A stretch of 64,000 bases of DNA, from positions 3,224,001 to 3,288,000 of the forward strand of contig JAMKCF010000019.1 of the NCBI GenBank assembly GCA_023634235.1, read 5' to 3'. Within the stretch, counting starts at the first letter, position 1; each line of letters begins with the position of its first letter. The position numbers and the translations under genes were made by a program. The notes under the pieces are model-generated. The model was not told the DNA's origin and made no database searches. It saw nothing but the letters and a program-made list of their open reading frames with translations. The DNA is from Pisaster brevispinus (lineage: Eukaryota; Echinodermata; Asteroidea; Forcipulatida; Asteriidae). Below are positions 1-64,000 of this stretch, piece after piece.

Positions 1-954
1 TGAGATAGAACTAGCTTAATGCAACTCACGTGGGCTTCTGGCAAACAGTGGAGCCAGTTTGTGTAGAATGGGCGTGGCTTACGTCACACTTTCGATAGAT
101 ACAGGGGGTGTATTATAACCACCACGCTACGTTGCAGTTTACTTTTGAGTGTTTGCGCAACATACTCAATATGTCGAACCGTAGTGCGGGATCTAAATGA
201 ATTTCGACACCCTTAACCTAAATGTAGCACAGTGCCTACTCGTACCCCCAATGTAGCCCAGCCATTAAATGTGGCCTGAGCCTGGTTGTAACCCCAGCCC
301 TGTACCCGTATGTCACTGAACCAGAGAGTAGCCCAAGCCCTGTAGCTAAATGTAGCCAGCGCCATAACTATAGGGTAAAATTCAGTCAGCATAAAATTCG
401 TCTGTCAATGAATTTCAGTCACACGAATGCAAGAGGGTTTTACTTTCGGCTTTTATTCTCCTCAAAATGTGAGTTTATGTACAAGAATGTACAAGAAGGA
501 AACCATTTCAAATTTCAAATATTTAGTAAGAAACGTGGGATTATTTTGGAAAGGGAACCAAGATCATGTTTGGTGAAACAACACATGTTTTCATCATCCA
601 AGCAAGCTTTGAAAATGACCAAACTAACAAATATTTCTGGTATATTGATGTAAAAGAGAGTGCCCAACATTTTATATAAAATTTGCACTGACTGCACACA
701 GCATACATGGTATTATTAAGGTTGTTATTAAGGCAAACTCTCCATGAAACAGTTTTGATTGAAATGCTATAGCTTTAGAGAGAGGACCAAAACAATAAGT
801 TTTGATCTCACGAGTCTAGCTCCAACCTTTGAGAACGGTGAAACGAAGGGGGAATGTTTCACTATTTTCTCGTGATTCCGATAACCGTTAAGGCTGAAAC
901 TTTTAACTTGTAATGTACACATATTCTATTTTTGTTTACATCCCTATGGAGACA

Positions 955-1105
955 TATTTGTTCTTTTCTTTGTCCCTGTAGTTGTAGTTAAGAACCTCCC
1001 ATAGACTTTGTACAAAAAAATTCAGTCTTTAGAATTTCCCTGAGGAGACTTTTCGTTTTCCCTTTTCTGTTTTGTTCTCGGTCTCCATAAGTCACTGGAA
1101 ATTAA
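955..1105 (+). repeat. Interspersed repeat, copy 1 (second copy 13165-13320)
   Basis: Both copies contain TTTGTCCCTG, CCCATAGACTTTGTACA, a TTCAGT block and AGAATTTCC in the same order and spacing, followed by a T-rich stretch and a TCCATAAG block. The element type is unknown. Confidence 0.6.
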
Positions 1106-2892
1106 ACCATGTTGGGTCGCACATGCATGCTGGTCTTTGACAATCACAGCAGTTTCCCGACCGTGTGCTTTCAGACCATTCCAATATTTTCGTAATTACC
1201 GTATATATCTCATTGAATATTTTACAAAGAAACAGCAATATATCAGTTAAGAAATAACAATCATAGTTACAGAAAGACTATGGTTCAAGTCATGGTAAAT
1301 AGTTAGTAAATATCATTGGATCATGCTTTGGAGGTTCTCATTTTAATCAAATAATGTTAATAGCCACTATACTGGGTGTCCTCCCCCCCCCCCCACAAAA
1401 AAATAAATAAATAAAAATCTGAACTTCTTGTTTCCTTTGTGTGATAAAAACGAGTCAATGAGTGCGAAATGTTTTTACATCTACGTGATTAAACACAATT
1501 ATCCAAATTTGAAAAATGTAAATTCGAAATTTTGTTTCCCAAACAAGAGACGCAGGGCCCAAGAGCTGCTTTTAGCTAGCAGAATTTAAGCAACTTTTAT
1601 GCCTAACCAAAAACAGGATTCCAGTCAGAAATGGTGAAAGTTACATGGTATTTTCACTGGTAACCTTATCCTGGTAAACATAACTTTCTTGTAGGCCTAT
1701 TTATAGCTATTTTTGTGCTTATAAGCAGCTCCATAAAATTGGGCCCTCAGGTGCAATGTGAACTTGGTACAAAAATGCAGTCATCGCTTGGGTCATTTTA
1801 ATGCAACACTGAGCAGCAACCCACGGCCATCACACAAGAAAACCCATCTGAGACCTTGTATTTTCATTCAATCTAATTGATAATTGATCTACCAGTTTAT
1901 GACATAGTGTCAATTTTGACGGACAATATTAAATTATTCCAACGACTCTAACGTCACGTCTTAGGCCTATATACATGTATATATTACTATTATTGCAATG
2001 GGTTTTGGGCGAAGCTTGACTGTGGTCTGTTTTGCAGGGACCATAAACTCCCATGTTCCCCCAGCAAATTGAAACAGACTGTAGCAAAAGGAAAGCAATA
2101 AACAGATGTTTGGTTCAGACAATTCGTATAGATATAATGATTGATTACCGGTGAACAAATGTTTGTGCAAAAGTGTGCAATGTTCCAAGAAGTACAGCAC
2201 GCGTGGGCGCGTCCATGTTGGATTAGCATTTGATGCTGATGATAAATTTGCACTTAAAAATTATACTCTGAAATAGCTGTAAAATGTCAAACATGGTCTA
2301 CAATTTTATGTTCATAAGCACGACATTAATATTAATATATTGTACATGAGTTGATTATTTAAAAAAAACTTTACACAGCTGCAAAGCACAGTTTAAAAGT
2401 TATCTACACTCCTGATTCAACCCCTCAAAAATGGAAGATTATTGTTTGGGAAATACTGTGCCTAAGAATTAAAAGTTTTCCATAATTTAATTATGAGGTG
2501 CTCACTAGGCTATTCTTGGATGAGCTGAACACACTTTTAAATATGGCATTTAATATTATTTTGAATTCATTAAAAACTTTATTCTGGACTAAGTCGACAC
2601 CCCACGGGTGTAAGGGCAGTTGATTGTCTGTGTCTTAGATGCATAATCATTATTAGTCAATGGATTCAAATTAGTCACAGGAATAGAGCTATGGATTAAA
2701 ACTAGCTAATGGATTAAAACTAGTCAGTGGATTAAGAGTAATCAACGAATTAAAATGGCCGAACTGGGTGCCCTTATACTCAGTTCAAAGTCGTCAAGAT
2801 GATTTAGGATTACTGGATTCATACTCAGTATAAATGGCAGCTTAAGTCTAGGCAATGTCGTTCTTTAGTTAAGTAACGGGTGAATTTTTGGA

Positions 2893-3404
2893 ACGCTAGA
2901 TGGCAGCAGACTTACCAGGTAAATTTCCATTGTTCTTTACTTGTGCGCGTGCTCAGAACAACGTTAACAATAGACCTTATGCATTGACGTCATCCAACCG
3001 CCATCTTAGAGGTAAAACGGTGACGAAACAATCGAATCGCACAGATTTGTACGCGCGGCGCACAGGATTGGCCAATGAACAACCTCCTTTTGACCTCTAG
3101 GTGAGGGCGCCCTACTGAAATTACGTCATGTGCATAAGGTCTATAGATAGTTCCCAATAGACGCCATCTTTACGGGCAAATTGCATTTTAGCTTGCAGGC
3201 GCGTCAAGCGCTCAAATCATTAACGCAGCCGCGCTGTTTACTAACCAATCAGGCAATGAGTTTTGTGAAATGTGCGCGTGCTGCACGCCGTTCTCACGCA
3301 AAACGCATGACTGTGTGTTCCAAATTGCCCGTAAAGATGGCCGACTTACGTCATATTGCAACCTATCTATGGAAATATACCTGGTAAGTCTGCTGCCATC
3401 CAGC
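2893..3404. mobile_element. Nested inverted-repeat (MITE-like) elements
   Basis: The outer arms are inverted copies (GCTAGATGGCAGCAGACTTA at 2893 against its complement ending near 3404). Inside are one element at 2970-3144 with ends ATAGACCTTATGCA and another at about 3155-3345 with arms built on TTACGGGCAAATTG. This looks like short DNA elements inserted into one another. No transposase is visible. Confidence 0.75.
2970..3144 (+). mobile_element. MITE copy (same family as 45388-45553)
   Basis: About 175 bp with terminal inverted repeats ATAGACCTTATGCA. The interior holds ACGGTGACGAAACAATCG, ATTGGCCAATGAAC, TTTTGACCTCTAGG and GGGCGCCCTACTGAAA, all present as the reverse complement in the copy near 45.4 kb. 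Confidence 0.8.
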
Positions 3405-3507
3405 ATTCTAAAGTCTCCCATTGGTCAAAGAGGACTGGTACACATTAATTTATGGCACTTAAAGTACAATTATAAATAAACCAAGGGAAGACAAGATTTG
3501 CGACGAG

Positions 3508-3613
3508 GTCTTAAGTAGCCGTTAAAGCTGGCGGGGTCGTGGCCATATGATAAAAGGCAAGGTCCTATCGCGCGGCCACGCCCCTGCAGGCTTTTAACAT
3601 GGCCGTTTAAGAC
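3508..3613. mobile_element. Short inverted-repeat element, 106 bp
   Basis: The ends are GTCTTAAGTAGCCGTTAAA on the left and GGCCGTTTAAGAC on the right; the inner arms GGGGTCGTGGCC and GGCCACGCCCC also pair. The arms are about 37 bp with a few mismatches. Non-coding. Confidence 0.7.
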
Positions 3614-4287
3614 CGAGTCACTATTCTTTTATTCCCATTCAGAAATAGCCTTTTTGTTAAAAAGTGTAAAAGTACAGGAAAAACTGTAAATTGGAAGAGC
3701 TTGTCTTTTTGATGAAAAAATGTTTCTAGCCCTTCCCATGAAAATGCTAATTATTTCCACGCATACGTACAGACACTATTGGTTGGCAAGCGCCGTAGAG
3801 ATGTGCACTATAAGCGGACGCACAAACGCGTATGCGTCACGCCACAATAAGCCCCATACACAAAGGTGCAACCTCGTTTCCAGGGGTGATCGATCTCGCC
3901 GCGCCATTTTCCCCAGAAGAATCTTGCTTACCAGAAACATGTTACATTGTTGCGACTTTTGCCCCACTCAATTGTGGCTTAGCAAAGTACCAAGCGGTTT
4001 TTCTGTTACAGCTGTATTGGGCCGAAGTTGAGCCCTGACGGCCTTTCACTTTTGTATCATACAACAGCATAGAGGATGAGTCCTGTATAGGGCTAGGCCC
4101 ACGTAAACGTAATCATGTGACCACCTTTCAACCAATAGGACTGCCCGAACTCTATGTGGTTTTTATGAACAGATAATATCATACTATGAAGAAATAACAT
4201 ACTACATAATATCATACTCATTAAAAGTCTCTATATAAAAGATTGCATTATTACAGTATCCTCATTGATTGAGAAGGTGATCGGATA

Positions 4288-4505
4288 TCATTGAGGCTGG
4301 TCGGCATTTATACTATTGTAAGTGGAGAATGGAATGTTTGTAATGTCCGTTTTCTCAGAACCCGTGTCGTCGTCGTCGTCGTCGCCTCCCGTTGACGAGT
4401 CACTCACGGGGACCATACCGGCGAAGATGCCGCCCATAATCTGCGGGATCTTGACCACGGTCTCGCAGAGGAGGAGGAGCGAACCCACGCCGATTAGAAG
4501 ATAAG
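4288..4505 (-). CDS. KCNK1-like: K2P channel exon 4: TM4 end and acidic C-terminal tail
   Basis: The acceptor is cttctccag. The split codon gives Ala245, then YLLIGVGSLLLLCETV completes TM4. The cytoplasmic tail of about 50 residues includes GGDDDDDDTGSEKTD. The Asp run is written by a GTC/GAC trinucleotide repeat (minus strand, about 4367-4385), so its length may vary between individuals. The TGA stop is at 4290-4288. Confidence 0.92.
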
Positions 4506-7500
4506 CTGGAGAAGACACACGGAAATATAATAACATTTTTGACAACTATCCTCAGACTGTAACCAGAAGTGTTGTACATTTTTAGTATGGATTTTATATG
4601 AATTTAGTAATTAACTGTTTTTATGGATGAGTAAACGTTGGAAGGGTGTGCCAACCGGTTACACGTCTATGTTTCGATACCCCTTTGTTCCAACACCCAT
4701 AGTGTATTTTCCTATTCCTAACCCTTACCCTTACCCTAAGCCCTAGCATGTAAAACACAAGAAGATTTTTCGGACCATAGGGTTGTCGGAACAAAGGGAT
4801 GTCGGAATTGTTTGATATTTAGTGTTGTACACCTAAGGCTGTCTCCCAATTCAAACTGGCCCTCTATTGTTCCCAATTGGTACACGTCAACTAAGCTGTC
4901 AAAGCAGAATGTCGATGTTTACCACACCGGCACTCCCCCTTTAACGTCCCGTGTACAGTATATAGTTTCAGTTTGTTGTTAACATTGTTTTTGGTTAGCA
5001 GTGCATGAGGCGTATGCTGCCAGCTGTGGTTATGAAGCAGTATTGTCTTTACATATAATTACTGCACACTGTTCGTTGCTGGCCACCACAGATGTTTTTG
5101 TTATCGTGGGATGGAGGCCTTAAATTATGATGCATGGATGGGTTGATAATTATTATGAATTATGTTAGGGTTTTTTTGTGTCACAATAAAGCTTGTCAGC
5201 ATTGGGGAATAATAATAATGGCGCTGAAACGAGACTGTTTATTTCGAACTAATTGCCTTTGAATGAAGATGGGGGTCTGTTATTGTGCAGGCCCATAAAT
5301 CAAAACGATGGTTTATTATTTTAACGACAAGATTGATATTTCCTAATAGTCAAATCGGGTGAGTGAATTAAAGCAACAAAATGGACGCCGCTCATGTTTA
5401 TGTATGTTATTCATCTTCAGAACGTTTGTCCAGGCTTCCAGAAAATTATATGATACTGATTCGATGATGTCACCTTATTGGGGTATAGCAGTAAATTTAC
5501 TGTGCTTTTCAATTGGATAAGACCGTTGTAAATCTCTCAACAACAACACAATTTTTTAAAAGTAATAACAATAACAACATAAACAAAACAAAAAAATATA
5601 TAAATACAAAAATAATTTGAGAAAAACAAAACAAAATTTAAAAATACGGTCGTATTTGTTTATTTGCGAATGGGAGGATATTTGAAGCAAACATATTGTT
5701 AGTTTAGTTAGCTTATTAGTTTACTTTTTTACCTTTATTGCACAAACATCAAAATACGACGTGGTGCAAAAGGGAAGCCCCGAGCAGGAGGGCGGTCCCA
5801 ATAAATGGGGACCCTTGATCACACACCAGAATAAAACAAAGAAACAAAGACAACACCAAAAATACAGAAATGTACTTGTAAATGTGTGTTGTTGTCAAAT
5901 TAAAGCCTTTTGCTCCTGCCAGCTCGACACATTACACTACAATAGATGCACATGACGTCATTGGCCGCCATCTTGATTACAAACAATGGAAAAGTGCACG
6001 CGTGAACGCGCTACGCACGACTCTCAGCCAATGATAGCCTTTTACGTTTTGATGGCGGTCAATGCAAGTTGTCAATTAATTTGTGCAAATCATTCTACCA
6101 GTTATTGAAACCATATGACATTTTCTTAGTACCAACCTGTAACACACAAGTAATATAAGCTCCTGTAGTCTGCATAGGGGCTTTCATGTGGTTCGTTCCC
6201 AGGCACGTAATCTCCTAAACCAATCGTCGATATGGAGATAAAAACAAAATAAAGACTCTCCAAATAGTTCCACGTGTTTTCCAACTTATCAAAGATGGCG
6301 GCCGGGATGAGGAAGAACAAAGTGAAGACGATCACAGCGATGATGGTCAGGTGAAGAATGTGGATCCCGAGGTTGTTGAACTTGTCCTCTGTAAGGTTAA
6401 CGAACAAGCAGAGGATGAAAGTGGGTTTTTTTTATTATTAAACTACCCGGAAGAAACTGCAACTAATACGTGGACAGCTTGTGAGATTGACCTAAATCCC
6501 CTGGGGCCGATTTCATGGAGCTAAGATTAATCTAAAGTTGAACTCAATCTTAACTGCGAAGCCAAGTGTGATGTCACAATACAAATCACTATGGCAATAC
6601 TGACAACTCATCTTAATGAACCTTAGTGTTTAATTAAATCGAGCCCTGACGTCATTATCCACGACACGCGCCATTTTGGTAGTCAAGAATCCCAAAGTGC
6701 AATTCAGGCGGTGCCCGCACGTGGGCGGATACAAACCATATACTATCATCCCAAGGTTACTTGCTCTTCTAAAATAATGTTTTAACAATCGCCACTTGGT
6801 TTTATCAATCGGCAACAGGAGGTCATTTATGACAGGCACCAGGTGCATTTAATAAACACAATACTATTATCTTTTAATACATGCATTTAGATGTTATTGT
6901 TTGGAACCGGTTGCCAGTAAAATTGTCTCGAGTGACACGACCCTCTTAATTTCATATCTCATTTTTCTAACAATTTTTTTAAAAATAAAACAAAATACAA
7001 AAACAAATTTTGCTCTGTGAATTAATAAGGCACCAGTCTCAACAGTATAACAACGACACGTTATTTTGGCGGCTGGTGACCTGTCTCTGCTCAGTGGTAC
7101 TTTTCTGTGTATAGCAACTTATGCATAAGTACATGTTTTGTGTTTTGGAATCAAGGTTTCGTCTTTGGAATACATTTTATGGTGAAAATACTTACCGGGT
7201 AGTACCTACTACAACCTAAATGTGCACTTTAAGAGAAGATTTTGGTAAGATGTGTCTCGGAGATGCTGATATTTCCAATGCTAAAGTTAAGGCCTGTGAC
7301 CAAACTTTGCACAAGCGTAAACAAAAAAAAACTGTGGACAAGGGCTAAAGATATAACAGGCTTTGGTAGAACTACTGTGGGAATGTGGAACTTCCCTGTT
7401 GATTTGCTGACAGTGTTCAATACTTTTATCAACTCTTTTACGTCCTAACTTTTCTTACCAACTGTTCTCTAAAAACCGACGGTTAGAAATTGTTACATGA

Positions 7501-10500
7501 ATGCATAAGCATGAACATTTCGGTGTGTTGTGACCGAGTGGTTAAGAGCACGAGACTCAAGTTCATCTGGTGTGTCTGATCAGCAGAGGTGGGTTCATGT
7601 CTCTGTGTTTTGTTTTTGTTTTTTTCTTGAGCAAGATACTTTACCACCACTTTTTTGTCCTTCGGATGTGACATTAAGCCGTAGGTACCGCATACTAGGA
7701 TTAGTAATGCACGTACAAGAACCCAGAACACTTATTGTGGAATGAGGTTAACCCCTGTGTTTCTGGTTCACATAGCAAGCACTCTTGTTTACAGGTTTCC
7801 TCAAGTTTGCGAGCTACATTGATTAAGTTCACTTATGAGGCATCCTTGGTTTCATTACCAGTAGGGCCTAATCTATAGTTAATAATAATAATAAACCACC
7901 GTTTAAAGTGCAACACAAACATAATTCATGAAAGACCCCATGGCTGATGCTGACATATATTTAGAAATAATTATACATCTGAAAAATGAATTAACAATAA
8001 TATACAAAAAATTGTTGAAAATATCATTTATTAACAAATGCAACAAAACCATAACCAAAGACAAGTCCGTCCCGCCACATAGACCAGTTAAACATAACAA
8101 AACGAACCATAACATGGCTTGAGCAAACGTTTATTAAAACGGAACAGACATCCGGTTGCGCAGTTACCAATATCTGGGTTGGACATATGCAAAGATAGAA
8201 GGTAAAAGCCCAACATGGGGGGCGGGGGGGGATACATAAAAAATGTAACAGAGACAATAAACTGACGTAAGAGTACCAACTATTGCAAGCTTGTTTTGTG
8301 GATGCGTGTTTATAACGAAGTTTTATTATAATAATTATTATGTATGAGTGTACCAGACGGGGTGAGTATTGTCTTTCGTTTCCTAGGATGGCAATGGAAG
8401 TTTGGACTAATTAAATTTGTTTACGGTTTGGTTTTCTTTTACTTTTTCGAATCAAAGTGGCAAATAACTAAGTTGTAGTAAAAGCAACTTTTAAAACATT
8501 GGATTCTAGAAAATAATAGTGTTTTTAGTCATTTCAGATCTTAACATACACATTTGACATAGGTTTCTCAGATAGCGTTGGCCTAGCCCTGTGTTACTTT
8601 CACTTTCTCTTGCAACACAGGAGGAATCCTAATCTAGAGCCAGCCTCGGCCTAATTCGACTTCATAAAAAAAAAATAATAACTTGTAATTTTGTATGTAT
8701 GTAGCTAGCGTTGACCTTTGTCCCTTCAAATCCATGCGACTGGGCTGTGCTATTTCTATTTGTATTGTGTGACATTTATTGGAGGACTTAATTTGGACTA
8801 AAGATAGAGTGTCGTTTCGTGCAGTAGCACTTCAAACATAGCCTCATGTAACACTGTTAGCAACTCAAGTACTAAACTTGGACTCAAGTCAGAGAGTCGG
8901 TTCCTGCAGTAGCACTTCAAACATATCCTCATGTGGCACTGTTAGCAACTCAAGTACTAAACTTGGACTCAAGTCAGAGAGTCTGTTCCTGCAGTATCAC
9001 TTCAAACATAGCCTCATGTGGCACTGTTAGCAACTCAAGTACTAAACTTGGACTCAAGTCAGAGAGTCTGTTCCTGCAGTATCACTTCAAACATAGCCTC
9101 ATGTGGCACTGTTAGCAACTCAAGTACTAAACTTGGACTCAAGTCAGAGAGTCTGTTCCTGCAGTAGCACTTCAAACATAGCCTCATGTGGCACTGTTAG
9201 CAACTCAAGTACTAAACTTGGACTCAACTCAGAGACTCGGTTCCTGCAGCAACAAATAAACTTAGCCTCATATAGCAGGGTTAGAAACTTGACCGAGAGA
9301 CTATTGACTGAAGCCCAACTTGGTAAAAAACCCATCATTTACAGACTTGACTTAGAATTAATTTAAACTGTCATTGCTTGCCCTCAAGGATTTGAAATTT
9401 GACCTGGGACTTGCCCCTAATGACTTATTGATATTTATCGTTAAATTTATTTGTATATTTCCATTAGAGTGAGATATGAGTGCGTCTGACACTTTCACCG
9501 CGTAATCTATCATTTGTATGTATATACGACAATTTTCAGGAAATGTTTGTATTGTATTAAATTCCCTACTCTTATTGCTGCTGCCCTAGTGTGACTATCA
9601 GTGATGGGTGTTGATCCTTCAATTGTAGATATCTTGTTGGTAGAATTGTATTTATTTTGTTTCCTTGCCTGATGACAGTGAAATTGGGACTCACTCTGTT
9701 TTCCATTTCAGCTTAGAGCAAGAGAGACTGCCTGTGGGTGTTTATCTCTATTTTGTATGGAGGGAGCATGGCTTTGGACCATGCTTCGAGTATTGTTTTG
9801 TGTTTAAAAAAAAAAATCATTTTTCTATAAACTTATAATTTTGCAAGTATGTTAGGCAATGAGCTTTTGCTCTTCAAGTCTACATGGCTGGCTATATACT
9901 ATTTCTATTTGTATTGTGTGTTATTGATTGGAGGAATGAACTAAATTCAAGTGCCGGAGATCATTTCATATTTCAGACGTTATGGAGTGGATTTTGCTGT
10001 TGGTGTTTTTTGTGAATGCTCGTCCTTTTAAATTAGAGGACCGGCCTCCCTTCCCGTGCCTCTACAGTAATTTCTAGAATACTTTCGGTAAAACAAACTT
10101 CTGCTTTTTTATTTTTTGTAGTATTATTTTTTTTTTTTAATTGACTGTATCCATAAAAAGAACCTTCCATTGCCATCTCCATTACAAAATCAAAAGGCAA
10201 TGGGAGATCAGGAATAGTTGGTTATATAAAGAGAAAAAACGGCAAACGCCCTAACTCTAGGGGGGGGAGGGTAAATTAAAACTTCCGTTGCCATCCTAGA
10301 AAATCAAAAGGGGCGCGTAGGACGAAGTTGTCTTACCTTTCGCAGAGGGTCTGCGTTTGTTTTCTTTCTTCCCTGGTCCGATTGCGGAACAAAAACATGT
10401 CAAATATTTATAAAGGCCTGTTCGCCCTTTCCATTTCCATGTATGTCATTTCATTGATTAGTTATATATTGTGCAAAACGTGGGTTATTAATGTAGATAA

Positions 10501-10722
10501 TAATAATACTTATTGGTTAGTAATACAATCACAAAATGGCCCTCCATTCGATGGTTTTAGAAGCTATGCTCTAACATATAGCTAAAGAGATCAAAATATT
10601 GTGAAGCTTTTATAATCAAGATATTTTTGCACCCCACTACCAAGAATACGGCATGAGCGAAATTGAAACAAAATTACGGTTGCACGTCATCTACATGTCA
10701 TAATAAATATTTATCTGTTTCA

Positions 10723-10764
<42 letters not shown>

Positions 10765-13700
10765 AGTTTCAGTTGAGTAGACAACAATTCCATGGTTGGT
10801 TTGAATATATCAAAATATAAACTGTATCATTTGGGAAAAATTGTGGGGAGTTGAGATGAATGTAAAGTGGTCTAAACAGTAGAATTTTGCCCCAGGTGTG
10901 AATGAAACAATGGTCTTTTCGAAACCACGTCTCGGGCTTCGTGTTTGGGCTTACACGCTTCATCAGTTATTTAGAAAACGTGTGCTTTCCTTACAGGGCT
11001 TCAACATAGGTGGTCGGATCCCAAGCCAAAGCCCCAGCACAAGCCGTGGTTTCGGAAAGGCCAAAGTCACAGGGCCACACTTTCGGCATTTGCATAGTTA
11101 TGTTCAGAAAGGGGAAAAAAGAGACAGTTTGAAAACTGCTTTACATTTCTTGCTGTGGTGTTAATGAGTCTACCCCAGAGGCAAATCTTACAAAGCATGC
11201 TGCTTTTAAAAAAAACAATCGGGAACACATTGTACTTACGTAGTTTCTTTATGAGCCAGTCCAGGAGACGCTGTGATGGCCGGTTGCAAAGGGACACCAT
11301 CATGCCCAGGAACAAAAACGTAAAAGGGATTCCGATCAAGGCGTAGAATAAAGTAAAAACCTTTGCTCCTTCGGACAGGGGAGTCATGTGCCCGTAGCCT
11401 GTGAGACAAATACATAAAACAATAGGCTATTGTCAAATGAGTCCACTACTGGCACTACTCGAGTACCGTTTTGATGGTACTCGCACTCGTATTCAGCTCG
11501 CAGAATATTCGTACTTGAAGTCCATACGCGATATGATACGCGACTGCAAAATAATCTGTAGAAAAACGTGTACTCGTTTACTCGACTAAAAAATGTACTC
11601 GGTCGTGTGATCAGAATACCACTTTCCTTGCCGCTTTCCTGTGCGTGGGTTAACGCAAGGAATAATATGGAGGAAAAGGCTAAAGCCGGGGGAAAGGGTA
11701 AAATTAAAGTTGTCTGTGATGTATTCATGTTTAAAAGTTAGTTATCGAAACAAAGCACACTGCACACATTGTCGTCTAAAAAATTACTGGGGAAAAATAA
11801 TAATAATAATAATTTATTGAATTTATATTGCGCTCTCTCCAGGACCAGCCTGTTCGAGGGCGCATAACAGTAAAAATGCCATAAGAAAATGACATAGAAA
11901 ACAGTTTAAGAAAAGTACACCAGTAAAAAATATAATCAAAATAGAAATCAAAGCCTTACAGGCAAAAAAGGGTGCATGAACACCATAATACTATAAAAAA
12001 AAACCTGTAAAAACAATGCAACTTAGGTACAATAAAGCATTTAAAAAGTTCACAATCAAATATAAACCATAAAAACCGACAGATACAAAACTCAGCGCAC
12101 ATCACCGAATGCTTTCTTAAAAAGGAAAGTTTTGAGTTGGGATTTAAAAAGACTTTGTGAAAGTGAATGTTTGTATACACTGTAAACAATATTGGGTAAA
12201 ATCTATACCTTTTTGAGGTTAAGAAGGGAACAAGGTTGTCAGCTTAGGTAAAACGTTTACCCAACTGAGGATGGGTATAAGAATTTACTAACCCCTGTGC
12301 AATTGTTCACCCAATACATGTTTTGAGTAAAAATAGTGTTTACCCAGAAACAACTACGCTCCCTGCATGACACAAACGTCGGGTAAACCTCACCCAACCC
12401 AAAGTTTACCCAGGGTACCCAACACCGTTGTGCTATTTTTTTACCCTTTAGTTGTCCCATTTTAGCCAGTTGCTAGGTAAAAGAAACTCTACAGTGGGGG
12501 GGGGGGGGGGGGGTAAAAAAAAACCACAACACTAATCATAGCGTTAATGTACTTTCAGATACACTTGGGGCAAAGGTAACCGAACAATTGGTGTTTGGTT
12601 GGTGAAAAAAAAAACATTAAAAAATTCTTGCGTGCAGACTATGTTAATCTCTTTTTGGAAGCAGTGTTGGCTCTGAAAAGAGCCGGTTGGTTTTGTCAGA
12701 CCTTTTATTGACGGTTCTAAATGTCAGTGACGAAACCTCCGCGTTGCAAAGTCAACGAACCTCCAGCAACCCCTAATTTGTCTCACTGGCATTTCTGATC
12801 TATTGTTCCCTTTTCTAAAGAATTTACCTGTGACATTCATTAATCCTGTTGAAATTGCATTGTGTCCATTGTTCCGTTGAGTGTAAGGACCCCAGTGTGT
12901 GGGAAAGGGCATGTTTCTAGACGTCACAAGGTAATGGGTTCTCTGTGTTCTTCTTTGTTTTGGGGCCTTTTTAGAGACGTTCCTGTTGGTTTTGCACACA
13001 GTACAACATCAAACTGATTGCCGACCCCCCCCCCCCACAGTCTTGACAAATCTACACTCCAGACCCCAGCATGAATCCAATGATGAATGCGTTTTAGCCC
13101 CCCCCCCCCCCCAACACACACCCAAATAAACACACATTCTCAAAAAATGCATCCTTGTGGAGCATTCTTCTGTTCTTTCCTTTGTCCCTGCACATAACAG
13201 TTTCCCATAGACTTTGTACACAAATTTCAGTGGAGCACCCCAGTCTGTAGAATTTCCATGTGGAATACTTTTATTTTCCTTTTTTTTTGTCCTTGGTATC
13301 CATAAGGTACCAGAAGTGAGAGCACCCTCACGGATGGTGGCTTGTGGGGTCCTGCTATTGTTGTATTATTATTCCTTTTCCTGAAGAATTCAGGGTCAGA
13401 GATTGAACTAAGAATTCCCTTGTGGGGTCCATTGTTCCATTGCCTAAACGACCCCCACAAGGGCACTCCCGTATAAGCTCACACTCACACGCAACATATC
13501 ATAGTTATTCGTTTACTTATCAGTCCCTACTGACGTAAACTGATTTCCTAAATATGTATTGATAGCTCAGGAATGACGCCGATCAACAGGGGAAAAAATC
13601 TAGATATCTGCGTCCTTCTTCACTGCCGTGTATCGCGTCGAAAGACCCCGCACCTGATCCCCCCACACGCTCGGTTCATTCAGCCTACGGCTTGACTCTA

Positions 13701-16700
13701 TACCAGCTGTGCCAGACTGGCCTTGATGTATCACAGCATCAATAACTCATAATTATAATGTCAATAAACGAATGATGCTAAAGGGGGAATATATTAAGAA
13801 GTACTTAGATAAAGATAGATGTCAGCATGGGTTTATTTATACTGGGTGCATTGCTTTTCACTTTGTCCATCTCTCTCCCTTCTGTAGGAAACGGTTCAGA
13901 CAGAAAAGATGCAGGTACAAAAAACACAAGGGTTTATTACTATTTGAAAGACAAAATCGCAGATCCCTGTTCTGCCACTTCCCATGTTGTGTTATAAACT
14001 TAGGTGCTATACGGCAGTTACGGGTGAATGGTTTTTGACTGGTACCCCCCGAACAAAATAGGGAGACCGCCATGAGTATGCTAAGGTCAGTAGAGCCCCG
14101 GCACATTGAAAATACGGAGGTCGCAGGTTCAAATCCCACTCAAGTTAATTTGTCTTTGTTCAACCCCAAAATTTGAAAAGATACAAAGGAGAAAAATATA
14201 AAGTCGTGACAGACATCATGCCGTGACAGACATCATGCCGATCCTTAAAACCGCCACTGTGCCAACCATTTCCTATTCAAAAACCGCAGTCATTGGCATA
14301 GATCAAACCGAAGTGAAGTTGGTTCAATGCTGATTTTGAAAGAGTACATTCAGAGGTAAACTTGAAACAATACAAGTACTTTAAACCAATACATCGACTT
14401 TAGTCTGGTGGCTTGACCATTATTTGAGATGGCTGTATAGACACTTCGGACATGAAGCACCTTTTTGTCCACATGCAATACTTATTACCATAATAGCTTT
14501 GCATGTTGTATGGGAACTTCTTCTTGTATGTGCACACTATGTCGGCCATCTTGGATTTGTTAAGATGGCGAGCCATTCCGTCACATATTCAGTCCTAGTG
14601 GAGGAATCTATGGCCCTATTCAGTACCGACTTCGATGAGTATATTTTTTTGTGCAAAAACCAGAAAGAACTCTGGTTCAAATCAGTATCATTTAGTTCTT
14701 TCACCAGTGGTATAGGGGGCATGTACTGGTAATGCCAGGATGGGTATAGGGCAGACAGTACCGTAAGAAAAAACAGTCATTGGAACGTGCGGTTGAATTT
14801 TCTACGGATGTCTATGGATAGCTGATTGTTTGATGTTGATATCTTCCATCTCAAGTTATGTTGAACGGAGTAAACATGGCGACTATTTATAGAGCACCTT
14901 TTGATATTTCAACGGACGGCGGGGCTTAGAAACAGTCCGTTCTCCAACTTGTTATCGTACAACCGCACGATATGGTGTGTGTGTGTATGTTGTAATACGC
15001 TTAGCCTTCGCTGTAGCTGGGCAACATAGTATACCTTTTCTATTTACTTATGATTCGGTGGGATAGATAAACAGTAAATCCGTTCAGGGTCATTCAAACA
15101 ATTTACCAAGGTTGTTGGTAAAACAAAAAAACAAGTACATGTGCTTGACAAATGGGTGTTGTCAGACCGTGCTGACAAAGTGTCTGGATGTTTTGGGATC
15201 TCTCTTGTCCTATTTCGCCCCACCCCCCCCCCCCCCACGAAAACCCTCCAAGGAATTCACGGGATTCCCAGCTCCAATGAAGTCTGGGAGGGGATACTCA
15301 ATGTCACATATCGAGCACCAAATGCCCCCAAAATGTACGGTGCAACTTTTCCGTAGAGATTAATACCCAATTGTGTTTTCTTCCATTGAACTCTGTACAA
15401 ATTGTGCCTGCTGGTTGGGAATGAATGCATTTTGCACAAAGATATTACTATCTTTTGAGGCTATGTTAAGTATCTCATTGATTCTTTTTTTTGTTAGGAT
15501 AAATATTTTCTGCTTTCGGGCTAAGCTATTTTGCCAATTATTGGTATTAAAGGCTGTCCTTGCTCTATGGTTTAAAGGGATACATTTTCTTCAAATCTCT
15601 CAAATGTTCGCTATTTGAAATAGCGTCTTTATACTTTTCAAGAGTTGCTCATGCACAAAAATACCTACAGTGTTTTGTAATGAGTGAGTAGTAATAACAT
15701 AAAATTTAATAAAAAATTGCCTCTTGAGACACAACCAGCAGCGGACTCGAAACTTCACATTGAGTGGCAATAATTTTACCTCATTTACTTTTTAGAGTCA
15801 GTGCATTCAAATGAACGTCACCAACGCTAAAAAAACTCCCGGGTTGGAATTGACCAGACTGCGGGTCCCAGTGGGCCTGATACCCCTTGCCAAGTCAGGC
15901 TAACCCGGAAAGACGTTTTTAAAACGGGGGAATTTCAACTCATATTCGGAGCCGTTTTCACCAATTTTCTGGGCGATTATGTCACAGATTCCGAGTCACG
16001 CAGACCTAGAAAATGTGTCTGTTCCATCGTTACCCGAATCCGGATCAATTTTGAGCCGGACGTGTTTTTTGTTAGAGTGAATAACCTGCGAGTCCTGGAC
16101 TAGTGCAGTGGCTCAAGACATGCTGAAGGTGAACTAAAAATACAAATTGTCAGTAAAAAAGTTCCGAGTACAGCCATGTGTGGAAACTCGTTTAGGAGAA
16201 GCGTTGACTCCGAGACCAAGAACCGGTGTGCAGGTTTCGACGTTTCGAGTAGTATATTCTGCTCGTCCTCTCTTGAGAATTCTACTGTTTAGAACACATT
16301 ACATTCGTTTCAACCCGCCCACAATTTTCCAAAATAATACTGTTTATATTTTGGTACAATATTATTTAGTGTTGTTCAAACCAACCATGGAATTGTTGTG
16401 GCAAAGGTTTAAGCGTATGAACCACCCGTGACGATAAAAACAAATTGGCCAAATTGACCTTTATACTAACTGACCTTTTAAAAATTTACTCTTGCGGAAA
16501 AATGTTTTATAAAGCTGATTTTTGTGTATTCTAAATCATGGAGGTAATTACCTCCATGTCTAAATAGGATGGGTTTTGTCTCGTCCTCTGGGCAGAGCCA
16601 GCTGTTTGCGCACAACACTCGTTCAAATCGATCATCCGTTCTGATAACGCAAATATTCCGAAGTGGTGATTTGGGATCATCTGCTTGTGTTTTGGACCTC

Positions 16701-18286
16701 ATTTGCATATGAGGTGACCTTATTAGCATACTGCATAGATTAAAACAACGCTGTATACATTTTTGGTTGGGGATGACTGATATTACTAACAATCTATGAC
16801 TGTTGGCAGTTAAAGTTTCAGTGATGATCTATTTTTGTTGTAATCGTGACATGGGGGAAACAGTTTATTGTATAGCTGCGGCCATATTGTAAATTTATCG
16901 TCTGGCTCCCAGCATCCAATAACAGTATTGGAAAGTAACACCCATTTTACACGAAAGGGATCAGACTGTCACCTCTCAAACCTCGAATTGACTACACCAA
17001 AAAGCTACAACATTGGCCAGCTAGGTAAAAAGTACAACCGATGGTAGTCTTGATGTATGTCCTTAATGTTATACCATTGGTTCAAAGCAATACGTTTGGT
17101 AACTCCAAAAATGTAGGACTATAGGAACTTACTAGGTATTAGAAGCACTGCAGCTGTTGATAATAACACTTTGAGAAACTAATTCCTTCTAAGGAATGTG
17201 GTTTTAGAGAAAGGATCAAAAAAACAATAAATTCATGTTCGAGTCGCACAAATGGCGTAACCAGAGGGGAGGCTTTAACCCCCCCCTCCCAACTCCGAAT
17301 CCCACTTGCCAGCCCAACCCACCAAATGAGACCAAAGTAACAGAAACTTATAACGATTAACGCAAAACGGTCTTTTATGGGGTGCAGTTTTTAAAAAAAT
17401 GTATTGCTAATTGAACTCTAAAACTGGTTGTAAGCTTATTAGCTGTCTGGAAACATCTTACTTAGGCCTAAGGTATGATTCAGCACAACGTCCTAGGTCT
17501 ATGTCTTGTACTTCATGCAACTCTTGGTAAAATGAAGACCCCCACAAATTATTTCTTTGCACCCTCCCCAAAGTACACGTTTCCGTACGACACGCGGCCC
17601 TTTGTGATTGTCATTCCTTATAAATTTGTTCACGACCTTACAGTTTAGACGCATAGGCCTAAAGTCCGTACTTTTTTGCAACACTTACTTGTACCAGGCC
17701 TGGAATTACACAAAGGCCACGGAGGTGACCGAGGCCATGGCCTCTGTTGCCCCTGGTCTTGACCTTGGCGTCCCTTTCAAAGTTTCCCCAAAACTTTTTT
17801 AAATTTTAAAGAAAGTGCCCTTAGTTTGCAAAATGAAACTGGCCTCTCCTCTCAAGGGTGGAACTCCAGGCCTGTGGTCCGACTCTAAAAGTGATACCCT
17901 TTTGGACTACTCGAAATATTCTTGACTACTTTCCATAATACTTGTAAAATCAAAAAAAACTAACCGACGGTTGTAACCAACGTGACGCTGTAGAAGACAG
18001 CAGAAGCAAAGTTCCACACCGTAAAGGACGACCCATCGGGTTCCATCTTGATTCCTTTACTCCCGGCCATCATGACTTCCTCCACAAATCTGTGAAGTTT
18101 CTCTGGGTCCACGCAAGGGTTCGCGACGAGGAACGTGCCCGTATCGTCCCGGAGCTTTCGCTTGTAGCTTATCTCCACTGGCTGTTCGAAGGCGACGAAA
18201 ACGCCGGCACCCACACACAGGTACGCAACGTAGGCTGCCGTCAGCACCAGAAATCGGAAGTAACTGTTTTCCGTTAGCGCTGACAT
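4288..18286 (-). CDS. KCNK1-like: TWIK-type two-pore-domain potassium channel (4 exons)
   Basis: Joined exons 18286-17965, 11398-11240, 6388-6137 and 4505-4288 total 951 nt and encode 316 residues; human TWIK1 has about 336. K2P channels carry background potassium current across the plasma membrane as dimers. Visible in order: TM1 (about residues 9-33), an extracellular cap with Cys58 where TWIK1 has its inter-subunit disulphide cysteine, pore loop 1 with TVGYG (106-110), TM2, TM3 (about 170-193), pore loop 2 with TIGLGD (215-220), TM4, and a short acidic tail with six consecutive Asp. The GYGH-PLS and STIGLGDYVPG contexts match TWIK members best among K2P groups. Every junction is GT-AG and the split codons join correctly. 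The start is the first Met before TM1. The 5' and 3' UTRs were not delimited. The gene is divergent from TEDC1. Confidence 0.93.
4506..6136 (-). other. K2P intron 3
   Basis: An intron bounded by gttggt and cttctccag on the minus strand. It contains the inverted-repeat element at 4675-4805 and part of a possible second element near 5950-6050, where the motifs ATGCACATGACGTCATTGG and GCCGCCATCTT resemble the 2970 family. No other exon is seen. Confidence 0.7.
4675..4805. mobile_element. Inverted-repeat element with telomere-like interior
   Basis: The left arm (CCCCTTTGTTCCAACACCC) and right arm (GGTTGTCGGAACAAAGGGA) are inverted copies over about 28 bp. The interior includes CCTAACCCTTACCCTTACCC, an irregular telomere-like tract. 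Confidence 0.7.
6137..6388 (-). CDS. KCNK1-like: K2P channel exon 3: TM3 and second pore
   Basis: The acceptor is accttacag. The first split codon gives Gln161, followed by TM3 (about 170-193, including FFLIPAAIF), pore helix 2, the filter TIGLGD at 215-220 and the start of TM4. The donor is cag/gttggt. The exon is 252 nt and leaves phase 1. Reading through the donor reaches a stop within three codons, as expected for intron. Confidence 0.93.
6502..6648. mobile_element. MITE copy (family of 19514-19672)
   Basis: The ends (GGGGCCGATTTCATGG and AAATCGAGCCC) are imperfect inverted repeats. The interior AAGTGTGATGTCACAATAC and CACTATGGCAATACTGA align with the copies near 19.5 and 55.3 kb. Confidence 0.65.
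7508..7897 (+). mobile_element. tRNA-derived SINE copy
   Basis: The tRNA-like head GACCGAGTGGTTAAGAGCAC is followed by a degenerate B box. The body carries GTACAAGAACCCAGAACACTT, CTGGTTCACATAGCAAGCAC and TTCACTTATGAGGCATCC. It ends in a TAA repeat. Copies of the same body lie at 22.5, 23.9, 25.6 and 55.5 kb. Confidence 0.8.
8670..9950 (+). repeat. Diverged direct duplicates flanking a minisatellite
   Basis: About 8670-8800 and 9800-9950 share an A-run, then ACTATTTCTATTTGTATTGTGTG, here seen as CTATTTCTATTTGTATTGTG, and TTGGAGGA in the same order. The minisatellite and about 500 bp of unique sequence lie between them. Confidence 0.6.
8796..9275 (+). repeat. 85 bp minisatellite, about 5.6 copies
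   Basis: The motif CACTGTTAGCAACTCAAGT recurs at 8852, 8937, 9022, 9107 and 9192, exactly 85 bp apart. Inner units are almost identical; the outermost are diverged. Open frames here are by-products of the repeat, since 85 is not a multiple of three. Confidence 0.92.
10723..10762 (+). repeat. TTA microsatellite
   Basis: About 12 TTA units in a row within K2P intron 2. Confidence 0.9.
10788..10935 (+). repeat. Interspersed repeat, inverted copy at 16195-16400
   Basis: CATGGTTGGTTTGAA, then AAACTGTATCATTTGGG and CTAAACAGTAGAATT here match the reverse complement of 16260-16395. Both copies lie in K2P introns. Confidence 0.6.
11240..11398 (-). CDS. KCNK1-like: K2P channel exon 2: rest of filter 1 and TM2
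   Basis: The acceptor is tctcacag on the minus strand. The exon opens with the last two bases of Gly108 and then YGHMTPLSEG, TM2 (IGIPFTFLFLGMM) and the start of the TM2-TM3 linker (LLDWLIKKL). The donor is C/gtaagt. The exon is 159 nt and leaves phase 1. Confidence 0.92.
12190..12450. repeat. Patch of TTTACCC/GGGTAAA motifs
   Basis: At least eight GGGTAAA, TTTACCC or CACCCAA motifs in both orientations within about 260 bp, including GTTTACCCAACTG, GTTTACCCAGAAAC and GTCGGGTAAACCTCACCC. The spacing is irregular, so this is not a simple tandem repeat. Confidence 0.6.
12496..12513 (+). repeat. Poly(G) run of 18
   Basis: The longest uninterrupted G run seen in the window, in K2P intron 1. Confidence 0.95.
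13165..13320 (+). repeat. Interspersed repeat, copy 2 (see 955-1105)
   Basis: It carries the same ordered blocks (TTTGTCCCTG, CCCATAGACTTTGTACA, AGAATTTCC) as the copy near 1 kb. Confidence 0.6.
14067..14185 (+). mobile_element. Possible tRNA-derived SINE fragment
   Basis: A B-box-like GCAGGTTCAAATCCCAC is followed by TTTGTCTTTGTTCAACCCC. A related piece near 57640-57690 has GGTTCAAATCC and TCTTTGTTCATCCCC. It does not fold into a convincing tRNA. Confidence 0.45.
15822..16079. mobile_element. Inverted-repeat element, about 260 bp
   Basis: The left end CTAAAAAAACTCCCGGG with TTGGAATTGACC pairs imperfectly with GGATCAATTTTGAGCCGG and TGTTTTTTGTTAG on the right. Non-coding. Confidence 0.5.
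16195..16400 (-). repeat. Interspersed repeat, inverted copy of 10788-10935
   Basis: AATTCTACTGTTTAG, ATTTTCCAAAATAATACTG and CAAACCAACCATGG are the complement of blocks in the other copy. The open frame across it is not a gene. Confidence 0.6.
16537..16558. repeat. Perfect 22 bp palindrome
   Basis: The half-site CATGGAGGTAA is followed immediately by its exact complement, with no spacer. Function unknown. Confidence 0.9.
17965..18286 (-). CDS. KCNK1-like: K2P channel exon 1: start, TM1, cap, first pore helix
   Basis: Encodes residues 1-107 plus the first base of Gly108. It ends inside the first selectivity filter at TTV-G, with donor G/gttagt on the minus strand. Splitting the filter glycine codon of pore 1 is a conserved intron position in many K2P genes, which supports this boundary. 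Confidence 0.93.
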
Positions 18287-18889
18287 GTTTTCTCCCGGTG
18301 TATGTAATCCAGCATAAATTTAACGAGCTTCAAAATAACAAATGTTACCGTGTAATTGTATAGATTACAACCGCGACCGAACTCCCGTGGAATTCGAGTT
18401 TCCTCATCATTCTAACTCCAAATAACCGAACTGCGTAGCCAATTCAGAAAGTTTCCTTATGCGGACACAATCAACCCGTTGCATGTTGGCTGTTGAACAA
18501 AAACCCATCACACCTTGAGTTTGTATGCAAAGGCTGCCTCGCCGACGGCTGACCGAGCACAACCTTGTGCGCACTGTAAAGGGTGGGACACACAGATGCT
18601 GGTACTTTAGTCTTGTGTGCACAACCTTTCCGACGGCAAACAGATGGTCCCGAACTCTAACGGCTGTAGGTGATTTATTAAGAACTCTTATGATCATATG
18701 ATGTAGCGTAACACTTCCGATGCTGGGTCGCACTGGTGGAACGAGTTACCGCCCACTTTTTTATATCCGAGTTTTCCGTCACTTTTAGGAGTGTGACTGT
18801 ATAGGCTACTTACCAATATGCTGTACCATGACGTAATTGGATACGCACGATTGCCAGGTGAACACGAAAATGACATAACATGGAATGAG

Positions 18890-19160
18890 GTTTTATGGAA
18901 CCAGAAACACACTAACAAGACCAATTCACTGAATAATAATAATTATGGAATTCAATATCAAATTTTTGTATTTTCTTTGTGGAGTTCAAGACTACGTATC
19001 GCAACCCACAATCACAAACAAACCTAGAAGGTTTTATACACCAGAAACACTCGAACACTGAAGACCAATTCACCAAATAATAATAAATATATGGAATTCA
19101 ATATCAAATTATTTTGTTGTCTTTCTCTGTGGCGATCCCGACGTATCGCAACACAATTTA
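18890..19160 (+). repeat. Direct duplication of about 142 bp
   Basis: GACCAATTCACTGAATAATA with TATGGAATTCAATATCAAATT near 18.92 kb recurs, slightly altered, near 19.06 kb. Both copies are followed by a TTTCT/GTGG stretch and then CGTATCGCAAC. Confidence 0.75.
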
Positions 19161-19513
19161 CAACTCAATCTCACCATGCCTTTATTTTTCAATATTCTGC
19201 TATTTTTAGGCCCAAATTCTGTCAGATTGTCATAGGTAAAATAATACAGTTCTTCCATTAAAAAAAAAGTAAACTTTGCCTTTCGTAAACAGAAAAAGGC
19301 ATTGATTTCACCCGGAAAACATTGTGGTTATTGTGCCAAATCGATAAAGGATCCTGAATGAAAACATCCCATCCGTGGTCTCAAATCACTCGCATGATGA
19401 GCCAGTAATTCAAGTGACTACTCCATTTATCATTGGTATTGTAAATGAATTCCGCCTAGTATCACTTTGGCCTAGGGTGTTCAGTTAGTCCAACCGGCTA
19501 GTATGCCTAGCTC

Positions 19514-19672
19514 CAGGGGGTCGATTTCACAAAGCACTAAGATTGATCGTAAGATAAGTTATCAGTAGCCTATTTACCATAGTGATTTGCATTGTGACAT
19601 CACACTTTGCTTAGCAATTAAGATTGATTTGAAGTTAAGATCAATCTTAGCTCTTTGTGAAATCGGCCCCCA
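19514..19672. mobile_element. MITE, about 160 bp
   Basis: The arms GATTTCACAAAGCACTAAG and CTTAGCTCTTTGTGAAATC are inverted repeats about 33 bp long ending in GGGGG/CCCCC. Related copies lie at 6502-6648 and 55232-55390. Confidence 0.8.
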
Positions 19673-20185
19673 GAGCTGTTATTTGTAAGAACATCTCGTT
19701 TTATTTTGTCTGGTTTCCCGTTCAATAAAGGAAATCCCATTAATTTTAGAAATGGACGGAATTTCAAGCACCATCGTTCCCCCCCCCTTTTTAAACTCGT
19801 ATGGCCCCCAAATATTAATATGACTTCTGTTTCAACAATACGGCTTATAACACAAAGGAGAGGGCCCGCCCCCTTTTGCCAGTCAGCGCCTAAAATAACA
19901 CTGACGACAGAGGGCGCTCGTCAGGAGCAAGGACATGCTAATGACAACAAGGCGACACTTTTGAAACAGTGACAGGATTTTTGGAGACAAACTTCAGATA
20001 CGTCCGTAAGTGTTACTTCACGATCTGTGTTTTTTTTTTTTAATTGACATAGTTACTGAAAATGATAACATTGTGCTGCAAACAAAACCGTTTATGAACT
20101 TGTATATCCCCGACAAGTCAATGTGTAAGTCCGTATAGTCTACGGCTTGTCTTCCCGGTTTTCCGAATGTTATTGGTAGTGGATA

Positions 20186-20279
20186 CTCCTAAAAGTCCTA
20201 GAACTATTCGGTTCGCTCCGCTATCGTCTCGTCTCGGTCGGGGAGACGATAGCGGAACAAACCGAATAGTTCTAGGAGT
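20186..20279. repeat. Long hairpin 1
   Basis: The arms 20197-20230 and 20243-20276 are inverted copies with two mismatches (core CCTAGAACTATTCGGTT and CCGCTATCGTCTC), separated by 12 bases. The left arm carries an extra partial copy, ACTCCTAAAAGT. Confidence 0.9.
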
Positions 20280-20292
20280 AGGGGGGGGTGGA

Positions 20293-20354
20293 GTCTGTAG
20301 ACCCAGTTTTACTGGGTAGACTGGTCCTTTGTCTTTATCCGCAAGGATAAAGAC
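20293..20354. repeat. Hairpins 2a and 2b
   Basis: ACCCAG/CTGGGT (20301-20317) flanked by GTCT/AGAC, then a perfect 10 bp stem GTCTTTATCC with loop GCAA and its complement (20331-20354). Confidence 0.85.
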
Positions 20355-20463
20355 AACCACTGGTTTTACAGGCCCAATGATTTCATTGGATAAACGTGCT
20401 GTGACAAAACTTTAAAAAGCTCTCCGTATCTGCGTTATGATTGGTCTGCTGCAAGTCTAGTTT

Positions 20464-20553
20464 CGATGATCGTAACCCTCCATCCTCCATCCTCCATCCT
20501 CCATCCTCCCGACGGTCGCAGACCGTCGGGAGGATGGAGGGTTACGATCATCG
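20464..20553. repeat. Long hairpin 3 with expanded CCATCCT repeat
   Basis: The left arm begins CGATGATCGTAACCCT and the right arm ends in its exact complement; the tip is GACGGTC-GCA-GACCGTC. The left arm has four copies of CCATCCT and the right arm has one. Confidence 0.9.
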
Positions 20554-21683
20554 CAACTACTCCAAGTCCAAAGTGACGTGTTTGTCAGCTACACTATATT
20601 AGCAGGAACTTTTCCATCATCTGCCGCTGCCCGCGTGTACATAATGTTTGTATGTGTTGTTGTTTAATTCACAACAATGTAATCTGTGTACATGCGTGTG
20701 TAGACTGCGAATCTCGGCCGTGTGAATGGATGCCAGTTGTTCACTTCAAGGCTGGTATCTGGTGTATTCTGGTGGTCTTACTCTTAGGACTATAGGCTAA
20801 AGTTGACCCAAATGAAGATTGGCGATCGCTGGTTAATAATAGACTTATCACTAATTGCGCTCTCCTAATCAATGTGACCAATTTCAGTGTAGTGACTGGG
20901 CAGCAAACATCAACAAACAAGGCGTCCTCCATAGGAAAGTGCCGTTGTTAAGCACATGATTATTGTTGCAGTTGTTTTTTCATTGAGGCTTCTCTTTCTC
21001 GGAATGTATGAAGAATTTTCTAGAGTTTGTACCAGAGAGCTTATCGGAGTGGCTGAATAAAGCTAGGGTCAAGGACAGTTCCATCAAGTCTTGGCAATTC
21101 TACTATGTTCACACTGTCCGGTGCTCACCCGAACAACCGCAGTCACACACTTTTCAACACAAGAATGTCAACATTTCGAAGCTGAAATCATTCGAAAGAA
21201 AAGGCTTTCCAAAACTGTGTGATTCCTGTCTCTGTTTGAAATTCCTCAAGACTAAATGCTCACATTTTTCAACATTTGTTACAGTAAATTTACATTACAA
21301 GTGAAAGAACGGGTGGCTACATCTACATGTACATCGTCGTCCGAAGCATCGGTAGTGCATCTCAAAATAAACCTCTTTTAGTAGAATACTGGTCATTTAT
21401 GAAACAGTTCCGTGATTTAAATTAATGTCACAACATACAACTTTAATAAAAAGGTTTAGTAACTGGTTATTATTTACCGAAAATAATGCCCTCTGTCGCA
21501 GCGTAGTCTTTGCACGTATTTGCCATCAGCTGAGATGATGTAGTACCCACTATAAGTAAACATTGGTCGCGCTATCGGTCTTATTGCTTATCATGATTGT
21601 ATTCTTGTTGTTGTAAAAGTAACGCTTTATTTTGCTTCTGAGATTTAGATTTTGTATGCAAGGTTCTAGGCCAAGTCCCAAGT

Positions 21684-21789
21684 GGCGGCTACAGCCACGG
21701 CTACAACTGGAATTTTGCGTCATGTGTTGAAGTATAGTATGTCCTTAGCAACATCCTTAGCAACAGTCGTAGCCGTAGCTGTAGCCGCC
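21684..21789. mobile_element. Inverted-repeat element, 106 bp
   Basis: GGCGGCTACAGCCACGGCTA on the left pairs with TAGCCGTAGCTGTAGCCGCC on the right, about 26 bp with two mismatches. It contains TCCTTAGCAACA repeated. Confidence 0.8.
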
Positions 21790-22150
21790 AATGCAGACAT
21801 GGCGTTACTTTCATTCACATTCCATAACGTAATGGTACGGTCACACTTTGCACATTATGCTAGTTCAGTCTAGCGCCCTCCTGTGACCACTTGATGTGTC
21901 ACTTCATTGCAATTTTATGGACCTCCATTGTTGTAAGTGTTTATCTTTGCCCTGTGAGTTATAATAAAAGCTGTGGTTTTTTCTTGAAACAAGTTTTTTT
22001 GTTGTTGATCTGTTGCCAACTGTTTCAGGAATATTTAGGGCCTGATGCACAGGGAATTTTTAAGGCACTTTTGATGGGCGTACTTTGCTTGAAAACCGCA
22101 TAATAAATACATGTTTTGTTTTGGCCCTACTGTAGAGGGCAGTCTGTGAA

Positions 22151-22288
22151 ATGATGGCATCCTCAAGATCATCAGCCGGACGACCGAGAGAAGCCATTGG
22201 GTCTCTGTGTCAACTCCTGAATCTCAACGGCATCCCAGGACTCACCCCGGAGATCTTCAGACAGGCAAAGTTCAACAAAGCAGAAGCT
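22151..22288 (+). CDS. TEDC1: TEDC1 exon 1
   Basis: Codons 1-46, starting MMASSRSSAG and ending FRQAKFNKAEA. The donor is gct/gtaagt. TPEIFRQAKF is the N-terminal conserved block of the family. Upstream is a spacer with no sign of another coding exon. Confidence 0.85.
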
Positions 22289-25200
22289 GTAAGTTTATGT
22301 TGCGCTTACACCTACAGGCCTCGAAATAACCCACGGCACCCACAGCAATTGCCGTGGTGCTCTGTGCTTTTTGCTGTGGTGCCCTCTGCAAAGGTTCAAT
22401 ACAAATTTTCGTTTTCCTCATAGAAGTGCCCCGTACCAGTGGAAAATTGCCGTGCCTCTTCAAGAGCGAAGTTCAAGGCCTGCATCTATGTCGTGACCGA
22501 GCAGTTAAGAACACTGGACTCGAGCTCTAGTGTTTCTGTAGGCAGAGTGTGGGTTTGGCTTTGTCTAGGCACTTGTATCCTTTGGCACTAAACTTGACCA
22601 TAATTGCTTTGTTCTTCAGATGGGCTATTATGCAGTAGGTCCCGTGTACTAGGATTGATATTGCACGTAAAAGAACCCAGAACACTTATGGTGGAAAAGT
22701 AGGGGTTAACCCCGGTGTTTCTGGTTCACATAGCAAGCACCCTTTTTGACAGGTTTCCTCAGGCTTGCGGGATACACTGATTAAGTTTACTTATGAAGCA
22801 TCCTTAGTTTCATAACCAGAAATATATAATAATAATAATACTATTGATGTAATTTTAATCTTTTAGGTTGCTCCTTTATGGTCTCTACTGTACTCCCTCA
22901 CTCAGTATAACACCCACAAATGCATCCCGTCTAAGAGAGGTTCAGTGTGCCAGATGACACCAATTGACCTCATCTCCTCAACAAAGCATGCCATGTGGGC
23001 CGAAGGCTATCGGTGTTACAAGTTATATCGCCTCCCGAATGATATGAGCCGTGGGAGCCGAGAGGTGCTTCTTGCGTGCGCCTGGCTGTTGGCCAAGACG
23101 GATATCTTGACTGACATCGTGCTTGATGACAGAGCGCTGGCGGTAGCCGACACGGCGCACATGCACCTGGAGGAGGTTGCGCAGGTCATGACGAAGAAGG
23201 AAGGAGCTTGGAAAAGAAGTCGCACCGTCTCGGGTGAGGTGCCGCTGAGTGACTGCGCGAAGAGGCTGGGGTGGATGGTTGGACGATGTAGAATGGCCAT
23301 GAGGCGCTTATACCTCCAACAACAGGAATTCTGTAACCTTACTCACCAGGTGAAAAGTAGCCTCTCGTAGGTTTTACTACATTGGAGCTGGCGTAGGGAT
23401 TTCTTACCTGACTTTCACCTCTGTGGACCGTGGGCCAATTTCATAGCGCTGCTTAACGGTAAGCACATTTTCATGCTAGCTATAGCAGAAAACATTGCTT
23501 ACGCTTAAGCATATTTCAATGGGTTAGCAAGAAAATTAGGTGGCAAGCTTGCACATTCATCTGGGATTTGCATTGTTACGCCATTCAGTGTCATGCAGTA
23601 AGGACCGGAAGGTTGGCATGCTTTTTCGTGTGCCTCTGGAATAGCGGCGCTATGAATTGGAAACTCTTGCAGTAAGCACAAATCGGCCGCTAAGCAGCTT
23701 TATGAAATTGGGCCCAGGTAAGAATAGACCTTTATTATGGTGCGGCTATCTTGTTTTCCTCCCATTCAAATCAATGTAATCAAACCGAGGCTGGAAGGAA
23801 AAACAGTCTGGCTCCTTTTTGTACACTGAGTGTTGGCATTCGCTAGTGTTACTGGATGCAGGGAACATGACCAAGATGGTGGCTGCATGACTGGAGCCTA
23901 GTATTAGAGTGAAGTATGGCTGGCAGAGTGCTCTGTACCAGACTCAAGTTCTGGTGTTGACAGAGTGTGAGGTCAGGTCCCTCTAGCAAAACACTTGACC
24001 ATAATTGCTTTGTACTTCAGATAGGATGTAAAGACTTAGGTCCCTTGTGTTGTATAAGGCACTTAAAATGACCCAGTACACCTATCGTTAAGAGAAGGGG
24101 TTTGCCTCGGTGTTGCTGGCATGGTTGCCTACAGATTGTGCCACATCACTTTGTAACACCTTAACACGGTGCCATTGGTCCAAAAAATTCAAAAATTAAC
24201 AAACCTATCGATAAAAAAACATTGCAGTGGGATGCCTGAAGATAAGCTGATAAGAATCAAATGTCCTCGTTGTTAGAACCATGCTTTCTAAAATATAAAT
24301 GTCAAAATATGCGCCTCTAAATTTTAAATCTGTTGTTTATTTTTCACAATGAATCGCTAATGTGACTGGATTCCCTTTGTTTATCAGATTCACGTAGCAA
24401 CCCAAGGATTAAGTGTTACTATAGATACTACCCATCTGTCCCCGTTAGAAACCTTCATCACCAGGCATTCAGACCAACTCAAGACGGTAAGTGATAAATA
24501 GAACATTTTTTTGCCCAACCAAAATTATGCGCAAAATGCTCACTGTCTCTCCTACAATATTTCCCAGTAACTTGACTTTTGAAATCATTCAACTGCATGG
24601 GTTTTGTATGGCGGCACAACTGTACACAGAACTGAACTAAGTGTGCAAGTGTGTACTGTGTAGATGCATTCACCACATGATAAATATTGCAGGCTGGCAA
24701 AGCTTATCCATCATTCAAAACCATGGGATGGTATTGAATGGTCAGACAGTAAGAGGGTTGACTGTTTTCTGTGTAGCATTCACTGCATGATATTATATTG
24801 CAGGCTGGCGTAGGTTAGCTGTCATTCAAAACCACAGTGGATGATATTGAATGGTCAGACAGTAGGAAGGTTGACTGTGTACTGTGTGGATGCGTTTGCC
24901 ACATGACATCGTATTGCTGGCTGGCATAGTTTATCTAGCATTCAAAACCTCAGTGGATGATACTGAATGGTCAGACAGTAGGAGGGTTGATTTTGTGATG
25001 TGGATGTGTTTGCCACAAGACATCGTATTGCAGGCTGGCATAGTTTATCTAGCATTCAAAACCACATGATATTGAACGGTCACACAGAAATTTTAGTGAA
25101 GTCCTTCAATCTACTGAGATAAATGTACCACCCCCCCCCCTCTTCGTTGGAGTTTTCACTCCCACACTTAGGACTGATATCTGTTGTCATCTTTTTCTTC

Positions 25201-27755
25201 AGGCCAACGGGTTAAAGCACAAAGAACCTTTGTGTTTTTCTTGGTTTCATTACCAGAAACAATCATAATAATGGACATTGGGTGTTTTTCTTGCAGCATC
25301 AGGACTTCCTAGAAGCAGAGCAATCCAGACTTCACATCTGCGTCAGATGGCAGGAGCAGCAACAAACCTTCTGGCAATGGATGGTAGGTTGTATCCCTCG
25401 TAGTTGGAATGATCTAATAAATTGATTTGCCGAGGGTTTTCCCAAACAGTGGCTCTTCATGGCCACTGTTGAACCAGTGCTACTACTACTACTACTATCA
25501 ATAATAATGGCTTCTTATATAGCGCTCATATCTGTCACTCAGTGACACTCAAGGCGCTTCAACATTCAGTATTTTTCTGCAAGGTATGAGGGGCTACGTT
25601 TGAAGTATGAGACCTACTCCTTTACATAGCACCATGTAACGGTTTACAAGGTGCTGTGGCGCAACATGCAGCCAATCAAACCAGGAACACCGGGGCGAAC
25701 CCCTTCTCTTTTCGATAAGTGCACTGGGTTCTTTTATGTGCGTTACACGACACACGGGACTAATGGCTTTACGTCCCATCCGAAGGACGAAGCAATCATG
25801 GTTAAGTGTCTTGCTTAAGGAAACAAGTGTCGCGACCGGGACTCGAACCCACACTCTGCTGATCAGAAAAACAAGAGCTTGAGTCCAGTGCTCTTATCCG
25901 CTCGACCACGACACTGTATGGGCGCAAAGCATAGACATTCTTTTCCAGAAAACAAACTTGATGGTTGCTACACCAGAATGCTACGCCAGGTGCTTGGTGT
26001 CAGGAGGGAAGTCCATAACCATTTTAGATCTTTATCTCGGGTTCCCTATAAAGCTTGGTGCAAAGTTCTGGGCAAAGTCACCGGAGTGTGGGTTTGGACC
26101 CCGGTTGTAACCCATGCACCCTTGAGCAAGACACTTTACTATAATTAGTAAATGGGTACCTGTGAGGGTAGAGATTGTTGATGTAAATGATAAGCGACCT
26201 GTGTGCCACTTTGGTTACCGGTGCTGAATACTGCCAAGGAGTTGAGATAAGTTTCGGAATGCTAAGGGCCTGATGAACATGGGTATACCAAAAGACACTT
26301 TGAGGGTCCTACTTGGCTCTTGAAAATGTACACAATAAACACATTATTATTACATCTACTTTTTACTTTTTGATCACAACACTGGAAATATTTCCGTGCC
26401 TGTAATTTTCGACCGAAACTGCGGTCTTCATCAGCAGGATGACACAGATGTAGCATCCGTGACCTTGCGTAAACGTGATCCCAACACTGCGCCATTGTAC
26501 CGCCCTCGTCCCGGTTCAGGAAAGGTTTTTAGGCTCTGATGTAAGCTGCCTCCTTCACCCTCCTTTCAAAGTATCGGGCGTCGTCTCTGTCCAGTGTTGT
26601 GATCAAAAGTTAAACAGTAAATTGTTTCAAACTTCCAACACAGATGAATATTCATGCTATTTCGTCTTATACAATATCCCATGATGTTTGCCATGAAATA
26701 CTTAAACCTGCAGGAGAGTGTGCTAGACGCAAAGCTTCAAGACTCCTCAGTGGACGGAGAGGAAGAAGAAGCCGAAGCTACCACCAGACCTAACTCCTCA
26801 ACAAGGTCAGGTGACCTCATGGAGATCCTTATTGATCTGGAAGGATGCACGCAGCAACTGGAACATCTCGTTGACGATGATGGCTCTGTTGAAGATGTAA
26901 GCTTTGTCATTTTTTTTTTTTTTTTATTTCATAAGAGGGATGCTTTTCAGCAATGATCTACCTAGGCAAACGTATTTGGAGAGAATTTTGATTGGTCTTC
27001 AAGTTTTTTAACTAGCATTTGGCCAGCGGAGAACTATTAACCCATTGCAACTTTAAAAGTCGGTACGGTAGGAACATTCTAATCGGATCGGATAAGAATT
27101 CCAGCAAGTGCACATGGATCGTTCCATCGGACCACTGGAATGTTCCATTGAAACGTTCTAAATACTGATGCTCACTAAATACAAACACTCGTTGCCGCCT
27201 GTGGCTTGGCCCTAGAACTTTATGCCCATGTCTGGAAGTTGTATGGAAGTAAGAGTCTCAGATGGCAATGCGTGTTAAACAAATTATCCCTTGAACAAGA
27301 TGGCGCATATTATCATGAAGGTGCTTATGCGGTCACCAGCTGAAGTTGATGTTAAAACAAATTGATAACGAGTTGAGGGAGATTTTTATCATAAATGTGC
27401 CTTATTGGGGTTTTTTTTCAAACAGGCTAGATACACCTCTAAGCAGTCCTTTATTGCAGCAGATGTCAAATCCAGACTCGCTCCACCTCCCACGGCACCA
27501 TCATTAAGACGGCCCTCTAATCAGACAACGAGGTTCCATCTTGCAAGTAAACAGTCTAAGGCGCCCTCTGCAGCTCAGAATGGACCAGTCAATAGAATCC
27601 ACATCCAGGACGAGATCACGAGACTCTCGGCGGTCGTTGAGACACTGAAGGCGGAGTTGGAGGACCTGAGGGGTGGTCATCGCTGTCGGATTGAGGACTT
27701 GACCTCCGTACTCCCTGACGCTGTGTGTATTCCTCCCATGGGGTCGTCAAGATGA
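22151..27755 (+). CDS. TEDC1: Tubulin epsilon and delta complex protein 1 (6 exons)
   Basis: Exons 22151-22288, 22867-23349, 24388-24486, 25297-25383, 26714-26896 and 27426-27755 join to 1320 nt, 439 residues, with every intron in phase 0. I recognise TEDC1 (formerly C14orf80) from several blocks that align with the human protein: TPEIFRQAKF near residue 35, SREVLLACAWLLAK, LGWMVGRCRM with the following QQQEFCNLT, and FWQWM at 265-269. Known role: with TEDC2 and delta/epsilon tubulin it is required for stable triplet microtubules of centrioles and basal bodies. The C-terminal part has an acidic stretch (about 283-292), a basic Pro/Ser-rich linker and a likely short coiled coil (about 390-422). 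ATG ATG at 22151 opens the frame. The human protein is slightly shorter and the C-terminal third is the least conserved part. Confidence 0.88.
22488..22841 (+). mobile_element. tRNA-derived SINE copy in TEDC1 intron 1
   Basis: The head is GACCGAGCAGTTAAGAACAC; the body has AAAAGAACCCAGAACACTTA and CTGGTTCACATAGCAAGCAC; the tail is an ATA repeat. It is the copy most similar to 7508-7897. Confidence 0.82.
22867..23349 (+). CDS. TEDC1: TEDC1 exon 2 (main conserved domain)
   Basis: The acceptor is atcttttag and the donor cag/gtgaaa. Residues 47-207 hold most of the conserved helical domain, including WSLLYSL, SREVLLACAWLLAK and GWMVGRCRMAMRRLYLQQQE. GC content is clearly higher than in the flanking introns, as expected for an exon. 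Confidence 0.9.
23431..23715. mobile_element. MITE-like element in TEDC1 intron 2
   Basis: The ends TGGGCCAATTTCATAGCGC and GCTTTATGAAATTGGGCCC are inverted repeats; inner GCTTAA and TAAGCA blocks also pair. About 285 bp. A possible relative lies at 62608-62863. Confidence 0.7.
23931..24180 (+). mobile_element. Degraded SINE copy in TEDC1 intron 2
   Basis: AGACTCAAGTTCTGGTGTTGA, here as CTCAAGTTCTGGTG, is followed by ACACTTGACCATAATTGCTT and GAGAAGGGGTTTGCC, all shared with other family copies. The head is eroded. Confidence 0.7.
24388..24486 (+). CDS. TEDC1: TEDC1 exon 3
   Basis: The acceptor is gtttatcag and the donor acg/gtaagt. It encodes 33 residues, IHVATQGLSVT to HSDQLKT. Human TEDC1 also has an Ile-His pair just after its QQEQC block, which supports this join. 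Confidence 0.82.
24700..25085 (+). repeat. Imperfect tandem repeat of about 115 bp, about 3-4 copies
   Basis: GGTCAGACAGTA-type motifs recur near 24740, 24853 and 24969, with a decayed copy near 25078. Each unit also has TATTGCAGGCTGGC and CATTCAAAACC. It lies in TEDC1 intron 3. Confidence 0.75.
25297..25383 (+). CDS. TEDC1: TEDC1 exon 4
   Basis: The acceptor is tttcttgcag and the donor atg/gtaggt. It encodes 29 residues ending QQTFWQWM; the FWQWM signature is shared with the vertebrate protein. Confidence 0.86.
25588..25916 (-). mobile_element. tRNA-derived SINE, best-preserved head, TEDC1 intron 4
   Basis: Read on the minus strand, the head GTGGTCGAGCGGATAAGAGC leads to a B box GGGTTCGAGTCCCGG, and GTGTCGT pairs with GCGACAC like an acceptor stem. 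The body has AAAAGAACCCAGTGCACTTA. The head resembles a type II (Leu/Ser) tRNA, but it continues into a SINE body. Confidence 0.82.
26082..26352 (+). mobile_element. SINE-like repeat, second 3' type
   Basis: CTTGAGCAAGACACTTTACT, AATGGGTACCTGTGAGG and GAGTTGAGATAAGTTTCGGA are followed by an ATT-rich tail. It aligns with 28288-28567. Confidence 0.65.
26362..26615. mobile_element. Inverted-repeat element next to TEDC1 exon 5
   Basis: TTTTTGATCACAACACTGGA near 26369 and TCCAGTGTTGTGATCAAAAG ending near 26609 are inverted repeats. The interior contains GACCGAAACTGCGGTC, itself a short palindrome. Confidence 0.72.
26714..26896 (+). CDS. TEDC1: TEDC1 exon 5 (acidic segment)
   Basis: The acceptor is aacctgcag, with a weak pyrimidine tract, and the donor gat/gtaagc. 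It encodes 61 residues with an acidic run GEEEEAE and the block GDLMEILIDLEGCTQQLEHL, a probable amphipathic helix. It is included mainly because it has both splice sites and is in phase 0 with its neighbours. Confidence 0.75.
27426..27755 (+). CDS. TEDC1: TEDC1 exon 6 and stop
   Basis: The acceptor is tttcaaacag. It encodes 109 residues: a Ser/Pro/Lys-rich linker, then the likely coiled coil DEITRLSAVVETLKAELEDL, ending GSSR with TGA at 27753-27755. I could not find an obvious AATAAA within the next 400 bases. Confidence 0.8.
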   Translation, partial: ARYTSKQSFIAADVKSRLAPPPTAPSLRRPSNQTTRFHLASKQSKAPSAAQNGPVNRIHIQDEITRLSAVVETLKAELEDLRGGHRCRIEDLTSVLPDAVCIPPMGSSR

Positions 27756-28287
27756 ATTGCCCGCCATCAATTATCTGTCCTGGTTGGAGCCCTCTAGTGA
27801 CCAAACTTAACCAGTCCAAACTACCTGGAGCACACTGAGAATAGACCGAACAGAACTTGTCAGAGTGACCACATCTGTCAAACGAGATTATGTGTAGAGC
27901 CAGTAAGAGTACCCAAAAACCTTACCCAGCGAGCCACATTGGGGCGTTATGTGTATGAAACCTCAGTCACCATTGCAAAAGTCCGGAAGAACGTCCTCCC
28001 TCCTTACCCTTTAAGGAAAGAGTTTGAAGTTCACAATAACCAGTGCTAGTGTCCTCGAGAGGTTTTCATAAGTCATTAATTCTTAGCTTCGGAGAAGGTA
28101 TTTTGGAATTCTTGTTTCGACTAGTTTTTTACAAGCTCATATCGCAAATGACACAAAATGTTAGCTGGGGAGATTGGATGCTTACATGAGTGCCGCTCCA
28201 TCTGCATGGACAAAGTTCTTGCCGACTGGTCTAGCACTAGCACACAGGACACAAGTTCTGGTGACCAAGTCATCAATGTGTCGGTTG

Positions 28288-28567
28288 AAATCTTGGTCAT
28301 GACACTGGTATCCACGAGCAAGACATTTAACTTTAATTGCTTCTCTTCACCCAGGAGTAAATGGTTACCTGTGAAGGCAGAGATGGTTCTTGTTATTGAT
28401 TTAGCTTGGTGCACTACATACTTGGCAGCACAGGCTGTAAACTCCCCAGGGAGCTGAGATGGTTTAAAGAATGAAATTAATGGCCCAATGGACCGGAGTA
28501 AGAATGTTTGAGTGCTAAGGGTGTTACAGGTGACAGATTTGAGCAGTATACAAGAAATTGCTAGTAT
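28288..28567 (+). mobile_element. SINE-like repeat copy
   Basis: It shares GAGCAAGACATTTAACTTTA, AAATGGTTACCTGTGAAGG and GGGAGCTGAGATGG with the copy at 26082, and ends in a TATTATTA tail. Confidence 0.65.
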
Positions 28568-28938
28568 TATTACCTGTCAATATGTCAGCTGTTTGAGGGG
28601 GAAAAAATCTCTTTTACTCAGCAATATTTTCTCACTAAATTTGATAGGAAAATTGAACATTCAAATTTAAAAGCAAACTATTCAACTTATAAAAAAATAT
28701 AAAAAAAAGGTCAATATTATGAAGGAAATATTTTTGGCTTCACATAATTAGGAGCTACAAAAAAAAGTTTGTCACCATCCATTTATAATCACTAACCAAA
28801 CCTCGCCAAAAACTGTAATTCATGAATGGTTTTTAAAATTGAACAAAGCTCAGGCAATATCATTTGATGAAACAACTTAACCATAACTCCATTGAGTGAT
28901 GCAATTACTAGGATTAATCATGACTACTGTGACAAAAT

Positions 28939-29340
28939 CCAACACCCAAACTGTTGGACTCTGATTATGGTGGTATGCCTGATCCCATGTAAAGCATAAT
29001 CAGTTTACTAGTGCAGTCTTCAGTCCAACACCATTCAGTAACTCAACACCCAAACTGTTGGACTCTGATTATGGTGGTATGCCTGATCCCATGTAAAGCA
29101 TAATCAGTTTACTAGTGCAGTCTTCAGTCCAACACCATTCAGTAACTCAACGCCCAAACTGTTGGACTCTGATTATGGTGGTATGCCTGATCCCATGTAA
29201 AGCATAATCAGTTTACTAGTGCAGTCCTCAGTCCAACACCATTCAGTAACTCAACACCCAAACTGTTAGACTCTGATTATGGTGGTATGCCTGATCCTAT
29301 GTGAACCATAATCAGTTTACTAGTGCAGTCCTAGGTCCAG
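28939..29340 (+). repeat. 104 bp foldback satellite, 4 copies
   Basis: AACACCC (AACGCCC in unit 3) recurs at 28941, 29045, 29149 and 29253, exactly 104 bp apart. Within a unit TGTTGGACT and TGATTATG are matched downstream by CATAATCA and AGTCCAACA, so each unit can fold into a nested hairpin. Units 1-3 are almost identical; unit 4 is diverged and its outer arm is lost. Confidence 0.92.
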
Positions 29341-30894
29341 AATCAAACATATCATGCAGTTTGATTGTAAGAACTAAAGATTTTGTGGTGAAGACGGAAA
29401 GTAATTTTATAAAAAATGATCAATTTGAGGAAGGTGGAGTGGAATTGTGAGGAATTACCCTGGGCCTGACCAGACGTTCAAAGCATCGGACCAACAACAT
29501 CCCAAATAGGTATTTATATATTTCCTTGAAAAATTGGGGAAAAATAGCTGCCCCGTTTTCACTGGGTTTAGTTTTGGGTTTAGTTTTTTGTCGGGGGGGG
29601 GGGTCATGCTTTATTTACTACAATTATAAAACATTGTAGTTTTTGTATATTGAGGCATACAGCTTACAGACTTAATCTGTGTATAAAGTATTTTTTTTAC
29701 TAAAAAAAAGATACCATTTATTCTTTTGGAACCGGTATTTTTTTTTTTTTTTCATTGAGCACATGACGTTTTTATTTGGGAGGGGATGTGCCCCACCTCG
29801 GACTGAGTTTTTTTACTGACAACACTGTACCACAGCCAGCCCCATTCCATCTTTAGTTTCCTTCTAAAGTAGGTCAACCGCAACTAAATAAGTTTTTTTT
29901 TTTAAGTGTTAGAAGCACTGAAGAGATTTCCGCTGCTTAGCTACGATGTTGAGCCGAGCTGCAACAGCAACTGCAAAATTGAAATCGAAATTTTCGGGTC
30001 AAATCCGCCAAAAATCAGACCTAGCATCGTTAAGATTTGTGACAGCCTGTTTTCCTTTGAAAAGCATGTTGCAAGTTTATGGATTAACTTTTTGTAAAGA
30101 ATGCTCCTTTTTGTATTCCAATTGCCCGCAAAAGTTAACTGACATAAAGAAGATTACTTCCGTTCAACGACTTTTCCTCGGTTTTTGTTTCTTTGTTTTG
30201 TTTCTCTGTTAATTTTGTTGGGTTTTTTTTCGGGTTGGGGTGGGGGTCGGGGCCTTCTGAGGTGTGATGGGGCTGGGTTAGAATTTTGGTAGTGAAGGGT
30301 GACATAATTTTGGGGTGTTTGTATGCCTAGGCAAACAAAAAATTTCCTCGGCTGAGGAAAGAACAAACTAATTACGAAGATATTGGATTGCATATCTTTT
30401 ATTTTGAACTTAAAACCCTCATAGCTTAAATCATTTTCACTTTTTCAATGAGATACCAAAACACCATCAAATAAAAAGTCAGAAATTTTCAAATATCGGG
30501 TGGTCTTGAATTTACAGGCGCCAAATAAATGGTACTCTCTTTTGATCGAATAAAATTGGGTTGTTGCAGGTTGTTGGAAAAACCCTGGCCGGGGACATTT
30601 TCTGAGAAGTTTAACTTATGCAGTTGTTGCATCAATACCAACAATAAAACCTCATAAAAGAGCAATAGTTATGCAAATTTGCGTGATTTTCCTTTCAAAT
30701 TGCGGAATTTGCGCATGCCTGCGGTTGTAGTCTGCCCGGCCGTTATACGCTCTGCCTTTGTACACCCAGCAGCTCCAGTTGGTAGTCGAAGGCACTTCTT
30801 TGCATTCTAGACTGACAGCGATGCCATCGTGACTGGATTTTTTCCGTTTTCTTCTCTAGAAACTACATAAATTTTCGACTCTATCTCAGGAATA

Positions 30895-31023
30895 ATGTGG
30901 ACTAAAATCGGGACTTTTTGCGTGATTTTGTTACTCTATGTAGGCAGTGTTCGTTGCAGTGAAGGGAGCAACACCCCAGACCAGAGCGGGGTCCTGCAGT
31001 TTCTCCGCAACATTTTGTCGAAG
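30895..31023 (+). CDS. Multi-CUB gene exon 1: signal peptide
   Basis: Encodes 43 residues. MWTKIG, then a hydrophobic core (TFCVILLLYVG) and a likely cleavage after VRCS make a classical signal peptide. The donor is aag/gtgagt, phase 0. The start is chosen because it is the first Met and gives the signal peptide. Confidence 0.83.
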
Positions 31024-34000
31024 GTGAGTTTTAAAATGGTCCACAGCGGACGTAATTCACGTAAAAAGAACAGGTGTAATTATTTTGCATGGTATAATTT
31101 TGAGAATTTTTTTAATGTCCGTACGTGAATAAGCCAACTTTATACGTCGTTGTCCCCCTCAATAATTGCATTTTCAACATTACGGCAATGAAACCAGCCA
31201 ACCTTGCACCCGACTTTGGTTAAGAGAATGGTTCGCCGTGTATGTTCTTTTGTCGCCTTTGGTTCCTTTCTTGTTTTTTCGTTCCTCGTTCCGTACAGAG
31301 AACCTGTGGTTCCTTTCTGTAAAGTCAAAGAACGAGACGGGGGTTGTTTTAGTTTAAAATTTATTTCCTCACTTGCAATGCAGGGCAAGGAATTGCGTGA
31401 ATTTCATCCAGACGCATTTCATTGAATTGCAGCAGGTTTTTTTTTTTTTTTTTTTTTACAACTATGGGTGCATGTGGGTTGGGGAGTGGGGACCACGTGG
31501 GGTGGGGTACGGAAGCTTGAAAGGGACATCGAGAGGGAATTTAAAAAAGTGATTTCTTTGCCATTTTCCAGGACTCCCAGCAGTCACAAACCTTCAGGGA
31601 ACTTGCTCTCGGTCGATCTCGCAGGGATGCAGAAAAAGGTAAATAAAACAAATGTTATTGAGTCATAAAGTACAGCAAAAGTGTAAAGGGATGACAAATC
31701 ATAGTTTTGGGGGGGGGGGTTTTATTATTAAAATTTTTTTTTTTTTTTAAGTATATGACATTCTTTAAAAGGAACACAGAGTGAGAGAATAGACTGTGCA
31801 TGTCTCGCATGTATCGGAACGAGAAAACACGTCAAATAAAGAACTTTTTTCTGAAATCAAACCTTTGTTTTAAATTATATCTATGAAAAACTGTTAATAA
31901 CAATTAATCTCATTACAATTCTTATAAAATGACTAATAGGTTTTTTAAAGAAACACACAAATATTTTGTTAATTTTTATTGAAACAAAATTAAAATCCTG
32001 GGACAAGGATACTTACTTTATCTTAAATTTCTTTCAAACCCCTTATGTAAATCCACACCTGAATAATGTGCAACCACAAACAAATTATTGAGTGACGCAG
32101 TTTATAGACGACTTTGATGCCTCAACGACCATAGACTGCAATGAAAAGGTTTAGCGTCTGGCAATTTCAACGCCGTCTGGTGAGTGTCATCGCGCGACCA
32201 AAACAAGCGTTTTCATAAGTTTGGTGATCGGAGGTGGGCATAATTCTTTATTTTTTTGCAAGTAACCGGAAGCCGAGTTAAAATTTAATTCTTGGGGTTT
32301 CTTCCTTATATTGTTTTTACTTTCATATTTTTTTCAACTAGTATTACAATCCCAACAGCATTTATAATGGTTATGGTGATAAACTATGTTAAACTAAAAC
32401 AATTGATGAAACAAAGTCTTGCCCACGTAAAACTCCTATATGGTTGGGACCACAATGGTCCGGGAAGTTCAAATACTAGCGAAACTTGCACAGTCTATTC
32501 AAGCTTGTTAGTTGATAAATATTGATATTGATAAATACATTTTGGCATCATCAATAATTGCTTCAAAATGCTTCTAACTTGTGGTATGTGCTAAAGTCTC
32601 ATGAATATCATCTATAATTTTTTTCTTTTAAGAATGTGGTGGAACAGTCCCAGGTGGGATGGCATCTCTCGAGTCTCCTGGCTTCCCCAAAGGGTATGCT
32701 CAAGACCTCCTCTGTGTATGGAAAATAGAAGCACCAGCTTCAAAACAGGTAGGCCATAAGAAACATCTCAGTAATTTTATTTCACTTACATGACGGTCCG
32801 GTGAATGAAAGCGAGGATACTTATGTATTTTAGAACTGGCTTTTATTGAGATTAGTAGTTTTGCCAATAATAGGTCACTAAGGTCGAGTCTGAGTAAATC
32901 TTGAGTCACATGGATCAAGTCTGAATCCAAGTCTTCATTGTGTGCTTGGAATCTCGGGAATTCTTTGGCGGTTTTTAGGGGGTACTTCTGTACAAGAGGA
33001 AGATAGTGTGTTAAAGTATGGGAACATGGGGGTGGGGGATACCCACTGCCCCATATCAGGCATGGTATACATACAAGTGTTGAGTTACATAGAATCCAAG
33101 TCTTGAGTGACATGGGTCAAGTGTGAGTCTAAGACTCAAGTCACATTGGCTGAGTGGGAGTCAAAGTTTTGAGTCACATTGGTTGAGTGAGAGTCAAAGT
33201 TTCGAGTCACACTGGTTGAGTGTGAGTCAAAGTCTTGAGTCACAATGGTCGAGTGTGAGTCCAAGTCTTGAGTCACATTGGTTGAGTGTAAATCTAATTC
33301 TCGAGTCACAGGGATTGAATGTGAGTCAAAGTCTCGAGTCACATTGGTTGAGTGTGAGTCCAAGCCTTGAGTCACATTGGTTGAATGTAAGTCTAATTCT
33401 CGAGTCACAGGGATTGAATGTGAGTCAAAGTCTTGAGTCGCATTGGTCAAGTGTGAGTCCAAGTCTCAAGTCACATTGGTCAAGTGTGAGTCCAAGTCTC
33501 AAGTCACATTGGTCAAGTGTGAGTCCAAGTCCAAGTTCCATGGTTCCAATCTGAGGCCAAGTTACATTGTTTATTAAATCATTAAAAAATATTTAAACTG
33601 TACAAGACTAATAACATTGATCAGTCGATCTATATGCATGATGGTCAACACATTTACTTGCAACCAGATAAATATTTAGAAATGGAAAAAAAAACGCTCC
33701 TTGTTCCAGAAGACTCTCTGCCAGCTTGCACACTGTTTCAAAATCTCTTGTTTGGTTGACAAACATTTCCCAGATTCTCTAAGAAGTGCTAAGAACACTT
33801 AATACATATATACCTGATTATGGTTAAATTGTATTCAAACATTTCTTATTATTTGGTTTTACCCATACACCAATGTGTGTAAAGCACTGTACACTCAGTA
33901 CTTTCACAGGACTTGGGGAAAGACCCAATAATATTCTTTATCCCCGACACAAATTTAGCAGCTATCAAACATTTCTTCTTTTGTCTTCCATCACAGTGGC

Positions 34001-37000
34001 TGCTTCGCTTCATGTTTTTTGATGTCAAAGGGGGCTCTAGAGGCATCTGCAGCCCGGGGGAAGATTACGTCATGATGCGCGATGGCTCAAGAACGGGACA
34101 GCGCCTCGGGATATTCTGCAACGCTTTACTGTCAAAATCTTCCTTGCCATCAGCTATACTTTCTGTCACCAATGAGGTTTGGATCATCTTCCACACAAAC
34201 AGCAAAGACGAGGGAAAGGGTTTCCTTATCAGCTTCCAGTCTATAAACTCAGTGAAATTCTCGGATTATATCGCTGATCAGGTAACCTTTGAACCAAGTA
34301 CAGAGGTCGGGTCATCCTCAGCTGGAAAATCGTCGAAGGAAACTAAGACCACCGAAGCACCTATAACTTTGTTACGTCGATCATCTGTTAATCCAGCGAC
34401 CACCTTTCCTTTTACCCAAGAGGGCGATCAACTAACAGCCAAAGCAGTAGACACTTTGTCTTTTGAATCAATTGCAATTGGCAATCCTCATTTGGGCCCA
34501 GTGCATTTTGGAGATAGCAAAGGCTCTTTTGTAGACGTTACACTTCCACCTCCATCGGATACACCTTTGTCTGTGACTGACCTCAGCATGCAACCCGATT
34601 ATCGTATGCTCCCTGAAGGCGCAACTGCTACCAGAACTCAACTGCAAAGCACATCTCAATTAAAAACGATGTCATCAACAGATGGGGCAACTTTGCATCA
34701 GGTACTTAAAACTGAGCAGCCTGTAACACAATCAAAAGAGCAATTTGCAGTCGCAGCCAAAAGTTTTGTTGTAACGAATAAACAACAAGAGGTTACTGAA
34801 ACTGAACTGCTACCCGTCGCCCAAACTGAACCAAAGATTCTTACTCAAACTGAGCAAATATCTCTACTTCAATCTGAACAAGAGTCTGTAAGTCCACCTG
34901 ACTGGCAACCAGCAACTGAAGTTAAGCAACAACTGAGAACTGAACTGCAAATAGAAACACAAGCTGTTGAAGATACTCAAGTTGAACAGAAAACCACTGC
35001 CCAAGCTGAACAGCAGCCTTCAACAAAGGCCAAGCAGCTTCTTACTCCTAAACTTCAATTCATAATTACAAAACCTAAAACTGATGAACCAGGATCCGTT
35101 GCTACATTTGCAGGTCAATTTGTTAGTTCAACTGAAGAGCTTCATGCATCTGAAGCTTACTATCAACCGACGACAAAATCTCAAGAACAGTTTGTTATTC
35201 AAACTAAACAACGTTCATTACCTGAATTTGATTTCCCAAAACCTGTCACTGAAACTAAACTTCTCCCTACTTCCATACCATTACCTATTACTGTGCCAGG
35301 ACCATACTCTGTGACTCCAATTAGTGACGTTTCTGAAGCTAAACAGCAGTCTGTCTCTAAACCAGATCTCAGAACTAAGTCTTGGCAACAGTTTGTTACT
35401 CAAATCAAAGAGCTGCCAGTCACTGAAGTTAAACAGAAACCTTTAACTAAACCTGATGAGCTACAGCCTGCAACAAAATCACTAACTACGGAACAAGAAA
35501 CTGTAACTCAATCGCAGCAACTGCCCTTCACCGCCAGTCTTTTACCAACAAGTGAGCCTGGTTCACAATTTGTGACTCAAACGGATGAACATACCGATTT
35601 AAACGGGTTACAGCAGCTGACAAGCTTTGGGCAACAAGTTATAAGTCAAACAGGAAAGCTGCAAACTGATGCTAAACAGCAACCAGTTACTAAATCAAAC
35701 GGACTCCAGCTCTTAACAAGGCCTCGGAAACAGTATAGCTTTTTAACTATACAACCATCAGTGACTGAAATAGATAATCCAGAACCTGGAATTCAAACTG
35801 GAAAACAAGTTGGAACTGAGTTCTACAGAACTAAAACTTTGACTAAGTATGGACAACACTATGTTATTCCAACTATAGTACCATCAGTGGCTATGGCCAA
35901 AACAGATGTTCAGCAGCCTCAAACTCAAACTGAACAATTTCTCACTGAGATTTATGAATTGAAACCTGTAACCAGGAGAAGGCAGCAGTCTGATTCTCTG
36001 ACTGGACCACCTGATCCTCAAACTGACAAACCTCAATATATAACTGAACTGGAGAAAGCTGGGATCAGCAGTGAACAATACATTGATACTCAGACTGGCG
36101 TTGAAGATATTGGAACTGAAGATCCAACTCAAATGTTCACTCATCAAGAGCAAGTATTAACTGCAGAATATCAACCCAAAAGCACAACAGAAATCGCAGT
36201 TAAAACATTTTCCGATGAGCCAAAAGAAACCATCTCCCAGCAGTATCTCTCAACTCAAACCGAGTCAACAACTTCCACTGAACAGCACCCTAATGTTAAA
36301 ACACAATGGCAAGCCCTCACCAAAGAATGGCGCAAGCCTTCCACAACACATGCTCCAGAAGCTGATATCCAACAACTCACAGTTCCTCCATCACTGCCTC
36401 CAACTCCATTCCCTCCAACTCCACCACCACCCTACCCAGATATTACACCAGAACCGAGTTTGCCCTCAGAGGATTTTGACGACCCTCTAACTCAGTCTCT
36501 GTCTCAAGTATTTAACATTTTGAGCGATGTCAACTTAAATGATGGAAGGAGCATAATACAGGCCTGCCACAATCTGAACATGACAATGAATGAAACACTG
36601 GAAGCCTTCAAGTCTCTGTCACGACTGGCACAGGGTTTAGAGTACACTAAATCTTTACTCCCAGCAAGCACTCCAGTTGAGATGCTCCGTGTCAACCTCT
36701 CAGGAGATGCAGCTCTGGATAAACTGCAGCTGTTCCCATTTCTGCTCATACAGACTTTGGAAGTCAGCGTTTCAGATATTATATCCAAGGCCAGTGAGTT
36801 CTTAAATAACACCATTCAGAATGCTTCCCACATCCAGTCAGACGTTCCGGAAGCCTTGTGCATTCGAGGTTACTCCCAGCAGCTTTTGAATGCTCTACAA
36901 AGAGACACTAGTATCAACGGTAGCCTTGACTTAGTTGAAGACATGTTGAAAGATCTGTTTGGATTTAGTCTCATGGAAAAACTAGGGCCTGGATTAGGTA

Positions 37001-40000
37001 TTGATGATGACCAACCTACACTAGCTCCAGATGGAGAGCAGTGGGACTTCAATCAGGTGATCACCAACCCCTCTGGTGAACTTCAATCCCCGAACTATCC
37101 CGATGCATACCCAATGGGTGTTCGCTACCGCTGGAACATCACAGTTAGACCACAGGAAAGAATCTCTCTCAATTTCACCCATTTCGATCTAGATTCAGAA
37201 CTGATACATGATCAGTGTGACAGCAGGTATGCACACGTAACAGTTGATGACGGATCTGGTCTTGAAACTGGCAGGAAACATGTGTTTTGCGGTCAAGAAG
37301 TACCCAATGCCATAGTTTCATCATCAAACACGCTAATTGTGACGTTTAAAAGTAGTTATGGATACGGTACAGGATTCCATGCAGACTTTGCTATGCATAA
37401 GCTGGGTGATGTTCGTGATAATCGGTATTCAACAACAGCTGTGCCTGATCGAGTGTGTGGAGGTGTATTGACTAACCAGAGAGGTAGTATACAATCACCA
37501 AACTACCCTGGAGACTTTGAAACCAGTGTTGACTGCCTGTGGATTGTAACCGTAGAATCTGGACTAACCATCTCCCTCAATTTTACCGATTTCAACTTGG
37601 ATTCTATTCCAACTGACAACTGGTGCAGTGAAAGCTATGCTCATTTGAAAGTAATTGATGGAATTAATGGGAGTAGTCATGTGTACTGCGGGAAAGAAGT
37701 CCCACCGCTCTTTATCTCGTCAACAAATACATTAACCATCTCCTTTGTTAGTGTGTTTGGTTTCGGTGGAAGGTTCCACTCTTTCTACAAAACTCTCCAG
37801 CAAGATCCAAAGTTCCTCTTAACATCAAGTCCAGATCATCCGTCAACAGAACCACCGCACCACTGTGGAGGAAACCTGGAGGACCCGACAGGTGTCATTC
37901 AGTCACCAAACTACCCTGGAGACTTTGAAACCAGTGTTGACTGCCTGTGGATTGTAACCGTAGAATCTGGACTAACCATCTCCCTCAATTTTACCGATTT
38001 CAACTTGGATTCTATTCCAACTGACAACTGGTGCAGTGAAAGCTACGCTCATTTGAAAGTAATTGATGGAATTAATGGGAGTAGTCATGTGTACTGCGGG
38101 CAAGAAGTCCCCCCGCTTTTTATCTCGTCAACAAATACATTAACCATCTCCTTTGCTAGTATGTTTGGTTATGGTGGAAGGTTCCATGCTTTCTACAAAA
38201 CTCTCCAGCAAGATTCAAAGTCCCTCTTAACAGCAAGTCCAGATCATCCATCAACAGAGCCACCGCTCCACTGTGGAGGAAACCTGGAGGACCGGACAGG
38301 TGTCATTCAGTCACCAAACTACCCTAGAGACTTTGAAACCAGTGTTGACTGCCTATGGATTGTAACCGTAGAATCTGGACTAACCATCTCCCTCAATTTT
38401 ACCGATTTCAACTTGGATTCTTTTCCAACTGACAACTGGTGCAGTGAAAGCTATGCTCATTTGAAAGTAATTGATGGAATTAATGGGAGTAGTCATGTGT
38501 ACTGCGGGCAAGAGGTCCCTCCGCTCTTTTTCTCGTCAACAAATACATTAAACATCTCCTTTGCTAGTATGTTTGGTTATGGTGGAAGGTTCCATGCTTT
38601 CTACAAAACTCTCCAGCAAGATTCAAAGTCTCTCTTAACAGCAAGTCCAGATCATCCATCAACAGAACCACTGCACCACTGTGGAGGAAACCTGGAGGAC
38701 CCAACAGGTGTCATCCAGTCACCAAACTACCCTGGAGACTTTGAAACCAGTGTTGACTGCCTGTGGATTGTTACTGTAGAATCTGGACTTACCATCTCCC
38801 TCAATTTTACCGATTTCAACTTGGATTCTATTTCAATTGACAACTGGTGCAGTGAAAGCTATGCTCATTTGAAAGTAATTGATGGAATCCATGGAAGTAG
38901 TCATGTGTACTGCGGGCAAGAGGTCCCCCCGCTCTTTATCTCGTCAACAAATACATTAACCATCTCCTTTGCTAGTATGTTTGGTTATGGTGGAAGGTTC
39001 CATGCTTTCTACAAAACTCTCCAGCAAGATCCAAAGTTCCTCTTAACAGCAAGTCCAGATCATCCATCAACAGAACCACCACACCACTGTGGAGGAAACC
39101 TAGAGGACCCGACAGGTGTCATTCAATCACCAAACTACCCTAGAGATTCCGAAACTGGTGTTGATTGCAAGTGGAATGTAACTGTAGACCCTGGACTAAC
39201 CATCACCCTCAATTTCACCCATTTCAACTTGGACTCTTTTCCAATCGACAACTGGTGCAGTGAAGGCTATGCTCATGTGAAAGTAATTGATGGAATCCAT
39301 GGAAGTAGTCATGTGTACTGCGGGCAAGAAGTCCCCCTGCTCTTCATCTCATCAACCAACACACTAACAGTCACCTTTGTTAGTATGTTTGGTTACAGTG
39401 GAGGGTTCCACGCAGTTTACACAGCTCTTGAGCAAGAGTCAAAAGTGCTCTTAACTTCACCTCCAGATGTCAAGCAGACCGAATCAGTGTGTGGAGGAAA
39501 TTTCAAGAACCCTAGAGGCGTCATTCAGTTGCCAGACTACTCAGGGATCTTTGAGATGGGTTTGAGCTGCCAGTGGAACATAATGGTGGGTATCAATGCA
39601 GTCATCTCCCTCACTTTCACTGAGTTCAACTTGGATTCTCTCCCCATTGAAAACAAGTGTAATGAGGGTTATGCCCATGTTAAGGTAATAGATGGCAACT
39701 TGGGTAAGAGCAACATCTACTGTGGGCAAGAGCTACCTCTGCCATTCATCTCCACCACAAATACACTTCTTGTTGTTTTTGAAAGTTTATATGGATACAG
39801 CGGTCGATTTCGGGCAGTTTACCGTGCTCTCCAACTGTATGTAAGTGGGTCCGGAGACCCAGAACTGGGTTTGACATCTGTGCAGCCTTCCTCTATGTCA
39901 GTCACAGAACCTTTGTGTGGGGGTTCGTTCAACCAGCCAAGTGGTATCATTCGGTTACCGGAGCAGACCGGCGATAACTGCAGGTGGAATATAACAGTGG

Positions 40001-43000
40001 ATTCTGGTTGGATTGTTCTCCTGACTTTCACATTGTTTGATATTGATTCCTACGCGGTGGACGGACAGTGTGACGAGAGGTATGCTCATGTCAAAGTGAT
40101 TGATCGGGAGTCGGCACACATTTTCTGTGGCCAAAGCATCCCGCCTGAAGTCACTTCCAGATCGAGAACCCTGATCGTTGACTATGTTGGGGTGTATGGT
40201 TATGGGGAAGGTTTCGAGGCAATTTACGTAGTTCGAGATGCTGATTTTGAATGGCTCGATGCCAGACAAGTTACAGCCGCTGTTTCTTCACCATCCAAGT
40301 CGACACAGGCACTTCTACTAACTGATAAGTCCCCATATCAGTGTGGTGGAGACCTCAACCTGCCATATGGGACAATACAATCTCCTGCCTACTCAGGTGA
40401 ACAAGCCACTGGTGTGACTTGTAGATGGACCATCACAGTGGGAGACAAGTGGCTGATTCAGCTTGCCTTCACATACTTTAATCTAGATTCAGCTTCCATA
40501 AACGGCCAGTGTGACCAAAGGTACGACTATCTCAAGATAATAGATGTCAACACGAAAGACGGCAGCTCTGAGTTTGTATACTGTGGTCAGGATTTCCCAA
40601 ACATTTACGTGTCATCATCTAACTATCTTACTATAATTTTCTACACCAGTTATGGATTAGGTGGTGGTTTCACTGCCGAATACACAGTGGTGGAACCAGA
40701 CAGGATACTAACCAATACGTTATCACCTTCCACCTCCAAATTGCCATCGGCTGTTCTACCTTATGAGTGTGGTGGAGATATCTCAGCACCCACCGGGGAA
40801 ATCAAATCTCCAAACTTCCGCGGCGACTATACCACTGGTGTCAACTGCGTATGGAAATTTACGTTGGAAGCTAACTCAAAGGTTGCACTGAGTTTCACGG
40901 TTTTCGATGTAGATTCTATGCCTTTTGAAAATGAATGTGACACGAGATACGCTCATGTACTTGTAATTGATGGCAGCAGCGAAGAGACAAGTCCACAACG
41001 TATTTACTGCGGTCAAGATCTTCCAGACGACTTTGTGTCAACCAGTAATTCATTAATCATTGCTTTCATCAGTCGAAATGGCTACGGTGACAGATTCCAA
41101 GCACGTTATTCTTCACTAAAATTAGACGATGATTACTTCAGACTCTTTCCATCTACTTCAATTCCATCTGAAAAAACAGTCTCTCAATCACAGCCGACAT
41201 CTAAAACAGACAAACAGATAGTGGACTGTGGTGGTGTTTTGGACACTCCCGATGGTGTAATACAGTCTCCCTATTTATCCACAATGGAAAAAGCCCTAAG
41301 CGTAAACTGCCAATGGTACATAGAGCTGCAGGAGGCTGGCACCATCACCGTCGTCTTCAAATACTTTGACTTGGATTCTGTTTTATTTGAGAACGGATGT
41401 CAGGAGACGTACGCTAACTTAAAGTTCATCAACACAAGAACCGGTGCATCCCAGGTGTACTGTGGTCAGGATGTACCCCCAAGCTTTGTAGCATCAACTA
41501 ATAAACTGTTGATCATCTTCAGTGGCTTGTATGGCTTCAGCAGAGGCTTCAGTGTAGAGTATCACTCTACGAAACCCCTTCCGAGTGTTGACCCAACAAC
41601 TGTTGCTGTTTTACCAACATCCGGTTCAGCATTGGGCAGGCAGCTTCCACCCTGCGGCGGTATACTAACAGGAGACTACGCTGAAATTTCATCCCCAGGG
41701 TATCCTAATTCGTACCCCATTGATACCAGCTGCTCGTGGAATATCTTTGTCGATAGCACACACTTCATCGCCCTCAAGTTTCTTGACTTTGATGTTGACA
41801 ATCCCATGGTGCAGCCTGATTGCTCTATTCACTACTCATATGTCAGAGTCAGCTACTCTGGGGAAGGAGGCATTGAGGAAACCCATCTCCTCTGTGGTAG
41901 TGAACAGCCTGAAATATTGAAAATGAGAACGCATTCGGTGGTGGTGTATTTCGAAAGTAACCTTGGTATGGGGCGTGGTTTTAAAGCTTCATACCAAGCG
42001 TACAGTTCATCCAGCAGTGATGTCAGGACAACCGCAATACCAGCTGCTACTGAAAGTGTCGTATCCACCGTTGTCTCAACGGCACAATCTGGACAGATAC
42101 TCTCTCCAAACTACCCAGTGCAGTTTCCACACAATATAGACAAGCTGTGGATCATCAGACCAGCTCGTCAGACATTCATCACTCTCATTTTTGAAGATAT
42201 TGACTTTGATGCAACAACCGGTGAGAACGGACAATGCAATACATTGTACACCCATGTAGCCCTCACTACGTACAACATCGACAGTGGAAACTCTGAGCTA
42301 CTCTTCTGCTCAAATGAAAGGAAGGCCGCTGTGTATTCATATGGTGAGCTTAAGCTGGCGTTCCATAGCACCTATGGTGATGGTCGTGGATTCAAAGCAA
42401 CATACTCGTCTGACTTTCGTACTGGAGATATTGGTTTTGTTACCAAAGAACCAGTTACACCTACACCTAGACACAGCCAACCTATGACCTCCAAAGAATC
42501 TGTCATGAAGACCCCAAATCCCAGAGAGAAGTTTTCAGTCGGATGCCTGTATACCCTGACGCAAGAAAGAGGTCACTTCTCATCGCCCAACTACCCCGGT
42601 ATGTATCCACAAGAAGTGGTGTGTCAGTGGAGCGTGCTTGCTCCTACTGGACGGCTTGTACGTCTGGACTTCTCCCAGTTCCTGCTGGACTCTGGCGATT
42701 TCCCTGCGTGCGATACAAAATACTCCCACCTTGTCGTCACCACTTCTGACTCCTACGGTGGGAGAGACTACACTTACTGTGGTCAACAGCTACCGCCCAG
42801 GATAATCTCTCCAACTAACAGGTTGGTGGTGACTTTCAGAAGCATGTTCGGTATAGACTTTGGATTTTTTGCGGCTTATCAATTCATCAGTGCTGAGACA
42901 TATCAAGGATCTTTCGGCCCAGTTTTCACTGATGGAGACAAAAGTACAAGTGCTACAGGTCAAGGGTCGGATGCTGGGAAAACATCATCACCCATGAGGT

Positions 43001-45379
43001 CTCAGGAAGTGGACAGTGCTACTCAGGTTACTGAAGGCAGTCTCATTAGCGATGCTCCCTGTGAAAGAGTTATCAGTAATCCTGAAGGAGTCATCCGTTC
43101 CCCTTACTTCCCTCAGGGGATGCCTCAAGGAGAAGAGTGTACCTGGACTATCACTGTACCAGGAGAGCAAGGAATTCATCTGTCTTTCCTGGACTTTTCT
43201 CTGGACGACCACGAGGTTGATACATCCACTTGTTTTGAAGACTCGGCTTCGGTCAGTGTTTTAATGGACGGCAGTCACTATGAGTTTTGCGGGAACATGC
43301 CACCATCTCCACTCATCTCAACTGGGAACTCTGTCGTCATCGAGCTCAAGACAATGTCAGGAAATGGTCAAGGCTTCAGGATGCACTTCATAGATGCCAG
43401 CCTTAGGTCTGCTGGCTCAGTAACATCCCATATCACAGGAGACATCACAGAATCACGTACGCCAGTAGTAGACTTCCGATTTCTGGGAGAGGGCGGCATG
43501 ACCGTCCCGCCCGATGGTGACAAAAGAGATTTCACTCAACCTGGTAAGGATCGTGTCAAGGTGCCAGTTCAGCAACCAGAAGACATAACTGCTTCAACTC
43601 CGGTGTCAAATATGGAGACTGACGCCGGGATGACAGCTACAGTCAACCTGATGATGACCGCCAGCAAGGACAACATAGCAACCCTGCCAGGGTATACCTC
43701 ACAGGCTAAGGTGACTGGCATTGGAAGCACAGCTGATTCAGGAGGTAAATTTTCATCTCTCATTTGGGAGCCTAGTCATTGCCTTGGTGTCCCTTTAAAT
43801 CTTCTGCATTAGAACTTCGAAGAGACGCCACTCACCCCCAAAACAGGCATTGCCCTTCCAAGAATGAAGTATCAGGCTTGGTAACATAATTGTACAGAAT
43901 ATCCATGAAGGTATTTGTGCATTCGTAGCTGTTGCCATGAATTGATCTATAAGTCAAAAAATATAATGTTTTGCAATGATTTTTTTTTCCTTCAAATTAT
44001 ACAGTCAGCGGCGTAACTAAGGTAATTTTTTAGGGGGTACAAAGGGGGGGGGGGCATCATTTTTTTCTAGGGGGGCACTGCTGGCGAATTAATAATAGAT
44101 TCCATTTGCACCTTTTTAAAAACTAGATCTTGATCTACGTAATGGCGAGTTCCAAATGAGGTGTCACCCAGAGGGGTACTGATATCAATGGGGGGGGGGG
44201 GGACATGCCTCCCCACCCCTGTGCCCCCCTTAGTTTTTTTAACATTTTCAGCAAGTTTCAGGACCTAATATGATATAGTTTGTAGTGATGATCAACGTAT
44301 CGGTACATTTGCCATTTTGTGGTTTGCCTACTTCACACAAACTGGCTCAACTGATTACCTGAAGCCTATAGACTCGAGTCTTTTTCAGAAATAAAAGTTT
44401 GTGTCATAAAAGATGCTTTTGAATGATGAAACAGGTGGTTTTTCGGTAAAATTGCACACAAACGTATGCCAGTTTTTGAGCCGAAGGTAGCAAAACTTTG
44501 GGCGTGCAGGAGGTGTGCATGTAAGTGACTCAATGACTTTCCAGTAGGATAGGCTGCAATATGAAAATATGAAAATTATAACTATAACAATTGGGGTCCT
44601 ATCATTTCTCTTGTAATGTAGCACTTCATCATACTATTGTACAATCAGCCATTTGCGAATGAGATTTGAATAATATCTGGTGCAATGACTTATTTAGCCA
44701 CAAGTTACTGCTTAAATTTGAATTCCTCAGACTATTGAGATGGTTGCTGTCAAATGGTTCGGGGCAAGCTTTGGTAAAGCATTCTCCAGACGGGCAAAGT
44801 CTGGGACACTTGTTCCGTTCACGCTTATTGAAAACTGTGTTTGGGTGTTCCCAGTATCATATGTAGCTAAGCCAAAGGCTGGCCTCGAATCATGTGGCAT
44901 AGCAACTGTCTCCATTGGCCGAGGAATTCAAATGTAAGCGCTAAGTTGTGACTAAGCAAGTCATTGTGCCAGACATTATTCAAGTCTAATTCGCAAATAG
45001 ATGATTAACCCACACATTGTGGGGATCGAACAGGTTCGGCACTTTGTTGAGCACATACATGATGAAGATTTTAAGCTTTCTGTGTCTTGCCCAAACAGAT
45101 GTACTGACGAGCCACCAGCTGCGCATCACAGCGATTGTCTGTGGCAGTGTGTCCTTCATTCTGTTCATCCTTCTCATACTCCTGACCACCATCTGCATTT
45201 ACAAGAGACGCAGGCGTCACTCCAGCAAGTCCGTCAAGATGGGACAATCGGAGAAGAGCTACTGGCAGAACTACAAGTCCTGGGCCCGGGATTATTCCGG
45301 CGGTCCTAACAAACCAGAGGTGGCTGACGAGGAGGGTATGGAGGCGGTGCCAATTCCAGAACAGGAGAGGTTGGTTTGA
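30895..45379 (+). CDS. Giant multi-CUB single-pass transmembrane protein (5 exons)
   Basis: Exons 30895-31023, 31572-31638, 32633-32748, 33997-43744 and 45099-45379 join in phase to 10341 nt, about 3446 residues. Order: signal peptide (1 to about 22), CUB1 (67-187, split by an intron), a cysteine-free Gln/Thr/Lys-rich stalk (about 188-925) ending in a Pro-rich run, an unrecognised helical region (about 925-1105), CUB2-CUB16 (about 1118-3242), a Ser/Thr-rich stem, a transmembrane helix (about 3363-3388), an RRRR stop-transfer and a 58-residue tail. CUB domains are extracellular beta-sandwich binding modules. It is not cubilin: there are no EGF repeats and it has a transmembrane helix. I cannot name the family. 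A role as a cell-surface receptor, adhesion molecule or matrix protein is inference from the architecture. Confidence 0.88.
31572..31638 (+). CDS. Multi-CUB gene exon 2
   Basis: A short exon of 67 nt. The acceptor is ccattttccag and the donor aaag/gtaaat. It encodes DSQQSQTFRELALGRSRRDA and leaves phase 1. The RSRR motif could be a furin-type cleavage site (inference). The next exon opens with the two bases needed to complete the split Glu codon. Confidence 0.72.
32633..32748 (+). CDS. Multi-CUB gene exon 3: first half of CUB1
   Basis: The acceptor is ttcttttaag and the donor cag/gtaggc. It encodes CGGTVPGGMASLESPGFPKG and then the C-W strand (LLCVWKIEAP), the usual N-terminal half of a CUB domain. 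The second half begins exon 4. Confidence 0.87.
33075..33545 (+). repeat. 33 bp GAGTC-rich minisatellite, about 14 copies
   Basis: A unit such as GAGTCACATTGGTTGAGTGT followed by GAGTCCAAGTCTT repeats every 33 bp. Because 33 is a multiple of three, long frames stay open on both strands (ESHWLS-type peptides), but the array lies inside an intron. Similar GAGTC-rich text occurs near 32.9, 59.9 and 60.9 kb. Confidence 0.88.
33997..43744 (+). CDS. Multi-CUB gene exon 4: 9.75 kb exon with stalk and 15 CUB domains
   Basis: The acceptor is ttccatcacag and the donor ggag/gtaaat. It has 9748 nt of uninterrupted frame (residues 105-3353). It completes CUB1 to about 34245, then the stalk (about 34250-36455), the helical region (about 36456-36995) and fifteen CUB domains. 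The first Cys codons, or the start where Cys is missing, lie near 37037 (CUB2, no first Cys), 37456, 37864, 38272, 38680, 39088, 39490, 39916, 40342, 40768, 41227, 41653, 42070 (CUB14, no first Cys), 42544 and 43060. The frame runs on 84 bases upstream and 68 downstream, but the splice sites show those parts are intron. A Ser/Thr-rich stem follows CUB16. Confidence 0.92.
34250..36455 (+). other. Gln/Thr/Lys-rich stalk-coding region of the multi-CUB protein
   Basis: About 740 residues without a single cysteine. They are rich in Q, T, K, E and P, with loosely repeated patterns such as QTEQ, TKSQEQFV, AKQQ and VTEVKQ, and end in a Pro-rich stretch (PSLPPTPFPPTPPPPYP). It looks disordered or extended, with many Thr for possible O-glycosylation. 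It is coding sequence continuous with the CUB domains. Confidence 0.85.
37456..39489 (+). repeat. In-frame 408 bp tandem array encoding CUB3-CUB7
   Basis: Successive CUB first-cysteine codons sit exactly 408 bp apart (37456, 37864, 38272, 38680, 39088) and then 402 bp to 39490. Units 1-4 are nearly identical in DNA over most of their length, including synonymous positions; unit 5 is similar but more diverged. Each unit encodes one CUB plus a linker (SPDHPSTEP) of 136 residues in all. Confidence 0.95.
43745..45098 (+). other. Multi-CUB intron 4
   Basis: Bounded by ggag/gtaaat and cccaaacag. Near 44005 it contains CAGCGGCGTAACTAAGG followed by poly(G), a pattern like the end of a DNA transposon; another G run lies near 44190. 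No exon is seen. Confidence 0.65.
45099..45379 (+). CDS. Multi-CUB gene exon 5: transmembrane helix and tail
   Basis: The acceptor is cttgcccaaacag. Its first two bases complete the Asp codon split after 43744. It encodes VLTSHQLR, a helix of about 26 hydrophobic residues (ITAIVCGSVSFILFILLILL and on), KRRRRH, and a polar tail with KSYWQNYKSWARDY and an acidic end before TGA at 45377-45379. The matching phase is strong evidence that this exon belongs to the gene. Confidence 0.88.
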
Positions 45380-45387
45380 TGGTGACC

Positions 45388-45553
45388 ATAGACTTTATGC
45401 ACATGACGTCGTTTCAGTAGGGCGCCCTCGCCTAGAGGTCAAAAGGAGGCTGTTCATTGGCCAATCCTTTGGGCCGCGCTTACAAATCTATGCGTTTTGA
45501 TTGTTTCGTCACCGTTTTACCTCTAAAATGGCAGCTGCATACATAAAGTCCAT
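45388..45553 (-). mobile_element. MITE copy (family of 2970-3144)
   Basis: The ends are ATAGACTTTATGCACATGA and GCATACATAAAGTCCAT. The interior is the reverse complement of the copy at 2970-3144. It begins nine bases after the stop codon of the multi-CUB gene, so it probably forms part of the 3' UTR. Confidence 0.8.
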
Positions 45554-45663
45554 TCTCAGGCCCACTTGCCTGTAGGTGACCTCAATCCTCTGATATATGT
45601 GGTGGTTACGTCCCACTTACGTCACTGGTAACCTCAATCCTCGGATATGGTTCTCTCCCATGT

Positions 45664-46102
45664 CACTTCACACCAACATGTTTGGACTTACAGAGGGCAC
45701 TATGGTCAAATTCAGCTTTGTGATGCACGCATTGTCCTACAGTGATTAAGTTCACTTATGAGAAATTCTTGGTTTCACCAACAGAAATATGGAATAAAAA
45801 TAATTATAACTATTGAATATCATCAAAATTCAGGAGTGACCTAAAAAAGAATTACAGACCATAAATTATCTGAAATGTGACGTCATTGATTCATCGAATG
45901 TTTCTGAATTTTGAAAAAAGTTGCACTTGGAGGGCGTCAAACACAGTGGAATTTTACACCATTTTAATGTGAGGCTATAGAAACTTGTAATTTGTTTCCC
46001 AATTTCATAAGGACTCTGTCTACTGGAAAATGAGTGCATCACAAAACAGAATTTGACCTTGGCGCCCCACTTTATTGGAATGCCTGATCCAGTGTGAAGC
46101 AA
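45664..46102. mobile_element. Inverted-repeat element, about 440 bp
   Basis: The left arm (CACTATGGTCAAATTCAGC then TTTGTGATGCAC) and the right arm (GTGCATCACAAAACAG then AATTTGACCTTGGCGCCCC) pair over some 60 bp. A SINE 3' tail (45742-45810, GATTAAGTTCACTTATGAG) and an AATAAA at 45793 lie inside it. Confidence 0.65.
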
Positions 46103-46861
46103 TTGTCATTTCAGCCTACAGCCCTCAGTTCTTTCGAATCCTTCGTTTCGGCAAAGAGGATGTAGAAGGATTTGAGAGGGTTAGGGTTATGATGGTATTT
46201 TATGTCTTAAATAGAGATTGGTGAGTTTAAATTGAAAACCATGAGAAATTGAAAGTGTTGTAAAGTGTGGGGAAAATAATAGTTTCCTTTGGTGGACTTG
46301 GATTGCTCAAAACAAACAATTAAACTGCAGGCTCATCTGTTTATTCCATAAAGTATGATATCTATTTTGACATCATTTCATAGATCATGGTTACAAGTTG
46401 CGCTAAAGTATTCAAAAGTATTGAAAATAGTGATCTTACTGACCCATATTAGAGTGAGAAAAACTTTGGTACCAAAGTGTTTTGTAATAAATTATCAATT
46501 TATTTATGTACAGTTAAGAGATGTGAAGAAAAATTTATCAACTTTACTTTAAAAAAAGATTGAGTTTGAAAAATAAAATTGCTTTCAATAGTTTTTATAA
46601 GTTTTTGAATCTGTATTTCAAAGAGAGAAATAGACTGAAATGTTTGGATTCATCTGATAGAGTTTGTTGTAAATTTTACACCATAAAAGGTTTAAAACTG
46701 TTACAATACTTAAGTCATGCCAGAGGTAATGAACTAGTGTGTTCAGTCCTTCTCATGATAAATTATGTACAAGATAATGCCCGAGGTGGGCGTCACTCGT
46801 GGGTGTACAGATGGCCCGGTACACCCACAAAAATGGCGCTTACACCAAGGGCATTATGTGA

Positions 46862-47015
46862 CTCAACCTTCACCTGTGATGTCATGCTATTGTTCGATCG
46901 CTCCATTATATTGCACAAATGTCACAATTTTGTTTAATACGTACCCATCCACCATTTGTGCAAAAAAATAGAGTGATGGAACAATGTTATTATGTCACAG
47001 GTGGAGGTTGGTTAT
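46862..47015. mobile_element. Foldback element with about 60 bp arms
   Basis: CAACCTTCACCTGTGATGTC with TGCTATTGTTCGATC and TTGCACAAATG on the left pair with CATTTGTGCAA, GATGGAACAATG and GTCACAGGTGGAGGTTGG on the right. The loop is about 27 bp. Confidence 0.75.
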
Positions 47016-49049
47016 TAATTATGAATAAGTGATTGATTATGAAAAACCTCTTAAAACTGCGGGGTCCAGGGTTCGAATCCTACCCAAGAAGCCAGTCAGT
47101 GTACGGGTAAACTAAAATACTTGTAATGACTGGGAGGTTCCTGGGTCTAGAAAAAGGTGGAACCCAGGCCTTCGAAAGCCAGGAATATTCAGATTCACCA
47201 AATCTCATCCCTGGTGTACAAGTGTATCTTTTACATGTAAGGGTGATTATTCAAAGGATTCTAGCTCAAAAAAGAGAGCTCAAAATGTACTGTTCATTGT
47301 TTTTATTACTTTCCTTTTTCTAAAGAAGCCAGAGAGTTTGTAAGCAATATGCTTAAGCATGCTGTGTATGCTTTCTGATAACTACAAGTAACAGTGATGA
47401 GAATGAGTTGGAGTGGGAGGCGCCTCTATATTCCCCTGCTTGGTTAGGCCACTGCTTGGAGAAAAAGAACATTTGGAAGTTACATAGTTACGTAGTTTTT
47501 GTACTTTGAGATCTGTATGCTGATGCATTTGGGGTTTTTTGTTCACTAAACATACAAATAAATTAATTATGTACAGAATAAATGACAGAGTAAATTTAAA
47601 ATATTTATGTAATAATTGTTTTGTTACAATTCTTCATAAAGGAAGAAGATGAATAAAAATGTATTTATGAAATAATCCACTTTGGAAGCCAGTTGAGTTA
47701 TTGCCAGTTTAGTAGGCACTATTATCGAGGAATGGTTGGAGAAATAAAGGGCCACACTACCACAGATACCTTCATGAAATAACATAAGCAAAGGGTGTAC
47801 CGGTACCAGGAGGACATACTGGTAGCTACAGTTGTTGAGCTATGTATGCCCCCCCCCCTTCCCACCCGCACCCCCAGAACTAACCCCACATGGTCTTTTG
47901 GGGGTTCTTCAACACAACTGGGATTTAAACAGAATTTGAAAATATGATGATACGATGATCTGGAGATGTCCAAGATGGCGGCCACAAATAGTCAAATTTT
48001 GAAAAAGTCGTTTATCAGCCAAATAAAAGAAAACATGAATAAAGTTTTAATTGCATGTTTTTTCCCTAACGATTCCGTTTATGGTAGCCAAGTTTTGCTA
48101 TCATGCTTCAAATTCAAAATGGAGGCCAATATGGCCGGCAAAAGTGGTCAAATTTGCGGGAAAAAAATTGCATATCGGCCACAAATTGTGATAAAGGCAT
48201 AAGTGAAATAAATACTCATGTGGTGCCCTTTCACTGTTACTCACTGATAAGTGCAGCGGTCTGGAGGGACAAATCAACCAATAACACTCACCCTGTGGTG
48301 AACTCAATTCTCGATGCCGGTGGTTTTTTTTTAAGTGCGTGATTTGGGGAGGACGTGAGCCAAATTTCTTCAAACTCAAGCAACTTTTAATTAGTGGCTC
48401 AGTGTTGGTTAGGTTTTATGATTTTTTTCCTCTCAAAAAGTCAATGTGGACCCGGGGGTGGTGGCGCCGGGGTATTTGTATTGGGGGGGGGGGGGGAGCG
48501 TTGAGTCTTAGCACTTACGGCGTGGGGGTCAAGGAGCCCGGCTAAGCACCTCCTAGTGGGGTCTAGGGGCGTAGCCCTAGGCGGATCCCACGAAGCTTTT
48601 TGGTGCTAGCATGCCTATGGCATAGAAAAGCTCTCCTTGCTATAAATATTTAAATAAGGTTTTTGGTGTTTTTTTAGACTTGGTTCAGTTTCGGAAGCTG
48701 TTGGATTTTGGCATATTATTGTAAGACCGGAGAGGACTCTCCATATATAATTATAAAATATGCTGAAATTATACAAAGTTTGATATCATAATGTACACTT
48801 TCAAAGAACTCTTGAAACTAAAAAAACAAATAAAATACGAAATGTAGTGTACGCTAGAAGTCTCGTGTGCTTAGTGCAGAGCTTAAACCGGCGCGGATCC
48901 GGGATTTTCTTTAAGCGGGGGTTGGGGGGGGGGGGGCACACCTTAATTTCATTGCATGCACTATAACACCGATTATGTGGTCCCAACGTGACTGTGCGCA
49001 TAACCCCTTTACCGTGTACATGGGGCATTTCTACGTGAAGATTGAACAA

Positions 49050-49830
49050 GCGAAGCAAAGCCTTACGGCATTGGGGTCCGGGGCCCGCTTTAGGGCCTCG
49101 AGAATTGTTGTTTTGTTTTACATGTAGGTGCTCTCTAGAACACTTCAGAGGCGTTTCACACATTGTTTTTACCCAGTTTTATTTGCCTTTTAACAATTGT
49201 TTTGTTAAATTCTTAGAGGGGGAATCGGTCAGCTATAATAAAGAAGGGGCCACACTACACACGTTTAAATATATGCAGCATTCTAACCAGGATGTAATTG
49301 CTAGAACGACGAGCAAATACGAAGCCTAATGGCGATGGGATCCGGGGCCCGCTGTAGGGCCCCGGTAAAAAAAAAAAAAATAAATAAAAATATTTTACAT
49401 CAGATGCTCTCTGGTGCATGCAATCTAGGACTTTTCACAGGCATTTAACACATTATTTACACCCAGTTTATAAATGTGCTTTAATTATTTGTTTTTTTAT
49501 CAGTTATTATTGTTTTGCCCCCTTTTTTAGGGAGGATTGGTTGGCTAATATAATAAAAGGGGGACACATGCTTGCCGTTTATGTAGAAACTGCATTCTAG
49601 CAATTGGAATGTAAGTGCATGTATAGCGTAAGTCATTTGACTTTACTAGAGGAATGAGCGAACGCAAAGCATTTACGGCTTGGGGTCCGGGGCCGGCCCG
49701 CTTTATATGGCCCTTGTAAAAATAAATTATTAAAAAAATTAGATGGTCTCTGGTGCAATCTAGAATATTTCAGAGGCGTTTTACTCATTACTTTTTGCCC
49801 AGTTGATTGAGATTTTGCTTCTTTGCCATT
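49050..49830 (+). repeat. Degenerate tandem repeat of about 265-345 bp, 3 copies
   Basis: GGTCCGGGGCC-type cores at 49074, 49339 and 49684 are each preceded by a CGAAGCAAAGC-like block. Each is followed by GATGGTCTCTGGTGC-like and TTTCAGAGGCGTTT-like blocks, then TTTACCCAGTT or a variant. Confidence 0.7.
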
Positions 49831-50149
49831 TATTCATTTACCTTTTTTTCCTGGCAAAAATAAGGGGGAGTGCATGCCCGGTGGCCCCTTCCTTCAACAC
49901 GACTTTACCCTTTACTGAGCGGAAGGGCAATTTGATGGTACCACATAATTACCAATTAAGTCATTTCTTCAAAGTGTACTGACTGGGTGGGTAAAATTCC
50001 TTGATCTCCTAGAATGGACCATGCCACATATTTAAGAGGGGGTGGGGGTCAGGCCCCAGAGGGTTTTTTCCTCACATGATCGTGTTTTCAAAAAAATATT
50101 TGATGTTGTGGTAGTAAATAAGGACATTGCCATGCCCCAAAGAATTTAA

Positions 50150-50575
50150 ATAGTTAGAGAATAATAATTAGAGAAATATACCAATTACCGGTAGGTAAAG
50201 GATTAAAATATCCATAGACAATAGCTGGACATGTGACAAAGATACTTATTAGATGTAAAAACTATTGGGAATTGCCCATATTTATTTTTAAAATATATAA
50301 TTGGATTGTGTGGTAGTCAAATTGGTCCTTTCGTCCCTTGGAATAAAGTCGGGGTGTTTCCACGCCCCTAAAAGGTTACCTAATTAGGGAAATAAATCAA
50401 TTACTGGGCAATTAATTAACTCAAATATTATTCTAGACAATAATAGCTGGGCTTGTAAAGAAGTTATTTAGATGTATAAACTGTTGGGAAATGCACAGAC
50501 AATATTTTTAAATATTCCTTAGGATATATTCCTGTAGATGAATCAATTGGCCCTTTTCAAAGGGGCAAGCGCATA
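50150..50575 (+). repeat. Diverged tandem duplication of about 230 bp
   Basis: ACAATAGCTGGACATGT near 50220 and ACAATAATAGCTGGGCTTGT near 50437 start two blocks. Both continue with TTATTAGATGTA or TTATTTAGATGTA and AACTATTGGGAA or AACTGTTGGGAA. Confidence 0.65.
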
Positions 50576-51092
50576 AATAAGGCTCTTAACTTAGTTAATT
50601 AAAACAAATACCTAATGCAGGAGTGCATAGGTATGCACCCTCTGCCAACTCAGACTGAGACGTTAAGCATTTTTTCATTTTTATTCTATTTTTTAAGGAA
50701 CATCAGTCAAAGTGACATGATAGTTAAAAAGGTACAGTTAATGGTAAAATTGCCTTCACGAGCCGAGATCTCACATTTTTCGTAGGCATGACATCGTTCT
50801 ATGCATCACTTTAGACGTTGAGCACATCTCAAAATTAGTCTCTTTATCAACTTTTCCCCCAGTTTTTAGGTACGCACGTGGAATCATGAATACAAAGTAA
50901 TGTACCAAAATGTACCCAAATTGGAAGAATATCTAGTAAACAGTTTTCAGGTTTTCAGGGATGAAAATATCTATATTGAATATATTAGGCCTGTTGTGGA
51001 ACAGGCCTCGCGGTAGCCATAACAATGCACAATTATACATCAATTATTTTGTATTTATATTTTTTTTTAATTTTTTTATTTTATTTTTATTT

Positions 51093-51095
51093 ATT

Positions 51096-51187
<92 letters not shown>

Positions 51188-51201
51188 GGGGGGGGGGGGG
51201 G
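51093..51201 (+). repeat. TTTA microsatellite, poly(T), then poly(G)
   Basis: A TTTA repeat runs into about 30 T and then 15 G. The open frames across it are low-complexity artefacts. Confidence 0.95.
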
Positions 51202-52576
51202 TCATATTTATCAGGGGGCACGTGCCCCCACGGCTCCCCCGGATCTGCGTATGTTTGTTAATAACAGGCCAGTCTGGTATAATCATTGGTGCTCAACACT
51301 GGGATTTGAAAATTTGGGATTGAAAATCGAAGTGTCAAAAAAAGCCAATACTCTTGCAACCGGGGTCACTACAATGATTTGAAAAACCTATACCCTATTT
51401 TTTAATATAAGGCTATGCAGGTAACATGATTCCCTCAATTATATTCCCTTTCTCCCTATCTTTTATCCCTGTACTTTTTAAATTTGTCTTCTTCTTTCTA
51501 TTTGTTCCTTTTTTTCTCATGTATCGTTCATATCTTTTCCTCCCCCCTTTCTATTTTTCTTCTAGGGCGGCCGCCCCCTGCGGTGTTAGATCTAGTGTTA
51601 TTGCAGCCACTTCATTCAGTCTACCTTTTTAATAAGACAAACAAGTTCTCAGCATTCAGTCTCATGCAACAACCATACCCAACAGTGGCATTAAGAGACA
51701 AGTTAATTTTGGGGAGAGGATGGGTCGCAGGGGCAAAATAAATAATGTAGAGGGGTGGTTAATGTATGGTACAAATCATTTGTGTACATTTTTCGATCTC
51801 AGAGCGGGGGGGGATTTGGGCAGGTGGATCCCCCAGCTCTCTTGTTTATGATACTGCTAACCCAAACTTAACCTCAGAAAAAATTAGGCTGCAGTAACCA
51901 TGGAAGTAATGGTGTGGGGGGGGGGCTGCTGGACTGGGCTGGGCTGGGCTGGGCTGCTGGAGCTATACGCACAAATAAATGGCTCAGTACATCAAACAGC
52001 CCCCCTTTATGTCCCTTTATTGCCCCCTGCTTTGTCCCCCCCCCCCACCCCTCAACAAATGAAAATGCAGTATGACTCCGCATAGAGGTAGAACTACACA
52101 TGTAGCTCCATCAATTTGGGGGCTCAAATTGATGTATCAAATCATTCATGTTGTGCGTTTTTGTTCCTCATGGGGGAAAGGGGGAAAGGGATCTGGGCGG
52201 GGGGGGGGGTGGCACCCCCGGTTATGTCACAAGGCTTTCATGCATAAAAGTACTACGTACCTTCTCCCTCCCCTCCCCCGTCCGCCACCTACCTTTTTTT
52301 CACTGCCCAATTCAACTTTATTAGAAAACAAAATACTTGTGATAAAACTTTATAAGATTTGAGGAAGGACTGAAACAATGAATAGTTGTGAGAATCACCG
52401 TCGGTCTAAAATAATCATAGAGTCTGAAGCCTTCTTTAAGTCCACTTCGTTTTATTTACACCAACATTCCACAGGCCAATGGCCTTATTATTTACACTCA
52501 ACTTATTAAAATAAAATAAAGCAATTCTCGGCTACTGTTTGGGTTCAACACCCCGTCTGTTGTACATCCGCAACAA

Positions 52577-52705
52577 TTTACTTTTCACTTTTACTGGGTC
52601 TGACTCCCTTCTTTTATAAGTACTCAACCTAGCAATGTTTTCCTTTTCAATTTTACTGGGTCTGACACCCCTCATCTTATTAGTACTCAACCTGGCACTT
52701 TTTAC
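52577..52705 (+). repeat. Tandem duplication of about 66 bp
   Basis: TTTTACTGGGTCTGACTCCC with AGTACTCAACCTAGCA is followed directly by TTTTACTGGGTCTGACACCC with AGTACTCAACCTGGCA. Confidence 0.8.
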
Positions 52706-52885
52706 TTTTTATCATAAACCCACCACCGCAATCAAATTAATGTCGCATCAATACTTTTTCAACACAATTTTGGGGAATATTACGGAAGCCACACCTCCCA
52801 TGCTCAATGTTTTGTGATTTAAATGCCACAGGAGCGAATAGCGCCCTCAGTGTCACGTGATCGCCACAACGGTCTCTTCGGCAGC

Positions 52886-52987
52886 ATGGCTGCGCTGGGT
52901 GAAGAAGGACGGGAAAGTGACTCCGAAAAAAGTGACCTAAAATCACTTGATGTGAACCCAATTCGTTGCAAAAAGTACTCATTTTAA
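52886..52987 (+). CDS. Weak candidate first exon or small ORF, 33 aa
   Basis: The ATG has a favourable context (GGCAGCATGG) in a GC-rich patch, 33 bases after an E-box-like TCACGTGA. It encodes MAALGEEGRESDSEKSDLKS and a few more residues to a TAA at 52985. A donor-like AAAAAG/gtaggt follows four bases after the stop, so the donor lies outside the frame; an alternative donor CTGG/gtgaag lies inside it. I do not recognise the peptide. It could be a promoter-proximal exon, a uORF or chance. Confidence 0.2.
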   Translation: MAALGEEGRESDSEKSDLKSLDVNPIRCKKYSF

Positions 52988-53744
52988 AAAGGTAGGTGCT
53001 CTTCAACACTGTCTGTAAATGAAATTGCGACATATTAGTTTGAAAATGCCTCTTAGAAAGTATTAAAATCGATGGTCAAAATCTGAAATGATGAACTGCT
53101 CAAGCGCCCACGACCATGAGGACCATAGATGGCGCTACAGGTGGCGCAAACAATCTTTGGCGGGCTTTTGTATTTTTAATTAATTTTTGTGGCAAACTGC
53201 AAAAAAGAAAATCATTTTAATACACTCCAAATCGAACACACAGTCGAAATTAAAAGAAGTTGTTTATTAATTATTTAGGGTAAGTTTGTGTTGCACCAAT
53301 TATCTTTGTTTGACTCCATGTGCCTAAAACACATGTTTGTCCACGGACACACCCTTTTTAGGTATTTGTATCTGTTGTGTGTAAAATAGGCCAAACTACA
53401 ACGATTAAATTGCCATGAAACAGGATGTTTAATTTACAATAGAATGCCTCAAAATGTCAAATAGGCCCTGTGAGTTTTTTTAAACATTTTTTTCACACAT
53501 TTTACACACATTGAAGATTAGGAAACCCCAGTAAGCTATCACCATTCAGACAAACTCTGTCTTCACACAGGTGCATCCATTTTTAATTTATTCATTTCTG
53601 ACCTTGTTTTTTGTTTCAGCTATAATCTTCTTGGGAAGTTGACAAGATTTGGGCTTTTGAAAGCTAAGAAAATTTGCTTCATACTTGTAAATTCTTTGTA
53701 TATTTTGAACTTTAAAAAAAATTATTTTTACTCTTTTGCATTAA

Positions 53745-54600
53745 GTTTTGTCTCAGCTTGCCATGTATGCTGATGATTCAACGCTCTACTGTGTTTCCTC
53801 TATTAAATTTTTCAATACGTCTCGCCTTGAGGTTGGTGTCTCACTAAATAATATGACTTACGGAACTTGCTGAAGTACGGGAATGATTGGCTAGTAACCT
53901 TTAACCCAAAGAAAATTAAACTACTGTCTCTGTCTTGCACTAGAGATGATACATTTCCATTCATTCATATTGCCCCTTGGACTGGACGGCTCCACTATGC
54001 CAGTTGGGAGAGGTATATCTCAGGCATTGCAAAGACCGCTTCCATTCGAGTTGGTTGTCTTTATCGGGCTCGGAAGTTCTCCCCTCCTGATGCTACTCTC
54101 CCTGTATAAGACAACTATACATCCCCTAATGGAATACTGTTGTCACATTTTGGGCTGGAGCTTTTGCCTTATTATTTATCTTAATTATATCTTGCTGGTG
54201 AAGAGTTGGGATCAACATAACAAACTCTTTCCCACCATACATGTAGGTCTGTAGCCAGCCTATGTTTTGTCTACAGATATTTTCATGGTAAATGTGTCTT
54301 GAGATCAGAACGTTTGAGCGTTAAACCAGGCTTTCTGCTTGTTCTCACACATACACTCCCTTTGATGAGATGTAGAACTAAGAGCCATTCCAACAGCTTT
54401 ATTCCACATACTGCATCTCTTTGGAACTCCACGCCTGGTGCATGTTTCCCTCCATCCTACAATCTAGACTGTTTTAAGAGAAATATCAATTCCTACCTTC
54501 AGCTCCCTGAGTTATTTTCATCATAAACATTTTCTTCTTGTATCCCCTTACCAAGAGTGGATTTTTAGTCTTGCTTGGAACAACTTGCAAACAAAAATAA
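53745..54600 (+). mobile_element. Frameshifted 3' part of a non-LTR retrotransposon (reverse transcriptase)
   Basis: The reverse-transcriptase catalytic motif YADD is encoded at 53766-53777 in the context QLAMYADDSTLYCVSS. In other frames follow LKYGNDWLVTFNPKK, YISGIAKTASIRVGCLYRAR, LYKTTIHPLMEYCCHI and FIPHTASLWNS with YNLDCFKRNINSYLQL. This order matches the RT C-terminal half of CR1/Jockey-like LINEs. At least two frame changes and a missing 5' part make it a dead copy. Confidence 0.88.
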
Positions 54601-54607
54601 TCATTAA

Positions 54608-54911
54608 AAAGCTTAAAATCATAAACCAACTCAAATCTAATGAGGGTGTTTTCATACACAGTTTGAAGTCTTCACTACATCAAATTATAAACGTTTATGT
54701 AAATGCTATCACATTCTATTGCAAGCTGAAAGGGGTCCAGACTCTATTTTACCAGTTCAAAAGCTTAAAATCATAAATCAACTCAAATGTACTGAGGGTG
54801 TTTTCATACACAGTTTGAAGTCTTCACTACATCAAATTATAGACGTTTATGTAAATGCTATCACATTCTATTGCAAGCTGAAAGGGGTCCAGACTCTATT
54901 TTACCAGTTTT
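54608..54911 (+). repeat. 152 bp direct tandem duplication
   Basis: GCTTAAAATCATAAA starts at 54611 and 54763. Both units contain GAGGGTGTTTTCATACACAG and CTGAAAGGGGTCCAGACTC with only a few differences. It lies just after the LINE. Confidence 0.92.
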
Positions 54912-55231
54912 TATTTGAGTATATAGCTCTGTGTGACGCTAGCGGTTATGTAAAACTTGTTTTTGCTCAAAAAAGTTGTTGACCTTTTCATCCCTCCCAA
55001 TTATTGTTAAAAACATGAGAAGAAAATGTAACTCATTTTGGTTGCTCTGTATATGACCCCTTGGCCATGTTATACAAATTGTCTGCATGGGAGTGTACAT
55101 TTACCTTTTGGTTTTGGGAAGGTACCAACAATTTGACTTTTTTTCCCCTTTTAAAACGAGAGTTATCATAAATGTATGCACCCATAGTATGAACAGACCA
55201 AAGGACGATTGTGTAGACTTATTTTAATAAT

Positions 55232-55390
55232 ACAGGGCTCAATTTCACAAAGAGTTAAGATTGATCTCAACTCCAAATCACTCCTAATTCAGTGCTAAGC
55301 AAAGTGTGATGTCACAATAGAAACCACTATGGTAATACTGAGAACTCATCTTAAGATGAATCTTAGTGCTTATGTGAAATCAACCCCTGG
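55232..55390. mobile_element. MITE copy (family of 19514-19672)
   Basis: The ends CAGGGCTCAATTTCACAAAG and TATGTGAAATCAACCCCTG are inverted repeats. The interior AAAGTGTGATGTCACAATAG and CACTATGGTAATACTGAGA match the other two copies. Confidence 0.8.
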
Positions 55391-55492
55391 GTTCTTATAC
55401 AGTGCTTTATCACACCCCTAGGGGCGTATCTAAGCACTCAGTTATTGCATTTCAACAGGATGAGCAGAGCTATGTTTTTAATTGTGAGACCC

Positions 55493-55796
55493 ATTTATGT
55501 AGCACCTTCTAATGGTTTACAAGGTACTGTGGCGAATTCAGCAGCCACAGCCAGAAACACTGGGCAAACCCCCTTCTCTTTGTGATAAATGTAACTGGGA
55601 TCTTTTACAAGCATTACACAACACACAGGACCTATTATGGCTTTATGTCCAATCCGAATGATGAAGCAATAACGGTCAAGTGTCTTACTCAAGGACACCA
55701 AGTGTCAAGTAAATCTTGACCTGAACCCACACTCTGCTGGTCAGAAACACCAGAGCTCTGAGTCCAGTGCATTTGACCACTCGGCGACGACATGGC
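55493..55796 (-). mobile_element. tRNA-derived SINE copy
   Basis: On the minus strand: GCCGAGTGGTCAAATGCACT, then GCAGAGTGTGGGTTCAGG, CACTTGACCGTTATTGCTTC and CACAAAGAGAAGGGGGTTTG. It is the same family as 25588-25916. Confidence 0.8.
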
Positions 55797-55970
55797 ACGT
55801 TATTTGGTTCTAAACAACCTACTTTTAACACCATACTCCCATTTCTGTTAATAAGTTCAGTTGTACTCTTGCATTGTTGCACTTGTTTATTTGCATTTTC
55901 AAAGAATGCTTCTTGAACTGAATTGAATAAATTACAAACAGCAGGTGTACATTTCTTCCACAATTATCAG

Positions 55971-56090
55971 GTTCCTGGCAGCCGCTATCCAGACGGGTTT
56001 AATGTAGTGATGAAGATGACGATGTCTACTCATACCAGCTCCTGGAAAGACGATACATGTGGAGATCTGGAGATTGTAATGGAATACAAG
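55971..56090 (+). CDS. Candidate internal exon, 40 codons, unrecognised
   Basis: Acceptor ttccacaattatcag and donor TACAAG/gtaata enclose 120 nt, open only in the frame giving VPGSRYPDGFNVVMKM to CGDLEIVMEYK. The other two frames have stops, and the base composition is richer in GC than the surroundings. It is phase 0 at both ends. I cannot assign a family; it may belong to a plus-strand gene continuing to the right. Confidence 0.4.
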
Positions 56091-58705
56091 GTAATATCAA
56101 ATTATGTTTAGTAGGACATAAACATAAAATAGTCATCCAACATATAGTGGTATGAAGCGAAATAAACCTTCACTGCAATCCGTATTTCTAGTGGATTCAG
56201 ACAGTAATTGAAATGTGGTACAATTCCTTGCCCCCAAAAAGTTGCATGAGTTTTCAAGAAAGTTACAATTTGGAGAACAAAAAATGTGTTGGACAACCCC
56301 CCTAAAAATATTCTCTAAAAATAAAGCTACGACATTAATTTATTTTATTGAGTTACTCATTTTACATGTTTTCCATTGGTGCCAATATTGTGTAGCTGCT
56401 CTGTAAAAACCCAAAAGTGCCTGACTTGCTATTGATTCAAATTGTGGGTTGTTTTTCTGGTCCTTTTTTCTGAATAAACATGTTTCTGACAACTTTTGTA
56501 CTGAATTTTGTTGCAATAGCCTGTATTAAGCCGTTTGACATGATTTTTGACATGATGTGTAGTTTTATCCAATTTAACCTCTCACCTATCCATTGAGTAA
56601 ACCCAGATGACGAAGCAAGAAACTTGGTCGTATAAAAATACTATTAATGTGGGTATCTTATAAAATTTGCAAGATTTGCTGGGGTTGGAGGGAAGGCACT
56701 GGGTTTAGAGAAGGTAAACTGGAGACTCAATTGATATCAGGGTGTCTTGTGGTGTAATTTTGAGTGCAATATCTGAAGTACATATCTAAAGTTGAATTTA
56801 TCCGATCCAACCCATCCACTCTTTGAGTGTCTGTAAAAGATCTGGTTTGGGTATTTGTTTGAATGTTTGCTCACTGCAGGTCTTCCTGTCCTTTGTAAAC
56901 TTTTGTAACCTTTTTAGAATGTAAGTGGGTTTTTTAGTTGAGTGTATATTTCTTACTTTTTAATGTATGTAAGTTTGTCGATAACATTTTGTAATTATCT
57001 CAATGAATTTTTGTATCCGCCAATGGAAACTCAATTTCTGATTTTTTGTGTGTGCAACCCCCCCCAAACCACCCCGCCCCCAAAAAGCTAATTCTAATTA
57101 TGATTAAAATCATAAAGTGATGTACTGTGTGGTGTCATTTCTTATATCAAGGAAACTGACTGGGTAAAGTTTAGTTTTTTTAGGTTTTTTTTGTCAGTCC
57201 CCTTATGGTCTTGCCAGTCTTGTGATTGTCTAACTGTTACCTACATGTTGTTATTTGGTCTGTTGTCTTGTTGTTCCTTGTCCTGTTGAGTCCTGTGTTT
57301 CATTTGACTTATCTTCAAATATCTATTGTCATCACAAGAGGAGACTGGAGAAGCTGAGGCAGAGATTGACTGTATCTTGGTTGCTACAGCAGGCTTGTGG
57401 GTGACGTTGATGACAAACACTCTGCATTTAAAAGTTGTTTGGATTTCTTTCTGTAATTCTTCATTGTGAATTGGTTTTGCAATTATTACAAAATTAAAGA
57501 GACAGTGTGATGTTGTGCCATCTTTTAATATTTCTCCTATGTGCTTTCATTTCACTTGTCAAAGTTTGATATAGACAATTTGATTGTGATGTCAATAAAC
57601 GTTGTTGTAATTTCTTTTAATTACCAGTAAATAAAGCTCAGTTGGTTCAAATCCAGTCATAGTCAGTTTTTCTTTGTTCATCCCCAAATTATACTTTTAT
57701 TTACTTTAAATATTTGATGTTATAAAGTAAAGAAGAAAACATGATAATTCCTTCATCTTGATCAAATATTTTATTTCCCAATCCTTTGAATTTACTACTC
57801 ATAAATCTATAGTCTCTATTTATTTTAGATTAACAATAAAATGAGAACAAACTATTCTGTCCAACTAAACAGCCTGTATCTAAAATATCTTTCTTAATGT
57901 TTCCAATAAAGTGTTAGTTTTTATAATAAAAAAACCTTGTTATACATGGTTCATTTGTTTTGTGAGAGTCTTGCTACAAAGTTCGGCTGCACCCCAATAC
58001 CAAGAATACATCCATAACGTAGATGACCACAAGACGCTCAAGACCCTTCAAGATGCTCCACACAAAGGAATTTCTGACTTCAAGCCTCAGGTCACTCATG
58101 GCTAGCTCTGAAAAGGACGTCAATGGGCGTGGAGCTCTTTCCTGGAAAGCACTCTATGATGAAGAAATATCTGGACCACCAACCTCTCCAGAGGACTCAA
58201 AAAGAGTCTCCGCGACGATTCTCCTTAACGGTTGTGAAACCTGGAAAATGTACAGCGTTCCTTGATGGCTGCCACACTTTAGATGCTCCGGATGGCTTTC
58301 GATGTCAGCTGGATGAGAAAGTGACCTGAGCAACTCTATGGCAACCTCCCCCAGTTGATGACCAACAAGATAGCAGGAAGACGGCTGCACATTCCAATAT
58401 ACTGACTGTCTGACACCCAGAGTTGCCCGCCAGCCAAGTCATCTGGGAACTAACCCATGGGAAGATGAACAGTGGGCGTCCATCCAAAACCATGGTCAAG
58501 GTGGAACCAGGCTGCTGATAAACTCAAGAAATGTGGTACATCCATCATCATGCCCAACTTTAGCACAAATTTTTATGGATTGATAATGACGATGGTGTCT
58601 TTGATATATTACAAGTTTTAAAAAAACATGTTTGTTTTGATAATTATGTTTTCATTCTTGAACTTGTATAAACTGTTACAACTTGGTACAGGAAGTTATC
58701 AATAA

Positions 58706-58918
58706 GTGTAAGCTTTGATATATTAACTTGTACGTTGACACTCTTGACTGTTGTTACAGGTGATTTTTATTTGTGACTAATAAAACAAGATGTTTGTACA
58801 ATCAGTGGTGTAGCTTTGATATAATAACTTGTCCGTTGACACTCTTGACTGTTGTTATTAGTGATTTTTATTTGTGACTAATAAAACAAGATGTTTGTGC
58901 AATCAGTGGTGTAGCTTG
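58706..58918 (+). repeat. Tandem duplication of about 108 bp carrying AATAAA
   Basis: GTTGACACTCTTGACTGTTG and GTGACTAATAAAACAAGATG occur twice, about 108 bp apart, each ending in CAATCAGTGGTGTAGCTT. Both units have a polyadenylation-like AATAAA. Confidence 0.88.
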
Positions 58919-59117
58919 AAGTGGGTGAGCCAACATGTCTTGCCACAGCATTCATAGGGGGCGCTAAATCAACCAAGGTTTATAAAAACATAAGTAGTTG
59001 GATGTGGGTCATGATTCTTTATTGATATCTCAAAATAATGCTAAGATTCATCTTAGACGATGTGAGTGAAGAGGCATCGATCCCTGGGTGCCAAGAATCC
59101 TAAGCTACACCACTGAT
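58902..59117. mobile_element. Element with perfect 16 bp terminal inverted repeats
   Basis: ATCAGTGGTGTAGCTT at the left is the exact complement of AAGCTACACCACTGAT at the right. About 216 bp, non-coding. The end sequence resembles the CAGTGGCGTAGC-type ends of some cut-and-paste elements. Confidence 0.8.
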
Positions 59118-61246
59118 GTTCAATGCCAGATAAAACAATCGTTTCTGAACTGTGTCGCCCTCAACTCCATTCTGTGTTCATTTCCCTTGTGCTCCCTTGA
59201 GCTTACTTTTGTATGTTTTTTTTCTTTAGATTAAAAAGAAAGTTCACTTTCAATTTATGTGAGTGATTTGACAATTAATAGAGAAGTATATTGTGTTTAT
59301 TCTGCTAAAACCAACTGTTTATGTTATTCTTGAACTCTTTGAAATTGTTGTCACCCTTTTCAAAATGATACATGTGACTATTATCTTGATGTATAAGAGT
59401 TGATTCTTAAATATTCAGTTTGTATTCATTTGTGATTTAACAAATAAAGAGAACTAGCTTATTAAGTTTACTCTCGATAAACGTTTCTTAATGTGGACCT
59501 TTTTTTGTTGAGTAAATAGTTTTTTGTTTTCTTGTTATTGTTTTAGTTTTGTTTTGGTGTTTTTGTTTTATTTGTTAGTTTGTTTGTTGTTGTTTTGGGG
59601 TGGTTTTTAAAAGATGTTTTTAGGGGGGGGGGGGTAGTCAAGTATCCCTCACCACTGGTGAAAGGTTCCATACCTGGGTCTATAGGACTGTTTATGGGAT
59701 AAATTGTTTGAAATGGTTTGTGAGTCCCAAAAATGAATTCTAAGCAGGAGCTAGACATGGTTAAAATATTAATTGAGCTCAAAACTTGTTTAACAGTTGT
59801 AGCTATTCCAAAGGGAAATTTCAGTGTTAATTATTAAGAAATTAATAAGTTTACCTAATTAACTTTTTGAATTTGTTGTTGAGTCCCAAGTGACAAAATT
59901 GAGTCCGAGTCAATGAGCATTGTGACTCGAATCCAAGTCAGAGTCATCGTAAATGTGACTTGAGTTGTACTCGAGAGTCATGAGACGTACAACACTGCTT
60001 TGCATGGAGGAATAACAGATTAGAGAGAGTCGACCTGGGACAGATGCAGTGACCTCAGCAGACTGCATCTACTAAAGCAATGCACTGCACATCCTACATC
60101 AGTAACTCAGTGGAAGCAGTATAGCACGCCTTCACTGTGGTGACCTCAGGACTGACTGAAGCACTCAAACGGGTATGTTCTCACAAAGTATTTGTCACTA
60201 TTAACTTAGCTGCTGTGTAGCAGTAAAAACCATGTTTGTCTGAATGTAATATTTTGCCAACTTTGTTGATATTACACTTCACTGCTAAGTGAAACAGTTA
60301 GCAGCAGAAATTTTTGGCTGCTAATTAACTTGGCAGTTTAATTTGATGAGAAGAGAATTTGCAAAGTAAAGGAGACAGAAACGGACATGTTGGGATCAAA
60401 GTTTGATGAGAAGAGAATTTGTGAAATAAAGGCTAAAGAGGTCCAAGTTTGTAAACAAAATGTTAATGAAACCAAAATGACTGTTTCATGCCCATGTGTA
60501 TTTACTGGACTGGACTTACATCATTGCTCTCCATTTTGCAGGGAAATAGCAGGAAGATGCTTTCCACTTTATCATACTTTGCTTTGACACACACAAAAGT
60601 AAAAAGGAACTGAGATTTCTAGTTCCGTTTCTGTTTCAGTTGTTAGTTTTACAAGCTATGATGATGCCCTGGCTATTGGAGGCTGAGCACTCAAACCTGG
60701 TCTTGACCACCTTCTTTGAGAACATTGGAGCAAACAACACTCGCCAAAAAGACAGAACACCATCCTCAACACAAAGACTGAGGTACTGATTTGGCCACAT
60801 TGACATGGATTCTTGTCACCACAATATTGTGAGTTTTGTTGTTTTTCGGTTGTAATCATCAAGTCCAAGTCTTGAGCCAGTTGGGGTTGGGTTGGGTTGA
60901 GTCTGTTTCCAAGTGACGAACCAATTGATTTTGAGTCACAATTCACAGATTGGCTTCAATGATTAACCCATTAAATGTGAGTTTCCCACCTTGATTAAAA
61001 GAAAGATGGCTACGTACATCGACTTAAGATTTCCTTTCTCCCAGGGGCTTTTTCCAAGCCTTGGCTTTGGTTCAGTGTCCAGCTGCAAGCTCCGTTTGAT
61101 GTCTGGTAAAGACTGCGCAAAATGCTGGCTCTAAAAATGATGGCAGAGCCCAAGCTAAAGCACGAGAATGTTTTTTTCATATCAAAGAGCTAACACAGAG
61201 TCCCTGTATAACAAGGCATAATGGACAGTTTTCAAAAAGACAAACT

Positions 61247-61440
61247 CATTCCACTAGCTTAATTCCACGTACTGCATCTCTTCGGAACTCCTTGCCTGGT
61301 GCACGTTTCCCTCCATCCTACAATCTAGACTATTTTAAGAGGATTATCAATTCCTACCTTCAGCTCCCCTGAGTTATTTGCATCCTAAATGTTTTCTTGT
61401 AGCTCCTTACCAAGAGTGGCTTTTAGCCTTGTTTGGGGCT
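61247..61440 (+). mobile_element. Second 3' fragment of the same LINE family
   Basis: CATTCCACTAGCTTAATTCC, ACTGCATCTCTTCGGAACTC, TCCATCCTACAATCTAGACT and ACCAAGAGTGGCTTTTAGCC align in order with 54384-54590. It covers the last RT codons and part of the 3' UTR. Confidence 0.85.
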
Positions 61441-61480
61441 AACTTGCATACAAACAATTATGTTTTCATCTCTTACTCAG

Positions 61481-61595
61481 CTGGAGTCAGTGAGCAAGCC
61501 AGTAGAACTGAAGTTTATTTTACAAATGATGTGTCCTCTACATGGCATTCCTGATGAGACAGCAATCGGCATGGATGACCATAATCTCCTGATCA
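61481..61595 (+). CDS. Candidate internal exon, 38 codons, unrecognised
   Basis: Acceptor ctcttactcag and donor CTGATCA/gtgagt enclose 115 nt encoding LESVSKPVELKFILQMM to DDHNLLI. It enters in phase 0, compatible with the candidate exon at 55971, and leaves in phase 1. It sits directly after a LINE 3' fragment, so it could also be part of a repeat. No family recognised. Confidence 0.33.
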
Positions 61596-62607
61596 GTGAG
61601 TTAAACTATTTAATTGTCTTCATTTTCGTCACTGTTTGCATGAAGAGGCAATTCTTTTAAAAAAAATCATGCATTTTGGCAAATCAGTGTCTTTACACAT
61701 TTTGGATGTTTTCATCGACATCAACATTTTCCCAAAGTTTCAAGTGATAAAACGTTAAAGTTTTGTAATTACACTAACTAGCACACGGGCAATTTTACAA
61801 AATTTACAGTTTTAGATTTCATGAATAGCCACATTACGATTTGCCATTTTTACATTAAAGTACAAGTAAAAGTAAAGTTGAATGTAAAAGAATAGGATAA
61901 AGGACGGATAAAGTATGAATTATTGTGATTGAGTCTTTTTTGATGGTAGGGTTATGCCTATAAATTGGAAATGATGCTGCAGAGAAATAACAAGTTTAGT
62001 GATGTAACTATTTGGGAAAAAGTTGGAGGACGTCAATGGTTGGTCAGTATGGTGGGAGACCTGGAGGTCTTATCCGAAGAATGGCGCGTGTTTACTGAGA
62101 AACGAATTTAGAATTATGGGAATAGAAAAATTGACATAATGCAGTTCAATGTGAATTACATTTCAATAATTAAAAGAGCTTCTGTGCAATTAAAACACAA
62201 ATTTCCAGGTGGAGAGAGGGAGCAAGTGTCCTCGATTGTCACAGAGAGGTTGGGCAATCTAAGCTGATATGATGAGGACTGCTTTTTACTTTGACCTGAT
62301 TGGACAGAACAAACTGGGTTCCTGGTATTCGGCAGATGACTGTACACAGACATTGGTGCACACCGGGATGATGGGATGCATGGACATGTCTCAGATATTC
62401 ATCTCCAAAGTAAGCCATTTTATAAACGAGCAATAACTTTTTCAGCTAGGCCAACTTCATACATCCCGTATACGCAGATGTTTTGTGCTTACAGAGCATC
62501 GCTTAGCACAGTTTATACTTCATGAACACTGAGAGAAAGACTCTGTTAGGGTCGAAATGTCAGGCCTATAAATATTCCTTGCATTTATATCATGGGTCCC
62601 TCTGGTC

Positions 62608-62863
62608 GGTAAGCAGTTTACAGCAGCTAATTCTATTTTCTCATTCATAAACACTGCTAACCATAGCACATCAAAAGGCACACCACCAGCTTGCCATCGG
62701 ATCCTGTAAGCAGATGATTAACAAAACAATGGAAATCCCACTTTAAGGCCCAACGTCAAATCTCATTTTTTGAAATTCACTTTGCTTATACGCATGTTCT
62801 TCTGCAGCAGTATATAAGCACAGACATTTGCTTACCAGTAAACAGCTTTATAAAAATGGGCCA
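62608..62863. mobile_element. Possible inverted-repeat element
   Basis: GTAAGCAGTTTACAGCAGC on the left and CAGTAAACAGCTTTATAAA on the right pair imperfectly. The right end AAAAATGGGCC resembles the end of the element at 23431-23715. Confidence 0.4.
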
Positions 62864-63112
62864 AGATCAGCTGAATTTATTTTGTTTTTCTTCAGTAATA
62901 GTGCAACAGCAAACTGTAAAAAGTTTAGGTTTGACTATAGCAATTTCCTCTTTTTTTTGGGGGGGGGGGTGCAAATCCAAAGTTGTAATCTGAGTTGTAT
63001 GTTTAAAATGTATTGATGATATTATGTCCCCTGACATCAAGGCTTCTCTTCATTATTATTTAAAAGAATGCTTTAGAAATATTGAGTTTTTGTTGTTGTT
63101 GACATGAGTGGC

Positions 63113-63300
63113 TAGTGCATATTAAGTGTTTGCCTCTCACCACTGTGGCCCTGGTTCGATTCCCGGCTATAGGGCTAGAAGTGAGTAGAGTATTTTGTTG
63201 GCTGTCTCTCCTTGCAACAAGTGTTTTTCTCCGGGCACTCTGGCTGTGCTCCCATGATCATATATGGGTCAATGTGGCTGGTTGCCAAAGGTGCCTTTGC
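63113..63300 (+). mobile_element. tRNA-derived SINE-like sequence
   Basis: An A-box-like GAGTGGCTAGTGC is followed at tRNA-like spacing by a consensus B box GGTTCGATTCC in CCTGGTTCGATTCCCGGC, then a body with TTTTTCTCCGGGCACTCTGG. The head does not close into a full tRNA cloverleaf. Confidence 0.6.
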
Positions 63301-64000
63301 ATCCCTGCGGTATGCCATGTAGCCACATTCTTGTTGTTCAGCTTCTCAGCTGCAAGGATGAACAGCCTCCTACATTTATATTATTTTCATTCTTTGCAGA
63401 TCGATCACAAGAGACAGTTTGAAAGGCGTCCCAATGTAACCAATTAGACCTACATATAAATGGCAGCTCACTCTTCCAAGTACAAATGACATCCGAGACA
63501 ATAAAGTTGAGACAGCTCCCGAATGGCTGGTCATTATAGTGAGGGAAGGCCATCCACTTTTGACCTCCAGCTTGGACAAGACAAACTGGCTTTGCAGTCT
63601 TCATGCCTGACCAACACAAACACTGATGCACACCACAGTGATGGGATGCCTGGAATGCTCATCTCAAAAGTAAGCACATAATTGCCATTTGTGCAATTTT
63701 ATAGGTCTGCCTGGTGGAAAAGAATAATTGTTTGCCTTCAGATATCAAGAAACTATTCTCTTTGATCTGCAACTTCTCTGGTGCTGAGGACAACACTTTT
63801 TTCAAAAGGTCCTTGAAGTCTATAACATTATGAGTGATATGAAGGTAGAAATCATTTCAGCATACCTCCTACTTGAGCATACTGATTGAAATGTTGAGTT
63901 GTCAACCACTGGTTCTTCTCAGAACTCGTAGCTCATAGAGAGTTATGTACAAAGTCTCAAATCCTACTCATGTACATGGTGTTACTGCAAACCTTACTAG

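Follow-up and report, generated by a model that had tools for sequence, protein, structure and literature searches.

Among proteins with many CUB domains, cubilin combines EGF domains with 27 abutting CUBs, most of which carry calcium ligands in Acanthaster P0043; it has no transmembrane segment of its own and is anchored by amnionless, and it holds ligand lysines by a calcium-type site, as PCPE-1 does. Other CUB-containing families have other partner domains: astacin in tolloid, sushi in CSMD, and FA58C/MAM domains in neuropilin. In echinoderms, the sea-urchin egg bindin receptor EBR1 is, in the available part of one account (PMC8403831), an egg protein of high molecular weight in which repeated CUBs occur together with TSP1 and HYR domains and for which no transmembrane segment is predicted. 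Here, we analyze a 64,000-nucleotide stretch of Pisaster brevispinus DNA (the window) and describe a gene whose product resembles cubilin (human 3kq4; Acanthaster P0043; A. amurensis P0146) in its long run of CUBs and its similar total size, yet differs in having its own transmembrane segment in exon 5, one plus 15 CUBs, and a stalk with no counterpart in cubilin. We lean, with modest confidence, toward an overall reading in which this is a single-pass sea-star membrane protein, its CUB array grown within one exon, that acts as a multivalent adhesion or recognition receptor.

The gene model comprises five exons on the forward strand, all with GT-AG borders, and encodes a protein of exactly 3446 amino acids; compared by eye, its exon joins agree with the A. 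rubens protein P0003. Exon 1 (30895-31023; 43 codons, phase 0) provides the start codon and a signal-like hydrophobic N-terminus resembling that of the A. rubens protein. Exon 2 (31572-31638; 67 nt) encodes the segment DSQQSQTFRELALGRSRRDAEK, placed by the model together with the A. rubens comparison, and exon 3 (32633-32748) encodes the first part of CUB1, as identified by the model, a CUB profile and Pfam. Exon 4 (33997-43744; 9748 nt) encodes the rest of CUB1, the stalk, a helical region, CUB2-CUB16 and the start of the juxtamembrane linker, and exon 5 (45099-45379) encodes the transmembrane segment, the cytoplasmic tail and a TGA stop. The giant exon is bordered by cacag upstream and gtaaat downstream and lies in a single uninterrupted stop-to-stop frame of 3309 codons (33883-43812); the probability of so long an open frame arising by chance is ~10^-81, for independent bases with the composition of the ORF. 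A first-pass annotation of this DNA had proposed a 3446-residue protein from five exons, an intron splitting CUB1, and one 9.75 kb exon at 33997-43744 carrying the stalk and 15 CUBs. The all-GT-AG model arrives at the same length and divides CUB1 between exons 3 and 4, and the ORF, the GT-AG borders and the CUB counts bear out the exon itself. The intron directly before the giant exon contains a 33-bp tandem repeat (33098-33531; 13.2 copies) that is open in one frame per strand and looks like a minisatellite.

In the full model, CUB1 (residues 67-190) and 15 further CUBs at residues 1124-3240 are detected by a profile made from the CUBs of the array itself. Pfam concurs: CUB (PF00431) matches exon 4 at E 8.7e-256 in 16 stretches, as the exon begins inside CUB1, and a scan of residues 1-200 returns CUB1 only (residues 67-184). 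In exon 4, the second part of CUB1 (33997-34254, from the CUB profile) is followed by a 725-residue stalk (34312-36486) that is rich in threonine (14.5%), glutamine (11.7%) and proline (10.2%) and contains no cysteine and no N-glycosylation motif. Next comes a helical region of ~185 residues (36487-37041), which is nearly all helix in a structure predicted from two sequences at low confidence (mean pLDDT 62.8). A. rubens has this region at 73% identity, and it was not found in the Patiria (P0002) or Acanthaster (P0005) proteins; a 1021-residue query yielded no relatives of it at E<=10 among 1130 word-sharing candidates of 0.55-1.75 times the query's length, and Foldseek, run with the weak structure model, matched nothing in the PDB at E<=0.001. 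The array of 15 CUBs (CUB2-CUB16; 37054-43404) has Ser/Thr/Pro-rich linkers with a median length of 22 residues. By hydropathy, apart from the signal-like N-terminus, the protein has one transmembrane segment, RITAIVCGSVSFILFILLILLTTICIY (45122-45202), which is followed by a 58-residue cytoplasmic tail (45203-45376) that bears a near-invariant EK.YWQNYKSWA..Y.GGP block and ends in QERLV. The order previously read from the DNA (signal peptide, CUB, stalk, helical region, 15 CUBs, transmembrane segment, short tail) is thus recovered in the model, with an N-terminus that is signal-like.

This domain order had been judged to fit no cubilin, tolloid, CSMD or neuropilin protein, and the Pfam scans agree: across residues 1-200 and exons 4 and 5, no family other than CUB-type passes the Pfam cut-off, and astacin, sushi and FA58C/MAM domains are accordingly absent from these parts at that cut-off. 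EBR1 is alike in being a large echinoderm protein with repeated CUBs; it differs, in the part of its description available, in its TSP1 and HYR domains and its lack of a transmembrane segment, whereas the sea-star protein has such a segment and Pfam finds neither TSP1 nor HYR in it. We reject membership in the EBR1 family, given that only CUB-type families pass the Pfam cut-off and a transmembrane segment is present.

The comparison with cubilin is more intricate, since the relatives of the protein carry that name. Pfam scans of residues 1-200 and of exons 4 and 5 return no EGF domain, and those of the relatives P0003, P0005 and P0002 return none either; in the positive control, the genuine cubilin P0043 of Acanthaster, Pfam finds EGF domains and 27 CUBs. 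Linkers between CUBs have medians of 22, 22, 29 and 21 residues in the four family members and consist of 38-41% Ser+Thr+Pro; the median gap is 1 residue in each of four echinoderm cubilins (P0043, P0145, P0146, P0153). A complete calcium triad occurs in 0/71 array CUBs of four species (0/15 here) versus 19/27 in P0043, a count that allows for inserts, one of them loosely; a stricter count that ignores inserts and leaves out 14 Patiria CUBs gives 0/57 versus 8/27. By position, array CUBs have Asp at the first site in 71/71, at the second in 16/71 (12 of these in Patiria) and at the third in 1/71, and P0043, with inserts allowed, has Glu/Asp in 21/27, Asp in 25/27 and Asp in 25/27. The triad is likewise absent from the three CUB1s tested, and CUB1 falls among cubilin CUBs, near CUB12 of P0043, with weak support (91/78). 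According to the available part of a study of PCPE-1 (PMC6372009), such acidic ligands serve in calcium and lysine binding, and PCPE-1 holds ligand lysines by a site of this kind.

We also compared array and cubilin CUBs in two trees of ~120 columns, in which many forks are unsettled and no root was inferred. The more careful tree contains 87 CUBs (57 array, 27 cubilin and three CUB1s, with 14 Patiria CUBs left out) and places all 57 array CUBs on one side of a single branch with support of 100/98. A quick tree of 98 rows, drawn from cubilin and cubilin-like CUBs of echinoderms, a nemertean, Hydra and human together with PCPE-1 and neuropilin-1, likewise separates 27/27 array CUBs used from 69 other CUBs and two CUB1s (96), with support that deserves less trust than that of the careful tree. 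The absence of EGF domains, the protein's own transmembrane segment, the long linkers, the missing triad and the separate branch of array CUBs lead us to reject membership in cubilin. On these sequence comparisons the protein appears to be a separate sea-star protein for which "cubilin-like" is the wrong name, in which case a distinct family of sea-star membrane proteins sits in public databases under the name of the vitamin-B12 receptor. Hydra vulgaris P0007, named "cubilin isoform X2", may be a further array protein that received the cubilin name by default: its CUBs, too, are mostly split by linkers of ~11-34 residues (median gap 20). It differs in having 5121 residues with long non-CUB parts, and the ten of its 28 CUBs that were used lie outside the array branch. 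P0007 also contains a near-identical CUB pair.

The nearest relatives, all automatically named "cubilin-like", are P0003 and P0004 of A. rubens, P0002 of Patiria miniata and P0005 of Acanthaster planci, and identity to P0003 is 68% across 87% of the part searched. By these relatives the window is sea-star DNA, probably from a species close to Asterias. P0003, P0005 and P0002 share the outer plan seen here, with CUB1, a stalk, a CUB array, a transmembrane segment and a conserved tail, although the Patiria model starts inside CUB1 and CUB1 is cut short in the Acanthaster model. The first-pass annotation had called the protein unnamed; it does have named relatives in three sea stars with the same outer plan, and their name appears to be wrong. 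Within that plan, the array holds 15 CUBs here, 14 in A. rubens, 12 in Acanthaster and 30 in Patiria. CUB1 and CUB2 lie 933 residues apart in the present protein and 815 apart in A. rubens; in Acanthaster the distance is 434 residues and in Patiria it is 233, so that stalk length is not fixed. A tail block of ~19 residues is almost invariant across the four proteins, with YWQNYKSWA and QERLV common to all; since identity to the Acanthaster and Patiria proteins is hardly higher across the whole tail (66-67%) than in CUB2 (61-64%), only this block stands out. The C-terminal 685 residues of P0003, used as a query, matched 145 proteins, of which the best 120 were considered. Among these listed matches, coverage of 100% is reached only by the query itself, P0004, P0002 and P0005; no non-asteroid relative is fully covered, and the echinoderm proteins P0145, P0043, P0146, P0149 and P0153, covered over 40-69%, bear EGF domains.

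Two predicted relatives bear on the continuity of the giant exon. Against X1, the A. rubens isoform X2 (P0004) is missing 267 residues, equal to two CUB units, and the point of joining falls within an identical, and hence ambiguous, stretch of 25 residues; this gap may reflect a copy-number difference, splicing, or mis-mapping or prediction error, and repeats can yield the pattern by mis-mapping or copy-number difference. Compared by eye with Patiria, an Acanthaster X3 model skips the last part of CUB1 together with the beginning of the stalk; alternative splicing, a difference in copy number or an erroneous prediction may account for this. The uninterrupted frame and the collinearity of the A. 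rubens protein suggest an exon without internal splicing; because predicted relatives skip stretches inside the matching region, such splicing is possible. Our search of the literature on sea-star and gamete CUB proteins, with most subscription journals outside its scope, found no published description of this protein. A 2013 paper by Hart reportedly concerns a sea-star bindin receptor. In a paper on the A. rubens coelomocyte surface (PMC13409769), the main text, as far as it was available, contains no "cubilin"; its CUB mentions comprise a protein abbreviated CUB in a secretory set and LDL-receptor-related proteins.

The array contains a recent tandem part, CUB3-CUB7 (37456-39438, forward strand), with a 408-bp period. 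Five copies of the unit start at 37475, 37883, 38291, 38699 and 39107, each matching the first over 300 bp at 85% identity or more, and TRF reports 4.8 copies of a 408-bp unit at 37495-39455. CUB3-6 are 91-97% identical, with dS of 0.08-0.24 and dN/dS of 0.13-0.47, and are probably fairly recent copies under constraint; CUB7 is older, with dS of about 0.5. In the trees, six array CUBs (c02, c09, c12, c13, c14 and c16) have one partner in each of four species, and c15 has a partner only in A. rubens. Other CUBs expanded separately: c03-c06 here (100/96), and c03-c04 and c08-c09 in A. rubens (100/85 each). In Patiria, with its 30 array CUBs, a different unit expanded, namely a repeated two-CUB unit. 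These patterns indicate that the array grew by in-frame tandem duplication inside one exon, mostly in mid-array and separately in each lineage, in line with the growth within an exon suggested earlier, and they present a clear instance in which an extracellular disulphide domain has multiplied within a single exon. Domain repeats commonly expand in their middle, according to the part of PMC1553488 that was available. For other domains, especially zinc fingers and LRRs, a repeat survey reports large exons carrying ten or more repeats, and the term CUB is absent from its main text, as available; a single-exon array is thus unusual for CUB and for an extracellular domain, yet of a known form and not unprecedented.

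Two other accounts of the exon can be weighed against growth by in-frame duplication. Intron loss usually acts most strongly toward the 3' end of a gene when it proceeds through reverse transcripts. Such loss, for example by retro-recombination as suggested earlier, would have the exon arise from a multi-exon CUB gene and expand locally only afterwards. This reading could accommodate the intron in CUB1 and the two further 5' introns, with none from stalk to array, and the several CUBs at both ends of the array that have one partner in each of four species and must therefore be old. The intron that remains 3' of the array, before the transmembrane segment, speaks against it, as do the single branch of array CUBs and the recent growth within the exon. 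Because array CUBs form their own branch, loss from a multi-exon cubilin-type gene is not needed, and an earlier loss from some other CUB gene is possible; as an account of the exon, we consider intron loss unlikely, though the most serious of the alternatives. False duplication during assembly would instead make the near-identical units an artefact, and tandem near-copies are indeed hard to assemble, and A. rubens has two predicted lengths. Yet CUB3-6 units differ at 3-9% of bases without loss of frame and CUB7 by about 20%, no stop interrupts the frame, and local expansions recur in A. rubens and Patiria. Given this divergence, the intact frame and the expansions in relatives, we reject an assembly artefact as highly improbable.

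In the protein, CUB1 and the 15-CUB array lie at opposite ends of the stalk and helical region, and the array adjoins the membrane, a layout that most likely fits a multivalent adhesion or recognition receptor best. We propose that copies would be made by unequal crossing-over or gene conversion, that array CUBs may work without the usual calcium site, and that the array could form a long multivalent adhesion or recognition arm at the cell surface, presenting CUB1 far out. The short tail, through its conserved block, might couple the protein to the cytoskeleton or to trafficking. Two rival functions were considered. A role in gamete recognition on eggs or sperm, by analogy with EBR1 and with CUB number and sequence changing fast between species, would fit the lineage-specific expansions and the resemblance to a high-molecular-weight egg protein with repeated CUBs. 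The sea-star protein's lack of TSP1 and HYR domains and its transmembrane segment, said in the available part of PMC8403831 to be absent from EBR1, weigh against such a role, as does the dN/dS of 0.13-0.47 among copies, which by this crude measure gives no sign of positive selection. The absence of "cubilin" from the available main text of a crown-of-thorns paper adds weak evidence in the same direction, and we find a gamete role doubtful. A divergent cubilin or cubilin-type endocytic receptor that takes up ligands through its CUB array could draw on the automatic name, on human cubilin as the best match among solved structures, and on the room for an uptake signal in the short tail. It is set against the absence of EGF domains from the protein and from P0003, P0005 and P0002 when P0043 shows both EGFs and 27 CUBs, the separate branching of array CUBs, linkers of 22 residues rather than 1, and the missing triad, which in PCPE-1 forms the type of site that holds ligand lysines (PMC6372009, in its available part); we regard this receptor reading as improbable. 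The adhesion or recognition receptor that we prefer admits one further, frankly speculative extension. With no introns between units, recombination in register would leave both the reading frame and the splice sites intact, so copy number should be easy to change. The intron-free array of a recognition receptor might therefore act as a copy-number "dial", with recombination shifting reach and valency between species, and perhaps between individuals, in self/non-self or gamete recognition. If copy number does vary between individuals, the protein would become a testable candidate for surface recognition in echinoderms.

Elsewhere in the window, ARAGORN reports a tRNA-Leu(caa) at 25827-25912 on the reverse strand, and Rfam gives no matches in the window at gathering scores, this locus included; it is possibly a tRNA-like sequence or pseudogene. 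A forward-strand ORF at 22867-23367 matches TEDC1 (tubulin epsilon and delta complex protein 1; E 1.6e-18) and marks a neighbouring gene. The window also contains two tandem arrays, one with an 85 bp unit in 5.9 copies (8786-9289) and one with a 104 bp unit in 3.8 copies at 97% matches (28940-29330).
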